From: Bacteroides fragilis NCTC 9343
Lineage (GTDB): Bacteria; Bacteroidota; Bacteroidia; Bacteroidales; Bacteroidaceae
DNA: 64,000 bases
Direction: 5' to 3'
Assembly: GCF_000025985.1 (NCBI RefSeq)
Contig: NC_003228.3
Span: 2,790,001 to 2,854,000 of the forward strand
In this document: in pieces, positions 1-64,000 of the stretch
Position numbering within the stretch: the first letter of the stretch is position 1
Layout of the letters: every line of letters begins with the position of its first letter
Notes under the pieces: generated by a model
The model's input: only the letters and a program-made list of their open reading frames with translations
The model's database searches: none
What the model was told of the DNA's origin: nothing
Program-made: the position numbers and the translations under genes

Positions 1-1
1 A

Positions 2-82
2 GTCAACAGATTCCTCTCTGTTGTGCCTAAAAAGACGATGTTTCGGGGAGAGACCACTGTTTTAGAGGACAGTCCCGGATAG
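2..82 (+). CDS. C-terminal end of an upstream gene (partial)
   Basis: Frame 2 is open from the first base to a TAG at 80-82 and reads 26 residues ending RGETTVLEDSPG. It runs in the same direction as the next gene and stops 21 bases before it, which fits an operon-like layout. Frame 3 is also open to about base 65, so the choice rests on spacing and on plausible residue composition. The product cannot be identified from so short a piece. Confidence 0.35.
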   Translation, partial: VNRFLSVVPKKTMFRGETTVLEDSPG

Positions 83-103
83 TATTAACTAAAACCGAAT
101 TAC

Positions 104-613
104 ATGAGGCATGTAAAATGGATTTTTGTTGTATTACTAATTAGTTCCTTGACTTCTTTCGTAGAAAAAGACAAACCCACCGGAGGTTTGAATGTGGGTG
201 ACGTAGCCCCTGATTTCACAATCGAATCTACGTCAGATGCACAGTACAATTTTGATTTGACCGACTTAAAAGGTAAATATGTGCTGCTTAGTTTTTGGGC
301 AAGTTACGATGCACAGTCCCGGATGCAAAACGCAAGTTTGAGCAATGCGCTTCGATCAACTTCTCAAGATGTGGAAATGGTTTCCGTTTCATTTGACGAA
401 TACCAGTCGGTATTTCAGGAAACCATTCGTAAGGACCAAATAGTTACGCCCACCTGTTTCGCGGAAACTAAAGGCGAAAGCTCCGGCTTGTTTAAGAAAT
501 ACCGTTTAAACCGGGGTTTCACTAACTATTTATTGGATGGAAATGGTGTGATTATAGCCAAAAACATCTCTGCTGCAGAACTTTCTGCTTATGCAAACAA
601 AATCAAAGGTTGA
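104..613 (+). CDS. Exported thioredoxin-fold protein without catalytic cysteines
   Basis: The 169-residue product has an N-terminal hydrophobic export segment (about residues 5-20) and then an AhpC/TSA-TlpA-like fold starting at VGDVAPDF (31-38). The usual thioredoxin motif WCxxC is replaced by WASYDAQ (65-71), and the cis-proline region reads RGFTNYLLDGNG, so the redox residues are missing. The only cysteine is near residue 118. TlpA relatives act in the periplasm as thiol-disulfide reductases; this one is probably not a redox enzyme. It converges on lptG across a shared terminator hairpin. Confidence 0.75.
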   Translation: MRHVKWIFVVLLISSLTSFVEKDKPTGGLNVGDVAPDFTIESTSDAQYNFDLTDLKGKYVLLSFWASYDAQSRMQNASLSNALRSTSQDVEMVSVSFDEYQSVFQETIRKDQIVTPTCFAETKGESSGLFKKYRLNRGFTNYLLDGNGVIIAKNISAAELSAYANKIKG

Positions 614-700
614 TTTTAAAGCGTAAGAAGAGAGTGGGGGTTCCCAACAGGATTTCGATCCCGGGAACGAGACAAAAGAGGAAATGAATACAACAAAAAA

Positions 701-739
701 TTCCGCCCGCACTTGTGGATTTCACAGGAGCAGGCGGAA
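701..739. terminator. Bidirectional hairpin terminator
   Basis: TTCCGCCCGC (701-710) pairs with GCAGGCGGAA (730-739) with one mismatch, and T-rich sequence follows. It sits between the convergent thioredoxin-like gene and lptG and could serve both. Confidence 0.7.
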
Positions 740-778
740 ATTCTTATTTTTAGACCCTTTGAATTCAAATGCAATCCA

Positions 779-1876
779 TTATTTGGGAGCCTTTCTATAT
801 AGGTAAAATGCAATCAGCGCATACAGTAAATTAGGAATCCACATGGCGATCATCGGAGGCATATTTCCATTTACCGCAAAAGTAGATGCCACGGTCTGGA
901 ACAGGATATATGAAAAGCTCAGTCCAAGTCCTATTCCCAAATGCAATCCCATTCCCCCCTTTGTTTTTCTTGAAGAAAGAGATACTCCGATCACAGTCAG
1001 GATGAATGATGCAAATGACATGGCGATTCGTTTATGATACTCTATTTCAAACTCTTTGATATTGGCAATACCCCTTTGTTTCTGCTTATCTATATATGCA
1101 CTAAGCTGAGGGCTGGTCAACATTTCCTGTTGATTACGCATAATCATGAAATCGGCAGGTTCCATCGGTATAATGGAATCCATCTTATCTCCACGGACAA
1201 TAGTTTCCTTTAATCCGTCGAGATTACGAATCATATAATCCTTAATGGTCCATTTATTAACCGCAGTAGTATCATAAGTAATGCTACGGGCAGTCAAATG
1301 GGATACCAGTTTCTTATCTACGAATTTATCCAGCGAAAAACGGTTTCCTGTCTTATTGTAATCCTGATAGTTATCAATATAAGCAATCACGCCTGTGTCT
1401 ATCTCCAACTGTATATTGTGTACATAAGTGGTCTTTTTCTTTTTCACGTATTTATCTTCAAAGTCCAGACGAGTCACACTGCCTCTTGGAATCACATACG
1501 ATCCTAATATAAAGGTAGAAATCGCAATGATACCGGCCGATATCATGTAAGGACGCAACATCCGTTTAAAACTCATACCGGTAGAAAACATTGCAATAAT
1601 CTCGGAGTTCTCAGCCAGTTTAGAGGTGAAGAATATGACAGCAATAAATACAAACAACGGACTGAACAGATTCGCGAAATATGGAATAAAGTTCATGTAG
1701 TAATCGAAGATGATTGCCGACCACGGCGCACTCCGTTCCATAAACTTATCCATCTTCTCGTTGAAGTCGAATACTACTGCGATGGAGATAATCAATGCAA
1801 TAGCAAATACATACGTCCCCAAGAATTTCTTGATGATATATAAGTCCAGGCGTTTAATAAACCGATTGCTTCTCAT
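779..1876 (-). CDS. lptG: LPS export permease LptF/LptG family
   Basis: The 365-residue inner-membrane protein begins with a basic segment and the characteristic LDLYIIKKFLGTYVF helix. It has three N-terminal membrane helices (about 12-120), a central periplasmic jellyroll region (about 130-270) and three C-terminal helices (about 280-362). This is the YjgP/YjgQ architecture: LptF and LptG pair with the LptB ATPase to extract lipopolysaccharide from the inner membrane. Length is normal for the family. It lies 4 bases after the tgt stop codon on the same strand, so it is probably cotranscribed with lon and tgt. LptF versus LptG cannot be settled with certainty; the link to tgt is usual in Bacteroides. 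Confidence 0.9.
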   Translation of the reverse strand: MRSNRFIKRLDLYIIKKFLGTYVFAIALIISIAVVFDFNEKMDKFMERSAPWSAIIFDYYMNFIPYFANLFSPLFVFIAVIFFTSKLAENSEIIAMFSTGMSFKRMLRPYMISAGIIAISTFILGSYVIPRGSVTRLDFEDKYVKKKKTTYVHNIQLEIDTGVIAYIDNYQDYNKTGNRFSLDKFVDKKLVSHLTARSITYDTTAVNKWTIKDYMIRNLDGLKETIVRGDKMDSIIPMEPADFMIMRNQQEMLTSPQLSAYIDKQKQRGIANIKEFEIEYHKRIAMSFASFILTVIGVSLSSRKTKGGMGLHLGIGLGLSFSYILFQTVASTFAVNGNMPPMIAMWIPNLLYALIAFYLYRKAPK

Positions 1877-1880
1877 AAAT

Positions 1881-3011
1881 TTATAGTCTTGTTGACACTC
1901 TTTTCACCATCATAGGTTTCCAGGTTGAAAAGTCTCCTGCGATAATGTGCTTGCGTGCTTCTCCTACCAGCCACAAATAAAACGCCAGATTGTGGATAGA
2001 CGCAATCTGCATGGCCAGCAACTCCTGCGCATGGAATAAATGGCGCAAGTATGCTTTGCTGTACAATGTGTCTACATACGAAGCACCGTCAGCTTCAATA
2101 GGAGAGAAGTCTGCTTCCCATTTTTTATTACGCATGTTCATGATACCGTCTTTCGTAAACAACATTCCGTTTCGTCCGTTACGGGTAGGCATCACACAGT
2201 CGAACATATCTACTCCACGTTCAATACCCTCAAGAATATTAACCGGTGTGCCGACTCCCATCAGATAACGTGGTTTGTCCTTGGGAAGTATCTCGTTCAC
2301 CAACTCAATCATCTCGTACATCTTATCTACCGGTTCGCCTACGGCAAGTCCGCCAATGGCATTACCGTCTGCATCTTTCGAAGCTATGTATTCTGCAGAT
2401 TGTTTACGCAGGTCGGGGTATACACATCCTTGCACGATAGGAAAAAGAGACTGGCTATAACCATATTTAGGTTCCGTCTCATTGAATCGTTGAATGCATC
2501 TGTCGAGCCAGCGGTGTGTCAATCCCAATGACTTTTTGGCATATGCATAATCCGAATCCCCCGGCGGGCATTCGTCAAATGCCATCATGATGTCGGCACC
2601 TATGATACGTTCGATATCCATAACCTTTTCAGGAGTAAAGATATGCTTGCTGCCATCAATATGCGAACGGAATTCAGCCCCTTCTTCACGCAATTTACGG
2701 ATACCGGACAAAGAAAACACCTGAAAACCACCACTATCGGTCAGCATCGGACGGTCGAATCCATTGAACTTATGCAATCCACCGGCTTTTTCGAGTACAT
2801 CCAGTCCCGGCCGCAAATAAAGATGATATGTATTTCCCAGAATAATCTGTGCCTGAATATCCTCTTTCAATTCAGTCTGATGTACTCCTTTCACACTGCC
2901 GATTGTACCTACCGGCATAAATATAGGGGTTTGTATTTGCCCGTGGTCTGTTGTAATCAGACCGGCACGGGCATTACTTTTTGCGTCTGTATATTGTAAT
3001 TCGAATGTCAT
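1881..3011 (-). CDS. tgt: tRNA-guanine transglycosylase (queuosine synthesis)
   Basis: The 376-residue enzyme exchanges guanine 34 of GUN-anticodon tRNAs for preQ1. TDSGGFQVFSL (91-101) carries the proton-acceptor aspartate D92, and DMFDCVMPTRNGR (268-280) carries the nucleophile D271. The C-terminal AYLRHLF and SIHNLAFYL motifs are present. However, the cysteines of the usual zinc loop (CxCxxC before AYLRHL) are replaced: the segment reads EADGASYVDTLYSKAYL. The start overlaps the lon stop by 4 bases, which suggests translational coupling. Confidence 0.95.
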   Translation of the reverse strand: MTFELQYTDAKSNARAGLITTDHGQIQTPIFMPVGTIGSVKGVHQTELKEDIQAQIILGNTYHLYLRPGLDVLEKAGGLHKFNGFDRPMLTDSGGFQVFSLSGIRKLREEGAEFRSHIDGSKHIFTPEKVMDIERIIGADIMMAFDECPPGDSDYAYAKKSLGLTHRWLDRCIQRFNETEPKYGYSQSLFPIVQGCVYPDLRKQSAEYIASKDADGNAIGGLAVGEPVDKMYEMIELVNEILPKDKPRYLMGVGTPVNILEGIERGVDMFDCVMPTRNGRNGMLFTKDGIMNMRNKKWEADFSPIEADGASYVDTLYSKAYLRHLFHAQELLAMQIASIHNLAFYLWLVGEARKHIIAGDFSTWKPMMVKRVSTRL

Positions 3012-5476
3012 TCCTGGTTGGCTTTCTTTACGGATAAATCAATGGCATCGGCAACCTTCTCTTGAGTCAATGCAATGGCAAAGACCTCTTTTACATCATT
3101 CACATAATGGAAAGTCAGTCCTTTCAGATATATATCCTGTATTTCGTCAATATTCTTTTTGTTCTCGGCACTCATAATAATTTCTTTGATGCCGGCACGC
3201 TTAGCTGCCAGAATCTTCTCCTTAATACCACCTACCGGAAGTACCTTGCCACGTAACGTGATTTCCCCGGTCATAGCCAGATTAGCCTTCACCTTACGTT
3301 GTGTCAAAGCAGAAGCCAACGAAGTAGCCATTGTGATACCCGCCGACGGACCGTCTTTCGGAATAGCTCCTTCGGGGACATGGACATGGATGTTCCAGTT
3401 ATCAAAGATCTCTTCATCCAGATTTAAGAGTGAAGCATGTGCTTTGATATACTCAAGTGCCAGCATAGCAGACTCTTTCATCACTTCACCCAAATTTCCG
3501 GTTAATGTGAGACGTCCGCCCTTGCCGCGGCTCAGACTGGTCTCAACAAATAAGATTTCACCTCCAACGGCTGTCCATGCCAATCCTGTGACCACACCGG
3601 CATAATCATTGCCTTGATATTTATCACGAGTATATTCCGGAGCACCCAGGAAGTCATATAAATCAGTCGGTTTGATTTCTGTTTTTAAGAAGAAACCATC
3701 TGTTGCATATTGGCGGGCCGATTTACGAAGAATCTTACCGATTTTCTTTTCCAACTCACGCACACCGCTTTCACGTGTGTACGATTCGATAATAGCTTCC
3801 AGCGTATCTTTTGGAATTTTAATGTCGGTCTTCTTCATTCCGTTTGCTTCCAGCTCCTTCGGCACTAAATGCTTTCGTGCTATTTCCACTTTTTCTTCCG
3901 TGATATAACCACTCACTTCAATCAGTTCCATTCGATCGAGCAATGGTCCGGGAATGGTATTCAAGTTGTTTGCCGTAGCAATAAACATCACTTTGGACAA
4001 GTCGTAATCCACATCCAGGAAATTATCATGGAAAGCCGTATTTTGTTCCGGATCAAGCACTTCAAGCAAAGCCGATGAAGGATCTCCCTGACGGTCGGCA
4101 CTCACTTTATCTATTTCATCCAGAATAAATACCGGATTCGAAGAACCCGCTTTAATCAGGTTTTTGATAATACGTCCCGGCATTGCACCGATATAAGTTT
4201 TACGGTGTCCGCGAATTTCCGCTTCATCGTGCACACCTCCCAATGACATACGGATATATTTCCGCTTCAAGGCTGCGGCAATCGATTTTCCCAGTGAAGT
4301 CTTACCAACTCCCGGAGGGCCGTATAAACAGATAATAGGAGACTTCATGTCACCCTTCAATTTAAGTACGGCTAAATGTTCCAGAATGCGTTCCTTTACT
4401 TTCTCCAGACCGTAATGATCCTTATTCAGCGTTTTCTCGGCATTCTTTAGGTTTAAATTGTCGGTAGTATAAACTCCCCACGGCAGATTGAGCATTGTCT
4501 GCAGATAATTCAACTGCACACTGTAATCCGGCGATTGAGGATGGGTACGTTCCAGCTTGGCAAGCTCTTTCAGGAAAGTTTCCCGCACTTCGGTACTCCA
4601 CTTCATGTGTTCTGCCTTTTGGCGCATCTCTTCTATTTCCTGTTCCTGGCCGCCACCACCCAGTTCGTCCTGGATCGTTTTGATCTGCTGCTGCAGGAAA
4701 TATTCACGTTGCTGTTGGTCAATATCCTCACGGGCACGCATCTGGATAGATGCCTTTATTTCGGCCAACTGCACTTCACGATTCAGGATTTCAAGCAACC
4801 GATAGGTACGTTCACGCAACGAATCAATGCGCAACAGTTCGATTTTCTCGTCCTTCTTCAACGGAAGGTTCGTACAGATAAAGTCCACCAGGAACATGTG
4901 GTTCGTCAGGTTTTTGATGGCAAACGCTGATTCCTGATGTAAAGTGTCCGATGATTTAATATATCGTATTGTCAAATCCTTGCAGGTTTCCACCAATGCC
5001 TGAAACTCCTTATCATCTTTTGAAGGGATTTCTTCTTCAACAATGTTCACTTCACCCTTCAGGTACGGATGTGTCTCCGTGATATTCTTCAACTCCAGGC
5101 GTTTCATTCCCTGGATAATGACTGTTGTTGTCTGGTCGGGCATTTCGAGTACACGCACAATCTTACCTATGGTTCCGATCGGGTGCAAGTCCTCAAATGC
5201 CGGCTCGTCCGTTTCCGCCATTTTCTGGCAAACTACTGCAATATAGGATTTTTTCTTATCGGCTTCCCTCACCAATCTCAAAGATGATTTTCTGCCAACA
5301 GAAACAGGCATAAATACTCCGGGGAACAATACCATATTACGGAGGGGGAGTACCGGAAGAGTTTCACCAACCTTTATGTCAAACACTTGATCTTCGTTTC
5401 CGTCAAAATCGGCAATTAATGAAAATGCGTTATCATTCTGGTCATCCATCTCTCTTAAATATCTTTCTTTCTTCAT
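3008..5476 (-). CDS. lon: ATP-dependent Lon protease
   Basis: The 822-residue cytoplasmic protease has an N-terminal substrate-binding LON domain (LPVLPLRNMVLFPGVFMPV, about 41-59), a coiled central region, an AAA+ module with Walker A GPPGVGKTSLG and Walker B VFILDEIDK, and a C-terminal protease domain. The catalytic serine lies in DGPSAGITMATS and the lysine in GGIKEKILAAKRAG. It degrades misfolded and regulatory proteins as a hexamer. Length is typical. It heads a leftward group lon-tgt-lptG. The start codon used is the first of two nearby methionines (M1, M10); either is possible. Confidence 0.97.
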   Translation of the reverse strand: MKKERYLREMDDQNDNAFSLIADFDGNEDQVFDIKVGETLPVLPLRNMVLFPGVFMPVSVGRKSSLRLVREADKKKSYIAVVCQKMAETDEPAFEDLHPIGTIGKIVRVLEMPDQTTTVIIQGMKRLELKNITETHPYLKGEVNIVEEEIPSKDDKEFQALVETCKDLTIRYIKSSDTLHQESAFAIKNLTNHMFLVDFICTNLPLKKDEKIELLRIDSLRERTYRLLEILNREVQLAEIKASIQMRAREDIDQQQREYFLQQQIKTIQDELGGGGQEQEIEEMRQKAEHMKWSTEVRETFLKELAKLERTHPQSPDYSVQLNYLQTMLNLPWGVYTTDNLNLKNAEKTLNKDHYGLEKVKERILEHLAVLKLKGDMKSPIICLYGPPGVGKTSLGKSIAAALKRKYIRMSLGGVHDEAEIRGHRKTYIGAMPGRIIKNLIKAGSSNPVFILDEIDKVSADRQGDPSSALLEVLDPEQNTAFHDNFLDVDYDLSKVMFIATANNLNTIPGPLLDRMELIEVSGYITEEKVEIARKHLVPKELEANGMKKTDIKIPKDTLEAIIESYTRESGVRELEKKIGKILRKSARQYATDGFFLKTEIKPTDLYDFLGAPEYTRDKYQGNDYAGVVTGLAWTAVGGEILFVETSLSRGKGGRLTLTGNLGEVMKESAMLALEYIKAHASLLNLDEEIFDNWNIHVHVPEGAIPKDGPSAGITMATSLASALTQRKVKANLAMTGEITLRGKVLPVGGIKEKILAAKRAGIKEIIMSAENKKNIDEIQDIYLKGLTFHYVNDVKEVFAIALTQEKVADAIDLSVKKANQE

Positions 5477-5660
5477 TTCGTATAAATTAGTTTATGTCAT
5501 ATCAGCGAACATAAAACGTTCGCAAAGTTAATCGATTCTTCATTAAGAATAAAACATCTATTCGATAAAAACACAAAAACAATGCCAAATAATAATGTGG
5601 ACGGAATGTCATATCACAATATTTACCTATTTTTGGCGAACTTAATTATTTCTTAGCTAA

Positions 5661-6374
5661 ATGAGCCAACCTTTTTTTCAGTTTAAACAGTTTACTGTCT
5701 GGCACGATAAATGTGCCATGAAAGTAGGCACAGACGGTGTCTTGCTCGGAGCTTGGACCCCGGTAGAGTCCTCGGCACGTATTCTTGATATTGGTACCGG
5801 TACCGGATTGGTGGCACTTATGCTGGCCCAACGCTGTTCCGCTTCCGTTATTGCTCTTGAAATAGACGGAACAGCCGCACAACAGGCTGCAGAGAATATC
5901 ACCCGTTCACCTTGGGGAAGCAGGATAGAAGTCGTTTGCCAGGATTTCAGGTTATACAGCAATAAGAATAATAGCCTGAAATATGATACAATCGTATCAA
6001 ATCCTCCATATTTCACAGACTCCCTGAAGTGTCCGGACAGCCAGCGCAACACAGCCCGACATAACGATAACCTGTCTTATGAAGAGTTGCTGAAGGGAGT
6101 ATCGAATTTACTTTCGCCAAATGGTACTTTTACAGTAGTCATACCGATGGATGCAAGTGATTCTTTTAAAGACATCGCATCTTCACAAGGCCTGTATCCA
6201 TCCCGCCAGCTCTTGGTCATCACTAAACCGGGAGCACCCCCAAAACGTACCTTGATCTCATTTACATTTATAAAACAAGACTGCAAAGAAGAGAAATTAT
6301 TAACAGAAGTTTCTCGCCACCGTTACAGTGATGAATACATTAAATTAACCCGGGAGTTTTATTTGAAAATGTAA
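5661..6374 (+). CDS. trmN: tRNA1(Val) adenine-37 N6-methyltransferase
   Basis: The 237-residue protein is a class I SAM methyltransferase of the YfiC/TrmN6 type. It has the SAM-binding motif ILDIGTGTGLVALML (41-55) and the amino-methylase motif NPPYF (114-118). The N-terminal stretch FQFKQFTVWHDKCAMKVGTDGVLLG is diagnostic of this family. It modifies A37 next to the anticodon of tRNA-Val. It is transcribed divergently from lon and followed by a strong hairpin (6439-6480) just before the prophage attachment site. Confidence 0.92.
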   Translation: MSQPFFQFKQFTVWHDKCAMKVGTDGVLLGAWTPVESSARILDIGTGTGLVALMLAQRCSASVIALEIDGTAAQQAAENITRSPWGSRIEVVCQDFRLYSNKNNSLKYDTIVSNPPYFTDSLKCPDSQRNTARHNDNLSYEELLKGVSNLLSPNGTFTVVIPMDASDSFKDIASSQGLYPSRQLLVITKPGAPPKRTLISFTFIKQDCKEEKLLTEVSRHRYSDEYIKLTREFYLKM

Positions 6375-6438
6375 AAGGCGTCGCTCTGTTCCAGTTGCAT
6401 CATTCCGTATTATCGGAATTCCACCATAGCACAAAATG

Positions 6439-6480
6439 AAATAAGAGTAACCACATTGACATGTGTGATTACTCTTATTT
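6439..6480. terminator. Strong hairpin after the methyltransferase gene
   Basis: AAATAAGAGTAA (6439-6450) and TTACTCTTATTT (6469-6480) form a perfect 12-bp stem; its T-rich 3' arm serves as the terminator tail. It marks the last host sequence before attL and, before phage insertion, would have lain just downstream of the leftward tRNA-Pro. Confidence 0.75.
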
Positions 6481-6482
6481 CC

Positions 6483-6529
6483 TGTCGGGGTAGCGGGATT
6501 CGAACCCACGACCCCCTGCTCCCAAAGCA
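6483..6529. other. attL: truncated tRNA-Pro copy
   Basis: These 47 bases are identical to 47588-47634, the 3' part of the tRNA-Pro at 47590-47664, from the 3' end through the anticodon loop. Beyond base 6529 the match stops (AAATAAAA instead of GGTGCGCT), so this is a non-functional tRNA fragment left by integration. Confidence 0.9.
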
Positions 6530-6568
6530 AAATAAAACGCTGATAATATATTATATATCAATTATATA

Positions 6569-6621
6569 GAAATAAGAGATCATTCTTTTGCATGAAATTT
6601 GCACGCAAAAGGACTTATTTC
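6569..6621 (-). terminator. Nested inverted repeat ending the leftward phage operon
   Basis: GAAATAAG (6569-6576) pairs with CTTATTTC (6614-6621), and inside this CTTTTGC pairs with GCAAAAG. It begins at the stop codon of the HIRAN gene, so it is well placed to end leftward transcription before attL. It also includes a TTTGCATGA motif (6587-6595) shared with the integrase-proximal end. Confidence 0.5.
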
Positions 6622-7151
6622 TAAATTTTAATGTCAGACTTAAAGCCTAATGAAGATTTCCATTCTTCTTTTATGTAAGCTGCTCCATAGATTTCTCCTT
6701 GGTGTATCCATATTCGAAATTTAGCTTTAGCTATACAATTATTATTTAACATAAATTCATAAAGCTCTCTATTTTGTTCTCTTCGAACGTATCCCATTAA
6801 TTTGTGATCTCCTTCTCTGTAGACTCCAACCGCATATTTATCATACCGATTATTAAGCTCTGCTTTTGCATATCCTTCGTGTACGCCAATGTCAAATCCT
6901 GTTAGCGCTTGATATCTCATTCCTCCTAATTCGTAATAACAATATCCAGGTCCTGGGTGAGGCAACTGTCCTATTCTTACCAAATGCATGGATGCACTCT
7001 CCTGAATAGAGTGCATATTGGGAGGAGGGAGTATCTGATCTGAGTTTTGGTTGTAACGAGTACATATTATCTTTATTAAATAAATTGATATAGCGATTAT
7101 AACCATGATATAAGCTAACACCAATACCATAATAATAAATTTAGCCGTCAT
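6621..7151 (-). CDS. Membrane-anchored HIRAN-like domain protein
   Basis: The 176-residue product has one N-terminal membrane helix (about residues 6-28) and a polar stretch. A C-terminal region (about 75-165) resembles a HIRAN domain: GGMRYQALTGF, a YAKAELNNRYDKYAVGVYREG core (the expected NxYDxxAV pattern) and LMGYVRR. HIRAN domains bind DNA ends or stalled forks in helicase-linked proteins; a membrane-anchored stand-alone form is less usual. It is the last gene of the leftward phage arm, a common place for accessory or defence genes. No function is assigned. Confidence 0.6.
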   Translation of the reverse strand: MTAKFIIMVLVLAYIMVIIAISIYLIKIICTRYNQNSDQILPPPNMHSIQESASMHLVRIGQLPHPGPGYCYYELGGMRYQALTGFDIGVHEGYAKAELNNRYDKYAVGVYREGDHKLMGYVRREQNRELYEFMLNNNCIAKAKFRIWIHQGEIYGAAYIKEEWKSSLGFKSDIKI

Positions 7152-7162
7152 ATTTAGGTTTA

Positions 7163-7246
7163 TTATCTATCCTTTAACATAAACTTAGTCAATAAATTAT
7201 CTTTTAATCCATTTGCGACAACTCGCAAGCGATCATTTAAACTCAT
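7163..7246 (-). pseudogene. Internally deleted remnant of a second repressor gene
   Basis: The 27-codon frame starts MSLNDRLRVVAN, matching the start of the intact repressor at 8121-8507 (MSLNDRLRIVVN). It then jumps to GLKDNLLTKFM, resembling that gene's C-terminal VLKDKLLAGLL. The middle (most of the HTH and linker) is gone. It is the third decayed piece of the duplicated cassette. Confidence 0.65.
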
Positions 7247-7311
7247 AATAGTTTAGTACTTAGATTTAATTTGACTGTAGCACAACTAAACAATTAAGCA
7301 CATTTTTTAGA

Positions 7312-7677
7312 TCATTTTTTTATGTTACCATTCTCAGCCCTGATTTTTTCCATCTTAAACTCCAACAATTCTTGAAGAACTTGAATTTTTCGTTTTAATA
7401 GGTTATTTTCCATTTTAAGTTCTTCTACTAAGACATCGAAACTAATGCTCGAAGAAGAATTACACACCCTACCTTTGCCCCTAAGAAGCCACTCGGAAGA
7501 AACATCTGGCAAGCATGCTACTATAGATATTAATGTATGCAAATCAAGACTCCTTGAACCAGTCAACTTTCTACAAAGTGACGTTTCCGACATAAGAATC
7601 ATACCAGATAATTCTTTATAAGTAATATTCTTTTCAACTAAAAATTGATTAAGCCTTTGCGTTACAATATCATGCAT
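7312..7677 (-). CDS. cI-like XRE-family regulator (paralogue copy)
   Basis: The 121-residue protein has an N-terminal helix-turn-helix (about 5-62), the signature SEWLLRGKG (about 61-69) seen in many Bacteroides phage repressors, and a C-terminal coiled coil (about 85-115) for dimerisation. It is a clear paralogue of 8514-8948: MHDIVTQRLNQFL versus MYDIVAQRLRLFL. It is the only gene of the left-hand duplicated cassette that is still intact. Role is inferred: DNA-binding control of lysogeny or of neighbouring genes. Confidence 0.75.
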   Translation of the reverse strand: MHDIVTQRLNQFLVEKNITYKELSGMILMSETSLCRKLTGSRSLDLHTLISIVACLPDVSSEWLLRGKGRVCNSSSSISFDVLVEELKMENNLLKRKIQVLQELLEFKMEKIRAENGNIKK

Positions 7678-7737
7678 CTTTTATATTCTATTAGATTTGT
7701 TTCAAAGTTAAGGATTATACACTCTTATTATTCATTA

Positions 7738-8057
7738 TTTAGATTTAATAAAACCCTATTGGATTACAAGGTTTTTCTTCCGCCTTCTTTTCGCTTGCAA
7801 TTCTGCCAAAGTTTGATTAATTAATTCCAATTGCACGCACGTATCATCATTTATATCATTGCAGTCAGTAAACACTTCTTCGATATAATCTTTTGTTAAT
7901 CTCAATTACAACTTCACTGTTTAAAATAGAGGAAAGCATAGCTACGCCCAACTCAATAAAAGCAAAAGGCATATACCTTGTTCCATCCCTTTTGTTTGAG
8001 GTTATAAATTGACTCAAAGTATTTAACATAAAGTCGTCATGAAAACGTCTTATATTA
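7738..8057 (-). pseudogene. Decayed ORF6N-domain gene
   Basis: The reverse strand reads fragments such as GTRYMPFAFIELGVAMLSSILNSEV and NPIGF that match the intact ORF6N protein at 9032-9598. The first roughly 40 codons are missing, and an internal deletion with a frameshift breaks the frame. Its neighbour order (ORF6N remnant, repressor, repressor remnant) repeats the intact cassette to its right, so it arose by tandem duplication and decay. Confidence 0.8.
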
Positions 8058-8120
8058 CACTATAGCATAATGCAAATAAAAATACGGGCTAGATAGATCC
8101 AAAATAAAATATCATTCAAG

Positions 8121-8507
8121 CTATTTAGTCTTGTTCTCTACTTTTCGGAGTAGTCCGGCTAGTAGTTTATCTTTTAATACCACCTGAGCCCTTAGAGCTT
8201 CCAATCTTACCTCCATTTGCTGCAATCGACTTTTATATTCATTTACCGAAACAAGAGTTATCGGCATCTCAGGAGTGGATTTATCTTGAATCATTTCTCC
8301 CTCTCCGGTTAAAAGCCAAGTCGCGTTTAAATTCGGTAGATACTTAGCTAAATTCTCCAAAACTCTAGCCGGAGGTTCTGTATTACTCCGAACAGATAAA
8401 AAACTATAAGCTCTTTGGTCCGATATTTTTGCGGCTCGAGCAAAAGCCGCTTTATTCCCATGAAAAAATTCATTTACAACAATTCGTAAACGATCATTTA
8501 AACTCAT
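8121..8507 (-). CDS. cI-like XRE-family regulator
   Basis: The 128-residue product opens MSLNDRLRIVVNEFFHGNKAAFARAAKIS, a helix-turn-helix arrangement. The NATWLLTGEGEM motif is near residue 63, and the C-terminal coiled coil spans about 88-125. It starts 6 bases after the stop of the next regulator (8514-8948), so the two are cotranscribed leftward. A deleted copy remains at 7163-7246. Likely a phage repressor-type DNA-binding protein with no autoproteolysis domain visible. Confidence 0.75.
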   Translation of the reverse strand: MSLNDRLRIVVNEFFHGNKAAFARAAKISDQRAYSFLSVRSNTEPPARVLENLAKYLPNLNATWLLTGEGEMIQDKSTPEMPITLVSVNEYKSRLQQMEVRLEALRAQVVLKDKLLAGLLRKVENKTK

Positions 8508-8513
8508 AATAAT

Positions 8514-8948
8514 CTACAGTTTAGTATTTAGATTTAATTCTGTTACAACTTGATCTCTTAATAATCTATTGTCATCCTCGAGCTGACGAATACGCTCTTC
8601 CAATATACCATTTTGCTTTAATAAAGTTTTAACCTCTTCTCTTTCTTCTTTATACATACTGTATATAAACGAGGTCTCCCCTGTAAATATAGGTACTGAT
8701 GAAGATACAATAGAAACACCAGAACTAGATTTCAACATATCACCCTCACCGCGAAGAAGCCATTCAACAGAAAGATCCTCAAGCCGTATTGCAATGGATA
8801 TTATTGTATTAAGATCTAGCGTTCTTGTACCATTCAATTTGCCTTTAAGCGTCGCCTCTGACATAAAAATCATAGCCGACAATTTTTTACAAGTGATATC
8901 TTTCTTAGCTAAAAACAGTCTAAGCCTCTGCGCTACAATATCATACAT
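8514..8948 (-). CDS. cI-like XRE-family regulator (cassette original)
   Basis: The 144-residue protein has an N-terminal HTH (about 5-62), the SVEWLLRGEGDML signature (about 60-72), a Ser-rich linker and a coiled coil (about 95-135: YKEEREEVKTLLKQNGILEERI). Very similar C-terminal text recurs in the regulator at 9661-10161. It lies between the ORF6N gene and the 8121-8507 regulator in a leftward operon. Probably a dimeric regulator of lysogeny. Confidence 0.75.
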   Translation of the reverse strand: MYDIVAQRLRLFLAKKDITCKKLSAMIFMSEATLKGKLNGTRTLDLNTIISIAIRLEDLSVEWLLRGEGDMLKSSSGVSIVSSSVPIFTGETSFIYSMYKEEREEVKTLLKQNGILEERIRQLEDDNRLLRDQVVTELNLNTKL

Positions 8949-9031
8949 GGTTTATATTCTTCTAGAACTCTTTTCAAAGTTAAGAATTATGCACTTTTAC
9001 CATTCATTGGGTATCAGCGCATATCCATTAT

Positions 9032-9598
9032 TTAGTGTTTAGGTTTGATAAACCCTATTGGGTTACGAGGTTTTTCCTCCGCTTTCTTTTTCGCCTGCAA
9101 TTCCGCCAAAGTTTGATTAATTAATTCCAATTGCATGCGCGTATCATCATTTATATCGTTGTAGTCAGCAAATGCTTCTTCGATGTAGTCTTTTAATGCT
9201 TTGATTTCGTCTTTCAGTTTATCGACTCTATCAATCGGAGGATTGGAGATTAAATGACGAACTGCTATAAATGCCCTTATAATTTGAATATTAATCTCAA
9301 TTGCCAAATCGCTGTTAAGAACTGAAGAAAGTTGAGCAACTCCATGTTCAGTGAAAGCATAAGGCATATATCGGGTCCCGCCTCTTTTTGAGGTGCTAAA
9401 ACTGCACCTCAAACTGTCGAATTCTTCCTTCGTTAGCTCAAACATAAAATCTGATGGAAAACGTTTAATATTATTTTTTACTGAACGTTTTAAATATTTA
9501 GTTTCAGTACCGTACATTTCCGCCAAATCAAAATCCAGCATAACCTTCTGTCCACGTATCTCGTATATTTTGCTTTGTATTAATTGCAATTGGTCCAT
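9032..9598 (-). CDS. ORF6N-domain protein
   Basis: The 188-residue protein carries an N-terminal ORF6N domain (about 6-95). Visible motifs are IQSKIYEIRGQKVMLDFDLAEMYG, RFPSDFMFELT, then GTRYMPYAFTEHGVAQLSSVL. A C-terminal helical region follows. ORF6N/KilA-N relatives are common phage DNA-binding proteins and some act as antirepressors. Here it is next to repressor genes, which fits a regulatory or antirepressor role, but this is inference. A decayed duplicate lies at 7738-8057. Confidence 0.85.
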   Translation of the reverse strand: MDQLQLIQSKIYEIRGQKVMLDFDLAEMYGTETKYLKRSVKNNIKRFPSDFMFELTKEEFDSLRCSFSTSKRGGTRYMPYAFTEHGVAQLSSVLNSDLAIEINIQIIRAFIAVRHLISNPPIDRVDKLKDEIKALKDYIEEAFADYNDINDDTRMQLELINQTLAELQAKKKAEEKPRNPIGFIKPKH

Positions 9599-9660
9599 AT
9601 TTCATTTAATAACTTAATCGTTTCCTTTGCTTAACCTCTCAATAATCACCCAAAGAAATG

Positions 9661-10161
9661 TCACGCTTTTCCTGCTAACGGATGTTTGGAACTTGAAGGA
9701 CGTTCTACGGGCGGATAATCTTCTTCGTAGTCTACTAATGGTAGATCGGAAAAAGTATCGGTTATCCTATCAGCTCCTGACTGACTTCTTAATGATTCAT
9801 TGTCAGCTTCGAGTTGGCGGATGCGTTCCTCTAAAACGGCATTCTGCTTGATTAGGGTTTTATTTTCATCGTCTTTCTCTTTATACATCTTATAGATTAA
9901 AGAGTTTTCATCTGTAGATGCTGACTCAGCCCGATGAAGGCCAAGGTCTTCTCTTTTCTCCCTCAACATCTCACCTTCACCTCTAAGCAGCCATTCAGTA
10001 GATATGTCGGTATATATACCACACATCTTCATTAATATATCCGCGGTTGGATTTTTAGCTTTATTTATGTACCCTTTTGATAGGGATAATGTTTTCTCAA
10101 ATCTATAATCACTAATTCCTTTATGATTAAGATATTGCTTAATTCTGTCGATTATATCCAT
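9661..10161 (-). CDS. cI-like XRE-family regulator with long coiled coil
   Basis: The 166-residue product has an HTH (about 5-50), the STEWLLRGEGEML motif (about 54-66) and a coiled coil (about 95-127: YKEKDDENKTLIKQNAVLEERI). Its coiled coil is nearly the same as in the regulator at 8514-8948 while the HTH differs, so DNA specificity and dimerisation may have been shuffled separately. An 84-bp repeat lies about 77 bases upstream of its start, identical to one upstream of the neighbouring 10366-10713 gene. Confidence 0.75.
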   Translation of the reverse strand: MDIIDRIKQYLNHKGISDYRFEKTLSLSKGYINKAKNPTADILMKMCGIYTDISTEWLLRGEGEMLREKREDLGLHRAESASTDENSLIYKMYKEKDDENKTLIKQNAVLEERIRQLEADNESLRSQSGADRITDTFSDLPLVDYEEDYPPVERPSSSKHPLAGKA

Positions 10162-10237
10162 AAGATGATTAGGTTAATAAATTATAATAGTTGAAAATAT
10201 ACCACCAATATTTTTTGATAGTGGTTTATATTCCTCT

Positions 10238-10321
10238 ATATTTGTCCCCGTATTCAAATCACTCAAACGAAAACGGATACAAAAAAGGCTGACACGAGAG
10301 CGCTCGTCACCTATATTTTCG
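10238..10321. repeat. 84-bp direct repeat, copy 1
   Basis: Identical to 10774-10857. Each copy lies upstream of a leftward regulator gene. It contains ACGAG-AGCG-CTCGT, and on the minus strand this hairpin is followed by CAGCCTTTTTT, so it could act as a leader terminator or operator. Confidence 0.9.
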
Positions 10322-10365
10322 TCTTTAGTCATTCGCAAATACCACTCAGCTATTGCATACCCAAT

Positions 10366-10713
10366 CTATTTATTTAAATTTTCAATAATACGCAATAATC
10401 TATCTATTTGTTCATCCCTTTTGTTTAACAAGCTAATAAGTTTATCAAAGTCTGCTTTATTTACAGTGACATTGTGCCCGTTTATATTATCCCCGTTTAT
10501 ATTCCCTTGATGAATGGCACTCTCAGGTATTAAGTACTCTTTAACTACCTCTTCTCCGTATTTATCGAAGAGAATTCTTGTTTGATACTCTTCAAGCCCT
10601 CTTTTTCCAGTCTCAATATCTGAAATATTGCTCTGCCCACAATTGAATAAATGAGCCACTTCAACCTGTTTTAAACCAAATCGTTTTCTAAACGCTTTTA
10701 AATCAAAGTTCAT
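10366..10713 (-). CDS. XRE-family HTH regulator
   Basis: The 115-residue protein opens MNFDLKAFRKRFGLKQVEVAHLFNC, a classic Cro/cI helix-turn-helix (about 5-55), with SNISDIETGKRG as the recognition-helix region. A C-terminal segment NINGDNINGHNVTVNKADFDKLISLLNKRDEQIDRLL combines an Asn/Gly-rich linker with a coiled coil. It is flanked by two identical 84-bp repeats and is divergent from the rightward early genes. Best candidate for the main lysogeny switch regulator, but this is position-based inference. Confidence 0.8.
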   Translation of the reverse strand: MNFDLKAFRKRFGLKQVEVAHLFNCGQSNISDIETGKRGLEEYQTRILFDKYGEEVVKEYLIPESAIHQGNINGDNINGHNVTVNKADFDKLISLLNKRDEQIDRLLRIIENLNK

Positions 10714-10773
10714 AATAATAAAATTAATGTTAATTATCAGTGATATATCTTGTTTATTGGGAATATATCACCG

Positions 10774-10857
10774 ATATTTGTCCCCGTATTCAAATCACTC
10801 AAACGAAAACGGATACAAAAAAGGCTGACACGAGAGCGCTCGTCACCTATATTTTCG
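10774..10857. repeat. 84-bp direct repeat, copy 2
   Basis: Identical to 10238-10321, about 60 bases upstream of the 10366-10713 regulator and inside the divergent control region between the leftward and rightward phage arms (10714-11062). Confidence 0.9.
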
Positions 10858-10981
10858 CATTTATCCATTCGCAAATATAGCCAGCCTTTTTCTTTTATCC
10901 AACAATTCGTATAAGAATTTGAAAGTGGCGCGGTTGCGTGGAAGTTTCCGCGAGATTTAAGGGTTAGTAAAGACATTGATA

Positions 10982-11048
10982 AAAGCTCGTTCCGAGTAAT
11001 AGGCAAACTTCCACATTAGGCCTATGAAAGGTTCGAGCTTTGCTTTTT
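10982..11048 (+). promoter_or_regulatory. Leader hairpin before the rightward early operon
   Basis: AAAGCTCG (10982-10989) pairs with CGAGCTTT (11034-11041) and is followed by GCTTTTT, a terminator shape about 15 bases before the first rightward gene. GTGGAAGTTT (10938-10947) can pair with AAACTTCCAC (11005-11014), which lies inside the hairpin loop region, so the leader can fold in alternative ways. Attenuation or antitermination is possible but unproven. Confidence 0.45.
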
Positions 11049-11062
11049 AAGGAGATAAGAAT

Positions 11063-11671
11063 ATGGAATCAAAGTTTCATGAACTGAAAAACAGGCTGCT
11101 GAAGAATATTGACCAGACGTCCGAATCTAGGCTTTATATGGATATACAGCTGGCTCAAAACTGCGAAACTCTTATGTCTATTATCAAAAAGGATATCGGA
11201 TATCTGGCAAAGGAAGGTATCCTTTCCCCCGGCATAGCAGAAGATTTTAAGGACGTATTTCTATCTGCCGGCATAAAATGTAACTCCGGAGGCTCATCCG
11301 GATATATGTTAATATGGGACGGCACTGCGGTTGATATTTCCGGAACTGCCACGGCTGTAATCTGGAAAAGTGAACGAGCCTTCATCAAAGGACGCGCATG
11401 CGCTTTCCTTCTTGGAGAGGTCTCTGCAATAACCTGTGAACGTTCGATGGTCATTGCGGCAGGAAGCTCCACTATCCTTGCCGAGGGAGATTCCGTTGTT
11501 GGAGTTTCAGGCTATCATGCCTCTGTAAAGGCGTCAGACTATGCTACTGTCGTAAATATGAACTGTCCCAACATTGACCTTCGTGACAACACCCGCCTTT
11601 GGCTTCCTGCACGCGGAAGCTTTGCAGCCCGAAAAAATTGTGATATAATTATTAAAGACAAGGAGGAATAA
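11063..11671 (+). CDS. Unidentified early phage protein with probable beta-solenoid repeats
   Basis: The 202-residue product has a helical N-terminus (about 1-70). It then has a region rich in short beta-forming, Gly/Ala/Ser-spaced repeats (TAVDISGTATAVIWKSERAF, SERSMVIAAGSSTILAEG-like rungs, about 85-195), suggesting a small right-handed beta-helix. It is the first gene of the rightward early operon. I do not recognise the family and assign no function. Confidence 0.65.
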   Translation: MESKFHELKNRLLKNIDQTSESRLYMDIQLAQNCETLMSIIKKDIGYLAKEGILSPGIAEDFKDVFLSAGIKCNSGGSSGYMLIWDGTAVDISGTATAVIWKSERAFIKGRACAFLLGEVSAITCERSMVIAAGSSTILAEGDSVVGVSGYHASVKASDYATVVNMNCPNIDLRDNTRLWLPARGSFAARKNCDIIIKDKEE

Positions 11672-11674
11672 GTC

Positions 11675-11875
11675 ATGATCACATCCGAAGAACCAACAGT
11701 AAGCAGCACCGGTCGCTATACCGTAACCCAAACTTGCGAAATACTCGGAATACACCGCAACACTTTAAGGGAATATACCAGTAGCGGACGCATAAAATGC
11801 GGATTTCGCCGTGAGTCAGCACGAAAATTTTACGAAGGTAAGGAAATCATAAGATTCTGGAGGGCACAATTATGA
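11675..11875 (+). CDS. Excisionase-like HTH protein
   Basis: The 66-residue protein carries a MerR-type winged HTH of the excisionase family: YTVTQTCEILGIHRNTLREYTSSGRIKC..., ending FYEGKEIIRFWRAQL. Small proteins of this kind act as recombination directionality factors or as transcription regulators. It starts 3 bases after the preceding gene and its stop overlaps an ATG of the next gene (ATGA). Being near the early promoter rather than beside the integrase, a transcriptional role is equally possible. Confidence 0.75.
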   Translation: MITSEEPTVSSTGRYTVTQTCEILGIHRNTLREYTSSGRIKCGFRRESARKFYEGKEIIRFWRAQL

Positions 11876-12163
11876 ATGAAACTTTCCTCGCCCTGTCCAT
11901 GTATCTGTGCATCGGCCTGTTTTTGGGCTATCCTATTCCTGTTCCGGGCTTTGGAATCCCGGATCAGGCAGGAGCTTACCGGACTTCGCGGCAAGATAGG
12001 TGAAACAGACTCCCGTCTTTTAAAAATATACCTCCTGACTCTGGAGGAAAAGATAAACAGCCTTATCGAAGAAGAGAGATACGAGGAAGCACAGAGCCTG
12101 ACGCTCCTTCTCAAAAAAGAACTTAACCCATTAAATGAAGAACAAGATGACAAACATGAATAA
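11872..12163 (+). CDS. Small single-pass membrane coiled-coil protein, possibly frameshifted
   Basis: Two frames overlap here. The frame from ATG 11872, coupled to the previous stop as ATGA, reads MNETFLALSMYLCIGLFLGY, a clean membrane helix, but then stops at 12003. The frame from ATG 11876 starts with an odd Cys/Pro-rich stretch and continues as LFLFRALESRIRQELTG plus a coiled coil to 12163. A +1 shift near 11930 would join the good halves of both. Either a frameshift mutation, a sequencing error or programmed shifting would explain this. Function unknown. Confidence 0.5.
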
Positions 12164-12380
12164 GCTTTCCAAACATATCATTATCGCAATCATTACGATA
12201 ACGACCATTGCCGGCTGTATCTATGCCGGAAATGTAGAGCGTAACGATGCCGTCCTCTCGGGCATGTCCATGGAGAAGTACCAATATATCCACGACCGGA
12301 TCGGCGGGCGGGCTTCCTCCTCCGATGTGGTGAAGGAGTACCTGCGCAATCAGGGATTTTACGATTCAAAAGATTATTAA
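12156..12380 (+). CDS. Small secreted or membrane-anchored phage protein
   Basis: The 74-residue product has an N-terminal hydrophobic segment IIIAIITITTIAGC, where the cysteine could be a lipobox or the end of a signal anchor. A polar C-terminal domain of about 45 residues follows. The start at 12156 overlaps the previous stop by 8 bases; starts at 12135 or 12147 in the same frame are possible. Family not recognised. Confidence 0.55.
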   Translation: MNKLSKHIIIAIITITTIAGCIYAGNVERNDAVLSGMSMEKYQYIHDRIGGRASSSDVVKEYLRNQGFYDSKDY

Positions 12381-12403
12381 CCATAAACGGGAAAGGAGTA
12401 CCC

Positions 12404-12862
12404 ATGTTAGTGAATCATATACAAGTGGCCTATGTGCTACAGATAACACCCTTGGAAGCCAAATTTATGATGGCTCCGCATATCGAGAGAATCCGGGAGA
12501 TGGTCATACCCGGAAAAAAGAGTCTGGACAAATGCGCAAGGCTCGTCAGGGAAACAGACGTGGTAGAAAGCCTCTTGCTGAATATCAGATTCCGCCATCC
12601 GAGCCCCGAACTCGACGGCAAAGACCGGATAGCATATACCATTGAGAAACTGAAAGAAGCGCCTCTTAATCTTAAAAAGAAGATAGCGGATGATCCGGGT
12701 TGCCTGAAAAGCGGGAAAATATCCGGCAAATTCCGTGCTCTGAACAGTATCCTCGAAGAGGAATCTATAAAGGAGATAAAAGAAATACTGCGCCTAAGAG
12801 GCGGTCATATTGGCAGAAAAGACACGGCCATGTCCCAAAAGAAAAGGAGGAGGGTGTCATGA
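12404..12862 (+). CDS. Unidentified early phage protein
   Basis: A 152-residue, mostly helical, Lys/Arg-rich protein with no motif I can name. Highly basic residues at the C-terminus (MSQKKRRRVS) suggest nucleic-acid contact. Its last bases overlap the start of the HAD hydrolase gene (ATG at 12859), so the two are translationally coupled. Confidence 0.6.
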   Translation: MLVNHIQVAYVLQITPLEAKFMMAPHIERIREMVIPGKKSLDKCARLVRETDVVESLLLNIRFRHPSPELDGKDRIAYTIEKLKEAPLNLKKKIADDPGCLKSGKISGKFRALNSILEEESIKEIKEILRLRGGHIGRKDTAMSQKKRRRVS

Positions 12863-13224
12863 TCCTGGCCGTTGACTTTGACGGAACGATTGCGCGAAGC
12901 AGCTTTCCCGATATCCTGGGGGAACAACCGTATGCCGGTGAAGTGCTGCGCAAATTGCACGGAAGAGGCCACTATATCATTATCTGGACCTGCCGTAGCG
13001 GAAAGAACCTGCTTGATGCAATCAACTGGCTGCTGGAGCACAACATTCCCTTTGACAGGGTGAACGACCACTGCCCGGAAAATATAAAGCGGTACGGGAA
13101 AGGATCCGGCAAGATATACGCCAATATCTACATCGATGACAAGAACCTCGGCGGGTTTCCCGGATGGCTCCGTTGCCTGGAAGAGATAGAACGGATGGAA
13201 TCTGCGGAAAACGACCAAATATGA
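12859..13224 (+). CDS. Small HAD-superfamily hydrolase
   Basis: The 121-residue protein starts MILAVDFDGTIARSSFP: D6 and D8 of the DxDGT motif are the nucleophile and acid/base of HAD phosphatases. A Thr/Ser after a hydrophobic strand (IIIWTCRSGK) gives motif II, and IYIDDKNLGG supplies the final acidic motif. It has no large cap domain, so it probably acts on a macromolecular or nucleotide phosphate. Similar small hydrolases are frequent in Bacteroides phages and conjugative elements. The exact substrate is unknown. Confidence 0.8.
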   Translation: MILAVDFDGTIARSSFPDILGEQPYAGEVLRKLHGRGHYIIIWTCRSGKNLLDAINWLLEHNIPFDRVNDHCPENIKRYGKGSGKIYANIYIDDKNLGGFPGWLRCLEEIERMESAENDQI

Positions 13225-13246
13225 CATATATGGAACTTTTGAGAAC

Positions 13247-13456
13247 ATGAAAGTGATACATGTGCATTTGATCTTCAAAAAGAAGAACTACTATTTCGGT
13301 TCGCTCAGCGCCATTTTTGAACATCTGAGCGAAAACGATATAGGAATCAAAAAAGGTACGCTACTGCATCGGTCCAAAGAGGGAACGATCTCAACGGACC
13401 GGGCGATCATCATAAAAGGAGTCCTGCTTAAATGCAGGAAACATGTTAAACAATAA
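13247..13456 (+). CDS. Small phage protein of unknown function
   Basis: A basic 69-residue protein (MKVIHVHLIFKKKNYYFGSLSAIFEHL...) resembling short Bacteroides phage proteins in which a beta-strand pair precedes a helix and a GTLLH strand. It might be a small DNA-binding or regulatory protein, but no motif proves it. It lies 22 bases after the HAD gene. Confidence 0.55.
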   Translation: MKVIHVHLIFKKKNYYFGSLSAIFEHLSENDIGIKKGTLLHRSKEGTISTDRAIIIKGVLLKCRKHVKQ

Positions 13457-13525
13457 CCAATGCCGGTACTAAAGGATGCCGTCGGGAGTGTGCCCCGGTT
13501 AAGTTTTATATTTTGCAAACCACCC

Positions 13526-13545
13526 CCCGGGGAGAAGTCCCCGGG
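13526..13545. other. GC-rich hairpin in early intergenic gap
   Basis: CCCGGGGA (13526-13533) and TCCCCGGG (13538-13545) form an 8-bp stem with a GAAG loop. No T-run follows, so it is more likely a pausing or mRNA-stability element than a terminator. Confidence 0.4.
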
Positions 13546-13586
13546 ATTCGGTTCCCCCGAAGCGGGAGGCTTAAAATGATCAGCTT

Positions 13587-13931
13587 ATGAATATCATCCA
13601 GACCATCCCCCGTATCGATTGCAAGGCATTCGCCAAATGCGGAAAGAAATCCCTGTCCCATTGCAGGAGGTATAAGCTCACGGATGAAGAGTGCGCCGGC
13701 TGCGAGCTGGTCCGACGGCGGGAAAGAGGCAATTATCGTACCTTGTCTGACGGTCGTGTGATGAAACAGTGCTCCGTTTGCGGTGAGTGGTATGGCGTTC
13801 ACCGGTTTTATCCCAGAGCCCTGAAGAGAGGAGAGAAGGTATACTTTACTTTCAGTTCCGAGTGCAGGAGATGCAAGTCACTGAAAGCTTCAGCATACCA
13901 AAGAAATAAACAGCAATTAAAAATCGAGTGA
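13587..13931 (+). CDS. Cysteine-rich zinc-binding phage protein
   Basis: The 114-residue product has two clusters of cysteines. The first is CGKKSLSHC...CAGC (about 13-38). The second is CSVCGEWYGVHRFYP followed by CRRCKS (about 60-100), a CxxC...CxxC zinc-ribbon like those before HNH nucleases. No HNH catalytic histidine pair is clear, so I call it a zinc-finger protein only. Likely nucleic-acid contact. Confidence 0.6.
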   Translation: MNIIQTIPRIDCKAFAKCGKKSLSHCRRYKLTDEECAGCELVRRRERGNYRTLSDGRVMKQCSVCGEWYGVHRFYPRALKRGEKVYFTFSSECRRCKSLKASAYQRNKQQLKIE

Positions 13932-13932
13932 T

Positions 13933-14379
13933 ATGGCAATGCACACCTGGTTTGAATGCAAGATCCGCTACGAGAAAATGATGGAGAACGGAATGATTCA
14001 GAAAGTTACCGAGTCCTATCTGGTAGACGCTTTGAGTTTTACGGAAGCGGAAGCACGCATTATTGAAGAGGTAACCCCGTTTATAACAGGAGAGTTTACG
14101 GTATCGGACATTAAACGCGCCAATTACAGCGAACTTTTTGTCAGTGATGAAGAAGCGGCGGACCGCTGGTTTAAATGCAGGCTCTTTTTTATCACCCTGG
14201 ACGAAAAGAGCGGCGCCGAGAAGAAAACCGCCTCCTTTGTGCTGGTACAGGCCGCCGACCTGCGTGACGCCGTGGGGAAACTGGACGAGGGAATGAAAGG
14301 TACTATGGCCGATTATCAGATAGGAGCGGTTACGGAAACGGCTATTGTGGATGTGTACCCATACGGTTCAACAGCATAA
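13933..14379 (+). CDS. DUF4494-like phage protein
   Basis: The 148-residue protein starts HTWFECKIRYEKMMENGMIQKVTESYLVDALSFTEAEARI, matching the pattern of DUF4494 proteins carried by Bacteroidetes mobile elements. It has two similar halves, each with a WFKC(K/R) strand motif (about 5-11 and 78-83). The biochemical role is unknown. It starts one base after the zinc-finger gene. Confidence 0.65.
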   Translation: MAMHTWFECKIRYEKMMENGMIQKVTESYLVDALSFTEAEARIIEEVTPFITGEFTVSDIKRANYSELFVSDEEAADRWFKCRLFFITLDEKSGAEKKTASFVLVQAADLRDAVGKLDEGMKGTMADYQIGAVTETAIVDVYPYGSTA

Positions 14380-14489
14380 AACGCCTTGAGTCGTGGGTAC
14401 ATACGGTTAACGGGTGACGATACCGCCAGATCCATAAGCGGAGATATGTTTTTCAGAAAATAAATTTGTTAAATTTTAAAATTACGATT

Positions 14490-14642
14490 ATGATAAAAAA
14501 AATTATCCGGTATTTGAGAAAGCGCAAAGATATGAAATTGCGCAAATGGTGCATAACGCTGGCAGCAAACGAATTATCTTACGGAGAGGCTATCGATGCC
14601 GCCAACGAGATTTACAAGTGGGTTAAAGAGCAGTCTCAATAA
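14490..14642 (+). CDS. Small basic phage protein (50 aa)
   Basis: The frame reads MIKKIIRYLRKRKDMKLRKW then a helix with AANEIYKWVKEQ. Strongly basic N-terminus and helical C-terminus. It is spaced like its neighbours and runs in the operon direction. No family recognised. Confidence 0.5.
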   Translation: MIKKIIRYLRKRKDMKLRKWCITLAANELSYGEAIDAANEIYKWVKEQSQ

Positions 14643-14672
14643 AAGATTTAACTTCTTCGTAACAATAAAGAC

Positions 14673-15002
14673 ATGAAAATAAGAAACAATGATTTGTCTT
14701 ATAAAAGTATTGACATTGATATAGCAGACGGAGTTTCAATCCACCTATATAAATGCGAGTATGACGAACTTATTAAGCTCCTTTTGCCTGATATGGAACA
14801 AGAGATAAAAAATGCCTATTCTCTCCATCAGAGGGCTATGGAACAACGTCAGCAATGCTGGGAGATGGTAAAGGAAATTCGAGAATTATTCTATGAGTGT
14901 TCCGATGAAGAGTTCTGCATTCGGAAAAGTCTGGATGAAATAGAGGAAAGTAAATTAGTTGAAGTATTGGAAAAATACCACAAACTATTAGGATTTGTTT
15001 AA
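14673..15002 (+). CDS. Unidentified early phage protein
   Basis: A 109-residue acidic protein with a helical, probably coiled-coil, centre (HQRAMEQRQQCWEMVKEIRELF). Less GC-rich than the late genes. No known motif. Confidence 0.5.
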   Translation: MKIRNNDLSYKSIDIDIADGVSIHLYKCEYDELIKLLLPDMEQEIKNAYSLHQRAMEQRQQCWEMVKEIRELFYECSDEEFCIRKSLDEIEESKLVEVLEKYHKLLGFV

Positions 15003-15019
15003 TTCAACACAATAAAGAA

Positions 15020-15193
15020 ATGAAAACAAAATTTGTAAAAGAGACAGATCGTAAAGGCACTTATATTATTGAAGGTTCATCTGATGGCCGGTTCTTTAAT
15101 ATAAAGAGGTTCATTTGTCAAGTTCAAAAACAAGAAACCGAAAAAGAGACACAAGAATTAGCTGATTTTATTTTATCAAAACTTAATTCCTAA
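15020..15193 (+). CDS. Small early phage protein (57 aa)
   Basis: Frame MKTKFVKETDRKGTYIIEGS...ending LADFILSKLNS; a short beta-rich start and a C-terminal helix. It lies 17 bases after the previous gene. Function unknown. Confidence 0.45.
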   Translation: MKTKFVKETDRKGTYIIEGSSDGRFFNIKRFICQVQKQETEKETQELADFILSKLNS

Positions 15194-15262
15194 CGGATTC
15201 ATATCAATCAAATTAATGATATACAGAAAGCGCCATTCTTTGGATGCCGCAAGGTAGTACGT

Positions 15263-15388
15263 ATGAAATTCAATCCTAAACCGGTTAAACCGCTTGTCAA
15301 ACCTCTTCACTCGTTTATGATCAAGGGTGTGAAAATACAAGCATATAGCCGAAGGGATGCTCTAAAACGATATAATCATTTGAAGTAA
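15263..15388 (+). CDS. Small basic phage protein (41 aa)
   Basis: Frame MKFNPKPVKPLVKPLHSFMIKG then AYSRRDALKRYNHLK. Proline/lysine repeats followed by a basic helix resemble small proteins that recur in Bacteroides phage early regions. Coding call rests on composition and position. Confidence 0.4.
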   Translation: MKFNPKPVKPLVKPLHSFMIKGVKIQAYSRRDALKRYNHLK

Positions 15389-15423
15389 GTCCAAATTCTT
15401 AATTGGAGTATATTAATTAATTA

Positions 15424-15663
15424 ATGAGATTAAAAACAAAACATATGACACGAAAGGAATGCCTGGATAAGATTCAAGAAGCAGTTGACAATTTGGATAC
15501 ACTTCTTGCTGTAATCAAGTCACCATCTAGCACTACAATTAGATGGGATTGTGAAGTATATGCAGATGAAGCGGACAAAATCACGAATGCGCTCAATGCT
15601 CTACATACCAATTATGGGAACGAGACAAGAGAGGAATTTTGCATAGGATTAGATAACGAATAG
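15424..15663 (+). CDS. Unidentified early phage protein (79 aa)
   Basis: Small acidic helical protein; an alternative start at M8 (MTRKECLDKIQ) is possible. No motif recognised. Confidence 0.45.
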   Translation: MRLKTKHMTRKECLDKIQEAVDNLDTLLAVIKSPSSTTIRWDCEVYADEADKITNALNALHTNYGNETREEFCIGLDNE

Positions 15664-15674
15664 CCAGAAAGAGT

Positions 15675-15953
15675 ATGATTAAAAGTAACTTTCAAATTGA
15701 GACTAAAAAACTTTGTAAAATAGAATCTGAGTTGCTCAAATTAATATCAGATTCAGGAAACGAGAGTTTGCAAAACAAATTTCTTGAATGGCAGGAACAG
15801 AGAGATATTTGCAATGAAGTATTGATCACGGAACTGGAACGCCATCTTGCCCCCAATGTGCCAATGCACAGGATAGATTGTAATGAAAATGAATCATCTT
15901 CTTCAAATACACTTCATTCTTTTACAGAGGGTGGATACGTCGGGAATGACTAA
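15675..15953 (+). CDS. Unidentified early phage protein (92 aa)
   Basis: Helical protein with a Ser/Asn-rich C-terminal tail. It lies 11 bases after the previous gene. No motif recognised. Confidence 0.45.
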   Translation: MIKSNFQIETKKLCKIESELLKLISDSGNESLQNKFLEWQEQRDICNEVLITELERHLAPNVPMHRIDCNENESSSSNTLHSFTEGGYVGND

Positions 15954-16007
15954 ATAACATTCTTTGGGTTAGGAAAGAACTGTATTTAAAAGATAATCAT
16001 GCTTTAA

Positions 16008-16907
16008 ATGAATAAAAAAAATAACCATATGGACGGATATAGCTTAACAGAAAAGATGCGTAAAGCACGCAGACGTAATCGGCTAACCGCTACCGAACAG
16101 GCACTGTTCTACGAATTAGTTGCCGTTTGTAATAGCGAGGGCTGGGAGGACGTTTTCAGTTGCTCTAACATCGAACTATGCTTCAGCCTGAATATCGACG
16201 AGAAGACCCTTATCCGGGCGCGTTTATCCCTGATTAATGCGGGACTGGTTTATTATAAATCAGGAAAAGGCAAACGGTCGGTCGGTTCATACTCTTTCTG
16301 CAGGAAATTTAAAGACGATCCTCCGAAAAAGGATCAGACTACCGGAGATATTCCAGTAGTTCCGCCAGCCCAAAAGCCAGTAGATGCGCCAGCCGATCAG
16401 CCAGGAGATGTGCCAGTAGATGCGCCAGCCGATGCGCCAGACTATAATAAAACAAAAACTAAAACTAAAACAGATTTCCCTCCCTCTTCCGCGCATGAGG
16501 GGAAAATATCCGGAATCGATCTTTTTCTGGACAAGTCTTTAACGGAATGTTACCAGGAACTGCGAACAAATATCCCGTGGATGGAGCAATTCTGCATGAA
16601 CATCCGTCTGGATTACCCGGATTTCAGCCCGGAGCTGTTTTATGAATTTCTGGACAGGTTCTTCCGTAGGCTCCAAAACGGAGGAGAGACAACTAAGTCC
16701 CCCAGGGATGCCATGTCACACTTCGCAAACTGGTTGAATATTGAACTTGAAAAATTAAAAAAAGATGGAAGTAGAACTAGTAAAAACCACCCTGCATGCG
16801 GTTCTGAGCCCGTCTCAGTTACAGAAACCCTGTGTCCGAAAGAAGGAGCTGACGCCTCTCCAGATCTCGTTAAAAACTGGATCGACGGCCTCTCAATTGG
16901 TGGATGA
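16008..16907 (+). CDS. Phage replication-type winged-helix protein
   Basis: The 299-residue protein has an N-terminal winged-helix region (about 10-100: RNRLTATEQALFYELVAVCN, FSLNIDEKTLIRARLSLINAGLVYY). A Pro/Ala/Asp repeat linker follows (about 118-150, PVDAPADQPGDVPVDAP), then a C-terminal helical domain (about 165-255). This layout is that of DnaD/phage O-like replication initiators, which bind the origin and recruit the helicase. Its last 143 bases overlap the next gene in another frame. No helicase loader is identified in the phage, so it may use the host DnaB. Confidence 0.65.
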   Translation: MNKKNNHMDGYSLTEKMRKARRRNRLTATEQALFYELVAVCNSEGWEDVFSCSNIELCFSLNIDEKTLIRARLSLINAGLVYYKSGKGKRSVGSYSFCRKFKDDPPKKDQTTGDIPVVPPAQKPVDAPADQPGDVPVDAPADAPDYNKTKTKTKTDFPPSSAHEGKISGIDLFLDKSLTECYQELRTNIPWMEQFCMNIRLDYPDFSPELFYEFLDRFFRRLQNGGETTKSPRDAMSHFANWLNIELEKLKKDGSRTSKNHPACGSEPVSVTETLCPKEGADASPDLVKNWIDGLSIGG

Positions 16908-17613
16908 ATGGGGCGGGACAATTGCCCAACTGAACATGGGCGCCCCACTTTACGATGTCGCCGCAAACGGAGAAATCCCTACATTGGCTGATGTGGGTGT
17001 GGTCTTCGGTAATTCGACATCCGTTCGGATTATCACAAGCCATCTGGAATCCGTTCTGAAGTACGCCGGCGTTGAATTGAGCCGCGAGCAGATGGCGGAA
17101 ACCGCGCTGGCGATGCTTTCAGGATACTGGTTCCTGAACCTGGCCGAGCTCTGCATTTTCTTTACCCGCCTTAAGGACGGAAGTTGCGGGCAGCTTGTCT
17201 GGGGAAAGAGCCTAAACAATCAGGCGGTCATGGTCGCCCTATCGGATTTCTGCAAGGAACGCCGTGAAGTGATCATTCGCAAAGAGACAGAGCGGATAGC
17301 CCGGGCTGTGGAAAAAGGCTTTTCCAGAACGGAGGATTTTGCCGCCGGTATTGTGTTGGGCGTACAGGGTATAGCTGTGAAACGTGAACGGGCCAAGGCC
17401 GACTTTAATGCTTTTTTGGAGTTTTTCCCCTGTCTGCCATCAGGATATGACCCGATAGCCTTATGGAAAGCCTGGGGCGGTGATCCGGATGCCATCAACT
17501 TACTCTTCGGCAACAATCCTCCCGGAGTGGAAGCGGCGGCGGAATCTGTCGGCAGATACCTGTGTGATTACAATGTCTATCAGGCCCGTGTAAAGGCCAA
17601 AGCCTCCTTGTAA
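16765..17613 (+). CDS. DUF6633-like phage protein
   Basis: The 282-residue protein has a region ILSGYWFLNLAELCIFFTRLKDG (about 115-138) and a following helix that I associate with a Bacteroidetes phage family next to replication genes. A late domain ends NLLFGNNPPGVEAAAESVGRYL. The ATG at 16765 lies inside the replication gene, giving a 143-base out-of-frame overlap. A later start is possible, though the N-terminal text from ELTPLQISLKTGS looks genuine. Possibly a replication accessory factor. Confidence 0.6.
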   Translation: MEVELVKTTLHAVLSPSQLQKPCVRKKELTPLQISLKTGSTASQLVDEWGGTIAQLNMGAPLYDVAANGEIPTLADVGVVFGNSTSVRIITSHLESVLKYAGVELSREQMAETALAMLSGYWFLNLAELCIFFTRLKDGSCGQLVWGKSLNNQAVMVALSDFCKERREVIIRKETERIARAVEKGFSRTEDFAAGIVLGVQGIAVKRERAKADFNAFLEFFPCLPSGYDPIALWKAWGGDPDAINLLFGNNPPGVEAAAESVGRYLCDYNVYQARVKAKASL

Positions 17614-17616
17614 ACC

Positions 17617-17802
17617 ATGAAAGTCGTCATCTATTGGCAGAAGAAATCCACCGCCCACCATCGCCGACGGATCCGTGACAGATTCAGGCTTCCCGAGGGT
17701 ATGACCATTAACGGTGAAACTCCCGCCGATGTGAGGCCGGAGGATATGAAGGAACTACAGACCCTGGAAGAAATGGGTTATATCAAATTAAGAAACAAGT
17801 AA
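17617..17802 (+). CDS. Small phage protein (61 aa)
   Basis: Basic, Arg/His-rich start (YWQKKSTAHHRRRIRDRF) and acidic C-terminus. It follows the previous stop by 3 bases. Function unknown. Confidence 0.5.
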   Translation: MKVVIYWQKKSTAHHRRRIRDRFRLPEGMTINGETPADVRPEDMKELQTLEEMGYIKLRNK

Positions 17803-17820
17803 AAACAAAAACATCAACTT

Positions 17821-18312
17821 ATGATAACCACGAAAATAACAGTAGAGCCGCACTTGGCTCAATATTGCTATGCCAAATATTCTTCCGATCCGGAAGGCAG
17901 TATGCCCGTCCGCTTTGCGGACCATCTGGATGTTTACCATCTGGTTTATAACCTGCTGGAAAAACGCCCGGTTAACTGTCCCCGGGATAATGGCAATCTT
18001 GAGATCGTCTTGCCGGACCGCAGGCAAGGTGACGTCCCCGGTGGCAAATCCCCGGAGCGTTTCAACTACTTGGGCCAGCGCAGCCAGGGTATCATCAATA
18101 AGAAGCTAAAGCTGATGATGCGCGCCGAGCTCCATGACTTTATTGACGAGAACAAGCACCGGTTCGGTATCGACCAGCTTCAGTCAGTCCACTGCTTTAT
18201 GAAGAAGTACTGCATTGACAGCTTAAGCGAGGACGCGCTCCTGAAAGATTACCAACGTTGGCGTGACCGGGTAAGACGTTCCAGCCTTAAGCGGCCCTAC
18301 AAGAAAAAGTAG
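17821..18312 (+). CDS. Unidentified basic phage protein, end of early operon
   Basis: A 163-residue protein with a beta-rich N-terminus (TTKITVEPHLAQYCYAKY) and a helical, very basic C-terminus (YQRWRDRVRRSSLKRPYKKK). It is the last gene before the 11-bp repeat array and late operon, the position of late-gene regulators in many phages. A transcription role is therefore possible, but no HTH is certain. Confidence 0.55.
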   Translation: MITTKITVEPHLAQYCYAKYSSDPEGSMPVRFADHLDVYHLVYNLLEKRPVNCPRDNGNLEIVLPDRRQGDVPGGKSPERFNYLGQRSQGIINKKLKLMMRAELHDFIDENKHRFGIDQLQSVHCFMKKYCIDSLSEDALLKDYQRWRDRVRRSSLKRPYKKK

Positions 18313-18364
18313 CATATATTTCACCTACCAAGCGTAGTTAATTGTCCTTTTTAGGAGGTAAAAT

Positions 18365-18408
18365 TGACGGAAAAATGACGGAATTTTGACGGAATTTTGA
18401 CGGAAAAA
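18365..18408. repeat. Four tandem 11-bp repeats before the late operon
   Basis: TGACGG starts at 18365, 18376, 18387 and 18398, exactly 11 bases apart. The units are TGACGGAAAAA, TGACGGAATTT, TGACGGAATTT, TGACGGAAAAA. They lie between the early and late blocks, 35 bases upstream of the first late gene. The spacing of one helical turn suggests cooperative protein binding (late activator or iteron). Confidence 0.75.
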
Positions 18409-18442
18409 TGCGGAGAATTTGAAAATCAATAAGTTATACAAT

Positions 18443-18874
18443 ATGAAAACAATAAAAAGACCCTATACCCCCGTTTGTGATCTGGAGTTGGTTCCGGTGG
18501 AGTGTATCGGTGATTTTGCAGTCATCCTGCCGCGCGCTTTTATTGCCGTGCGGGATGGTTCTTATCGCATTCCTGTTATTCCGGGATCATTCACTCCCGG
18601 AGTCGAATCCGAGCAGGCGGATTCAGGAACTATATATTATAATGTAGGGCATACGTTCGAGGTTGCCTTGACAGGGCCGGACAGCCAGGAGCTGTTGTCT
18701 GCCTTGAGCCTTCAGGATCTGGTGGCCATTTATACGAATGAAGCGGGAGAGCGTATTGTTTCAGGCAGCCCGCAAACACCACTTAAACTTACTTTTTCCA
18801 TTGTTTCGGGCAAATACCAGTGCAAGTTATCCGGTAAGCAGGTTTATATCGAGGCCTATCACAGTCCTTTCTAA
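18443..18874 (+). CDS. First late gene, unknown structural or assembly protein
   Basis: The 143-residue product from ATG 18443 (MKTIKRPYTPVCDLELVPVE) is beta-rich and has no signal peptide. An in-frame start 8 codons upstream (18419) is less likely. It lies just before the prohead protease gene, so a head-assembly role is plausible. Confidence 0.55.
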   Translation: MKTIKRPYTPVCDLELVPVECIGDFAVILPRAFIAVRDGSYRIPVIPGSFTPGVESEQADSGTIYYNVGHTFEVALTGPDSQELLSALSLQDLVAIYTNEAGERIVSGSPQTPLKLTFSIVSGKYQCKLSGKQVYIEAYHSPF

Positions 18875-18914
18875 AGGATTTGCAAAAGGTTTCTTTTGCA
18901 TTAAAAAAGAAACC

Positions 18915-19775
18915 GTGGATAAGATTCAGCAATTTTTTTTCGATAAGTGGGCCATTGAGGAAAGGAGATACCACCAGCTCCTTTCCATTCTGTTGCCCGG
19001 TCTGAAAAACGGCAACCTGGCGTCGGTGGAACAATATCTGGGGGCCAAGCGTATAGAGGCCTATGCCGCCGTCCCTTATGTAGCCGGCCGATGGGAGCTG
19101 GATGACGCCTCCCTCCCTCAAGGAGCGGTAGTGGTGCTTACCTGTGAAGGCGTGCTGTATAGCTGGGAGACCTACCGGCTGGAGAGATATATTTCCGCCG
19201 CGATGGCCAACGACCGCATATCGGGTGTCGTTCTGTTTGTGAACGGGCCCGGAGGTATGATTACGCGTGTGGATGTCCTGGAAAAGCTTATACGGCAGTC
19301 CCCCAAACCCATAGTGGCCTATATCACGGGCGTATGCGCTTCGGCGCATTTCTGGTTCGTTTCCGCATGCGCACGCAGATTCGTCTCCTCGCCCATGGAT
19401 GAAATCGGCTCCTGCGGGGTGGTCTACACTTTCCAGAGTTTCAAGGAGTATTACGCGCAAATGGGGATTGAGATCGAGGACATTTACCCCGACAGTGCGG
19501 ACCTGAAGAACCGCGCCTATCGCGACAAGGAGGAAAAGCAGGATGACACCTTAATTAAAGAGAACCTGTCGTTTTACCACCATCTTTTTGCGCAGGCCAT
19601 CGCCCGAAATCTGGGAGTGAAGTATGACGCGCAGGATCCCCTGTTCAGAGGGCAGACTTTCTTTGCCGATACGGCACTGGCCAAGGGGTATGTGGATGCC
19701 TACGGAAGCCTGGAGGATGCCATCCTGTGGGTAGCCGCCCAGAAAACCGTAAAGCGGGCTAACAAGATGATTTAA
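18915..19775 (+). CDS. S49-family prohead protease
   Basis: From GTG 18915 the product has 286 residues. The SppA/ClpP-like fold is seen in GVVLFVNGPGGMI (about 104-116), the nucleophile region GVCASAHFWF with Ser143, and Lys198 in DSADLKNRAYRD. The Ser/Lys spacing matches short S49 peptidases. Placed directly upstream of the capsid gene, it should cleave the capsid scaffold domain during head maturation. The frame is open upstream to 18738, so the start codon is uncertain. Confidence 0.8.
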   Translation: MDKIQQFFFDKWAIEERRYHQLLSILLPGLKNGNLASVEQYLGAKRIEAYAAVPYVAGRWELDDASLPQGAVVVLTCEGVLYSWETYRLERYISAAMANDRISGVVLFVNGPGGMITRVDVLEKLIRQSPKPIVAYITGVCASAHFWFVSACARRFVSSPMDEIGSCGVVYTFQSFKEYYAQMGIEIEDIYPDSADLKNRAYRDKEEKQDDTLIKENLSFYHHLFAQAIARNLGVKYDAQDPLFRGQTFFADTALAKGYVDAYGSLEDAILWVAAQKTVKRANKMI

Positions 19776-19801
19776 TACTCACTATAAAAGTAAATTTGTT
19801 T

Positions 19802-22018
19802 ATGAAAAATTATTTCGCATCATTTATTCCGGCCGTAAAGGCCATTCTGGGTATCGAGGCCTGGAGTAAGGACGCCGACAAGAAAGACGCGTTACTGGAA
19901 GAGCAAAAGCAGAAACTTAAGGCATTGAATTTCAATGATACCTTTATCAATGGCTTTTGTGAGGCCCTGAAGGATGGATTCCCGGAGGATTCTTCCCGCA
20001 AGGACGGGGATTCGGGCACGAAAGGCAGTGGTCCTGACCCCAATACCTCCAACGCAGTAATACAAGGATTACTGGCTGATATGACTGCCAAGCTGGTTAC
20101 GGCCCAGGAGGAAATCGCCGTGCTTACCAAAGAGAAAGGGGAACTTTCACAGGAGGTATCCGCCAAACAAACAGAAATCACCGGTTTGCAGACCAAGATC
20201 CAGACCCTTTCCGGCCTTGCGGAGCAGGACGGGGGAAAAGGCTCCCAGCATGCACGTCTGGAACCGGATGCTAAAGATATTGTTATGAATTGGGATGACG
20301 AAAAACAACTGGGCGGCCTCTCGGGGGAGATGTTCGCAATGGACCGCCCTTATAACCAGCGCCTGCGCGCAGAGATGCTTTACCGCAAGGGGTTGACCGT
20401 TCAGGTGCCCACTGCCAGTTCGATCGATTACTCCCGCCTGAAAGAGGACCTGGGAGCCTTCTACCGCATCCCCTGGCAGGAGCGTTTACAGTCTTTCCTG
20501 ACCCTGCTTCCTTCCATCGAGAGTATTTTCCCGCTGGAATCGGGATATCAGGACCTGGCCGTGCTGACAAACATCTGGTTGGGTGAGTTCTCCCAGGCTG
20601 ACAATACCGCCAGTGATTTCGACAATGTAACGAAAGGCAATTACGAGTTCGACAATGAAACGCTGCGCATGTCGAGCGTCATGTTCGCGCATAAGTTCAA
20701 AGACCTCAAGGCACTTGAAAAATCATGGATCGGTTCTTATAACAAGGAGGGGTCGCAGGTCATCAAATGGTCGTTCATCGAGTACATTCTGGCCGAGACT
20801 GCCAAAAAGCTGCACAATGAACGCGAACAGCGACGTATTAACGGCGTCCGTAAAGAACCGGACCTGAACAAGCCCGGACGTGCGATGGAGGCTGCCGACG
20901 GGCTGTACGAATTCCTGGGCAAGAAGGTGAACGGACACATTGACATCAATAACGGCAAACTGGTTTACCAGGTAAAACCCTTTGAACTGGGTACCCTTTC
21001 TCCTGAAAATATCGGTGAGAAGATTTACCTGGGCACCTCCATGATCCCTGCGGTCCTGCGCGACTCGGGTTCCCTGGCCCTGTATATGCCCTCACACATG
21101 GTCGTGTGGTACCATAAATACAATGAGATGCACTATGGCCAGAACCAGGACTATAAGGCGGGTATCATGTTTGTGAAGGAGTATCCGTCCGTGAAGCTCA
21201 TACCGGTTCCCAACGCTGACAACCACCACCGCATCTTCTGGACTATGGAGGGTAACATACACCTGTTCGAGCACCAGAGCGGCGAAATGACCCGGTTCAA
21301 CATCGAGCAGCAGGACTGGACGCTGAAGGTATGGAGTAACTGGAAAGAGTCCGTGTGGGCTTATGCCGTCGGATTCAAATACACTAAAAAGGAAGATATG
21401 GACTATACCCGGCAGATGATCTTCTGCAACGAGTACGACCGCCCGGCTTCCTATTTCGTGGAAGCTGACAAGGACGCCCAGCCATCGGCCGGCTCCCATA
21501 CCTCGATCGTGACGGCCGGCAATACGAACCTTTTGGCAATTACCGACATTGAGAATGCCGAGGTCGGGAGTGTCATTACCCTGAAATGCGGAAGCGTGAA
21601 CAAGGGGGTAAAGATTGACAAGAGCGGTAAATTCGACCTGATCTCCGCGGCCTGGGAACCCAAGAAAGGCGATATGATCCGCCTGATGAAACGCCAGGAC
21701 GGGAAATTCATCGAACTGGGCCGTGAGACGGGAGCTACGGGAGCCCTTCAATTCCCGGATGATAAAGCAACGCCATCGCTTAAGGGAGGTGACGTCTTCG
21801 TAACGGGAGCCAACACAACTCCTACCGCAATAACGAATTTTACTGACGCTGTTCCCGGCAAGACCTATACCATTCATGGAAATGGGGATAAGAATGCCAG
21901 CACGATTGCTGCGGGAGGCAACTTTGTGCTTACCTCAGGGATGACCCTTGGTACGGGGAAATTCATCAGGCTGGTAAAGGCTGATGACGGAAAATTCTAT
22001 GAAGTGGCCCGCGGCTGA
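19802..22018 (+). CDS. Major capsid protein with built-in scaffold and two C-terminal modules
   Basis: The 738-residue protein starts with a helical scaffold-like region (about 1-160) that includes a coiled coil (about 88-140: LVTAQEEIAVLTKEKGELSQEV), as in HK97-type delta domains. A capsid-sized core follows (about 165-560). The C-terminus holds two copies of a beta module of about 80 residues, ending GKFIELGR and GKFYEVARG. Those modules are probably surface decoration domains. Preceding S49 protease and following terminator fit a highly expressed capsid gene. The call rests on context and architecture. Confidence 0.65.
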   Translation: MKNYFASFIPAVKAILGIEAWSKDADKKDALLEEQKQKLKALNFNDTFINGFCEALKDGFPEDSSRKDGDSGTKGSGPDPNTSNAVIQGLLADMTAKLVTAQEEIAVLTKEKGELSQEVSAKQTEITGLQTKIQTLSGLAEQDGGKGSQHARLEPDAKDIVMNWDDEKQLGGLSGEMFAMDRPYNQRLRAEMLYRKGLTVQVPTASSIDYSRLKEDLGAFYRIPWQERLQSFLTLLPSIESIFPLESGYQDLAVLTNIWLGEFSQADNTASDFDNVTKGNYEFDNETLRMSSVMFAHKFKDLKALEKSWIGSYNKEGSQVIKWSFIEYILAETAKKLHNEREQRRINGVRKEPDLNKPGRAMEAADGLYEFLGKKVNGHIDINNGKLVYQVKPFELGTLSPENIGEKIYLGTSMIPAVLRDSGSLALYMPSHMVVWYHKYNEMHYGQNQDYKAGIMFVKEYPSVKLIPVPNADNHHRIFWTMEGNIHLFEHQSGEMTRFNIEQQDWTLKVWSNWKESVWAYAVGFKYTKKEDMDYTRQMIFCNEYDRPASYFVEADKDAQPSAGSHTSIVTAGNTNLLAITDIENAEVGSVITLKCGSVNKGVKIDKSGKFDLISAAWEPKKGDMIRLMKRQDGKFIELGRETGATGALQFPDDKATPSLKGGDVFVTGANTTPTAITNFTDAVPGKTYTIHGNGDKNASTIAAGGNFVLTSGMTLGTGKFIRLVKADDGKFYEVARG

Positions 22019-22028
22019 TAATTTATCA

Positions 22029-22055
22029 CCAGGGGGGGGATCCCCCCTGGTTTTT
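22029..22055 (+). terminator. Intrinsic terminator after the capsid gene
   Basis: CCAGGGGGG pairs with CCCCCCTGG (22029-22050) and is followed by TTTTT. It would reduce readthrough so that capsid transcripts exceed those of downstream genes. Confidence 0.85.
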
Positions 22056-22077
22056 CATCACTTAAAAATCGAGATAT

Positions 22078-22896
22078 ATGAATAATTACGTTAAGACTTC
22101 CGTTCCCAGACCGGTGGGCAATCCCGGAAACGGTATCAACCCCAAAGACGTGCTCACCCTGATCGACATCGACGATCTGGTCTATTTCCCTCCCCGTGAC
22201 GGTGCCGGAGTGGTGCTGGAGGATGACATCGTGGTAAAGCCGTCGGCTTACTCCACGGACTTGTATTTAACTCCCGGTACTGTGGAGCTGAGCTCCAACG
22301 GTGAAGGGGAAACCGACGCCAAGGGCTTCACCCCTTCGGTTAAGGGAAAACATCCGGGTAACAAACAGGAGGTTCGTGAGTTCAAGACCAACTGGCTGGG
22401 ACGCCACTGCATAGCTATCCTGCAATACTGCAACGGGCAGGATCCGGATATCCTGGGTTCCCCTTGCAACCCTTTGGAAATGTCGGTCAATTATACCGGA
22501 AATAAAGACGGCAACGCCTCGGAGTTCACCTTCACGCAGATAAGCAAAGGAGACGATATCGGTATCTATAAAGGCACCATCCCACACGAAGAGCCGGTGG
22601 CGACTGTTCCCGCATCGGCAACGGAAATTCCCTTTAAAGGCCGCGGGCAGTACCAGCTAAGCGCCGGAGCGGCCAAGATCGCTACCATCAAAGGAGCCAA
22701 ACACGGCGACCTGTTCACCCTGCTCGGGGTGGTGTCCGGCGTAGCTCCTACAATCGAAAAGGCAGGACAGACAGCCTTCATGCTGAAAAACGGAAAGACG
22801 TTCACCGCTTCACCGGGCAGCCAGATTACTTTCAAGGCCTTCGATACCGGCGGGGGAGCCATCCAGTGTGTGGAACAGTCGAGATTCGAGGTTTAA
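22078..22896 (+). CDS. Probable major tail-tube protein with C-terminal beta module
   Basis: The 272-residue protein has a central region resembling tail-tube proteins (about 95-170: FKTNWLGRHCIAILQYCNGQDPDILGSPCNPLEMSVNYTG, then an EFTFTQ strand). A C-terminal domain (about 190-272, YQLSAGAAKIATIKGAKHGD... SQITFKAFDTGG) resembles the capsid's C-terminal modules. It stands between two terminators, which fits an abundant structural protein. It could instead be a head decoration protein; the position among head genes leaves this open. Confidence 0.45.
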   Translation: MNNYVKTSVPRPVGNPGNGINPKDVLTLIDIDDLVYFPPRDGAGVVLEDDIVVKPSAYSTDLYLTPGTVELSSNGEGETDAKGFTPSVKGKHPGNKQEVREFKTNWLGRHCIAILQYCNGQDPDILGSPCNPLEMSVNYTGNKDGNASEFTFTQISKGDDIGIYKGTIPHEEPVATVPASATEIPFKGRGQYQLSAGAAKIATIKGAKHGDLFTLLGVVSGVAPTIEKAGQTAFMLKNGKTFTASPGSQITFKAFDTGGGAIQCVEQSRFEV

Positions 22897-22944
22897 TGCC
22901 CTTAGGATTGTATGATGGTCTGATATCAAGACCATTCCACTTTC

Positions 22945-22994
22945 AGGCAATTGCCTTGTTTTCCCTTTACGGGGCAAGGCAATTGCCTTTTTTC
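22945..22994. terminator. Palindrome pair AGGCAATTGCCT forming a terminator
   Basis: Two copies of the perfect palindrome AGGCAATTGCCT (22945-22956, 22977-22988) are separated by 20 bases and followed by TTTTTT. Together they can form one long hairpin. The same 12-mer recurs as a second pair at 26821 and 26935. Confidence 0.75.
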
Positions 22995-23056
22995 AGTCCT
23001 TTGTACCGCAGCCGGTATCGGGTATCTTTACGGCGTATCATTTAAAATTCAATTCA

Positions 23057-23992
23057 ATGAAAGAGCAAATCATTTCCTATTTAGAAGGACCGCGTGATTA
23101 CTCCCAAGGGGTAGCCCTGTATGATCAGTTCGGTCCCAACCGCATGCTGAAGGCCAAGTTCCGGCAGCTCGGGGAGTGTGAGATGACAAGGGGCACCCTT
23201 ATCGAGGAGCTGCGCAAGCTTTCCGGCATGAGCGAGGCGGAATTTGCCGGCATGCACAGGAAGGCGCACCATATTCCGTCGAAGGCGGAACAGCCTGTCA
23301 GCCCTGCCCCTGTCAGGATGTATGCGGACGACCTGCTTATCGCCCTTGCCTCACGCCTGGGGGTAACGGTGGAAAAACTGGTAAGCGACGATTTTGTAAA
23401 AGAGCGGCTCTCCCAAAGTCCGGATACGGAGCAGGTGCGGGGTCTGAAGGAAGAACTCGAAAACGCACAAAGCAAGTACTCGGAGGCACCGGAAACCGTC
23501 CGTAAGGCCATCCGTTTCCGGGAGGAGTTTCCATTCCTGAGACAACCTGACTGTCCGGACGAACTCAAGGTGCTCGTAGCGGACATGTTCTCCGCTTATG
23601 ACCTCTATCGGGAAAGCCACCGCATGCTGGTCGAGACACCGGATGACGTGGCCACCGGGGAGACTTACCTTTGGGCTAAAACGGTCGTGGAGAACTTCCT
23701 GGAGAACCGCCAAATGTGGGAAGAGTTGGAGTATTATAAGAATAACGGAGAAATCCTCGGAAAGGCGCAGGCCATGCGGCAGGCCAGGGAGAAACAGGAA
23801 ATCTCCTCCCTGACGGACCTGGAACTGTCCAAGCAGCTGGGTAATGCCAAGTCTAACATATCCAAGGGAAAAAACGAACTCGAAAAGGCACCGGATGAAG
23901 AAAAGAGGGCCAAGGCCATGGAGAAGACCCTCAAATGGACGGAACGCAAAAATCTGCTGGAGGCTGAAATGGAATCCAGAAAAAAAAACTGA
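23057..23992 (+). CDS. Unidentified phage protein upstream of terminase
   Basis: A 311-residue, mostly helical protein with coiled coils in the middle (about 125-145) and near the end (about 245-305: LSKQLGNAKSNISKGKNELEKA). No catalytic motif. Position before the terminase genes suggests a head or packaging role. Confidence 0.6.
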   Translation: MKEQIISYLEGPRDYSQGVALYDQFGPNRMLKAKFRQLGECEMTRGTLIEELRKLSGMSEAEFAGMHRKAHHIPSKAEQPVSPAPVRMYADDLLIALASRLGVTVEKLVSDDFVKERLSQSPDTEQVRGLKEELENAQSKYSEAPETVRKAIRFREEFPFLRQPDCPDELKVLVADMFSAYDLYRESHRMLVETPDDVATGETYLWAKTVVENFLENRQMWEELEYYKNNGEILGKAQAMRQAREKQEISSLTDLELSKQLGNAKSNISKGKNELEKAPDEEKRAKAMEKTLKWTERKNLLEAEMESRKKN

Positions 23993-24039
23993 TTTTTCAT
24001 CGCCGGAGGCTGGAAATCAAAAGGGCCTCCTGGCTGAAA

Positions 24040-24153
24040 ATGGGGACCCGTTACCTTCATCCCTGCGACCGCAGTGAAGCGGGCATGCAGGCACGAAAAC
24101 TGGATAACGAGATCCTCTCTTGTAATAACCGTTTAATGAATTTATATGAATAA
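24040..24153 (+). CDS. Possible small ORF (37 aa)
   Basis: ATG 24040 opens a 37-residue frame (MGTRYLHPCDRSEAGMQ...) that overlaps the next start by 8 bases and fills the gap between two packaging-region genes. Coding status is uncertain. Confidence 0.3.
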   Translation: MGTRYLHPCDRSEAGMQARKLDNEILSCNNRLMNLYE

Positions 24154-24487
24154 TATGGAGCGTTTGCCGGCGGACACCTTTTTCCTGGACCTTGAACTCC
24201 GCCAGGAGGTGGAGCGCATGGCCTCCCTGGGATATGCTCCGGACGATATCGCCTCTTATCTGGGGCTGGATGCGGAGATCTTTGTCTTTGACGCCGGAAG
24301 GGAAGGGACCACCGTGTATTCCCTTATGCGCCAGGGAGCATTGAAGGCCGGGGCCGGAGTGGAGCTAAAACTGCAAGAACAGGCACTGTCAGGGGATTTG
24401 GATGCCATGGAACTGCTGGAGAAAGTGCGTAGTCGCAGGAGTTTTGAAATAATAGTGAAGCAAATCGATGAAGACGAATTTGGTTAA
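24146..24487 (+). CDS. Small protein of the terminase cluster
   Basis: The 113-residue protein has a putative HTH region (about 14-38: LRQEVERMASLGYAPDDIASYLGL), like phage terminase small subunits that recognise the packaging site. The next gene overlaps its end by 20 bases. Either this or the following gene could be TerS. Confidence 0.5.
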   Translation: MNNMERLPADTFFLDLELRQEVERMASLGYAPDDIASYLGLDAEIFVFDAGREGTTVYSLMRQGALKAGAGVELKLQEQALSGDLDAMELLEKVRSRRSFEIIVKQIDEDEFG

Positions 24488-25145
24488 GCCCTCGAGGGTG
24501 GATTTTGAAAAAGCGGATATCGGACAGATAGGGCGTATCCTCGCCACCGGTGATCTGGACTCGCTTCCCGAGGAGCAGCGGGCGTATTACGACCTGATGG
24601 AGATGGTGCGCGGACTGCGTGCCCGTATGAGGTATAACGGGAAGGTGATTACAAAAGCCGGGATCATCCGGCTGCTCAAGTCTGAGGTATACGGGCTTTC
24701 CGACTGGATGGCACGGCAGGTATACGCCGACTCCGTCAATTTCTTCTACAGCCAGGAAAACATACGCCCGCAGGCTTTTGCCAACCTCTATGCCGAAAAA
24801 CTGGAGAAGTGGGCCGATTCCATGTTCCTGACGGGCAAGGGGGAGGAAGCCTCCCGGATACTCGAGCGGGCGGCCAGGCTCCGGTTGCGCTTCGCATGTG
24901 ACGAACAGGAGATACCCCAGGAACTTTTAAACAGGAAACCCGTGGTGATCTATACATGTGACCGGTCCGATATGGGTGTTCCGGATACGGACCGCAAGGA
25001 GCTGGAGGCGTTCATCGACTCCATTCCCGAGGTACCTTCCGTGGTACGTGAGAGGGTAAAGGAGGATGCACGCATAAAGAAGTTTGACCTGAAAAAAAGG
25101 ATGTTGGAAGATGCGGAAGAGTTCGGAGGGCAGGATGCACAATAA
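24468..25145 (+). CDS. Candidate terminase small subunit
   Basis: The 225-residue protein contains a possible HTH (GKVITKAGIIRLLKSEVYGLSDWMARQV, about 52-80) and a helical body. It lies directly before, and overlaps, the large terminase gene, which is the normal TerS position. TerS binds pac/cos DNA and stimulates the TerL ATPase. Sequence evidence is weak. Confidence 0.5.
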   Translation: MKTNLVKPSRVDFEKADIGQIGRILATGDLDSLPEEQRAYYDLMEMVRGLRARMRYNGKVITKAGIIRLLKSEVYGLSDWMARQVYADSVNFFYSQENIRPQAFANLYAEKLEKWADSMFLTGKGEEASRILERAARLRLRFACDEQEIPQELLNRKPVVIYTCDRSDMGVPDTDRKELEAFIDSIPEVPSVVRERVKEDARIKKFDLKKRMLEDAEEFGGQDAQ

Positions 25146-26817
25146 CCCCACCGATGATGTGGAGGTTCGTTACTCCCATATCATCAAGGTCATCACCGAC
25201 TGGATAGACACCACCAACCTGGTTGTCGTCGGCGGGCGCGGCCTGGCCAAGAGTACCGTCATACAGGCACGCCGGTCGGCCGATTGCGTGTATGACATGC
25301 CCGGTGCGCCGTTGGCTTTCGTGGGGAATACATATACCAACTTAAGGGATAATATCATGCCGGCCGTCAAGACCGGCTGGGAACTGATGGGACTCTATGA
25401 AGGCGTGCACTATGTATCGTCCTGCCGGCCACCGGAATCCTGGCGCAGGCGTTGCAGCGTGATCGTCGACGATTACAAGAACACGGTCTCTTTCTTCAAC
25501 GGATGCATTATCTTTCTGGGATCCCTGGACCACCCCTCCCTTCTGGCGGGCAAATCGGTCGTTCATTTGTTCTTCGACGAATCCAAATACGCCCCCGACA
25601 ATAAAGTCAACCGGGCCATGCCCGTATTGCGCGGGGATGCCATACGTTACGGATGCAGCCACTATTTTCTGGGGGTGACCATTACCACCGACATGCCCGA
25701 CGTGCTGGAGGGTGAGTATGACTGGTACTTCCGTTACGTCTGTCTGGTCGATCCTCAGCGCATCCTGCGTATCGCCCAGGCGGCTGCGGAGCTGAACAGC
25801 CTGCGCGTCCGCCTGGTAAAAGCGGGAAGGACACGGACGGACTGCGGGGCTCTTAAGAAGAAAATCGCCTGGTACGAGGCGGGGCTGCTGAAGATGCGCA
25901 AGGGGCAGACCTACTTCATCAACGCCTCGAGTTTTACCAACATCGACATCCTTACGCCTGAGTACGTCCGTCGCCTTCTCGACGGGGCGCTCGAACTCCA
26001 CGACTTCCTTAAGTCTGTAGTGGGGATGCGTCCGGGGCTTCGCCGTGACACGCGCTTCTATATCGCTTTCGGGGAAAGGCACAAGTATACCGACGGGACA
26101 CGGTACGGAGAACCTGCGGAAAGCTGCCTGGATCTGCGTTTCCTCAGGCGCGGCGAGCCCATCGACGGCGGCGTGGACTTCGGTAACCAGCTGTCCCTGA
26201 TAGTAGGACAGCAGGACGGACCGCTGTACCGCCTTCACAAGAACTTTTACGAGCTTCCTCCCGGATGGTTCAGGCAGCTGGCCGACCAGTTCCTGGCATT
26301 CTTCCTTAACCATGAGGAGAAGGAACTGAACCTGTATTACGACCGGGCGGGCAATAACTTCGAGAAGCAGAAAGAGGATTACGCCCGCAAGCTCAAGCAG
26401 GCCATCGAGATAGACGGTGACGGTAACCGCACGGGATGGGTTGTCAACCTGATGAGCCGCAAACAGTCCAACATCCGCCAGGATGAAGAGTACGATTTCA
26501 TGCAGGAGCTGATGACAGGCGACAACGACGCCCTCCCCACTTTGCTTGTTGACGCGGTGAACTGTCGCGAGACCATCTCCAGTATCGAGAAGGCGCCTGC
26601 GGGTATCCGTTACAAGGGACAGCAGAAGATCATCTACAAGGTCAAGAAGTCCGAGAAGCTGGAGCCCAAGAAACTGCCCATGCTCTCCACGAACTTCTCC
26701 GACGCCTTCAAGTACCTGATGATGCGGGGGGCCTGGAGGCGTGCCATCAGGGGCAAGTCCGGCCGCAGCAGGTCCGGTCCCTACATGCCCGGACTCGATG
26801 ACCTGACGGGGGGATAA
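25135..26817 (+). CDS. Terminase large subunit
   Basis: From ATG 25135 the product has 560 residues. It has an ATPase domain with Walker A VVGGRGLAKST (about 31-41) and Walker B VVHLFFDES (about 142-150). The C-terminal RNase H-like nuclease has GGVDFGNQLSLIVG around D348 and further acidic residues near LYYDRAGNN. TerL pumps phage DNA into the prohead through the portal. The frame is open to 25111, but the later ATG fits the family better. A long open frame on the opposite strand is a GC artefact. Confidence 0.88.
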   Translation: MHNNPTDDVEVRYSHIIKVITDWIDTTNLVVVGGRGLAKSTVIQARRSADCVYDMPGAPLAFVGNTYTNLRDNIMPAVKTGWELMGLYEGVHYVSSCRPPESWRRRCSVIVDDYKNTVSFFNGCIIFLGSLDHPSLLAGKSVVHLFFDESKYAPDNKVNRAMPVLRGDAIRYGCSHYFLGVTITTDMPDVLEGEYDWYFRYVCLVDPQRILRIAQAAAELNSLRVRLVKAGRTRTDCGALKKKIAWYEAGLLKMRKGQTYFINASSFTNIDILTPEYVRRLLDGALELHDFLKSVVGMRPGLRRDTRFYIAFGERHKYTDGTRYGEPAESCLDLRFLRRGEPIDGGVDFGNQLSLIVGQQDGPLYRLHKNFYELPPGWFRQLADQFLAFFLNHEEKELNLYYDRAGNNFEKQKEDYARKLKQAIEIDGDGNRTGWVVNLMSRKQSNIRQDEEYDFMQELMTGDNDALPTLLVDAVNCRETISSIEKAPAGIRYKGQQKIIYKVKKSEKLEPKKLPMLSTNFSDAFKYLMMRGAWRRAIRGKSGRSRSGPYMPGLDDLTGG

Positions 26818-26820
26818 GAA

Positions 26821-26946
26821 AGGCAATTGCCTTGTTTTGCCTGACCGCTTCCGGAAATACCGGAAGCGTTTTTTTGTTCCCACCCCTTCTGCCTGCCTGC
26901 TTTTAATGTAATCATATTTCACCATTTGCCCCTCAGGCAATTGCCT
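26821..26946. repeat. Second pair of AGGCAATTGCCT palindromes
   Basis: Copies at 26821-26832 and 26935-26946 bracket the region just after the terminase. With the pair at 22945/22977 they enclose the packaging genes. A role as protein-binding sites or packaging signals is possible. Confidence 0.8.
26846..26875 (+). terminator. Intrinsic terminator after terminase
   Basis: CGCTTCCGG pairs with CCGGAAGCG (26846-26868), loop AAATA, followed by TTTTTTT. Strong rho-independent terminator. Confidence 0.9.
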
Positions 26947-27401
26947 TTCGACTTCTGAGCGGCGCGGTCTTCGGAAGGTGTTCTTTACGAGTGTTTGCGC
27001 GTGTAAAAACAGTTAATTGTTTTATTACAAGTAAATTAACGAAAGGAAGACCAAAATTTTATGTCCAAAAACGATGTTTTTAACACGTTTTAAATGAATT
27101 TCGTGCAAAAATCAAGGCAAAACGAAAAAAAATCTCGTTTTTGGGATGGAATTTAGCTTTTTCCTCTTAAAAATGGCCTTTTCCCAGCCTCTTTTTTACT
27201 GTGTGATATAACCGTTGTTGCCTCTTAGGATGTGTCAATTTATTATTTTAAAGAATGCCTGTTGCATTTAAATTTCCACATCTATTCAAACCTGTATTTT
27301 CGCTCCTGTCCGGCTAATATCCGATACCGACCTGCATGATGTCGGCTTTGTCCTTTATCCTGTACCCTGAAAGGAGCAAATTTGCTTTAAAAAACAAAAG
27401 G
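26876..27401. other. Mostly non-coding gap between terminase and holin
   Basis: AT-rich sequence in contrast to the GC-rich flanks. It holds the last AGGCAATTGCCT copy, an AAAACGA...TCGTTTT hairpin (27119-27141), and two tiny frames (27061-27093, 27093-27155) whose coding status is doubtful. A promoter for the lysis operon and possibly a small RNA or packaging site may lie here. Confidence 0.4.
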
Positions 27402-27872
27402 ATGAAAGGATTGACAGAACTGATTGTGGCGGGCTGTATTTTATTCGGCCTGCTTCTTACGCCGCTGGTTTTCTCCATACTGGATTTTATAAGCGGAGTG
27501 CGCAAGGCCCGGCAGCGCGGTGAAAGGATCACCTCGGACCGGTATCGCAGAAGCGTAAAGAAAGTGGCCGGTTATTATAACCTGCTGCTGGCATTGGTGG
27601 TTGTGGACTGTATGCACATGGGTTGCAGCTGGTTTCTCAACAGTTATTACGATTACCATATTCCTACGTTCCCGTTCGTTACCCTGGCGGGGGCGTTCTT
27701 TGTAGCCGCCATCGAGATCAAGAGCATACGGGAAAAGGCGGAGGATAAGGTCAAGAAGGAGCTCACCGACGTGGCCCTGCTTGCCGTGGAAATCGCCAAA
27801 TACAAAGACACGCCCGCGGAAGCTGCCAAGGCGATTGCGGACTATTTTAACGGAACCTCAAAAAAGGAGTGA
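27402..27872 (+). CDS. Phage holin-type membrane protein
   Basis: From ATG 27402 the 156-residue product has three hydrophobic segments (about 5-28, 55-72, 82-100) and a charged C-terminal helical tail, the layout of Bacteroides phage holins. Holins form inner-membrane holes at a set time so that lysis can proceed. It is followed at once by the candidate spanin gene, which supports a lysis cassette. Confidence 0.7.
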   Translation: MKGLTELIVAGCILFGLLLTPLVFSILDFISGVRKARQRGERITSDRYRRSVKKVAGYYNLLLALVVVDCMHMGCSWFLNSYYDYHIPTFPFVTLAGAFFVAAIEIKSIREKAEDKVKKELTDVALLAVEIAKYKDTPAEAAKAIADYFNGTSKKE

Positions 27873-27873
27873 T

Positions 27874-28416
27874 ATGAAACATGTTTTATACGCCCTGCTC
27901 CTGTGCGCCCTTTTCCAGGGGTGTGGCAGCTCCAAGTCGGTCCTGGAGAAAACGGACAGACGGATAATGTCCGACAGCCTGGTGGAAATCAAGGGTAACC
28001 TCGAGCGGCGGGAAGGCGAAATACGGACCGATTCGGCAGGGTGCATCCGGCAAGCCCGGCAGGACCGGATCGTGGTTATGTTCGACACCGGAAAACCGGT
28101 ATCCTCACAAACCGGATTGCCCCCCGTCAAACAGATCTCTTTTACCGGGACCGCGCTTCATGAGGAATCGGGGTCCACCGCGGCGGTCTACTCCTTCCAA
28201 AGCAGGCGGGCGGATTCCTCCTTGCTGCTACGCACACACCGGGAAGAGGAAAACAGGAAAGAGCTCCGGAGCGATCGGAAGACAGCACCCGGGCCACTGC
28301 TCCGGAGAATCGCTTTACCGGCCGGCCTGATCGTGGGTGCTTACCTCCTGCTGCGTATGCTATGTAAACGTTTGCCTGAAATCAAAGCGCTATGGAAAAG
28401 GATATTCAAAGGATAA
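27874..28416 (+). CDS. Candidate unimolecular spanin (lipoprotein with C-terminal membrane helix)
   Basis: The 180-residue protein has a lipoprotein signal (MKHVLYALLLCALFQGC, lipobox cysteine 17) that would anchor it in the outer membrane. A C-terminal helix (about 147-167: LPAGLIVGAYLLLRMLC) would anchor it in the inner membrane. The middle is charged and could span the periplasm. This is the architecture of u-spanins such as T1 gp11, which fuse the two membranes in the last step of lysis. It starts 2 bases after the holin gene. Confidence 0.6.
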   Translation: MKHVLYALLLCALFQGCGSSKSVLEKTDRRIMSDSLVEIKGNLERREGEIRTDSAGCIRQARQDRIVVMFDTGKPVSSQTGLPPVKQISFTGTALHEESGSTAAVYSFQSRRADSSLLLRTHREEENRKELRSDRKTAPGPLLRRIALPAGLIVGAYLLLRMLCKRLPEIKALWKRIFKG

Positions 28417-28682
28417 ACGTTTATACGGCCATCGAGCAGATGAAACGCCTTTCCCAAGAAGGGGAGACATTTTCCCTCTCTTTCCGCAAATATGACCGCC
28501 AGCGACACAGCGGCGGGGATACGGTAAGGCTCAACCACGCCCGGCTTCGCCCGAAAGCTTCGGATGAAGAGATTGAGAATGCCTCTTATAAGCTCTTTCT
28601 GGTGGATACCGATACGGGCAGGGCCATCAATTGCTGGCAGATTCTTGTGACCAGTTTTAACGGAATTAAAACTTATGTGTAG
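28392..28682 (+). CDS. Small late phage protein
   Basis: The 96-residue product has a helical start and a beta-rich end (YKLFLVDTDTGRAINCWQILVTSFNG). It overlaps the spanin gene by 25 bases and is followed by the portal gene. Function unknown. Confidence 0.55.
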   Translation: MEKDIQRINVYTAIEQMKRLSQEGETFSLSFRKYDRQRHSGGDTVRLNHARLRPKASDEEIENASYKLFLVDTDTGRAINCWQILVTSFNGIKTYV

Positions 28683-28685
28683 ATT

Positions 28686-30038
28686 ATGGAAATCAGAAGA
28701 ACCGGAAATACCGGATTTATAGATACCGGGGAGGGGCAGCTTATCTCCTTCGCCATGGGAAAGGGATGGTCTCCTTCTTCCATCAGCTTCAGCCGCCCGG
28801 AGAGCTGGCAGACCCGCAAGATACGGGTCGCGGGTGTGAATATCGTGCCCATGGGTGCCAATAACGACCTTCCCGGCGACGTACAACGCCTGCTGGATAA
28901 CTTTTACGGCGGTGAGGGTATCATGGGTAAAATACAGGGATTGCAGTGGGGAGAGGGCCCCCGCTTCTTTGAGGAGGCCATCGACTCCGAAAACAACCGC
29001 TTTTACCGCAAATGGATACTCGATGACGTCATACAGGCGGATCTGGAGAGCTGGGATTATCGTGACTATATGCTCCGCTGCCTGGTGGACCTGGTGCACA
29101 TGCAAGGGTTCTGGGTAAAGTTCATCCGTAACCGGGGACCGCGTATCGGAGAGGGGGGAAGGATAATCAGGCTGGAACATATCCCTTACAGGAAATGCCG
29201 CTTCGAGTATCCCGATGACAGACACGATTTGCCACAGAACGTATATGTGGGCGACTGGCCCTTCCCCGATCCCGACAGGCTGGCCAAATATCCCGTTTTC
29301 AATCCGGCGGACCCGTTCCGGCATCCGGTATCGGTCGGCTATTTCAATATATACTCCTTTTGCAGGGACTTTGTCAGCGCGCCCCGTTTCCTGGGGGCTT
29401 TCCCGTGGCTGGAACTGGCGGGCACCATCGCCCCCTTGCTGGCAGCCTATAATGCCAACGCGTCGGCACTGAGCCTGCATATAGAGAGCCCGCAGGCCTA
29501 TTGGGACGCGGCAGAGGACAGGATCAGGGAAATATGCAAGCGTAAGGGGGTGCCTTATTCGGCCAAAATGCTCGAGGAATTCAAGGATGAAGCCATGGAG
29601 AAGTTCGCTTCAGGAGTGACCGGCAGGGAGAATGTGGGCAAATACATGCACACGACCAGGTTCTGGGATGCGGACGCCAATGACTTCCAGGGCTGGACGA
29701 TAACCCCCATCGACAAGAAAATAAGGGATTATATCGAAAGCCAGATCAAGATCGCCAACAAGGCCGATGCCGCGGCCACATCCGGATTCGGACTGGATCC
29801 GGTGCTCTCAAACCTGATCATGGACAACAAGCTGTCCTCAGGGTCGGAAAAACTGTACTCCATCAAGGTGTACAATGCCAGTGAGACGGCCATACCGGAC
29901 ATGATCCTGTGCAAACCGTTGATGCACTACATACGGGCCAATTATCCGGGAAGCAGAACACAGGTGGGGCTTTACCGGAGCGTAGTGGAATCCGAACAGA
30001 GTGTAACACCCGCAAACAGGATGAAAGAAAATATATAA
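28686..30038 (+). CDS. Probable portal protein
   Basis: The 450-residue protein has a length and helical/beta mix typical of portals, with a C-terminal region (IANKADAAATSGFGLDPVLSNLIMDNKLSSGSEKLY) matching the portal stem/wing pattern. It sits upstream of the connector (DUF6712-like) and tail genes. Portals form the dodecameric ring for DNA entry. The unusual point is separation from terminase by the lysis genes. Confidence 0.6.
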   Translation: MEIRRTGNTGFIDTGEGQLISFAMGKGWSPSSISFSRPESWQTRKIRVAGVNIVPMGANNDLPGDVQRLLDNFYGGEGIMGKIQGLQWGEGPRFFEEAIDSENNRFYRKWILDDVIQADLESWDYRDYMLRCLVDLVHMQGFWVKFIRNRGPRIGEGGRIIRLEHIPYRKCRFEYPDDRHDLPQNVYVGDWPFPDPDRLAKYPVFNPADPFRHPVSVGYFNIYSFCRDFVSAPRFLGAFPWLELAGTIAPLLAAYNANASALSLHIESPQAYWDAAEDRIREICKRKGVPYSAKMLEEFKDEAMEKFASGVTGRENVGKYMHTTRFWDADANDFQGWTITPIDKKIRDYIESQIKIANKADAAATSGFGLDPVLSNLIMDNKLSSGSEKLYSIKVYNASETAIPDMILCKPLMHYIRANYPGSRTQVGLYRSVVESEQSVTPANRMKENI

Positions 30039-30059
30039 AAACAAAAAAAAGGAGGATAC

Positions 30060-30611
30060 ATGAACCGTTTTTTTATAGACTATAACCAATTGAAGACCCT
30101 TGACAAAGATCTTATACGGCTTTATCACGAAGAAGCGGGCAAACGGATGGCCGATTTAAAGGAAATCGAGTCTCTGATTACCGACAAGGCATACCGGCTG
30201 TTCAGTATATATTATGCGGTAGAGATAGCGGTGGTCGGGTACGTACTCACCCAAATAGATAAAACCCGGGATATGGGATTGATCAATGCCGGTATGGCAA
30301 TTGTGGTTTTCACCGCAATATCGCTTTGGTATGTGGTTAAGGTTATGAGGCCACATGGGGTGATGCCGGCGGGCAGATCACCGGAAAACTTCCAAATCGG
30401 AAAGAACTGCAGGTATTTTGAAGAAAACAGATTCGCCAATAAGTACGCTTATATCATGGCAGGGGAGTTGATGAACCTGCAATATAAAATAGATGCCCAA
30501 AACGAGAAAAATGCGGAAAGAGCCAGGCTCAGCAATGTATCGATAAACTTCATGCTGGCAGGACTGGTTCTTGCCGTACTGGTCTTTGTCCTTACGGTTG
30601 TTTTCCGGTGA
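30060..30611 (+). CDS. Three-helix membrane protein inserted among head genes
   Basis: The 183-residue protein has an amphipathic N-terminus, two adjacent membrane helices (about 49-65 and 74-97) and a third at the extreme C-terminus (about 162-182). It has its own purine-rich leader (AAAAGGAGGATAC) and is followed by a hairpin and a 356-base gap, so it looks like an inserted moron gene. Topology recalls small SLATT-like or superinfection-exclusion membrane proteins, but no family is certain. Confidence 0.6.
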   Translation: MNRFFIDYNQLKTLDKDLIRLYHEEAGKRMADLKEIESLITDKAYRLFSIYYAVEIAVVGYVLTQIDKTRDMGLINAGMAIVVFTAISLWYVVKVMRPHGVMPAGRSPENFQIGKNCRYFEENRFANKYAYIMAGELMNLQYKIDAQNEKNAERARLSNVSINFMLAGLVLAVLVFVLTVVFR

Positions 30612-30967
30612 ATCCGGGAATGTCTACCGGATTTGATCACCAAAACTTTCCGTTCCACCTGTTTCGGTGGGAATGTCATAATCTACATCCGGTATGACAG
30701 GGAGTGTATCCCCGTCATTGAGAAGGACTCCATAACCGTTTTTTTCTTCGTATGGCATATTTCCAAAAGGGTGAACCCCTATCACTACGTGCCCAAAAGG
30801 TACATCCGAACCTTTAATCCGATTTTACGGATTACGCAATGAAAAGGGATTCGTGTTATGATATTAATTGGGCGGGGCTAAGATACGAAATAATCCTAAA
30901 CGCAGAAAGAGTCATGTATTTATATGCGGTATTTTTTAATGCAAGCTGAAAAAAAGTGATAAAAAAT
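30612..30967. other. Gap after the membrane protein gene
   Basis: A hairpin AATCCGG...CCGGATT lies just after the stop of the membrane protein gene. The rest shows no convincing coding frame; a 69-codon frame at 30633-30842 has poor composition. A promoter restarting the late operon may lie before 30968. Confidence 0.4.
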
Positions 30968-31909
30968 ATGAAACTGATATTTGATAAAGATTCAAACGGC
31001 ACGCAGGAACTGGTCGACGCCCTGGGTCTGATCGATGCCCGCACGGACTTCTCCAAATGGAAACCGTACATACCTTTAAGCATACGTCGCCTGACCGCCA
31101 TCATAGGGCAGGAGGTTTATGACAAGGTTCTCGACTTCTACCAATCGGCAAGCGTCGATCCGGATGGCAAGCTCACCCGCCTGTTGGGAATGGTGCAGCA
31201 GTCCGTAGCGCTGTTTACCTGGCTGAAAATCATCCCCACACTGGATGCGCAGCATGGGAACACAGGCAGGCAGAAGCGCCTGGGGGAGCACGAAAAAGGG
31301 CTGACAGCCTTACAGGAGTACAAGGATGAAGCCAACATCCTGAGTCAGGCCTACGAGTCGGTAGATGCCCTGATAGCATATCTGGAGCAGGAAAAGTTCG
31401 ATTTCTGGATACAAAGCCCCAAAAGGAAGGCTGTATCGGAATTGCTCCTGAGTAGCAAGGAGGCATTTGATTTTTACTATGTAACCGGCAGCCACCGGCT
31501 GTTTCTGACCCTGGCACCCATCATCCGGGAGGTGCAACAGAGGCATATCATCCCGATAATCACGTACGGCCGTTATGAAAAGCTGGTAGCGGGCCAGCAG
31601 GTGGCAGAGGGGTTCCGCGACGCCGTCTGCCGGCCGCTGGCCCTGCTGTCCATGAGCAAGGCCGTGGAACGTTTGCCCGTGGAGGTCCTGCCCGACGGTG
31701 TGGTGCAGGTGCAGCTTGCAGGAAGCGTCCGTGAAAAGCTCAGGGCGGAAGCCGAAGCGCGCAAGACAGTGGCAAAAAGCCTGGAACAGGATGCCATGCG
31801 GAATCTTGCCGCGCTGGAGGACCTGGTCGCGGCGCTCGACGCCGCACCGGACGAACCGGATCTGTATGTACCCTCGATCACCCTTCAATCAAAAGGCATA
31901 ACATTCTGA
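30968..31909 (+). CDS. DUF6712-like head-tail connector protein
   Basis: From ATG 30968 the 313-residue product is mostly helical (MKLIFDKDSNGTQELVDALGLIDAR...), matching a Bacteroidetes phage family placed after portals. It is probably a connector or adaptor between portal and tail. The C-terminus (VREKLRAEAEARKTVAKSLEQDAMRNL) is a coiled coil. Confidence 0.55.
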   Translation: MKLIFDKDSNGTQELVDALGLIDARTDFSKWKPYIPLSIRRLTAIIGQEVYDKVLDFYQSASVDPDGKLTRLLGMVQQSVALFTWLKIIPTLDAQHGNTGRQKRLGEHEKGLTALQEYKDEANILSQAYESVDALIAYLEQEKFDFWIQSPKRKAVSELLLSSKEAFDFYYVTGSHRLFLTLAPIIREVQQRHIIPIITYGRYEKLVAGQQVAEGFRDAVCRPLALLSMSKAVERLPVEVLPDGVVQVQLAGSVREKLRAEAEARKTVAKSLEQDAMRNLAALEDLVAALDAAPDEPDLYVPSITLQSKGITF

Positions 31910-31911
31910 CT

Positions 31912-32712
31912 ATGAAAGAAATTACGTACAACAATCAAAAGAAAGAGATTCCGGACTCCCTGGAGGAATTATCACCCAAGGAGTATTACCGTTACCTGGA
32001 GTTGGTATTAATGATGAATGCAGGGGAGATTTCTCCTTTCCAGATGCGCTGCAAGCTGCTTTCCTGCCTTCTGGGGATGAAGCATAGCCTTCTTCTGTGC
32101 CGGGGAGAAATACAGGAAGAGCTTTTGGCGCAACTCCCCGCCCTGGACGGGTTCTTCGATATCACCTCGCAGGAGGGGATGACGGTTTACGACGCCCGCC
32201 TGAAAACTGGCCGGAACCTGCTGCCCGCCTATAAGGAGTGGAAAGGCCCGGGGGATATGCTCTCGGGGATTACTTTCGGACAGTTTATCGAGTGCATGGG
32301 TGTGATGGCGGAAATGGAGCGCGCCCGGGAGCAGGGAAATGAAGAGGGTATAGGGGAACTGATATCTTCCATAGGCAGACTGCTTTATAAGAAACAGGGC
32401 CCTCAGGAAACCGGCCCTCCTCCTTTCCCGGTCTGCTTCCACGCATACATCTTCTTTCTCGCGGTCTGGGAACTGATTTACAGTGTCCCCATTTCAACCA
32501 ACGGGAAGGACATCGACTTCTCGATCCTGTTCGAGAAATCCGGGCGGGGGAATGCAGGGGACAATACCGGCTGGGTGGGAATCTCGTACGACGTGGCCGC
32601 ATCGGGTGTTTTCGGTGATTTCAGACAGGTAAACGACACCCCTTTCTGGGATGTGATGCTATACATTTATAAATGCAGGTTTGAAATGTTACATAACAAT
32701 AAGAAGCAATGA
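31912..32712 (+). CDS. Late phage protein, possibly tail assembly
   Basis: A 266-residue protein with helical N-terminus (EIPDSLEELSPKEYYRYLELVLMMN) and aromatic-rich C-terminus. No known motif. It overlaps the endolysin gene start by 4 bases. Confidence 0.55.
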   Translation: MKEITYNNQKKEIPDSLEELSPKEYYRYLELVLMMNAGEISPFQMRCKLLSCLLGMKHSLLLCRGEIQEELLAQLPALDGFFDITSQEGMTVYDARLKTGRNLLPAYKEWKGPGDMLSGITFGQFIECMGVMAEMERAREQGNEEGIGELISSIGRLLYKKQGPQETGPPPFPVCFHAYIFFLAVWELIYSVPISTNGKDIDFSILFEKSGRGNAGDNTGWVGISYDVAASGVFGDFRQVNDTPFWDVMLYIYKCRFEMLHNNKKQ

Positions 32713-33104
32713 AGTATTTTACAATCAAGGAATTAAGCCACAGCGATACGGCCGTGGCGCGCGGGATTGACAATACCCCTACGGGGGAGGCGGTTCACAA
32801 CCTGACAGAGCTGGTGGAAAACGTCCTCGACCCGCTCCGTGAAAAGTACGGAAAGCCCATCCGGGTAAGTTCCGGTTACCGGAGCGCTGTGCTGAACAGA
32901 AGCGTGAACGGGGCGACCTCCAGCCAGCACCGGCTGGGTCAGGCCGCCGATATTACCGTAGGCAGCAAGGAGGGAAACCGCCGGCTTTTCGAGATCATCC
33001 GCAAGGAACTGCCTTTCGACCAGCTGATCGACGAGAAGGATTTCTCCTGGGTGCATGTGTCATTCCGCAAAGGCAAAAACAGAAAACAGGTATTAAAACT
33101 CTAA
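32709..33104 (+). CDS. Peptidase M15 endolysin
   Basis: The 131-residue enzyme is an M15_3 D-Ala-D-Ala carboxypeptidase-like peptidase. Zinc ligands are H74 and D81 in SSQHRLGQAADITV, and H116 in SWVHVSF; SSGYRS (54-59) is conserved. It should cut peptide bridges of peptidoglycan during lysis. It lacks a signal peptide, so release depends on the holin 4.8 kb upstream. Confidence 0.9.
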   Translation: MKYFTIKELSHSDTAVARGIDNTPTGEAVHNLTELVENVLDPLREKYGKPIRVSSGYRSAVLNRSVNGATSSQHRLGQAADITVGSKEGNRRLFEIIRKELPFDQLIDEKDFSWVHVSFRKGKNRKQVLKL

Positions 33105-33116
33105 AACTGTTCAGCT

Positions 33117-33557
33117 ATGGTAGATTTACAGCAATATGAAGAGTATTTCCGGGAACTCAGCCAGGCGTTACCCGGGATCGGTTCGATGATCCCTGTCACC
33201 TATGATATAGACATATATGAATATGTCCAGTCACTCCGGGCGGAAGACCTGCCTGTACTGTTTGTAGTCCTGCCCACCTGCGAATCCCTCAGTCGGGATC
33301 CGGATTGTGTGGTCGAAAGGAATTTCGGCATGTGTCTTCTTCTGGACAAAACCGACTGGCAACGGGAGCGCGGGTTAGATGCACAAAAGCGCCTTCAACC
33401 GACTTTTGAAGAGATCAAGAGCATGATGCGCCAAGAGTATGGCCGGTGCGGAATTTTTTCACGACTGAACCTGGAGGAGATGACGTCCTCTCCCGAGTCC
33501 GGACTGTTCAAGGCGCTGTCCGGATGGAGTCTGGGATTTACGTTTGATTCAATATAA
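33117..33557 (+). CDS. Late phage protein, probable connector or tail completion
   Basis: A 146-residue protein (mixed alpha/beta, MVDLQQYEEYFRELSQALPGIGSM). Position between endolysin and the next morphogenesis gene suggests a head-tail joining role. No motif recognised. Confidence 0.5.
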   Translation: MVDLQQYEEYFRELSQALPGIGSMIPVTYDIDIYEYVQSLRAEDLPVLFVVLPTCESLSRDPDCVVERNFGMCLLLDKTDWQRERGLDAQKRLQPTFEEIKSMMRQEYGRCGIFSRLNLEEMTSSPESGLFKALSGWSLGFTFDSI

Positions 33558-33569
33558 AGGCGGACAAAA

Positions 33570-34244
33570 ATGGAGAACGACAGAGTTTCTTTAGAAGATT
33601 TGACCCAGGGACAGTGGCTGGAACTTCGTTACCAAATGGAACCCAGGAATTTCAAACGCCTGGTAGAGCGTGCCCGCAATGCCGGAATCGATGTTCCCGC
33701 CTGCGTAGGGGTAAAAAACTATGCCCCAAAGATTAAATTCTCTACGTTAAGTGAAACGGCACGTTATGTCCGCTCCCAGGATATTGAGGCTGTAAAGACC
33801 TTTAACCGCAGGTGTGAGAACTGGTCAATTTTCGTGACCGCCGAACTGCGCAGCCAGGCACGTATGTCCTTCCCTCACAATCCTAAGCGCTCCAAGGGTG
33901 CCACACCCTTGTCTGAAAGCATCAATGGCAATGTCAGATACGACAAGAAATACAAGGTGGAGGTCCGCTCCCTGGGCTTCTCCTTCGCCCGGCATGGCGT
34001 CATGCTGCATTACGGGGCGTCAAGCGGACACGGAGGATATATCGGCAGCAAGTGGAGGGATCGTTTCGGGAACATACGCACCACTAATCCCGCCAGTTTT
34101 GGCAAGATGGGGCAGGGGAACCGTAAGGCGGTGCACTGGTTCAATCCGGTGCTTCGCAAACATCTTCCCACCCTGGCGGATATCGCCGCCGAATACTGTA
34201 TGGACATGTCTCTGAATCTGGCCGGGCTGTTCCTGGAAGAATAG
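33570..34244 (+). CDS. Late phage morphogenesis protein
   Basis: A 224-residue basic protein. The middle (YDKKYKVEVRSLGFSFARHGVMLHYGASSG, about 128-155) and a Tyr/Gly-rich stretch resemble phage virion morphogenesis or neck-type proteins (HK97 gp10-like) that act before the tape measure. Exact role uncertain. Confidence 0.5.
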   Translation: MENDRVSLEDLTQGQWLELRYQMEPRNFKRLVERARNAGIDVPACVGVKNYAPKIKFSTLSETARYVRSQDIEAVKTFNRRCENWSIFVTAELRSQARMSFPHNPKRSKGATPLSESINGNVRYDKKYKVEVRSLGFSFARHGVMLHYGASSGHGGYIGSKWRDRFGNIRTTNPASFGKMGQGNRKAVHWFNPVLRKHLPTLADIAAEYCMDMSLNLAGLFLEE

Positions 34245-34343
34245 CAACAACAAAGAGAGGTACGCGTGGAAGAGACATGCTCCCTCCCTTTGTCCTTTAC
34301 CCCATGGACCGTATCCGTGATATTTGCCCTAAAAAAGAATAAT

Positions 34344-37300
34344 ATGGCGGACAAAGATCTAACCAGGGGTATCAAAATTTATCTGGATACCACTAAATAC
34401 AGCCAGGGGATGAAACAGCTTTCCCAGGCGACAAGGGAATACGAATTCACGCTTAAGGGATTGCGGGAAGCGGGAAAGGGAAATACCGAGCAGGCCAAAC
34501 GCCTGGAAGCCCAGATCGCACAGAACAAGAAAATCTACCAGCAATACAGCGCAGAACTCGATCGGCAGAAAAAGATACTGGAGAACCTGGACAAGGCTAC
34601 TTATCCCGAACTGGTGGCCATGCAGAAGAAATTACGTGCCCAGGTGCAATCCAGCAAGCGGGACACTACGGAATATACCGTGGCATTACAACAACTGACC
34701 CGGGTAAACCTGGAGGTGGCCGAAGCTCAAAAAGAGATGCGCCGCCAGAGCGAAAAGCAGCAAGAAAGCTTTTCATCCCTTACCAGGATGAAATCCGCGG
34801 TAGTCGGTTTTTTCGCCGGTATAGGTGCCAGTGCCGGCTCCTTCTTTGCAAACAGTATCTCGGAGGCCAGGTCCTGGATGTCCGAAGGTATCAGACTGGC
34901 GGCAAACGCCGACGGTGTCAGGCGCGCTTTTGACAAACTCGACCGCCCGGGAATGCTTTCGGAGCTCAGGAAAGCCACTAAAGATACGGTGAATGACCTG
35001 GAGCTCATGCAGGCCGCGGTACGCGCCAAAGACTTTCGTATCCCGCTCGAGGACCTGGGGAAATACTTGCAGTTTGCCCGGTTAAAAGCACAGCAGACCG
35101 GACAGAGCGTGGATTATCTGACTGACTCGATCATAACCGGACTGGGTCGTAAATCGCTGCTGATACTCGACAACTTAGGCCTGTCGGCCGCGGAGGTCAA
35201 CGAGGAGATGGCCAAAACGGGGGACCTGATGACAGCGGTGGCTGCAATCGTGGACAGGCAACTCGCACAAGCGGGGGAGAATTACGTGTCGGCTGCGGAC
35301 AAGGCCGCTCAAAAAGCCGCGGAGCTGCAAAACAGGCAGATGGAAATCGGAAGGCTCCTGCTTCCTCTGCAAGAAAAATGGAGCAGTCTCTTCCAGTCTC
35401 TCAAGCTCGGTTTTTCAGATGTGGCGCTCTGGATATTGGAACATAAAAAAAGCATCATTACGCTTATCTCCGTGGTTACCGGTTTTATTCTGGTTTATAA
35501 AACGGTTATTCTTCTGCAAAAAACATGGAACGGGCTTTTAATGCTGGGCAAGGCGGTCAGTCTGGCCTACGCCTCTGTTGTGGTCATGCAGAGAGGAAAC
35601 ATCCTCAGAAGCGCTGCCGCCATGAAAATGTATAATGCCTCGGTGGCGTCCAACAACATCCTGGTAAAGGCATGCACCGCATCCACTTATCTGTTTGCCG
35701 CCGCCAAGGCGGTGCTTACCGGGAATATCAACAAGGCCCGGATTGCCATGCAGGCCTTTTATGCAATCACCAAAATAAGCCCGCTGGCCATAGTGGCCAC
35801 CGTGGTCGCCGCCCTGACATACAAGCTGGTGTCTTATCGCAGGGAACTTACGGCGACGGAAAAAGCGGAGCGGAGCCTGCACCGGGTGCGGGCGCAGGCC
35901 GCCGACACCGTAGCCACCGAAACCCGGGAACTGAATACCCTCCTGGGAATCGCACGCAACGAGAAAATAAGCAAGGAGCAGCGGATGGAGGCCATAAAAA
36001 GGCTCAACGCCTTAAGTGAGGAATACCTTGGCGGTCTCAGGCTGGAAACAATCAACACCAGGGAAGCCACGGCCGCAGTGAAAGACTACACGGACAACCT
36101 GTTGTCCATGGCCAGGATACGCTCGGCAAACTCAAGGCTGGAGGAGATCCAGAAAGAAAAAAGGGCACTGGAGGAACAACGTAAGGATATCCATGCAAAC
36201 CGGAATCTCTGGGACAGTTTCAAACTGGGGCTCGCCAAAGGGTTCAATTCCTTGTCCGTAGCGGTAAAGGGGTATTCCGACGCCTGGTCGGAGGGGGTCA
36301 TCCATGACTATTTTGCAAGGGAATTCGATCAGATACAAGCCTTGAACCGGGAAGAAAAGAAACTTACGCAGGAGATCACGGCCTCACAGCAGGATATCAT
36401 TAAGGTCGATACCCAATCCGAGGCAAAAACCAAGGACCTTATCCAGGCCAAAAAGGAAGAGATTGCCCAGGCTGAGCGGGAAGTCGCCTCGACGCCGGCT
36501 CTGCTGGCCGCCAAAAACCGGAAACTCCAACAGTTGAACGAGGAGCTTAAAGCGTTGCAGCAGCTGGGGACTATCCGGGAAACCCCGGACGGATTCGCCT
36601 CGCAGACCGACAAGGTCCTCTCGGCCCTGAATGAGAGGCATGAAAAGGAGCTGCTCAAGATCCGGGAAAACAAGGAGAGGCAGCAGCAGACACAGGCACA
36701 ATATAATAAGGCCGTGCTGGCGGAAGACATAAGGTTTCACACCCAAAGGCTCGGTATCCTCGAAGGGCTGGAGAAAAAGACCGCCCGGACCAAACTCAGG
36801 CAGCTGGCCGACATCCGGGCAAAAATGACGGAAAGCTCCGCCAAAATACTGGAGTTACAGCGGAAACTGGATGAAAACGAGGTTGCCCTGCTACAGGAAC
36901 AGCGGGATAAAAAACTGGCCATACAGGAGGATACGTACAAGGCCGCCAGGGCACAGATAGAATTGAATTATGCAAACCTGCATATTACGCAGCAGCAGCG
37001 CGACATGTTGCTGTTGAGCCTGGAGGAGTCCAATTCCCGGGAAAGACTCGGTATCCTGAAGGAATACCGGAAGGATGTGGAAGCCCTGGAGCTACAGACG
37101 GGGGATGTGAAAATACAGGCCGTCAAACTCTCCGGGCAAAAGGTATTGGAGGCGGAGCTGGCCAACGCCAAAGACAGGGCCGCGCAGCAAAAGGCGATCG
37201 AAACCATGCTTTCCTCTTTCAAAAAAGAGTTCAACCTTTTCAATCTGCCGGATGAAACGGACCTTCAGCTCAAGGTGCTGGAAGCGTCATACCGGGCCCG

Positions 37301-38387
37301 GCTGGAACTGATCCGCAATGCGCTCAAAAACGAGCTTGTCACAAAGGATCAGGCCGCCCGGCAGGAAAGGGAGCTGGAAGAAGCGTACAGCACCGCAAAA
37401 CTGAACATAACCCGGGGTGCCGAAGAGCGCAGAAACGGGATTTTGGAGAAGTACGGGCTGCTCGGATTCCAGCAACGCTATGCCATGCAGATGGCGGCCC
37501 TCAAGCGGGAGAAGGAACAGGGGTTGATAGGTGCCGAAGCATATGCAAAGGCCGAAAAGATGCTCAAGATACAGTTCTGGAAAGAGGCTTTCGATTATTA
37601 TTCCAACCTGTTTTCAGGCGCTGTCTCGGCCCTGCAAAACGCCGAGATCGCGAACATGGAGGCCAAATATGACGCCGAGATCGCCGCGGCACAGGGAAAC
37701 GCGCAGGAGGTCGAACGACTGGAAACGGAGAAGGCGCAGAAGAAGCTGGAGATCGAGAAGAAATACGCCGACGTGCAGTTCGCCGTAAAAGCCAGCCAGA
37801 TCATTGCCGACACGGCCGTGGCCATCATGAAAGCGCTCTCGCAACTGGGACCGATCGCAGGACCGGTGGCGGCAGCACTGATGGGAGTAACCGGAGCCGC
37901 CCAGCTGGCCGTGGCCAATGCTGAAAGACAAAAGGTAAAGAGCATGACGCTCTCCGGAGCGTCCGGCTCCACACCCGTAAGCGCCGAAAGGGTGGTGAAC
38001 GCTTCCGGGGGATATGACCAGGGAGGTTACACCGGGGACGGAGACCGCTACGAGGTGGCGGGCGTCGTCCACAGGGGGGAGTACGTCATTCCGGTGCCGG
38101 AAATGAAGAACAAGCGGGTGGTTAACATGGTAAAGGTCATCGAAAGCATACGCCGCAACCGGACATCGGCCAATCCATGGCCCGGGTATTACGAGGGAGG
38201 GAAGGTCACGGAAAGAGAGCGCCCCGGACAGGACATCGACCGTCTGAACCGGGCGGCGGAGAAATTGGAAAGGGCCTCAAGGAACCTCTCCCGGCCGGCA
38301 AAAAGTTACGTCCTGCTGAGCGACATCAACGCGGCTCAGGATTTGCAGAAGAGTTCAGAGAAACCATTTACAAGAACAGACCAATAA
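34344..38387 (+). CDS. Tail tape measure protein
   Basis: The 1347-residue protein is the longest in the phage. It has extended coiled coils (about 25-150 and 560-1100) and hydrophobic helices (about 155-172, 375-395, 485-500). The C-terminus ends DQGGYTGDGDRYEVAGVVHRGEYVIP (about 1225-1255), a motif typical of tape measure proteins. It sets tail length and helps DNA ejection; its length implies a long non-contractile tail. No sheath gene was found. The frame is open from 34266, but ATG 34344 (MADKDLTRGIKIYLD) fits best. Confidence 0.9.
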   Translation: MADKDLTRGIKIYLDTTKYSQGMKQLSQATREYEFTLKGLREAGKGNTEQAKRLEAQIAQNKKIYQQYSAELDRQKKILENLDKATYPELVAMQKKLRAQVQSSKRDTTEYTVALQQLTRVNLEVAEAQKEMRRQSEKQQESFSSLTRMKSAVVGFFAGIGASAGSFFANSISEARSWMSEGIRLAANADGVRRAFDKLDRPGMLSELRKATKDTVNDLELMQAAVRAKDFRIPLEDLGKYLQFARLKAQQTGQSVDYLTDSIITGLGRKSLLILDNLGLSAAEVNEEMAKTGDLMTAVAAIVDRQLAQAGENYVSAADKAAQKAAELQNRQMEIGRLLLPLQEKWSSLFQSLKLGFSDVALWILEHKKSIITLISVVTGFILVYKTVILLQKTWNGLLMLGKAVSLAYASVVVMQRGNILRSAAAMKMYNASVASNNILVKACTASTYLFAAAKAVLTGNINKARIAMQAFYAITKISPLAIVATVVAALTYKLVSYRRELTATEKAERSLHRVRAQAADTVATETRELNTLLGIARNEKISKEQRMEAIKRLNALSEEYLGGLRLETINTREATAAVKDYTDNLLSMARIRSANSRLEEIQKEKRALEEQRKDIHANRNLWDSFKLGLAKGFNSLSVAVKGYSDAWSEGVIHDYFAREFDQIQALNREEKKLTQEITASQQDIIKVDTQSEAKTKDLIQAKKEEIAQAEREVASTPALLAAKNRKLQQLNEELKALQQLGTIRETPDGFASQTDKVLSALNERHEKELLKIRENKERQQQTQAQYNKAVLAEDIRFHTQRLGILEGLEKKTARTKLRQLADIRAKMTESSAKILELQRKLDENEVALLQEQRDKKLAIQEDTYKAARAQIELNYANLHITQQQRDMLLLSLEESNSRERLGILKEYRKDVEALELQTGDVKIQAVKLSGQKVLEAELANAKDRAAQQKAIETMLSSFKKEFNLFNLPDETDLQLKVLEASYRARLELIRNALKNELVTKDQAARQERELEEAYSTAKLNITRGAEERRNGILEKYGLLGFQQRYAMQMAALKREKEQGLIGAEAYAKAEKMLKIQFWKEAFDYYSNLFSGAVSALQNAEIANMEAKYDAEIAAAQGNAQEVERLETEKAQKKLEIEKKYADVQFAVKASQIIADTAVAIMKALSQLGPIAGPVAAALMGVTGAAQLAVANAERQKVKSMTLSGASGSTPVSAERVVNASGGYDQGGYTGDGDRYEVAGVVHRGEYVIPVPEMKNKRVVNMVKVIESIRRNRTSANPWPGYYEGGKVTERERPGQDIDRLNRAAEKLERASRNLSRPAKSYVLLSDINAAQDLQKSSEKPFTRTDQ

Positions 38388-38397
38388 TACAACCGGT

Positions 38398-40500
38398 ATG
38401 GCATTAACCATTCAGACAGAGAAAGGGATATTCGACCTTCCCCGGGATTTCAGCGTGGAGATAGAGAACACGTCGCCCATATACACCGACAAGGGCAGCC
38501 AGACGATCGCATCGACGTTGCCGGCAACCGGGCACAATCTTTCGATGGTGGATTACATCCACCGGCCGGATATCCGCAATGCGCCAAAGCGGGACGCCGC
38601 GACGGTGGTGACCGACGGGGTTTACCGGCGGACAGGAAAACTCAATATCACCTCCGTGTCAACGGAGTCGGGCATCGTATGCAACATCGGGTTTGACGAA
38701 AGCCTGATGTATGAAGCCTGGAAAAACGTTTCACTCAAGGAACTTCCGGGACTGCCGGTCATCAAATACCCGGAAGGCGTCGCAGCCCTTGCCCGTCACC
38801 TGGAGGAAGTGATGCGCTACCAAACCCCGGCGGATTATCACGTGTTCCGCATACAGGTGGCGTCTGAAACCCTGGAAGAGACGGAGTATCCGGAGTTCAT
38901 CAACCCCATAGGGTCGGACGGGAAGACATACGCCCTGCTGAAGGAAGCACGGACCGAGAGGGTTGTCATATCGGGCCAGGCCGTAGATGTAAGGGTGCCC
39001 GCAGGATACGGGATATCGCCGTTCCTGAAGGTATCCCGCATATTGGAGATGATATTCTCGGCATACGGCTTTACATTGGTGGAGAATCCCTTTGCCACCG
39101 ATTACCAGCTCAGCAAGATGGTCGTGCTCAACAATGTGGCGGACACCATTGTCACCGGAGAGATCGACTACAGGAATTTGATGCCGGACTGTACCGTCAA
39201 CGAGTTTCTGGACGCGCTGTTTTGCCGTACCGGAGCCAAGGTTTACGTAAATGCCGGCCGGAAAGCCGTCATACGCCTGCTCAAGGATTCGATAGGCGCA
39301 ACGGCATCCGCCGACTGGACACCGCTCAAGGCCTCGGAACCGGAAATAAACTACACGCCCGCAAAGCAGCTCAAGCTCTCGGCGGGCACATCGTTCAAGG
39401 AAGCCGAACCGGCGGCGGACTCCTTTGAGAAATTCCTTAAGCCTTATGGGGGGATCATTACGGAATTTACAGGAGACCGGGACGTGCCCGACGAACTGTA
39501 CATAACCTACCAGCCTTCCACCGGAAGATATTACAAGCGGGACATCGTGAACAAGAAAAAGAAGTGGATATCCAGCGACTTTTTCCCATGGGACAAGGCC
39601 ACCCCCGGTGTGGAATACCTGGAGATAACGGGAAAGGACGAATGTGTCCCCATGGCATTTAAAACGGGTCTGCTGACTCCCGGATATCTGGCGGGGGCGG
39701 TCAACATCAACACAACCCTCAGAGGGGTCGCCAAGGAGCAGGGGGAGAAGAAGCAGACACCCCTGGCTTTCTGCTTTGCCATGGGGAAAACCAATCAGAT
39801 TATAGGAGCCGGGGCCCTTGTGGAGGAGTATTATTTCGGCAGCTCACTCTGCCGGGGGCCCAAAGGCGAATACTTTCAGGACCCCGGGGGGAATGTTTAC
39901 AGGTATTCACTGGTTTTCAGGGGAGAGGACGGGGCGTTTAACCGGTTCTTTAAGGAGTACGACGCAGTCCTGAGGCATGCCGATCATGTCTATGCGGTAC
40001 AGATGAACCCGGACAAGGCCGGACTGCTGAAGCTGGACGCTTCCCGGCCCGTCATGCTGCACGGACAAAGAATGATGGTCGAAAGCCTCAAGTACGCGCT
40101 TCCGCTGCGCAAAGGACGCCCTTGCCAGGTGAAACTGCGTTCCCTTAAACTCTTGCAGCCCTACGACCTGGACAAGGAGCAGGAATTGGTGCCGATGATT
40201 CCGCAGCAGGCAACATGGAAGGTCTTTACCTATTTCGACAGGGATATGGAACTCAGGGTGCAGGAGTTGCGGGAGCAGCCGGGGATCATCAGGGTCGATG
40301 TCGTGGCAAAAGAGGTGCTGACCAAGCCGGAAGAGGGTGATTTCGACATGTACCCGCCACCATCCTTGCAGGATGTTGCCGACAAAAGGAAGATCATGTA
40401 CACCTATAAGGGGAAGCTCAAATACAGACCGTATCCACCGGGGCTTACACAGGAGGAGGTTGTAAACTACAGGGCGGGAGTCATTGCCGTAAAGATATAA
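38398..40500 (+). CDS. Distal tail or tail-tip structural protein
   Basis: The 700-residue protein starts MALTIQTEKGIFDLPRDFSVEIENTSP, which resembles a distal-tail/hub beginning, and is beta-rich throughout. It lies directly after the tape measure gene, the usual site of distal tail and hub proteins. No peptidase or lysozyme motif is visible. Confidence 0.6.
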   Translation: MALTIQTEKGIFDLPRDFSVEIENTSPIYTDKGSQTIASTLPATGHNLSMVDYIHRPDIRNAPKRDAATVVTDGVYRRTGKLNITSVSTESGIVCNIGFDESLMYEAWKNVSLKELPGLPVIKYPEGVAALARHLEEVMRYQTPADYHVFRIQVASETLEETEYPEFINPIGSDGKTYALLKEARTERVVISGQAVDVRVPAGYGISPFLKVSRILEMIFSAYGFTLVENPFATDYQLSKMVVLNNVADTIVTGEIDYRNLMPDCTVNEFLDALFCRTGAKVYVNAGRKAVIRLLKDSIGATASADWTPLKASEPEINYTPAKQLKLSAGTSFKEAEPAADSFEKFLKPYGGIITEFTGDRDVPDELYITYQPSTGRYYKRDIVNKKKKWISSDFFPWDKATPGVEYLEITGKDECVPMAFKTGLLTPGYLAGAVNINTTLRGVAKEQGEKKQTPLAFCFAMGKTNQIIGAGALVEEYYFGSSLCRGPKGEYFQDPGGNVYRYSLVFRGEDGAFNRFFKEYDAVLRHADHVYAVQMNPDKAGLLKLDASRPVMLHGQRMMVESLKYALPLRKGRPCQVKLRSLKLLQPYDLDKEQELVPMIPQQATWKVFTYFDRDMELRVQELREQPGIIRVDVVAKEVLTKPEEGDFDMYPPPSLQDVADKRKIMYTYKGKLKYRPYPPGLTQEEVVNYRAGVIAVKI

Positions 40501-40544
40501 ATCCTGTCCTTTAAACTACCGTGCCAAACGGTCATTTTTGCAGC

Positions 40545-40766
40545 ATGGAAACAAAAAATCAAAATAAGATAGTGACGGCGCCCTCCCTGGAAAATACACA
40601 GGAACTTTACGAGATTTACCGCCAAAGATACGGGGCTGACAAGACCCCGGAGGACTTTTACCGGTTTATGACAACCCCCGGCGTGGAAAGGCGATCCTTT
40701 CTGCTTGAGAATACCCAAGCGCGGCCGCTATCCATTAATAACACGATCATTCATAAGTGCGTATGA
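40545..40766 (+). CDS. Small tail-region protein (73 aa)
   Basis: From ATG 40545 (METKNQNKIV). Its stop overlaps the ATG of the next gene (ATGA, 40763-40766), so the two are translationally coupled. An in-frame start 8 codons upstream is possible. Function unknown. Confidence 0.55.
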   Translation: METKNQNKIVTAPSLENTQELYEIYRQRYGADKTPEDFYRFMTTPGVERRSFLLENTQARPLSINNTIIHKCV

Positions 40767-41956
40767 GTTTCGAGATTATCAGAAAAACCGGAGAGATCGC
40801 CTTTGTGGCAAACCCTATCGCCTTTGAGGTAAAAACCTCCGGGGAGGCCGAAATTGAAATCCGTCTCAGGGTTGGAGCACAGGAGGTGTTTTCAGCCTCC
40901 TACGTACCTTTTGGCGACAGGATCCATTTCGACATTGCCGAAATCTTACAGCCCTTCGTTACTTCCGGACCCTTGGAGGACTCGGAGGATCTGATCCTGC
41001 CCGTATCCGGTTTTATGGCCGGTTACACGCTCGAGGTGAAAGGGCAGGAGACCCGGACACTCACCGGCAAGGTGATATGCGGGGGGATCAGCAAACAGGC
41101 GGCAAGGGAAATGGCCGGCAGGGGAATGGACTTTATCCTGAACCGGCTCAGGGATTATTCATCGCAATTCCTCTTTACCACGCGGACCCGCGGGAAGCAT
41201 ATTGCGATAAGGGAAACCGAGGTCTCCCCCCTGATCTTCATTCATCCGGACAAAAGGATACAGGTGGAATCCGAATATGGAAACAGAATAAAACTGCCTG
41301 AAGGGACAGCCGGAGAAATTTATGCTTTAAACATAGGGCGGATCCGGCGGGAGTTTTTCCACAAGTATAACCAGATCGTGTCATTCATCCGGGTATTGGT
41401 GCCGGCCGAAGAAGCCTTTGACATCTCTTTCACACCCGGGGAAGTGTCAGAAAACGGACTGTCATTTCTCTTCAGAAACTCTTTGGGATGCTATGAAGTG
41501 ATAGAAATGCCGGGGAAAATGATTTGCTCCCTTGACCGGGGGGATGATGAAAACTACCGGACATTCGATGAAGAGGGCGGTGATTATATAACCGGACGTC
41601 CAAGGCCCGACCTCCTTCAAAAAATGAAGCTGAATACAGGATTCAAGAGAAAAACAGAGCTGAAATTCATTCAGGACCTGCTCTCCTCGGATGATATCCG
41701 GCTGCTTAACGGAACCGCCCGAAGGCGTGTACTGGTAACTTGCGAAGAGTACGGTTATGAAGAACCCATGAAGGAGCCGACATCCCTGGTGCTCGATATC
41801 GAGGTTGCCGAGCGGGAATCCAATTACACCCCGGACATGGACGGGGAGAACGCCCCACCTTTCATCGAACTCCTGCCCGGGGAGGTGGAAATACCCTCAG
41901 AAGGAGGGCAGGTCAGGGTACGGGTCGAATCAAATATCATGTGGGAGGTGGTTTGA
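40763..41956 (+). CDS. Tail-tip protein ending in half a BACON domain
   Basis: The 397-residue protein is beta-rich with no signal peptide. Its C-terminus (about 365-397) reads PPFIELLPGEVEIPSEGGQ...VESNIMWEVV and stops just after the conserved Trp of a BACON domain, so only the N-terminal half of that fold is present. One base after its stop the left inverted repeat of an invertible cassette begins. The next gene starts with a C-terminal BACON half. I infer it is the base to which the variable fibre protein attaches. Confidence 0.65.
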   Translation: MSFEIIRKTGEIAFVANPIAFEVKTSGEAEIEIRLRVGAQEVFSASYVPFGDRIHFDIAEILQPFVTSGPLEDSEDLILPVSGFMAGYTLEVKGQETRTLTGKVICGGISKQAAREMAGRGMDFILNRLRDYSSQFLFTTRTRGKHIAIRETEVSPLIFIHPDKRIQVESEYGNRIKLPEGTAGEIYALNIGRIRREFFHKYNQIVSFIRVLVPAEEAFDISFTPGEVSENGLSFLFRNSLGCYEVIEMPGKMICSLDRGDDENYRTFDEEGGDYITGRPRPDLLQKMKLNTGFKRKTELKFIQDLLSSDDIRLLNGTARRRVLVTCEEYGYEEPMKEPTSLVLDIEVAERESNYTPDMDGENAPPFIELLPGEVEIPSEGGQVRVRVESNIMWEVV

Positions 41957-41957
41957 T

Positions 41958-42091
41958 TCCTAGTTCTTACGGAACTTGGAAAATACCCCGGACGGGGAGT
42001 GAAAGCAAAGCGAATTAAAAACAGTAGAAATCATTTAATAAATTACAAGTATGGCAAAAGCAAGTTGGTGCAATGTAAGCCCCATGTCAGG
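41958..42091. repeat. Left inverted repeat of the invertible cassette
   Basis: These 134 bases match 43313-43449 in reverse complement with one substitution and one 3-base gap. The repeat covers the 5' leader, ATG and first 14 codons of the downstream gene. It contains AGTTC-TTACG-GAACT (41962-41976), a possible recombinase crossover site. Confidence 0.95.
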
Positions 42092-42674
42092 GAGCAAGAA
42101 CGGTACTTTAACGATTAGTGCAGGAGTTCACACAGGACGTACTGCAAGAAGCACGACGGTCACAGTGACAGCGGCAAACGGAACGAAACCTTCTGCCACG
42201 ATAGCGGTATCTCAGGCAGGTACAGGAGTATCCACAACAATGGATGCAAACAAGCCTGATCTTCCTTCTTCCGGAGGAGTCGTTAACATAAACGGAACGT
42301 CTAATAGTTCAAAATTAAAGTGGACCTGTACCGCAAGAGTTATGGGAGTAGATATGCCTATAGACGATAATTATGTAAAAGTGGCGGTAAACGGTGGGAA
42401 TATAGGAAATAATGTGGCTATTCCGGGGGACCCCGGAGCATCGGGGAGTTTTAACTTTGTGGCGACATTAACTTTTCCCGCTTCGATGTTTCCGGTTGAC
42501 GCTGTAGTGACTTTTAGGCTGACGGATGATACCGATTCAGCTAAACAATGTACTTTCACTTGGAAAGCGGGTGCGTCTTCTCTTTCAGTGAACAAGTCCT
42601 CTTTATCATTGGTTAACGGTGGAACCGGGCAAACCGTAAATGTTACTTCCAATGATGATTGGAACGTCTCTTAA
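42051..42674 (+). CDS. Variable tail fibre protein A with circularly split BACON halves
   Basis: The 207-residue protein starts with a C-terminal BACON half (about 3-57: ASWCNVSPMSGSKNGTLTI...IAVSQAG). It has a central beta domain (about 60-170) that differs from its partner B, and ends with an N-terminal BACON half (about 173-207: LSVNKSSLSLVNGGTGQ...SNDDWNVS). Joining end to start gives one complete BACON domain. It is in the expressed orientation behind the late operon. BACON domains bind mucin or glycans, so a receptor or mucus-binding role is likely. The leader lies in the inverted repeat. Confidence 0.75.
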   Translation: MAKASWCNVSPMSGSKNGTLTISAGVHTGRTARSTTVTVTAANGTKPSATIAVSQAGTGVSTTMDANKPDLPSSGGVVNINGTSNSSKLKWTCTARVMGVDMPIDDNYVKVAVNGGNIGNNVAIPGDPGASGSFNFVATLTFPASMFPVDAVVTFRLTDDTDSAKQCTFTWKAGASSLSVNKSSLSLVNGGTGQTVNVTSNDDWNVS

Positions 42675-42687
42675 GAGGTAAAGAGAA

Positions 42688-42720
42688 AGGATAGGAAGCG
42701 CCTAAATCGCGACCTATCCT
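42688..42720. terminator. Bidirectional terminator between convergent fibre genes
   Basis: AGGATAGG (42688-42695) pairs with CCTATCCT (42713-42720); further partial complementarity flanks it. It lies at the centre of the invertible segment and so ends transcription in either orientation. Confidence 0.65.
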
Positions 42721-42726
42721 TGCTTC

Positions 42727-43353
42727 TTATGATACTGCCCATTCGTCATTGGAGGTAACGTCTACCGTTTGTCCTGTCCCTGCATTCACAAGCGATAGCG
42801 AGGACTTGTTCACCGAAAGAGCAGATGCTCCCGCTGCCCATTTAAATTGGCACCTTACCATTTTTCCTGCACTGTCAGTCACGTCAACATTAGGAGCTAA
42901 CGGTGTGGGCAACGGATTGCGGGCTATTTCCAGTTTGATGGAAAACGCATAAGAACCGTTCGCTCCGGGGTCTCCTGGGATAGTAACCGTCTCTGAGGCG
43001 GCAAGCACTTTGTCAGTAATTCCCGGAGCATTGAATTTTGCGGAAGCGGTAACCCCCGGAAGGTTAATCAGAGGAACCGATATTTTCAATGTCGGGCTGT
43101 TAGAGTTCCCGTTAATAGTGACAGACCCTCCTTCTCCGGGTAAATCCGGTTTAGAGGTATCCATCGTTAATTGCACTCCTACGCCGGCTTGCGATACCGC
43201 TATACTGGCCGAGGGTTTCGTTCCGTTTTTAGCCGTGACGGTCACTGTCGTACTGCGGGCCTCCCGTCCGGCATGTGCTGCCGCACTGATTGTTAAAGCC
43301 CCGTTCTCACTTCCTGACATGGGGCTTACATTGCACCAACTTGCTTTTGCCAT
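42727..43353 (-). CDS. Silent-orientation tail fibre protein B
   Basis: The 208-residue homologue of protein A: same N-terminal BACON half (ASWCNVSPMSGSENGAL), same C-terminal half (LSVNKSSLSLVNAGTGQ...SNDEWAVS), but a diverged central domain (about 60-170). It points against the late operon and has no evident promoter of its own, so it should be silent until the segment inverts. Intact frame and conserved ends show that it is maintained by selection rather than decaying. Confidence 0.75.
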   Translation of the reverse strand: MAKASWCNVSPMSGSENGALTISAAAHAGREARSTTVTVTAKNGTKPSASIAVSQAGVGVQLTMDTSKPDLPGEGGSVTINGNSNSPTLKISVPLINLPGVTASAKFNAPGITDKVLAASETVTIPGDPGANGSYAFSIKLEIARNPLPTPLAPNVDVTDSAGKMVRCQFKWAAGASALSVNKSSLSLVNAGTGQTVDVTSNDEWAVS

Positions 43354-43449
43354 ACTAATCGTAATTTATTAAATGATTTCTACTGTTTTAAATTCGCTTT
43401 GCTTTCACTCCCCGTCCGGGGTATTTTCCAAGTTCCGTAAGAACTAGGA
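43313..43449. repeat. Right inverted repeat of the invertible cassette
   Basis: The 137-base partner of 41958-42091. It covers the leader, ATG and first codons of gene B. The match stops abruptly at 43449 on the outside, while on the inside similarity fades into homologous coding sequence. Confidence 0.95.
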
Positions 43450-43510
43450 TGTCCTTTACGCCCTGAAAAGAGTATGCGAACTTTGCGGCAACCATTAAAA
43501 TTACATCGAC

Positions 43511-43945
43511 GTGAAACTTATTGTTTATAACAGCCGGCTTGCAAAACGCATGCTGTTTCCGGGGTATTCGACAATCATGTTATTTGGCATTATCCTGACT
43601 AAAAGTGGGAAAGAAGAATGTCCGCCTGCATTGATCCGGCATGAGCAAATACACCAAAGACAGTATTTAGAGTGTTTTATACTCCCAGTTTTACCGGCCG
43701 TCCTGTTTACCCCATGGATACTGACCCTATGCCCTTTGAGTTTCTATATACTTTATCTGACAGAGTGGTTCATAAGTTTCGTACGGTATTTTTGGGGTCA
43801 GGGAATGACGGATCCGGGCAGAGCCGGCCATAGGGCATATATGTCGTCGGCCATGGAGATGGAGGCTAAGGTAAAAGAGGTGGAAACAGGGTATCTCGAA
43901 AGAAGAAAACACTTTGCATTTATGAGGTATTACGACAAAATATAA
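43511..43945 (+). CDS. Membrane protein with HEXXH motif
   Basis: From GTG 43511 the 144-residue product has an N-terminal hydrophobic stretch (about 17-30), then RHEQIHQRQ with H44, E45, H48 (a zinc metallopeptidase HEXXH motif). Two hydrophobic segments (about 54-90) and a charged tail with glutamates that could be third ligands follow. It lies 60 bases after the invertible cassette. A small membrane peptidase is possible; the target is unknown. Confidence 0.6.
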   Translation: MKLIVYNSRLAKRMLFPGYSTIMLFGIILTKSGKEECPPALIRHEQIHQRQYLECFILPVLPAVLFTPWILTLCPLSFYILYLTEWFISFVRYFWGQGMTDPGRAGHRAYMSSAMEMEAKVKEVETGYLERRKHFAFMRYYDKI

Positions 43946-44091
43946 ATGAGATACAACGGAGAATACCTAATTATAGGTAAATTAAAGTAGAGTTCTCCAT
44001 AGTTTAACTTTTTTAACCAATAATAGTATGCAGGAATGTATTAATGAAATACTTTTGTGCAAAAATATATTTATTCGCCATAAAAACACTT

Positions 44092-44103
44092 CGTTGTGAA
44101 ACG
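44092..44103 (+). repeat. GNRA hairpin element, type A copy 1
   Basis: CGTT-GTGA-AACG: a 4-bp stem capped by a GNRA-type tetraloop, with partly paired flanks. Same core as 45153, 45531, 45735 and 46026. Confidence 0.6.
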
Positions 44104-44158
44104 CGGGAGTTGCTTATATTTTATAGAAAAGGAGAAGAAAAATCTCCAATCTACACTA

Positions 44159-44229
44159 GGGGATACATATCTCTTCACTAATAAATGATCCCCACTCAGT
44201 GTTTAAGTTAAATTTTTATATGTATCCCC
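44159..44229 (+). promoter_or_regulatory. Possible attenuator with mutually exclusive stems
   Basis: GGGGATACATAT (44159-44170) is a perfect complement of ATATGTATCCCC (44218-44229), whose last four bases are part of the terminator arm at 44226. GGGGAT can instead pair with ATCCCC (44188-44193), freeing the terminator. The arrangement is that of an antiterminator/anti-antiterminator switch upstream of the 44559 gene. Confidence 0.4.
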
Positions 44230-44261
44230 GCCACTTAGTGATAAGAGGCGGGGTTTGTTTT
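44226..44261 (+). terminator. GNRA hairpin element, type B copy 1 (terminator)
   Basis: CCCCGCCACTTA-GTGA-TAAGAGGCGGGG with one mismatch, followed by TTTGTTTT. Intrinsic terminator with a GTGA tetraloop. Confidence 0.75.
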
Positions 44262-44558
44262 GGAAAATCATTATCCCTATTTAATAACTTACTTCAATGG
44301 ATATGGTAGTTTCCCTATAGATAAAAGTCCCGTTATTTATCGAATATACAAGGTCATCTACTGAAATACACAAGGTGATTTTGGGGAATTATGCCACAAT
44401 ATGTATAGCGATTCTACACTTTTTCTACAATCCTTTTTTTAGTCATATTATATAATAATCTATTTATCAGCATATTATACTTATTATAAAACTTTGGCAT
44501 ACACCTTGCTCTTTGGTAGATAAAGTTAGTTTTAATTATCCATACTAAAAATGTAATT

Positions 44559-44897
44559 ATGAAGAAAGTATTAGTAGCATTGACAATGGTTATGGGGATG
44601 GGCAGCGCAGTAGCGTTTGCACAAGAACCGGTTAAGCTCCCCGCTATGGAACAGAATCAACAAACATCTCAAGACAAATTCACAAAGATTACTGTCAAAG
44701 AGCTTCCGCAAGTAGTCAAGAGTACTTTGTCCAAGGATTACGAAGGAACTATAGTTAAAGAGGCTTTCGTTGCTGAAAAAGAAAACGGAAAGGTTTACAA
44801 GATAATTGTAACAGCAATCAAAGAAGACCAATCAACTGAAGAGATAACTGTATTGTTGAATGAAAAAGGGGAACCTGTGAATGAAAAAGATTGCTAA
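44559..44897 (+). CDS. Small secreted PepSY-like protein
   Basis: The 112-residue protein has a cleavable signal peptide (MKKVLVALTMVMGMGSAVAFAQ, about 22 residues) and a PepSY-like fold in the mature part: ITVKELPQVVKSTLSKDYEGTIVKEAFVAE, then a KVYKIIVTA strand. It is AT-rich and lies between the late operon and integrase, in a region of its own with candidate TTTG promoter elements upstream. This is a typical place for lysogenic conversion genes. Periplasmic; role unknown. Confidence 0.7.
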   Translation: MKKVLVALTMVMGMGSAVAFAQEPVKLPAMEQNQQTSQDKFTKITVKELPQVVKSTLSKDYEGTIVKEAFVAEKENGKVYKIIVTAIKEDQSTEEITVLLNEKGEPVNEKDC

Positions 44898-45034
44898 GGA
44901 AAGCATTTCATTCACTATGTGACGAAATCAATTTCTTTTTTTAATCTTTAAGTACGAAAAAGAGGGGAATAAATACCTCTTGAAGGCAAAACAGTGATTA
45001 GTACCTTCTCCAAGCGTAAATGTGTTAATAGTGT

Positions 45035-45060
45035 CCTGCTTCTTAGTGATAAGAAGCAGG
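45035..45060 (+). repeat. GNRA hairpin element, type B copy 2
   Basis: CCTGCTTCTTA-GTGA-TAAGAAGCAGG, a perfect 11-bp stem with a GTGA tetraloop. No T-run follows. Confidence 0.7.
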
Positions 45061-45152
45061 AATTAAAAAAAAGTAGGTTTAAAGCGAATTATAATTTATA
45101 TGCACGCTTTTTCGATAAAAATCTTTCATTAAATTATTTGCCACAAAATCCT

Positions 45153-45164
45153 CGTTGAGAAACG
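45153..45164 (+). repeat. GNRA hairpin element, type A copy 2
   Basis: CGTT-GAGA-AACG. Its flanks (GCCACAAAA before, CGGAAG after) match those of copy 1 closely, so these two copies share ancestry. Confidence 0.6.
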
Positions 45165-45268
45165 CGGAAGGTAGTTTGTTTTATATGGGAATGGCTTAAT
45201 ATTACCCCTCTTGCACTATCGGTCATTCTCGAGAAAGCTATTCATAAATAGTAATCTTTTTTATTCTA

Positions 45269-45304
45269 TCCCGCTTCTTAGTGATAAGAGGTGGGATTTT
45301 GTTT
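45269..45304 (+). terminator. GNRA hairpin element, type B copy 3 (terminator)
   Basis: TCCCGCTTCTTA-GTGA-TAAGAGGTGGGA: the two differences from perfect pairing are G.U and U.G wobbles if read as plus-strand RNA. TTTTGTTTT follows. Confidence 0.75.
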
Positions 45305-45507
45305 TCATATCCTCACCTAAAGAGTTATCCTTCCCGTGTCTCAGATCTCCCTTTGCTAACTTAAAGAGCGCGTGCTAATCACTATTTATTGGTACTCCCC
45401 CTTCCTTGAAAAAGTGCATATCTTTAAAACAGGAAAATCCTAAATAGATTTTTCTAAAAAAGTGTATTTTTTATCCAAGTATATATTATGTTTTAATTAT
45501 ATAATAT

Positions 45508-45515
45508 TATATTTG
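45508..45515 (+). promoter_or_regulatory. Bacteroides -7 promoter element candidate
   Basis: TATATTTG fits the TAnnTTTG element. A start near 45522 would place hairpin A3 at the 5' end of a transcript reaching hairpin A4 about 240 bases on. No convincing -33 TTTG at the right distance. Confidence 0.35.
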
Positions 45516-45530
45516 CATCGGTTAATATTT

Positions 45531-45542
45531 CGTTGGGAAACG
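45531..45542 (+). repeat. GNRA hairpin element, type A copy 3
   Basis: CGTT-GGGA-AACG with outer pairs TT/AA that differ from the other copies, which suggests covariation of the outer stem. Confidence 0.55.
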
Positions 45543-45725
45543 GAACACTCGATTATGTTTAGTTAGTGTAAAAGATAGGAAAACAGAAAAAGAGATTTCT
45601 GTATATAGTAAATGTATGATATTACATTTTTCACTTTTGCATAGTATAATTTTATAATTGTTGGTACTGCTTCTACAAAATGAAGAAGCGAAGATGTTTT
45701 TTACGCTAAACAAAATTGTACAGTG

Positions 45726-45754
45726 TATTGCCTACGTTGCGAAACGCAGGCAAT
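45726..45754 (+). repeat. GNRA hairpin element, type A copy 4
   Basis: TATTGCCTACGTT-GCGA-AACGCAGGCAATA, a 13-bp stem with a single A-C mismatch. Confidence 0.7.
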
Positions 45755-46016
45755 ATAATTAATAACACCAACATGACCATTGGGCTGTTTGAATGTGAAT
45801 AGATGGCCGGGAACACGCAAGTAATAATTTATTAGATTGTTGTGAAACAAGACTTATCCCTCTATTATAAATCTAGTGTGTATCAACCAAAGAGAGGGGA
45901 GTTTGCTTCAAATATATATATCCCCTCTCCACTACATCGCATGAAGCGAAGTTTAGTTAAAAATCTATTTCTTAGAGCAAGGACTAAAAAAACTCTCATG
46001 CTTAGTATTCAGTATA

Positions 46017-46046
46017 TATTGCCTACGTTGGGAAACGTAGGCAATA
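46017..46046. terminator. GNRA hairpin element, type A copy 5, at the integrase 3' end
   Basis: TATTGCCTACGTT-GGGA-AACGTAGGCAATA, a perfect 13-bp stem. It lies 23 bases beyond the integrase stop codon on the leftward side and could end that transcript. Confidence 0.7.
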
Positions 46047-46069
46047 TTATTCTTTTCTTCAACAGTATT

Positions 46070-47314
46070 TCATTTCAAGTTCTCTAAATAATCAAGCACC
46101 TGTCGGTTGGCTTTGTCCACTTTCTCCATATCATAATCGATATAAATACTTGTAGTTTTACACCCAAATTCATGACCAAGGGCCAATGAAATAACATCTT
46201 TTGACACTCCTATTTTATGTGCTATTGTCGCCCATGTATGACGCGCCCAATAAACCGTTAGCTCTGGAAATAAGGGAAAGCGTTTTTTTACTCGTCTTCT
46301 TTTACCATTAATCACCTTTTCTACTAGTTCAACACTTCCGATCTCTTGGAGGTTTTCATTAAGTCTGTGAGCGTAATCTTTATAATTCTTGTAACGCTCA
46401 AGAATATTAAGTAAATACTTACTTCCTTTGTATCGTTCGATTATCTCGGCTGCTTCGGGTTCTACTTTTATATTATATATTTTCTTAGTCTTAGCCCTTC
46501 GATATTCAATTCTGCCGTTTCTAATTTTCTCCAAACGACATAAATCAACAGTATTTATGCCTACAAGATAGAAAATTAACATAAAAATATCGACATATTG
46601 CTTCTGATGCTCTTCGCAAGGATAATCTCTTAGAGTCACAAGTTCCTCTGGAGTCAATGCCCTTTTTGCAGTTGCCTCTTGTTTTATTTTAAATCTCCTA
46701 AATGGATAACATGAAATAGTTTCAGTATTAAGAGCATCATTAAATACAGCTCGGATATTTCTCATGTGAATACTAATCGAGTTAACTTTAGAGGTCTCTG
46801 AAAGATGAATCTCAAAACTCTTTAGCCAAGCATAGGTCACATCTTCAAATCTAAACTTATCTGGTACATCCACAAAACGACATATACGATCAAGTGTATA
46901 TTGGTAGACTGCCTTCGTTTGGGGATTTTTCTTTCCTTCCACAAACCTTGTATAATACTGCACAAAAGAACATCCAGTTTCTTCCTGTTTCTCCTCTAAT
47001 TTTCCCCTCAATAATATTCGTTGAAGATGCTCCTTGAACTGTTTTCCTGTCATTAAGTCCAACTTTCCGGCAATCCTTAAATTCAATAATTCCGTTTCAG
47101 CACAATGCACTCGCTGGGAGATATAGCCATTAAGGAATGACTTGTTAGGACCATTGATCACCTTTCCTTTTGTGGAGTCCCACTGATCTGGAGATAATAA
47201 AACACCAAGATTGATTAAGGCCTGCTGCCTTTTGTGTGTGACATTAATTTTAAGAGGAAACTTTCCATCTTTCCTATTCACACGTTTGTCGAAATACAAT
47301 TTAATAGAAGCCAT
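46070..47314 (-). CDS. Phage integrase, Bacteroides-type tyrosine recombinase
   Basis: The 414-residue protein has an N-terminal arm-binding domain (about 1-90), a SAM-like core-binding domain (about 108-205) and a C-terminal catalytic domain (about 215-410). Catalytic residues seen are Lys in YRRAKTKK, the box ARHTWAT (His-Thr replacing HxxR as in this family), GH in ISLALGHEFG, and the nucleophile Tyr in TSIYIDYD. The first catalytic Arg position lies in GINTVDLCRL. It is next to attR and reads away from it, so it should catalyse insertion into tRNA-Pro. It is the only site-specific recombinase gene seen here. Confidence 0.92.
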   Translation of the reverse strand: MASIKLYFDKRVNRKDGKFPLKINVTHKRQQALINLGVLLSPDQWDSTKGKVINGPNKSFLNGYISQRVHCAETELLNLRIAGKLDLMTGKQFKEHLQRILLRGKLEEKQEETGCSFVQYYTRFVEGKKNPQTKAVYQYTLDRICRFVDVPDKFRFEDVTYAWLKSFEIHLSETSKVNSISIHMRNIRAVFNDALNTETISCYPFRRFKIKQEATAKRALTPEELVTLRDYPCEEHQKQYVDIFMLIFYLVGINTVDLCRLEKIRNGRIEYRRAKTKKIYNIKVEPEAAEIIERYKGSKYLLNILERYKNYKDYAHRLNENLQEIGSVELVEKVINGKRRRVKKRFPLFPELTVYWARHTWATIAHKIGVSKDVISLALGHEFGCKTTSIYIDYDMEKVDKANRQVLDYLENLK

Positions 47315-47329
47315 AATAAATACTCAAGA

Positions 47330-47350
47330 TTTGCATGATTTTTGCATGAT
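47330..47350. promoter_or_regulatory. Two TTTGCATGAT repeats, possible integrase arm sites
   Basis: TTTGCATGAT occurs at 47330-47339 and 47341-47350, spaced 11 bases, just upstream of the integrase start. TTTGCATGA also occurs near attL at 6587-6595. Sites shared by both ends fit arm-type integrase binding. Confidence 0.5.
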
Positions 47351-47477
47351 TCGGCATCCGAAATGCCCAAAATTCATCCAAATAATGCAATTAAACTCTT
47401 TTTTTTTTAATGACTATTAGCAGAAAAAAAATGCCAATAATCAAGTTCTAAAACTTAAATATCAGCATTTTTCTTTG

Positions 47478-47552
47478 TCGGGGTAGCGGGATTCGAACCC
47501 ACGACCCCCAGCTCCCAAAGCTGGTGCGCTAACCGGACTGCGCTACACCCCG
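47478..47552 (-). tRNA. tRNA-Pro (UGG), copy inside the prophage boundary
   Basis: The reverse complement folds as a normal cloverleaf: acceptor CGGGGTG/TACCCCG, anticodon loop with TGG, T-loop GTTCGAATC. CCA is not encoded. It differs from the next tRNA only in one anticodon-stem pair, changed on both sides (CCAGC/GCTGG versus CCTGC/GCAGG), so pairing is kept and both should work. Confidence 0.95.
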
Positions 47553-47587
47553 AAACACTTGTAAAAAAAGAGAACTTCCTTTTTCTT

Positions 47588-47634
47588 TGTCGGGGTAGCG
47601 GGATTCGAACCCACGACCCCCTGCTCCCAAAGCA
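47588..47634. other. attR: right copy of the 47-bp att repeat
   Basis: Identical to 6483-6529 and lies within the intact tRNA-Pro at 47590-47664. The insertion therefore restores the tRNA gene with phage-supplied 3' sequence. Confidence 0.9.
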
Positions 47635-47664
47635 GGTGCGCTAACCGGACTGCGCTACACCCCG
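47590..47664 (-). tRNA. tRNA-Pro (UGG), integration target
   Basis: Complete cloverleaf with TGG anticodon, discriminator A and no encoded CCA. Its 3' 45 bases belong to the att core. It is separated from the other tRNA-Pro by 37 bases; both share the flank TTTTCTTTGT. Confidence 0.95.
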
Positions 47665-47814
47665 TTTTATAGGGAAGTTCCTTTCAAAAGCGGTGCAAAG
47701 ATAGGGACTATTTTTTAATATACAATAGTGGAGGAACGTTTTTTTGATATTTATTTTTTAACACCCTGTCCGTCATATATTTGAATATGAAATAAAAAAA
47801 GAGGATTACTCATT

Positions 47815-47851
47815 AAAAGAGTCCCGGTTCTGATGGAATCGGGACTCTTTT
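47815..47851. terminator. Intrinsic terminator
   Basis: AAAAGAGTCCCG (47815-47826) and CGGGACTCTTTT (47840-47851) form a perfect 12-bp stem. It ends the leftward gene at 47875-48093. Confidence 0.85.
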
Positions 47852-47874
47852 ACCAAACAAACGACAGAGAACAG

Positions 47875-48093
47875 TTACTCAAGATCCTCTTTTACTACTT
47901 CATCTATCTCCTTGAGCTTCTTCTCCTTTGACTTTTTGTTGCCGGCAGATTTCTTTTTGGTATCATCATACACATTGTCTGCACGGTCTTCCATCTCTTC
48001 ACTCCAGTCGTCATACATATTTGTTGCCGGCTGGCCGGTAAGAGTGGTATTCTCTTCTGCGATAGGTACATCTCTGTTAATTACTTTTGCCAT
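47875..48093 (-). CDS. Small charged hypothetical protein
   Basis: A 72-residue protein rich in Asp, Glu and Lys, with a Lys-rich stretch (TKKKSAGNKKSKEKK). Probably disordered. A terminator follows. Function unknown. Confidence 0.55.
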   Translation of the reverse strand: MAKVINRDVPIAEENTTLTGQPATNMYDDWSEEMEDRADNVYDDTKKKSAGNKKSKEKKLKEIDEVVKEDLE

Positions 48094-48278
48094 ATGTTCT
48101 ACATTTTATTATTATGCTATAAAGACAATAAAAAATAGAAAAAGTTCTCCGTGTTAATGAAGTTTGATACTATTAGATAGATTTTAAAGCGGTATTTCAA
48201 GTTATATTTCCGAAAGCAGTGAACTAAATGCCGTTTCAAATGTATAATACAGAAATATCACCATTAAAAACGAATGTC

Positions 48279-48431
48279 ATGAGATTGAAAACTCCCAAAC
48301 CGATACGGCTTATTGCCCTTGCCGGCATAGCCTTGTTTATAGACAGTTCTGTTTCCATTCCCTCTGTCAGCGTAAAGGACTGGACCGAAATAGACGAAAC
48401 AGGTAACCCACTTTATCCACTACCCAAATAA
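48279..48431 (+). CDS. Small exported or membrane protein (50 aa)
   Basis: From ATG 48279 (MRLKTPKPIRLIALAGIALFI) a basic start and a hydrophobic helix precede a short polar tail. The frame is open to 48228. It lies 8 bases before the DUF1622 gene. Confidence 0.4.
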   Translation: MRLKTPKPIRLIALAGIALFIDSSVSIPSVSVKDWTEIDETGNPLYPLPK

Positions 48432-48439
48432 CAACTCTT

Positions 48440-48781
48440 ATGCTTACACAATTTTTAAATCTACTTGCTACTATCATCAGCGTCATCAGTTTGCTGATCG
48501 TAACTTATGGCGCGCTTATTGCCATTATTTCTTTCATTATCAATGAACTGAAGAGAGTAACCGGAGCTTACACCCCGACCAATATCCGAAAGTTGAGAGC
48601 CGTGTTCGGCACTTACCTGCTATTGGGGCTGGAGTTCCTTATCGCTTCGGACATATTGAAAACGGTATTGGAACCTACAATGAACGAACTGATTATTCTG
48701 GGAGGTATTGTCGTTGTAAGAACCATATTATCGGTATTCCTCAACAAAGAAATCAAAGAATTGGAAACAGAAAATAACTAA
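48440..48781 (+). CDS. DUF1622 family membrane protein
   Basis: The 113-residue product has three membrane helices (about 5-35, 52-72, 82-100), with the conserved Arg-rich cytoplasmic loop (NIRKLRAVFGTYLLLGLEFLIASDILKTV) typical of DUF1622. Physiological role unknown. Probably cotranscribed with the small genes on either side. Confidence 0.8.
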   Translation: MLTQFLNLLATIISVISLLIVTYGALIAIISFIINELKRVTGAYTPTNIRKLRAVFGTYLLLGLEFLIASDILKTVLEPTMNELIILGGIVVVRTILSVFLNKEIKELETENN

Positions 48782-48849
48782 AACATAGTGAACCAACCAT
48801 CTGTAATGGCGTTTATATTATTATTAATAAAAGAAAGGAGATCGGACTT

Positions 48850-49023
48850 ATGAATACCGAAAAAGAGAAAACTTCATCAGAAGAACAAAAAAAGGCTGAA
48901 AAAGTGCTTAAAGACAAAGTTCCCGTACAGCAAACCGGAACCTACAGCGAAGCCACCAAGAAAGAAGTGCGCGACGCAGTAAAAGAGCTCAATCCGGACA
49001 TGAGCGGATTGGATAGGGGTTAA
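48850..49023 (+). CDS. Small charged hypothetical protein (57 aa)
   Basis: Frame MNTEKEKTSSEEQKKAEKVL...ending PDMSGLDRG, highly charged and probably helical or disordered. It has a good purine-rich leader (AAAGAAAGGAG). Its stop overlaps a hairpin shared with the convergent kinase gene. Confidence 0.5.
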   Translation: MNTEKEKTSSEEQKKAEKVLKDKVPVQQTGTYSEATKKEVRDAVKELNPDMSGLDRG

Positions 49024-49034
49024 CAGCCCCTATC
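49012..49034. terminator. Bidirectional hairpin between convergent genes
   Basis: GATAGGGG (49012-49019) pairs with CCCCTATC (49027-49034). It overlaps the ends of both the 48850 gene and the histidine kinase gene. Confidence 0.6.
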
Positions 49035-50307
49035 TTCCCGGAAACATCAGTGTAAAGCAGCTTCCTTTCCCTATCTCTGAGGAGACTGTAATGGTGCCGC
49101 CATGCAGATTCATGATCTGCTTACATAAACTGAGTCCGATGCCGGACCCCGATGGCTTGGTCGTAAAGAACGGAACAAATACTTTGTCTATCACTTCCGG
49201 AAGAATGCCTTCGCCGTTGTCACGCACCGTGAGACTGCAAACTTTTCCGGGGACCTGTTCCAACTCTACTTCTATCTGCGGTGCAGTATTTTGTCCGCAG
49301 GACTCTTTGGCATTTTTAATCAGATTGATCAGCACCTGCTCTATCTGGGCACGATCAATGTACAGAGTGGCCCCCCTGTGTGTTGCCGCAAAATGAATGA
49401 ACGAATCAGGGAAGAGTTTCCTTAGGTCGGAAAAGAGTTCGTCCACCGCTACCAATGTGCGGGCAGGAGTGGGGATACGAGTCAACCGACGGTAGTTTTC
49501 CACAAAACCGAGCAGCCCTTTACTTCTCCGATGGATGGTCTGCATGGCTTGCAACATCACTCCGTATTCTTTCTCACTGAGCCGTTCGGGTATTCCGCGT
49601 TCACTCAATGTTTCGGATAATGAAATGATAGGAGTGATAGAGTTCATTATTTCATGGGTCAATACCCGTATCAACTTCTGCCAGGCTTCCATCTCGTTAC
49701 GTTCCAATACCGAATGGATGTTTTTCAGGCTGACCAACAGCCTTTCCTTATTTTGTGCGGCAAACAAAGTACATGATACCGCCATCTCTACCGAGGCTCC
49801 TTGCTGCCGGATACGTACCACCTGCGTCTCGTTCCAGGAGGTGGTCAGCCACTCCTGAGGCAACCGGGATTCTTGTCCGACCAGTGCCACGGCCGCACGG
49901 TTCATCCATTCCACCCGGCCCGAACGGTCAGTCACCACCACAGCCGTATCTACCTTATTTAAAAGGTTCTCGTAATACTGGTGCTTGATCTCTTCCTCGA
50001 GCAGGCGTCCGCGGAACAACCTAAGTGTCTGAGAGAGTTCGTCCGCCAGTTCAACCATCATCTTGCTTTTAAACGGCGGCTGAAAGTTCTGCGTCATGTC
50101 ATTGAAGCGGATGCAGTCTGTCAGTCGTCTCATCATGCCTGCCAATTTCATCTGGATGGAATAGAGATGAACGCCTGTAGCGATCAGCAGGATGCCCACA
50201 ATCAGAGTACTGAACCATAATTCGTAACAGAACAGCAAGTATCCTCCGATGGAGAGCACCACCAACAATAGAATGTGCAGCACCACACTGATGGAATAGC
50301 GTTTCAT
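49030..50307 (-). CDS. Sensor histidine kinase, NtrB/AtoS-like
   Basis: The 425-residue membrane kinase has two N-terminal helices (about 6-50), a PAS-like domain (about 112-190: VDTAVVVTDRSGRVEWMNRAAVALVG), a HisKA region with the phospho-acceptor His in LTHEIMNSITPI, and an HATPase domain with N, G1 (DNGEGILP), F and G2 (GSGIGLSL) boxes. Its start overlaps the stop of the response regulator gene by 4 bases (ATGA). It should phosphorylate that regulator; the signal is unknown, perhaps envelope or drug stress given the export genes next door. Confidence 0.92.
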   Translation of the reverse strand: MKRYSISVVLHILLLVVLSIGGYLLFCYELWFSTLIVGILLIATGVHLYSIQMKLAGMMRRLTDCIRFNDMTQNFQPPFKSKMMVELADELSQTLRLFRGRLLEEEIKHQYYENLLNKVDTAVVVTDRSGRVEWMNRAAVALVGQESRLPQEWLTTSWNETQVVRIRQQGASVEMAVSCTLFAAQNKERLLVSLKNIHSVLERNEMEAWQKLIRVLTHEIMNSITPIISLSETLSERGIPERLSEKEYGVMLQAMQTIHRRSKGLLGFVENYRRLTRIPTPARTLVAVDELFSDLRKLFPDSFIHFAATHRGATLYIDRAQIEQVLINLIKNAKESCGQNTAPQIEVELEQVPGKVCSLTVRDNGEGILPEVIDKVFVPFFTTKPSGSGIGLSLCKQIMNLHGGTITVSSEIGKGSCFTLMFPGR

Positions 50308-51668
50308 AAGCCCAGTTTTTCAAGTTTACGATAAAGAGCAAAACGGGTGATACCAAGATACTCGGCTGCCCGGGTGATGTTCCCCTCGCTCAGCCGCATG
50401 GCTTTCTCTACCGCTTGCCGTTCCAGCAATTCCAGATTGAGTACCTCTTCCTCTTTCTTTTGCCGGACAGAAGAGTGGAAAAGAAAGTTCTCAGGCTTCA
50501 GCAGGGAGCCGTCACCCAAAATCACGGCACGCTCTATGGTATGTTGCAACTCGCGTACATTGCCCGGCCAATTATACTTCAGTAACTTATTCTTTGCCTC
50601 GCGCGTCAGCCCGTGCATCTCCTTCTTATATTTGCGGGCATAGCGCTCTAAAAAGAACTCGGCCAGCAGAATGACATCGTTACCACGCTCCCGTAGAGGA
50701 GGAATATGAATTTCTATCGTATTGATGCGATAGAGCAGATCCTGACGGAAGTTACCTTCATCCACCATTGCCCTGATATCGGCATTCGTCGCACAGATCA
50801 GGCGGACATCGATAGGTACCGACTGAGTAGAGCCTAACCGGCTGATCTGCCTTTTCTCTATCGCAGTGAGCAGTTTCGATTGCATAGGGAGCGAAAGGTT
50901 ACCTATTTCATCCAGAAACAGAGTACCCCCTGTCGCCACTTCCATGCGTCCCGCCTTTGCTTTGCGTGCGTCGGTGAAAGCACCTTTCTCGTATCCGAAT
51001 AATTCGCTTTCGAACAACTGTTCGGGAATACTGCCCAGGTCGATCGTTACAAACGGTTTACCGTATCGAGGAGAACAACGGTACAGCAAGCGGGCAATCA
51101 CATCTTTTCCGGTACCGTTTTCACCCAGAATCAGGATATTGGCATCCGTCTCGCTTAACTTGTTGATGGTTGAAAACACCTCTTGCATAGCCTCCGATTC
51201 ACCGATAATCTCATTTTCGGGTCCACCCTGTCCGCTCAGCACTTCTACCTGCTCCTTCAGCATATTCACTTCATGACGTGACTGCCGGAGTTTCATGCCC
51301 GAAGAGAGTGTAGCCAGCAGTTTCTCTTTTTCCCATGGTTTGGGGATAAAGTCCGTTGCACCTGCTTTGATGGCACGCACAGCCTTGTCCGTATCGGCAT
51401 AAGCCGTCATAAAAATCACAATGGCCTGCGGATCGATCTTCAGAATCTGTTCCAGACTCTCAAATCCTTCCTGCCCACTGATGGCATCACGACTGAAGTT
51501 CATATCGAGCAAAATGATGTCCGGACCGAACGTAGTCATGAAGTGTTCGATGCGATCGGGAGTAGTAGCCACCTTAATCTTCTCAGTATAAGGTTCGAGC
51601 AATAGATTGAGGGCGAACAACACATCCTCGTTATCGTCTACAATTAATATTTTTCCAAGCTGTTCCAT
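50304..51668 (-). CDS. Sigma-54-dependent NtrC-family response regulator
   Basis: The 454-residue protein has a receiver domain (about 5-120; phospho-acceptor Asp in IILLDMNFSRD), an AAA+ domain (about 150-375) with Walker A GENGTGKD, the sigma-54 contact loop GAFTDA and Walker B GTLFLDEIGN, and a Fis-type HTH at the C-terminus (about 410-452: EGNITRAAEYLGITRFALYRKLEKLGL). It activates sigma-54 promoters from upstream sites. Two such promoters with matching site pairs occur at 51899-52005 and 57375-57481, so the adjacent export genes are likely targets. Confidence 0.95.
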   Translation of the reverse strand: MEQLGKILIVDDNEDVLFALNLLLEPYTEKIKVATTPDRIEHFMTTFGPDIILLDMNFSRDAISGQEGFESLEQILKIDPQAIVIFMTAYADTDKAVRAIKAGATDFIPKPWEKEKLLATLSSGMKLRQSRHEVNMLKEQVEVLSGQGGPENEIIGESEAMQEVFSTINKLSETDANILILGENGTGKDVIARLLYRCSPRYGKPFVTIDLGSIPEQLFESELFGYEKGAFTDARKAKAGRMEVATGGTLFLDEIGNLSLPMQSKLLTAIEKRQISRLGSTQSVPIDVRLICATNADIRAMVDEGNFRQDLLYRINTIEIHIPPLRERGNDVILLAEFFLERYARKYKKEMHGLTREAKNKLLKYNWPGNVRELQHTIERAVILGDGSLLKPENFLFHSSVRQKKEEEVLNLELLERQAVEKAMRLSEGNITRAAEYLGITRFALYRKLEKLGL

Positions 51669-51711
51669 GTTATATTACGAGCTAATTTACTTTCCTTTAA
51701 AGGATAAGATA

Positions 51712-51803
51712 TACCAGTTGTACAACTCGTCGTGTACCAGTTGTGCATCTCGTCATGTACCAGTTGTACAACTCGTCGTGTACCGGTTATACATCTCGTA
51801 CAT
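51712..51803. repeat. Four tandem 23-bp repeats
   Basis: Units start at 51712, 51735, 51758 and 51781, with consensus TACCAGTTGTACAACTCGTC plus GTG. Each of units 1 and 3 holds the palindrome AGTTGTACAACT. They lie between the response regulator start and the divergent operon promoter. No spacers, so not CRISPR. Confidence 0.9.
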
Positions 51804-51898
51804 CTTATCTTACCATGTAATGATGCTAAAGTAAGCCGGATATATTCACTTACCTTTAGCCTGAGGGCAAAGGTACATATTATATCCATGTGTTGTGT

Positions 51899-51933
51899 GT
51901 GCTAATTCGCACTATTTTTGTGCGTATATGCAC
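51899..51933. promoter_or_regulatory. Paired upstream activator sites
   Basis: GTGC-N6-GCAC at 51899-51912 and again at 51920-51933, 21 bases apart centre to centre. They start 91 and 70 bases before the sigma-54 promoter at 51990. Confidence 0.75.
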
Positions 51934-51989
51934 ACGAAAGCAATAGGGAATAAAGATGCAAACTATTAATAAACAAAATATTACACGTA

Positions 51990-52005
51990 TGGCACGGCTT
52001 TTGAA
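51990..52005 (+). promoter_or_regulatory. Sigma-54 promoter
   Basis: TGGCAC-N5-TTGAA, one base from the TGGCAC-N5-TTGCA consensus. A start near 52017 would give a leader of about 14 bases before the outer membrane channel gene. Confidence 0.75.
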
Positions 52006-52030
52006 TGGTTTATAGAAAAAGAAATGCACA

Positions 52031-53503
52031 ATGAACTTGAAAACGATACTTATCATTGCCGGATGCAGTTATATCTTTCCGGCAACTGCACAGGAACGCA
52101 CGATGGAGCTCTCGCTGGACGAAACCGTAAAGCTTGCCAAGCTTCAGTCACCCGACGCACAAACCGCACGCCACAGTTTCCGCTCAGCCTACTGGAACTA
52201 TAAATATTACAGGGCGAACTATCTGCCTGCCTTGAGCCTGACCTCGGACCCGAACCTGAACCGGGCTATCAATAAGGTAACACTGGGAGACGGAACCGTG
52301 AAGTTTGTAGAACAAAACATGCTCAGCACCGACCTTACTCTGAATTTAACACAGAACATTCCATGGACCGGCGGTTCACTGTTTGTGGAAACGGCAGCAC
52401 AACGAATGGATATCTTCAGCGACCACACGACAGCCTGGCAGACTTCACCTATTAATATAGGCTATCGTCAGTCGCTCTTCGGATATAACAGCCTGAAGTG
52501 GGATCGCCGCATCGAACCGGTCCGCTACCGGGAAGCAAAGAAATCGTATGTAGAAACACTGGAACTGGTGGCCACGCGTGCTACTCAAAAATTCTTTAAC
52601 CTTGCCACCGCACAGAGCAATTACGAAACCGCCACTACCAATTACGCTAACGCAGACACACTCTATCAATATGCCCAGGGACGCTACAACATCGGTACCA
52701 TCACCGAAAACGAAATGCTGCAACTGGAACTGAACAAACTGACCGAAGAAACCAACCGAATGAATGCCCGTATCGAGATGGACAACTGCATGCAGGAGCT
52801 ACGCTCGTATCTGGGCATTCAGAGTGACGAGGAACTCAAGGTGAAAATCAACGACCACGTACCCGACTTCAGTGTAGAACTGCACGAAGCCTTATTACTG
52901 GCCAACGAAAACAGTCCGGAAATACAAAACATGATACGCCGGAAACTGGAGAGCGAAAGCAACGTGTCATACGCCCGTGCCAATGCCGGACTGAAAGCGG
53001 ATATTTATCTGCGTTTCGGCCTGACACAAACTGCCGACAAGCTAGGAAGCGCCTACAAGAGGCCATTGGACCAGCAGTACGTCAGCCTGAGTGTAGCACT
53101 ACCCATCCTCGACTGGGGACGGGGCAAGGGCAAAGTGCGCGTGGCACGCTCCAACCGCGACCTTGTGTACACACAGGTGGAACAAGACAAGACCGATTTC
53201 GAACTAAACATACGCAAACTGGTGAAACAATTTAATCTTCAGGCCCAGCGGGTCAGAATAGCCGCGCGAACCGATGAAACAGCTCAACGACGCAGCGACG
53301 TGGCCCGCAAACTTTATCTGCTGGGCAAGTCTACCATTCTCGATCTAAACGCTTCCATCACCGAGAAGGACCAGGCACGCCGCAACTACATAACGGCTCT
53401 TTACAACTACTGGAGTCTGTATTACACGTTGCGCAGCCTTACTCTTTTCGACTTTGAAGGCAAAACGCCGCTTACCGAGAATTATGACCTGCTGATAGAC
53501 TGA
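52031..53503 (+). CDS. TolC-family outer membrane efflux protein
   Basis: The 490-residue protein has a signal peptide (MNLKTILIIAGCSYIFPATAQ, about 21 residues) and two OEP repeats, each with long helices. Visible motifs include FFNLATAQSNYETATTNYANADTLYQYAQGRYN and LSVALPILDWGRGKGKVRVARS. Trimers form the outer membrane exit duct for efflux pumps. It heads the operon behind a sigma-54 promoter and is followed 38 bases later by the membrane fusion protein. Confidence 0.92.
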   Translation: MNLKTILIIAGCSYIFPATAQERTMELSLDETVKLAKLQSPDAQTARHSFRSAYWNYKYYRANYLPALSLTSDPNLNRAINKVTLGDGTVKFVEQNMLSTDLTLNLTQNIPWTGGSLFVETAAQRMDIFSDHTTAWQTSPINIGYRQSLFGYNSLKWDRRIEPVRYREAKKSYVETLELVATRATQKFFNLATAQSNYETATTNYANADTLYQYAQGRYNIGTITENEMLQLELNKLTEETNRMNARIEMDNCMQELRSYLGIQSDEELKVKINDHVPDFSVELHEALLLANENSPEIQNMIRRKLESESNVSYARANAGLKADIYLRFGLTQTADKLGSAYKRPLDQQYVSLSVALPILDWGRGKGKVRVARSNRDLVYTQVEQDKTDFELNIRKLVKQFNLQAQRVRIAARTDETAQRRSDVARKLYLLGKSTILDLNASITEKDQARRNYITALYNYWSLYYTLRSLTLFDFEGKTPLTENYDLLID

Positions 53504-53541
53504 CCGGAATTATAAACTACAAATCGAAAAAACAAAATAAT

Positions 53542-54792
53542 ATGGATATTAAAATTGAAAAGAAACCCTGGTACATCCGCTATAAATTCTACATAGCCGG
53601 AGGAATTGCATTTGTCGCTTTCCTTGTTTACGTCATCATTCTGTCGGCCGGGCCGCGCAAGCTCCGCATCGAGTCGGAAAACATACAGATAGCCGAAGTC
53701 AAAGATGACAAGTTTATGGAATACGTCGATGTGGAAGGATTGATACAGCCTATTCTCACCATTAAAGTAAACACCCGTGAAGCGGGAAGCGTAGAGCGTA
53801 TCATAGCCGAGGAAGGCAGTTTGCTCCAGAAAGGAGATACGATTCTGACCCTCTCGAATCCGGACTTGCTGCGTAGCATCGAAGACCAGCGGGACGACTG
53901 GGAGAAGCAACGCATCACTTATCAGGAGAAAGAAATCGAAATGGAACAGAAAAGCCTGAGCTTGAAACAACAGACGCTGGAAACCAATTACGAACTGGCA
54001 CGCCTGAAAAAAAGTTTCACGTTGGACAAAGAAGAATTCCGCATGGGCATCAAGAGTAAAGCACAACTCGAAGTGTCGGAAGACGAATACAATTACAAGG
54101 TGAAGAATGCCGAACTGCAACGCGAAGGTCTTCGCCACGATTCGGCCGTGACCATCATCCGCAAAGATCTGATACGAACCGATATGGAGCGGGAGCGTAA
54201 GAAGTATGAACGGGCCACAGAGCGTCTGGGCAATCTGGTAGTGAAAGCACCCATCAGCGGACAGCTGAGCTTTGTGAAAGTTACTCCGGGACAGCAGGTG
54301 GGCTCCAGTGAAAGTATCGCCGAAATCAAAGTACTCGATCAATATAAGATCCATACTTCATTGAGCGAATACTACATCGACCGCATTACCACCGGACTGC
54401 CTGCTACTGTCAACTATCAGGGTAAAAAGTATCCGCTTCGCATCACAAAAGTTGTGCCCGAGGTAAAAGACCGCATGTTCGACGTCGATCTGGTCTTCAC
54501 CGGCGAAATGCCCGATAACGTACGTGTAGGTAAGAGTTTCCGTGTCCAGATTGAATTGGGACAGCCTGAACAAGCCATCGTCATCCCACGCGGTAACTTC
54601 TATCAGGCCACCGGCGGACAGTGGATTTACAAAGCCAATGCATCTAAAACCAAAGCCGTACGTACGCCTATCACCATCGGACGCCAGAATCCGCAACAAT
54701 ATGAAATTACCGGAGGATTAGAGCCCGGAGATTATGTCGTTACAACAGGATATGATACCTTTGGCGAGGCAGAAGAATTAATACTTAAGTAA
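53542..54792 (+). CDS. Membrane fusion protein (MacA/HlyD type)
   Basis: The 416-residue periplasmic adaptor has an N-terminal membrane anchor (about 12-34), a lipoyl/barrel-sandwich domain in two halves (INVNTREAGSVERIIAEEGSLLQKGDTI-like text near 75-105 and VVKAPISGQLSFVKVTPGQQV near 232-252), a long coiled-coil hairpin between them (about 115-220) and beta-barrel/MP domains to the end. It links the inner-membrane ABC permeases to the TolC-like channel. Confidence 0.92.
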   Translation: MDIKIEKKPWYIRYKFYIAGGIAFVAFLVYVIILSAGPRKLRIESENIQIAEVKDDKFMEYVDVEGLIQPILTIKVNTREAGSVERIIAEEGSLLQKGDTILTLSNPDLLRSIEDQRDDWEKQRITYQEKEIEMEQKSLSLKQQTLETNYELARLKKSFTLDKEEFRMGIKSKAQLEVSEDEYNYKVKNAELQREGLRHDSAVTIIRKDLIRTDMERERKKYERATERLGNLVVKAPISGQLSFVKVTPGQQVGSSESIAEIKVLDQYKIHTSLSEYYIDRITTGLPATVNYQGKKYPLRITKVVPEVKDRMFDVDLVFTGEMPDNVRVGKSFRVQIELGQPEQAIVIPRGNFYQATGGQWIYKANASKTKAVRTPITIGRQNPQQYEITGGLEPGDYVVTTGYDTFGEAEELILK

Positions 54793-54810
54793 TATAAAAA
54801 TGAATCGAAC

Positions 54811-54912
54811 TCACCACAGAATGGCACAGGGTTACACAGAGATAGTTCTCTCTTAATATCTTAATAAGCAAGAGGTTAAAACTCTTTCAGACTCTGTATT
54901 ACTCCGTGGTGA
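54811..54912. repeat. Inverted-repeat element between efflux genes
   Basis: TCACCACAGA near 54811 and TACTCCGTGGTGA ending at 54912 form terminal inverted repeats around about 100 bases. The composition and ends look like a short REP/MITE-type element. It splits the operon spacing before the first permease. Confidence 0.5.
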
Positions 54913-54935
54913 ATCAAACTCAAAATCATACAAAC

Positions 54936-57359
54936 ATGAAAACCATAAGGCTGGCCTGGAAGGCTCTGGCACGTTTCAGAACATATACATTCATCAATAT
55001 ACTGGGCTTGGCCTTGAGTCTGGCTTGTGTACTTATCATCCTCCGGTATATCCATCAGGAGGTTACCGTAAATCATTTCTGCAAAGACCTTGAAAACACC
55101 TATCTGCTATATATCGAGTACGAAGATGGAAGGCGGACAATAAGCAGTAATGAAGATAGGAATAACGACCCCAACTTTATCGATCCGCTGAACGACCCGT
55201 CTGTCCTGAAAAGTACCCGATGGATTAACTTTCCGGAAGACAGGATTACAGTAGGGAAACAGATATATAATGTAAAAACCGTAGTGACCGACAGTGTGTT
55301 TCTGCAGATATTACCCTATCCGTCCGTGTCCGGCATTTCATCTCTGAAGTCTCCGAATGACGCCATCATCACCCGGCGATTGGCTGAAAGATTGTTTGGA
55401 AAAGAGAATCCTATTGGGAAAACAATGACTTACAGCACAGGGGACATCGTCACAGTTACGGGAGTAATAGGAGAGCCGACGACGAAAAGCTTTTTAGATT
55501 TCGACCTTATTATATCCGAACGATTGCAACATTCATGGTCGCGTTTAAGCAATAGTCTGGTACAACTGATACCCGGAACGGACTTTAAGAAACTGAACGT
55601 CAAGAACGAGAAGTTTATGAAGTTAAGGTGCCATATGGATGCACCGACCCGCCTGCAGTTCTTTCCATTAAAAGATTTCTATTTCGATAAGACTGTCCGC
55701 GTTTATAATAACAATATCCGGAAAGGCAACTACAATAATATCTTAGTACTTGCCGTTGTCACCATTGCTTTGTTGATAATCGGCTTGTTCAATTTCATCA
55801 ACATCTATACGGTGATGATGCTCAAGCGTGCCAGAGAGTTTGGAGTCAAAAAAGTATATGGTGCCGGCGCAAAGGATGTATTCGCACAGATTTTCACTGA
55901 AAACTTTATCCTGACAGGCATGGCTCTATGCATATCCTGGTGCATTATCGAAATAACCGGTGGCATGATGGAACATGTGCTCCGGATACCGCAAACCTCC
56001 AATACGGAATTTAGTGCCACATTATCCGTAGGAATCCTGATTCTGTTGCCATTATTGACTTCTATTTATCCATTCATCAGATACAACTACGTTTCACCTT
56101 CCGTATCTATCCGTTCGGTAAATGCGGGAGGACATTCCATCGTATCCCGTGTGCTGTTTTTATTCGTTCAATACATCATCACCTTTGTACTTATTATTGT
56201 TTCCCTCTTTTTCACGAAGCAAGTCCGCTTCATGCTGTCTGCCGATCTGAACTATACCACCAAGGACATCATTCAATGTCAGTTATACGCCGAACGCTCT
56301 TCGTATGATATAAATATATCATACGAAGAGTGGGAGAGACGGAAGCAGAGAGAGAAAAGTAATCTGGCCTACATCAAAGAAGAGATGGATCATTCCCCGC
56401 TCTTTATCCGTTGGGAATATGGAGAGAACCCGAATCAGCTGGATGACAATTATATCAATGTGCGGAATGCACAGCGGGACGAGTTCAAGCAAGTTATTTA
56501 CAGCAGCCTGAGCAATAAATATATTGAACTGTTCGGCTTTCAGCTAAAAGAAGGCCGCCTATGGAATGATTCTGTCGACCAATGGACTGATTATAAAATG
56601 ATCATCAACGAATCGGCCAAATCACTTCTGGAAATAGATAATATAGAAACAGCCCTGATTCAGCCTGAAAGGAGATTGTGGTGGTCCTTGTCAAAATCCG
56701 AAGAAATGAAGAAGAATCCTCCATATCAGGTTATCGGAGTGATCAAGGACTTCAAAATCGGCCATTTATCGAAAACCACTCCTCCGCTCTTTATCGTTTA
56801 CGAAGATCCGCGGGGCAGCTACAGAGACCGGTTGATGGCACAAATCGTTCCCGGAAAAAAGCAAGAAGCCATTGCCTTCCTGAAAAGGCTGCGCGATGAA
56901 ATACTGGGCGAAGGTGAGTTTGAATACAGCTTTTTAGAAGACGAGATAGCGACCATGTATCAGGAAGACAAGCGAACTGCCGAGATATACTCCCTGTTCA
57001 GTATCATTGCCATTCTTATATCTTGCCTGGGACTGTTCGGATTGTCCATGTTCGACATCCGTCAGCGATATCGTGAAATAGCACTACGCAAGGTAAACGG
57101 CGCTACCCTGAAAGAGATCTATCCGCTTCTATTAAAGAAATACTCGATTATCCTGGGAATGGCATTCATCATTTCGGCACCTCTGTCCTGGTATATCATT
57201 TCGAAATATCTGGAAGGATTCGCCAACAAAGCTCCTATATCCTGGTGGCTGTTTGCAATTGCCGCCATAGTGACTGCTTTCATATCACTGGCCACTCTGA
57301 TATGGCAAATACGGAAAGCTGCCAATATCAATCCGGCCAAAGTATTGAAAGGAGAGTAG
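54936..57359 (+). CDS. MacB/FtsX-like ABC transporter permease
   Basis: From ATG 54936 the product has 807 residues. It shows the duplicated MacB_PCD plus FtsX arrangement: an N-terminal helix (about 17-38), a periplasmic domain, a four-helix block (about 270-430), a second periplasmic domain and a C-terminal FtsX block with EIALRKVNGATLKEIYPLLLKKYSIILGMAF. No ATPase domain is present. It probably works with the adaptor and channel just upstream. The start 10 codons earlier is less likely. Confidence 0.88.
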   Translation: MKTIRLAWKALARFRTYTFINILGLALSLACVLIILRYIHQEVTVNHFCKDLENTYLLYIEYEDGRRTISSNEDRNNDPNFIDPLNDPSVLKSTRWINFPEDRITVGKQIYNVKTVVTDSVFLQILPYPSVSGISSLKSPNDAIITRRLAERLFGKENPIGKTMTYSTGDIVTVTGVIGEPTTKSFLDFDLIISERLQHSWSRLSNSLVQLIPGTDFKKLNVKNEKFMKLRCHMDAPTRLQFFPLKDFYFDKTVRVYNNNIRKGNYNNILVLAVVTIALLIIGLFNFINIYTVMMLKRAREFGVKKVYGAGAKDVFAQIFTENFILTGMALCISWCIIEITGGMMEHVLRIPQTSNTEFSATLSVGILILLPLLTSIYPFIRYNYVSPSVSIRSVNAGGHSIVSRVLFLFVQYIITFVLIIVSLFFTKQVRFMLSADLNYTTKDIIQCQLYAERSSYDINISYEEWERRKQREKSNLAYIKEEMDHSPLFIRWEYGENPNQLDDNYINVRNAQRDEFKQVIYSSLSNKYIELFGFQLKEGRLWNDSVDQWTDYKMIINESAKSLLEIDNIETALIQPERRLWWSLSKSEEMKKNPPYQVIGVIKDFKIGHLSKTTPPLFIVYEDPRGSYRDRLMAQIVPGKKQEAIAFLKRLRDEILGEGEFEYSFLEDEIATMYQEDKRTAEIYSLFSIIAILISCLGLFGLSMFDIRQRYREIALRKVNGATLKEIYPLLLKKYSIILGMAFIISAPLSWYIISKYLEGFANKAPISWWLFAIAAIVTAFISLATLIWQIRKAANINPAKVLKGE

Positions 57360-57374
57360 TAAATTTGTATTTTT

Positions 57375-57409
57375 GTGCGCATGCGCACTATGATCGTGCT
57401 AATTCACAC
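57375..57409. promoter_or_regulatory. Second pair of activator sites
   Basis: GTGC-N6-GCAC at 57375-57388 and GTGC-N6-ACAC at 57396-57409, again 21 bases apart and again 91 and 70 bases before a sigma-54 promoter. Confidence 0.75.
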
Positions 57410-57465
57410 AGTGTGTTTTAACATCACAAGCACATAAATAATAGTGTTTCAACAAGTTGGCTTTT

Positions 57466-57481
57466 TGGCATACTTCTTGAA
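57466..57481 (+). promoter_or_regulatory. Second sigma-54 promoter
   Basis: TGGCAT-N5-TTGAA with the same -12 element as 51990-52005. It would drive the tandem permease genes from 57509. Confidence 0.7.
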
Positions 57482-57508
57482 ACACTATTTGTAAAAACAA
57501 GAACCCGA

Positions 57509-59854
57509 ATGATACGACATTATTTTAAAATCGCTTTCCGCAATCTGCTGAAATATAAAACCCAAAGTATTATCAGCATTATCGGACTAGCTGTAGGAAT
57601 CACCTGCTTTGCCCTTGCTACACTATGGATACGCTACGAGATGACATACGACACCTTTCATCGGAGAGCCGACGACATCTACCTGGTAAGAGCACAACTC
57701 ACAATCACAGACGGCACGCTCAGCAACTCAATGCCTTATCCGGCTATAGAGTATCTACGGAAGAACATATCTGAGATTGAAGATATATGTGGCATATCTC
57801 CGTTCAAAACCAATCTTCGATTCAAAGACAAGGGTGGGGATTTATTGGCCATTGAGGTGGACTCTGCGTTTATACGCATGTTTGATGTGCGTATCCTGCA
57901 AGGCAATGTCAATTTTCTAAAGAAAAAGAGCAACGAGATAGCCATAACCGAAGCGGTAGCGAAAGAATGGTTCGGCAACGAAAGTCCTCTTGGAAAAGAG
58001 ATTGAGTTGGGAAGCCGGCCATGTAAAGTGTGTGCCGTTGTCAGCGGATGGTCGCAACATTCAAATCTTTCATACGGGGCCTTGCTTCCGGCACGCCACC
58101 ATCCAAGCTGGCAAAGCAATTCAGAACAGATATTTGTCCGCATCTTGCCGGATACCGACAAATCAGCTCTTCAAAAAAGGATAAGCAGCCTCGATGCTTC
58201 CTCACAGGAGAAAGAGAGTACATTAGGTAAATTGAATTTTACCCCGATTACTTCGCTCCGCTATTCTGATTATCTGCAAAAAGACGAGATCGTTATTTCA
58301 TTCAACTACATTCGCTATTTTGCAATGGCAGGAGTATTGGTCATTGTATGTTCATTATTCAATTATCTGACCCTGTTTGTCAGCCGTCTTCGAATGCGCG
58401 GTCGTGAACTGGGACTCCGAAAGGTTTGTGGATCTACCAACCGTTCGTTGTTCGCATTGCTATCTGTCGAATACCTGATTGTCTTGCTAGCCGGTTCTCT
58501 GCTGGGCATGGCTTTCATCGAGGCCTGCTTACCCCATTTCATAGAACTGGCTCAGATATCAGAAGCTACCCCGCTGTATACAGAAGTCATCATTTACATA
58601 CTGGCAGTCATCGTTTTATCTTTCGGTATTTCACAAATTCCTCTATATTACTTCAGAAGCCGTACGTTACAGAGTAGTATTCGCAATAAAAAAGGAAGTC
58701 CCCAGCGCGGAATATTCCGCCGGCTCGGACTGATAGCACAATTGATCATCAGTCTGGGCTTCATCTTCTGCACCACTATCATGATGAAACAACTCTATTA
58801 TCTGAAAAACACAGATCTGGGAATAGAACGCCACAATATAGGCAATGTTGCTGTCTGGATGAAAGGAGATATTAATGAATGGAGTTCTAAGATCGCCAAT
58901 TTACCTATGGTGACTGAAGCTCTGCCTCCCCACTACTTCCCGATAGTCCCTACAGGACCTATGATGTATACAGATATTAACGGTTGGGACGGACTCAATG
59001 AAACCACTGATGAAACATATTCCGTCGGCCTGATACCTTCGGGCAAAGAGTTCTTCGACTTTTATGGATTGCAGTTGACAGAAGGGGAGTGGCTATCCGA
59101 AAAGAACTCTCCCGGAGATGTCATCATTAATGAAACGGCAGCACTGACGTTCGGATGGAGAAATCCAGTAGGAAAACAGTTCTACTCAGAATATGAACAC
59201 AATCGGACATATTATACAGTAGTAGGAGTGGTGAAGGACTTCAGCTACCTGCCACCCACTATCGCTCCACGCCCTCTCGCCTTTGTCCGCACTGAAGAGC
59301 AGAAATATCTATGGTCTCGTGCCAGTATTCTTTTTAAGTTTACGGAAGGGAGTTGGGAGGCCTGCAAAGATACGATCCGGAAAATGAAAGAAGAAGATTT
59401 TCCCTCTTCGTTCTTGAGACTTTATAACGAGGAAGAGGAGTATAATAAATATCTGCGTTCCGAAAGTGCGTTGATGACCCTGTTGGGGATCGTTTCTATC
59501 GTATGCGTCATTATCTCTATTTTCGGCATCTTTTCGCAAGTAACTTTGTCGTGCGAACAAAGACGCAAAGAGATCGCTATCCGCAAAGTGAATGGAGCCA
59601 CCATAGGAAGTATCCTGCAGATGTTCATCAAAGAATATTTCGTCCTTTTGCTTGTCGCGGCTCTTATAGCATTCCCGGCAAGCTATGGAATGATGAGAGT
59701 GTGGATAGAAAGTTACGTCAGACAAACTTCCACCCCATTTTGGATATATATCGTCCTGTTTGCAGGTATCGGTATCATCATCGTCATCAGCATCTTCTGG
59801 AGAGTGTGGAATGCAGCCAAACAAAATCCGGCGGAAGTAGTAAAAACAGAATAA
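57509..59854 (+). CDS. MacB/FtsX-like ABC transporter permease
   Basis: The 781-residue protein starts MIRHYFKIAFRNLLKYKTQS and has a membrane helix (about 20-42), two periplasmic MacB_PCD domains and two FtsX blocks, the last with EIAIRKVNGATIGSILQMFIKEYFVLLLV. It is about as similar to the next gene as gene duplicates are, with matching start and end texts. No ATPase domain; the energising subunit must be encoded elsewhere, perhaps beyond the window. Confidence 0.9.
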   Translation: MIRHYFKIAFRNLLKYKTQSIISIIGLAVGITCFALATLWIRYEMTYDTFHRRADDIYLVRAQLTITDGTLSNSMPYPAIEYLRKNISEIEDICGISPFKTNLRFKDKGGDLLAIEVDSAFIRMFDVRILQGNVNFLKKKSNEIAITEAVAKEWFGNESPLGKEIELGSRPCKVCAVVSGWSQHSNLSYGALLPARHHPSWQSNSEQIFVRILPDTDKSALQKRISSLDASSQEKESTLGKLNFTPITSLRYSDYLQKDEIVISFNYIRYFAMAGVLVIVCSLFNYLTLFVSRLRMRGRELGLRKVCGSTNRSLFALLSVEYLIVLLAGSLLGMAFIEACLPHFIELAQISEATPLYTEVIIYILAVIVLSFGISQIPLYYFRSRTLQSSIRNKKGSPQRGIFRRLGLIAQLIISLGFIFCTTIMMKQLYYLKNTDLGIERHNIGNVAVWMKGDINEWSSKIANLPMVTEALPPHYFPIVPTGPMMYTDINGWDGLNETTDETYSVGLIPSGKEFFDFYGLQLTEGEWLSEKNSPGDVIINETAALTFGWRNPVGKQFYSEYEHNRTYYTVVGVVKDFSYLPPTIAPRPLAFVRTEEQKYLWSRASILFKFTEGSWEACKDTIRKMKEEDFPSSFLRLYNEEEEYNKYLRSESALMTLLGIVSIVCVIISIFGIFSQVTLSCEQRRKEIAIRKVNGATIGSILQMFIKEYFVLLLVAALIAFPASYGMMRVWIESYVRQTSTPFWIYIVLFAGIGIIIVISIFWRVWNAAKQNPAEVVKTE

Positions 59855-59870
59855 AAAAGGATCTAATAAT

Positions 59871-62198
59871 ATGATACGACATTATTTGAAAATTGCATGT
59901 AGGAATTTGCTGAAATACAAGACTCAGAGTATCATCAGCATCCTAGGATTAGCTATCGGATTTACCTGTTTTGCGCTTGCTGTCTTATGGATACGTTACG
60001 AAATGACATACGACACCTTCCATGAAGGTTTTGACCGTATTCATTTGGTGTATCAGAAATCGGCATTAAGTGACACAGGCGTTACAACAACAATTCCATA
60101 TCCGGTATCCACTTCTTTAGAAAAGCAGTTTCCGGAAGTGGAAGATGCCTGCGGTTTTCTTTTTTATGAACAGGAAGTGACAGTAGACGATGGCGCTATC
60201 CGGCAACTGTATGAAATCAATGCAGACTCTTGCTTCATGCATATGTTCGGGATACAAGTACTCTCCGGCAGCCTTGATTTCCTGGAATCGGAAGAGCGGA
60301 TAGCACTGACAGAGCATGCGGCCAAGGAACTTTTCGGTACGGAAAATCCGATCGGGAAGGAAATCAAACTGTATGGTGCCCCTAAAACCGTATGTGCGAT
60401 CGTCAACGGATGGAACCGTCATACCAATTTACCTTTTTCTATTTTAACGGGAGGAATACGTCAATGGCATAATGCATGGTATCACGGAGGATTCCATGTA
60501 TTTATAAAATTGCACAAAGAAGTAAATGCCGAGGCTTTTCAGAAAAAACTGGAACAAACGAAACTCGAAACAGACAGCAAGGGCGGCATGCAGAATCTGA
60601 TGGTTATGCCCATCAGTAAGTGCCACTATACTGTACTGGCCGACCAAAATGCCATCCAGTTCAGCTATATCCTATTCTTCTCAATTGTAGGCGGATTAGT
60701 TATTCTTTGTTCGCTGATCAACTACCTGTCTTTGTTTGTCAGCCGTTTACGGATGCGAAGCAGAGAATTGGCATTACGCAAAGTATGCGGTTCATCAGAC
60801 CTCCATCTGTTCACCCTGCTTGTTACAGAATATCTGCTGATCTTGTTGGCCGCAGGACTTATGGGAATGGCCCTGATAGAATTGGTATTGTCTCCGTTCA
60901 AAGAATTGTCGGGAGTAAAAGAAGGAGATATTTACTGGGAATCTTTTTTATACTTCGCCCTCGTCATCGGATGTTCTCTTGCCACATTCCTGCCTGTAAC
61001 TTTCTACTTCAACAAACGAACGCTACAAAGTAACATACAGCAAAAAACCGTAAACAGATACGGGTATCTGGGACGTAAGATAAGCATTGTTTTTCAACTT
61101 TCTATCAGTATCTGCTTTATCTTCTGCATCAGTGTCATCATGAAGCAACTCTATTATCTCAGCACCACAGATATTGGTATAGAACGCAAAAATATAGCGA
61201 CTCTAAGCATATATCCGCAAAACAATCTATTGCCTGCCGCTGATAAAATAGAGCAGTTTCCTTATGTCACTCAGGTTCTGAAAGGACACTTTTCGCTGCT
61301 ACCCAAAACTGCATCCATGGCTATGCACTTCAAGGATTGGGACGGAAAACAACCCGGAGATGCAGAGATCGATATGGAAGTACTGATGGAAAGTGAAGAG
61401 TTAGCACAGTTCTACGGCATCCGCCTTTTAAAAGGAAAGATGCTGAAAGAAGGAGAGAGGGATGCCGGCACTATTGTAATCAATGAGGCAGCGGCCAAAG
61501 CACTCGGATGGAATGATCCGATTGGGAAAAAACTAATCAGACCCAACGGAACGGGGACAACCGTTATCGGTTTGGTAAAAGACTTCCATACGACATCGCC
61601 TACCACTCCCATAAAACCTATCGCATTTATAGCCAAAGGCTTTTCCGGATTCGACCTGGGCAAAGGTGATGTACTGATAAAGTATAGAGAAGGCGAATGG
61701 CCCAAACTTAAAAAAGACATTGAAAAGCTATGTCAGAAAGAATATCCGGAAAATAAAATCAGATTATCCAATATGGAGGAGACCTATGACAACTATCTCA
61801 AATCGGAGCAGACCCTTTTGAAACTCCTGAGTTGTGTAGCTGTTGTCTGTATTCTGATTGCTGTATTCGGAGTGTTCTCTTTAGTGACATTGGCATGCGA
61901 GCAACGGCGTAAAGAAATCGCTATCAGGAAAGTAAATGGTGCAACACTTGGCAACATCCTTTCGATATTTATAAAAGAGTACCTGATATTGTTACTCTGC
62001 GCCTCGTTCCTTGCTTTCCCGGTCAGCTACGTGATCATGAAAGCGTGGCTGGAGAATTATGTCGAACAAATCAGCATAGGCGTTTCGATGTATGTCACTA
62101 TCTTTATGGGAATCGGTATCATCATAACCGCCTGTATCGGCTGGAGAGTATGGAAAGCCGCCCGTGAAAACCCGGCGGAAGTAGTAAAAACAGAATAA
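59871..62198 (+). CDS. MacB/FtsX-like ABC transporter permease (tandem paralogue)
   Basis: The 775-residue protein is a tandem paralogue of the previous gene (MIRHYLKIACRNLLKYKTQS; EIAIRKVNGATLGNILSIFIKEYLILLL; both end NPAEVVKTE). The gap is 16 bases and the leader GGATCTAATAATATG recurs before the next paralogue. The central periplasmic parts differ more than the membrane parts, so different substrates are possible. Confidence 0.9.
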   Translation: MIRHYLKIACRNLLKYKTQSIISILGLAIGFTCFALAVLWIRYEMTYDTFHEGFDRIHLVYQKSALSDTGVTTTIPYPVSTSLEKQFPEVEDACGFLFYEQEVTVDDGAIRQLYEINADSCFMHMFGIQVLSGSLDFLESEERIALTEHAAKELFGTENPIGKEIKLYGAPKTVCAIVNGWNRHTNLPFSILTGGIRQWHNAWYHGGFHVFIKLHKEVNAEAFQKKLEQTKLETDSKGGMQNLMVMPISKCHYTVLADQNAIQFSYILFFSIVGGLVILCSLINYLSLFVSRLRMRSRELALRKVCGSSDLHLFTLLVTEYLLILLAAGLMGMALIELVLSPFKELSGVKEGDIYWESFLYFALVIGCSLATFLPVTFYFNKRTLQSNIQQKTVNRYGYLGRKISIVFQLSISICFIFCISVIMKQLYYLSTTDIGIERKNIATLSIYPQNNLLPAADKIEQFPYVTQVLKGHFSLLPKTASMAMHFKDWDGKQPGDAEIDMEVLMESEELAQFYGIRLLKGKMLKEGERDAGTIVINEAAAKALGWNDPIGKKLIRPNGTGTTVIGLVKDFHTTSPTTPIKPIAFIAKGFSGFDLGKGDVLIKYREGEWPKLKKDIEKLCQKEYPENKIRLSNMEETYDNYLKSEQTLLKLLSCVAVVCILIAVFGVFSLVTLACEQRRKEIAIRKVNGATLGNILSIFIKEYLILLLCASFLAFPVSYVIMKAWLENYVEQISIGVSMYVTIFMGIGIIITACIGWRVWKAARENPAEVVKTE

Positions 62199-62212
62199 AA
62201 AAATCTAATAAT

Positions 62213-64000
62213 ATGATACAACATTATTTTAAAATTGCATGTAGAAACCTTTTAAAACATAAGGTACAGAATATCTTAAGCATTGTAGGCTTATCTATCG
62301 GTTTTACAGCTTTCTTGTTAGGTGGGTATTGGCATTACTGGGAATATCATTTTGATAGTTTCCACCCTCAAAGTTCAAGGACTTATGCCTTGACTACCAC
62401 CGGTATATTTAAAACAGCCGACGGATCTGTCGGAGAATTAAACCAGATACATCAGATGGTGGAAAAAGATCTGGTTACTTTCCCTGAAATAGCTAAAGTT
62501 TGCCATGTCAGCGAAGTAAAATACGAATTTGAGAAGGATACAAAAAGTTGGATCGGAATGAAAATAGACTCCACTTTCTTTGATATCTTTCAATGTAAAC
62601 TGATCGAAGGGAGCTATTATAAAGTTCCATTTAACGTAAATCATGTGATTCTGACTCAAAAAATGGCCAACTTCTACTTTGGTGACAGTAGTTGCGTAGG
62701 GAAAGAGTTGAAAATCAACGACAAATTATCATATACCATTGCGGGAGTAATGGAAAATTATCCCCAAAACAGTGATTTCAAATTTGAATACCTGATTCTG
62801 GCCACTCCATCCCCCAATCAAGTAAAAAGAAATACGACTTATGTATGGTTACACCCTTCGGCCGATGCTGCACATCTAAGTAAAAAGATAGCAGCCTACA
62901 GAGTCAAAGAACCCGATACCAAATGGAGTAAATATTCTGAATGGCACTTTCATTTGCGTCCGTTACCCGAAATTCATACCCGCTGCTCTCCTGAGCTGAA
63001 AGGCAGGCTTCAACATATCCGGATTTTGGCTACGGCGGGAATATTGGCATTTGCCAGTGCATTAATGAATCTGCTTGTTCTATTCATTGGCCAGCAACAA
63101 CGAAAAGCGCGCTATAATGCCACTTTTTCCACTCTTGGTGCTTCCATCTACAGTTTGATAGGGAAAAACTTACTTGAATTGACCCTCCCCCTGTTCATAG
63201 CATTTTTGCTTTCAATGGCATTTATCGAATTCCTGTTTCCGTTTTATAAGGATTACACCAGTTTGGTAGCAGAGAGCAGTAGCTATTATAATGGAGTCAT
63301 CCAGAGTATCACCCGGCAAGAAGTACTGAAAGCATCCTATTGGATTTATCCGTTATGCTGCCTGATATTTCTGGTTTTAAGTACGGTTCCCATCGTCGGT
63401 CTGCTGAAACGAAACAGTCGGGGAACTTCGCTGGCACTTAGAAACGGATTGATAATCGGACAAATCTTCATCGGCTCTTTATTCCTCCTGACTTCTTGCA
63501 TGTTCTACAGTCAGTACCGATTCATGAGCCGTACAGACAAAGGACTGGTCACCGATCACATCTGGCAGATCGACCTCGGATTCGATGCAACCTACAATAC
63601 TGATTGTACCCCTTTTATAGAAGCACTAAAACAAAACTCAGCCATCGATGACGTAACGGCCCTGACACAGCCTCTCCTTGTTTTAAGAGGAGAGTGGTAT
63701 TGCAGTTTTATCACTCAATTTCCCATAGAGGGACGTAATAATGTAGATGAAGCAACAGAAGATAATTGCATCGTTGTGCAAAAGAATTTCCTTTCCTTTT
63801 TCGGAATGAAGATGAAAGAAGGAGAATGGATACAGGATCAGGGGACAAGAGATATAGTTATCAACGAAACCGGTGCCCGCGAACTCAACATTCCTTCACT
63901 GACAGGACGTCTTATACTCAGTGATGACGAAGATTCGGAGAATCATGCAGTACCCACCAGAATCAGCGGTATTTTACGTGATTTCTACTACTGTCCGATG
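62213..64000 (+). CDS. MacB/FtsX-like ABC transporter permease (partial at window end)
   Basis: ATG 62213 (MIQHYFKIACRNLLKHKVQN) opens a frame that stays open to base 64000, about 596 codons. It begins like the two preceding paralogues but is more diverged, with an N-terminal helix (about 20-40), a periplasmic domain and an FtsX block near 275-410. The leader TCTAATAATATG is shared with the previous gene. The C-terminus lies outside the window. Confidence 0.85.
   Translation, partial: MIQHYFKIACRNLLKHKVQNILSIVGLSIGFTAFLLGGYWHYWEYHFDSFHPQSSRTYALTTTGIFKTADGSVGELNQIHQMVEKDLVTFPEIAKVCHVSEVKYEFEKDTKSWIGMKIDSTFFDIFQCKLIEGSYYKVPFNVNHVILTQKMANFYFGDSSCVGKELKINDKLSYTIAGVMENYPQNSDFKFEYLILATPSPNQVKRNTTYVWLHPSADAAHLSKKIAAYRVKEPDTKWSKYSEWHFHLRPLPEIHTRCSPELKGRLQHIRILATAGILAFASALMNLLVLFIGQQQRKARYNATFSTLGASIYSLIGKNLLELTLPLFIAFLLSMAFIEFLFPFYKDYTSLVAESSSYYNGVIQSITRQEVLKASYWIYPLCCLIFLVLSTVPIVGLLKRNSRGTSLALRNGLIIGQIFIGSLFLLTSCMFYSQYRFMSRTDKGLVTDHIWQIDLGFDATYNTDCTPFIEALKQNSAIDDVTALTQPLLVLRGEWYCSFITQFPIEGRNNVDEATEDNCIVVQKNFLSFFGMKMKEGEWIQDQGTRDIVINETGARELNIPSLTGRLILSDDEDSENHAVPTRISGILRDFYYCPM

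What the first reader, a model, noticed from the sequence alone, without database searches (positions are those of the whole stretch)
41858..43353. BACON domain split across protein boundaries: possible head-to-tail fibre polymer
Proteins A and B begin with the second half of a BACON domain (ASWCNVSPMSG...AVSQAG) and end with the first half (LSVNKSSLSL...SNDxWxVS). The upstream tail-tip protein also ends with a first half (VEIPSEGG...SNIMWEVV). The break is at the same place each time, just after the conserved Trp. A C-terminal half from one chain and an N-terminal half from the next would complete the fold, so subunits could polymerise with the tail tip as seed. The expressed subunit is exchangeable by inversion. 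I know of no described phage fibre built this way.
Basis: inference. Interest (0 to 1): 0.92.

Follow-up and report, generated by a model that had tools for sequence, protein, structure and literature searches.

The report
Split BACON joints linking phage fibres
Many gut phages appear to hold neighbouring tail-fibre proteins together by cutting one small folded domain in two, so that the end of one protein and the start of the next complete each other like plug and socket; this prophage has such a joint on a fibre gene that it can probably swap by flipping DNA.

Summary
A and B start with the second half of a BACON domain and end with the first half; the tail-tip protein ends with a first half. 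The cut is exact: 107 of 120 listed A homologs have Trp at residue 6 and three residues after the last Trp. In 31 of 41 loci the protein upstream of A ends in a first-half motif (random ORF triples 3.6%); in 25 of 41 a start motif of the other half follows (5.3%). The A profile tiles two solved BACON domains in permuted order. X-end and A-start co-diverge robustly; A-end and Y-start only weakly. I read this as fold complementation joining separate proteins into a chain X-A-(Y). The A/B inversion is probably B. fragilis 'invertible region Q' (PMC3090145). Its repeat core recurs before host SusC-like genes.

The parts
40763..41956 (+). Tail-tip protein X (397 aa from ATG; the ORF list gives GTG 40757)
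   Evidence: homologs P0121-P0124 start at this Met and keep the BACON-half end; remote homologs P0127 and P0128 lack it
41861..41953 (+). First BACON half at the end of X (..VRVESNIMWEVV)
   Evidence: nhalf HMM 15.8 bits, residues 369-398; scores as an A-class end, +10.5
41958..42051 (+). Left inverted-repeat arm
   Evidence: 94 nt, 97% complementary to 43356-43449
41962..41976 (+). Palindromic core AGTTC TTACG GAACT
   Evidence: near copies lie upstream of SusC-like host genes
42051..42674 (+). Protein A (207 aa), the subunit now facing the tail-tip gene
   Evidence: AlphaFold2 pLDDT 94.2, pTM 0.81
42051..42221 (+). Second BACON half at the start of A (residues 1-57)
   Evidence: PF13004 positions 8-61, 40.6 bits
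42222..42572 (+). Ig-like middle domain of A (residues 58-174)
42573..42671 (+). First BACON half at the end of A (last 33 residues)
   Evidence: nhalf HMM 55.9 bits; dN 0.11, dS 2.14 against B
42727..43353 (-). Protein B (208 aa), alternative subunit in reverse orientation
43183..43353 (-). Second BACON half at the start of B
   Evidence: PF13004, 42.6 bits
42829..43182 (-). Ig-like middle domain of B
   Evidence: 37% identical to A; fold inferred from A
42730..42828 (-). First BACON half at the end of B
   Evidence: nhalf HMM 56.7 bits
43356..43449 (-). Right inverted-repeat arm
43431..43445 (-). Palindromic core of the right arm

Best explanation
The BACON domain is used here as an inter-protein joint. 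It is cut in one loop between two genes, so the upstream protein ends with the first half and the downstream protein starts with the second half; after translation the halves meet and complete one Ig-like fold, joining two separate chains without a covalent bond. X (tail tip or adaptor) carries the first plug; A has a socket at its start, an Ig-like spacer, and a plug at its end. In most relatives that last plug is followed by the start of Y, a fibre or fibre-adaptor protein. In this prophage no Y is recognised; the likeliest partner of A's end is the start of another A, so that A (or B after inversion) may form short chains seeded on the tail tip. Inversion replaces the exposed Ig domain and keeps the joint. 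Shown by sequence: exact conserved split, co-location, selection on both ends, co-divergence of X-end with A-start. Inferred: the physical joint, and self-chaining in the window.
For: 107 of 120 listed homologs have Trp at residue 6 and exactly three residues after the last Trp; 104 of the 106 full-length ones start Met-Ala, which favours Met removal (rule recalled). Abutted Trp-Trp distance is 9, or 8 without Met; 26 of 35 X ends with a Trp also have three residues after it. In 24 intact single-chain BACONs of other proteins the distance is 8 (18), 9 (4) or 10 (2); these were picked by adjacent HMM hits, so long loops would be missed. X ends: strict motif in 31 of 41 loci, against 32 of 2811 background ORFs of 60 aa or more and 3.6% of random triples of ORFs; 1.95 candidates per locus on average. 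Y starts: 26 of 41 by motif, one false (L005), against 90 of 2811 and 5.3% of triples. Of 14 Y proteins given to Pfam 8 match BACON near the start, 3 above cutoff (L010, L056, L067); 6 do not (L009, L012, L045, L048, L053, L069). A second X family: 31 of 55 have Trp exactly fourth from the end, two of them without a BACON-like end. The A profile matches solved 3zmr as end (residues 9-39) then start (42-92), and 8va4 likewise (35-64, 67-121). X-A gaps in 29 loci fall in frames 9/12/8. Purifying selection on both halves, A against B: dN 0.10, dS 1.26; dN 0.11, dS 2.14 (dS near saturation). Partial correlation of divergence given the Ig part: X-end/A-start 0.54 in 23 loci with Y (0 of 999 permutations) and 0.44-0.59 after near duplicates are removed (0-4 of 999); non-partner controls X-end/Y-start and A-start/Y-start stay between -0.22 and 0.06.
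Against: No structure shows two chains sharing a BACON. A's halves could close on each other within one chain; the AlphaFold model of A is confident at both ends, but the tool gives no coordinates, so contacts could not be read, and A-end/A-start co-divergence (0.34-0.61 after near duplicates are removed) fits closure as well as chaining. A-end/Y-start is weak: 0.27 (11 of 999), but 0.21-0.28 with 71-121 of 999 after near duplicates are removed, so not significant; exchange of Y between phages could explain that, or the A:Y joint is less specific than I propose. X-end/A-end, which should not touch, also co-diverge (0.41-0.48), so common history is not fully removed. No Pfam BACON model matches at the ends of the X proteins scanned. 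In the PDB comparison the first-half stretches alone are weak (2.2 and 3.3 bits), and only the two best of six listed chains were viewed. Y starts differ from A starts around the Trp. cr127_1 (L068) lost the socket Trp while keeping the plug Trp.
Confidence: 0.76

Rival explanations
1. Joint X-A is real, but A is single and terminal in this prophage; its end is kept for another partner (a Y supplied elsewhere, unrecognised or recently lost) and does not chain.
For: In most relatives A's end is followed by Y. A recent loss of Y would leave A's end conserved. The Y model is built from other phages and could miss a different Y.
Against: No Y start recognised in the window or the B. neonati stretch, or in the host genome beyond A, B and three weak matches in long ORFs (E 0.02-0.04); A's end is under purifying selection between A and B; in two second pairs without Y, X ends are 70% and 54% identical to A ends (L018, L020); A-end/Y-start co-divergence is weak.
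Confidence: 0.38
2. Self-closed monomer: A's own end folds onto its own start as a circularly permuted BACON, and the end of X plays another role or displaces it.
For: AlphaFold2 gives both ends of single-chain A pLDDT of about 90; A-end/A-start co-diverge.
Against: It leaves unexplained why X proteins end in the same half and Y proteins start with the other half in locus after locus. The ends flank an Ig-like domain whose termini lie at opposite poles in known V-type folds (recalled, not measured here).
Confidence: 0.17
3. A broken gene: X and A were one protein, split by insertion of the inversion site, by sequencing error, or joined in life by frameshift.
For: Stop and start fall inside a BACON domain.
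Against: Same split in 107 of 120 listed homologs; frames 9/12/8; no X-A fusion among the 120 listed A homologs (up to 248 aa; 182 of 302 unlisted), 8 tail-tip homologs (up to 397 aa) or 55 homologs of L020-X (up to 385 aa); three relatives checked have only 21-22-nt imperfect inverted repeats in the stretches searched, not a long pair.
Confidence: 0.03
4. The ends are conserved as DNA homology arms for shuffling of fibre modules, not as a protein joint.
For: P0005 and P0006 combine a B-like start with an A-like end (by eye); connectors are the conserved parts.
Against: Differences between A and B in the connectors are mostly synonymous: protein rather than DNA is kept. The same protein ends occur in A homologs under 40% identical to the window's A.
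Confidence: 0.04

Closest known systems
BACON domain (Pfam PF13004, PF19190; solved in a GH5 enzyme, PDB 3zmr)
   Same: Sequence and, by tiling, order of the two halves in the domain
   Different: Known BACONs lie in one chain; here one domain is shared by two gene products. PMC6949934 (passages found by term only) treats tandem BACONs in single proteins. PMC9853417 (passages) notes that the BACON of BoGH5A bound none of the substrates tested, which fits a structural role
Donor-strand complementation in pili (chaperone-usher, type V; recalled) and TasA fibres (PMC9674648, search listing only)
   Same: An Ig-like fold completed by a stretch from the neighbouring subunit, head to tail
   Different: Here about 30 C-terminal residues would complete an N-terminal half; no export signal is apparent; the setting is a phage tail, and the chain is mostly an ordered series of different proteins
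Ig-like/BACON adhesins of gut phages (PMC13370021; abstract, passages and section 7 read)
   Same: BACON-bearing phage proteins near structural genes, crAss-like and myovirus-like phages
   Different: There they are displayed as epithelial adhesins; a joint between proteins is not discussed in what I read. A binding role of A's Ig domain is compatible with the joint
Invertible tail-fibre cassettes of Mu and P1 (recalled)
   Same: Two alternative fibre genes between inverted repeats
   Different: Here the fixed and variable parts are separate proteins meeting at the split domain, so inversion would swap whole genes; no serine invertase was seen among the ORFs beside it
B. fragilis invertible region Q (PMC3090145, section 17 read)
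   Same: Two hypothetical proteins whose orientation flips, absent from 638R together with a phage-associated region; very likely this cassette
   Different: Proteins, BACON halves and joint are not described in that section
crAss001 tail fibres (PMC10172136, passages only)
   Same: A trimeric tail-fibre protein (gp22) docked in the hub that holds further flexible fibre proteins
   Different: Those fibres were poorly resolved; the word BACON does not occur in the paper (count)

Membership tests
BACON domain | Profile match of the domain's second half | tested here: met
   PF13004, 40.6 and 42.6 bits, cutoff 25
BACON domain | Whole domain on one chain in usual order | tested here: not met
   Halves at opposite ends of A; order permuted against 3zmr and 8va4
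BACON domain | Loop length between the two conserved Trp | tested here: met
   9, or 8 after Met removal, if end and start abut; intact controls 8-10 in 24 of 24
Donor-strand complemented polymers | Subunit with an incomplete Ig-like fold | tested here: inconclusive
   Start of A lacks the first part of PF19190; monomer model confident but contacts unread
Donor-strand complemented polymers | Neighbour supplies the missing strands | not testable with these tools
   No multimer prediction; sequence pairing only
Donor-strand complemented polymers | Sec export of subunits | tested here: not met
   A starts MAKASWCNVSPMSG, no hydrophobic signal stretch (read by eye; no signal-peptide program was run)
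Invertible phage fibre cassette | Inverted repeats around alternative fibre genes | tested here: met
   94 nt, 97%
Invertible phage fibre cassette | Own invertase next to the cassette | tested here: inconclusive
   Only a tyrosine recombinase at 46070-47314, probably the integrase
Invertible phage fibre cassette | Both orientations observed | not testable with these tools
   One assembly; region Q in PMC3090145 is the nearest report

The most novel reading that the evidence does not exclude
Split Ig/BACON halves are a general plug-and-socket for tails of Bacteroidota phages. Where the fibre protein Y is missing, as here, A polymerises head to tail from the tail tip, and the host's own SusC-type recombination system, sharing the site core, flips which subunit is built, tying phage fibre choice to host surface switching.
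Probability: 0.3. Interest if true: 0.92.

Novelty: new variant of a known kind. Interest (0 to 1): 0.82.

Why it matters
It would give a simple rule for how fibre parts of common gut phages (crAss-like records, and contigs that look siphophage- or myophage-like by eye) are joined and exchanged: genes are cut inside the joint, so any payload with matching halves can be swapped. It offers a reason for BACON domains beside tail genes that does not need sugar binding, lets gene boundaries predict protein contacts, and gives a direct structural test. A natural set of split Ig pairs is also of use for protein assembly.

Tried and rejected
Single-query scans of IMG/VR with A and with the tail tip, and tblastn of A in INPHARED, found nothing; alignments and P0079 worked. 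Genome scans found the family rarely: 4 of 158 genomes of the genus, 2 of 393 of the order, 1 of 399 of the family draw, own genome included each time. Of 14 genome-contig loci only L025 is a close relative with the same ends; the others look like ordinary BACON proteins, and most of these served as intact controls. PHROGs and NCBIfam list no family for A or the tail tip at the thresholds used. PDB fold searches listed Ig-like and other beta-sandwich chains, by VIA-align over the middle domain almost only; the halves were barely tested there.

Natural X-A fusions were looked for and not found within the length limits and listed rows. The ungapped end classifier misplaced L020' (-13.7) and was undecided for L005 (-1.0); L018' could not be scored. 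So the pattern 'X-end looks like A-end when Y is absent' rests on the window (+10.5), P0122, P0124 and on pairwise identities for L018' and L020'; for the window pair itself that identity is only 29%. The classifier sets hold near relatives, which flatters it. Trp-to-Phe change in X-end and A-end together with loss of the socket Trp in four crAss-like loci (L069, L070, L090, L091) is one clade and is contradicted by cr127_1; treated as weak. The Y motif missed L017, L055, L058, L063 and L070, which look like Y starts by eye. The X motif missed 10 of 41: L001-B (turned away from X), L005, L007, both A genes of L018, both of L020, L044, L058, L062; several show a half by eye.

Paper searches for the idea: (open-licence PMC only, no bioRxiv); going by titles and abstract starts, and by the passages opened, none describes a BACON or Ig domain split between phage proteins, but most subscription papers are not held. 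PMC4747536 was searched for the site motif without result.
Full report
What is there. The window is G000:C1:2790001-2854000 of a 5,241,700-base genome in two contigs, the larger 5,205,140 bases.

A and B match Pfam BACON from residue 3 to 56 (40.6 and 42.6 bits, cutoff 25) and the longer BACON_2 only from its position 40. The missing first part is at their C-termini and at the C-terminus of X. Identity of A and B is 49/57 in the starting half, 28/33 in the ending half and 44/118 in between: joint constant, payload variable.

It is a conserved architecture. A search with A found 302 homologs, 120 listed. Of these 120, 107 have Trp at residue 6 and exactly three residues after their last Trp; the other 13 are short, truncated or odd-ended. 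104 of 106 full-length members start with Met-Ala, so Met is probably removed (removal rule recalled). Abutting such an end and start gives a Trp-Trp distance of 9, or 8 without Met. In 24 intact BACONs of other proteins it is 8 in 18, 9 in 4 and 10 in 2 (picked by adjacent HMM hits, so long loops would be missed). The split would thus cost no residue.

The neighbours carry the other halves. From IMG/VR, INPHARED and genomes I collected 62 A genes, 41 distinct. Directly upstream, 31 of 41 have an ORF ending in a strict first-half motif, against 32 of 2811 other ORFs and 3.6% of random ORF triples (on average 1.95 candidates were looked at per locus). Downstream, a start motif was found in 26 of 41, one of them false (L005), against 90 of 2811 and 5.3% of triples. 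Of 14 Y proteins given to Pfam, 8 match BACON near their start, 3 above cutoff (L010, L056, L067), and 6 do not. Three Y proteins continue into the glycine-rich PF12810 domain (L022, L061, L053), which fits a fibre. Some Y frames overlap A by 1 to 16 bases, counted from the first possible start codon. X-A gaps in 29 loci run from 0 to 94 bases in all three frames (9/12/8), so the chains are separate. X proteins exist with and without the half: of 55 homologs of one X family 31 end with Trp fourth from the end (two of them not BACON-like), and most of the other 24 are shorter or end otherwise; two remote tail-tip homologs lack it too. The half looks like an add-on plug.

The halves belong together. 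An A profile against the PDB matches the solved BACON domain of 3zmr twice: A's end on residues 9-39 and A's start on 42-92; 8va4 likewise (the two best of six listed chains were viewed). The end matches are weak alone (2.2 and 3.3 bits) but lie where a permuted BACON requires. In a divergence test that controls for the Ig part, X-end/A-start reaches 0.54 in 23 loci with Y (0 of 999 permutations) and non-partners do not rise (X-end/Y-start 0.06, 264; A-start/Y-start -0.03, 602). With near duplicates removed at 80, 70 and 60% identity, X-end/A-start stays at 0.44-0.59 (0 to 4 of 999) and A-end/A-start at 0.34-0.61 (1 to 46 of 999). A-end/Y-start, 0.27 with 11 of 999 at first, drops to 0.21-0.28 with 71 to 121 of 999. 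So the X:A joint is well supported, the A:Y joint rests mainly on co-location, and the link of A-end with A-start fits chaining or self-closure. X-end/A-end also co-diverge (0.41-0.48), so common history is not fully removed.

What happens in the window. No Y start is recognised in the window or around the B. neonati relative, nor elsewhere in the host genome beyond A, B and three weak matches in long ORFs. Still the end of A is under purifying selection: dN 0.11, dS 2.14 (near saturation) between A and B. In X-A-Y loci the ends of X and A are different classes (leave-one-out: 33 of 34 X ends and 37 of 37 A ends on the right side; near relatives are in the sets), and the window tail-tip end falls with the A class (+10.5), as do P0122 and P0124, although its direct identity to A's end is only 29%. 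In two further pairs without Y, X end and A end are 70% and 54% identical (second pairs of L018 and L020). A socket that must accept both the tail tip and the previous A would favour this. L005 (-1.0) and L020' (-13.7, a register slip) do not fit the classifier. I put self-chaining in the window near 0.4.

The switch. Both repeat arms hold AGTTC-TTACG-GAACT-TGG. In the host genome four further near copies (1-2 mismatches; reversed-pattern control 0) lie 146-250 bases upstream of genes that look like SusC (SusC named from sequence by eye). So the cassette may use the host's recombination system for outer-membrane receptor genes. [quoted passage not shown] this is most likely the same cassette. 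The inversion is therefore probably not new; the joint is, as far as the searches named under Tried and rejected reach.

Other roles. BACON-bearing proteins of gut phages have been shown to act as adhesins when displayed on another phage (PMC13370021; abstract, passages and section 7 read). That does not conflict with a joint: the Ig domain of A may bind while its ends connect.

Verdict. The better description is a split-domain joint between consecutive tail proteins; homopolymerisation is one possible use of it and remains to be tested.

Noticed in passing
41962-41976, 43431-43445; L087:3499, L087:11353, L088:4128, L089:7596: The core of the phage inversion site recurs upstream of SusC-like host genes (2 exact copies in the window, 4 near copies elsewhere, control 0), suggesting a shared host recombinase.
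   Followed up: partly
46070-47314 and 47477-47664: Tyrosine recombinase beside two tRNA-Pro genes with the same anticodon, a likely prophage attachment region.
   Followed up: no
P0005, P0006: Homologs with a B-like start and an A-like end, as if A and B recombine through the conserved connectors.
   Followed up: no
L069, L070, L090, L091: crAss-like loci where the socket Trp is lost and the plug Trp is Phe in both X and A; cr127_1 (L068) lost only the socket Trp.
   Followed up: partly
L092:4001-4657 (csAssE-Sib): Orphan A-like gene amid non-tail genes, without X or Y beside it, with an extra C-terminal tail; annotated as glycosyl hydrolase family 5.
   Followed up: no
L068, L070: A homologs are annotated 'lipocalin-like protein' in crAss-like records; the sequence supports BACON halves and a middle domain like A's instead.
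   Followed up: partly
L018:5452-7068 and L020:7164-10302: A second X'-A' pair without Y in the same phages, just before a gene that looks like a sheath by eye; A' is 355 and 746 aa, with InlB-type repeat matches in L018.
   Followed up: partly
P0011/P0031 and P0014/P0020: Pairs of different A proteins listed with equal longest-contig lengths (8435 and 1740 bases), possibly further A/B pairs on one contig.
   Followed up: no
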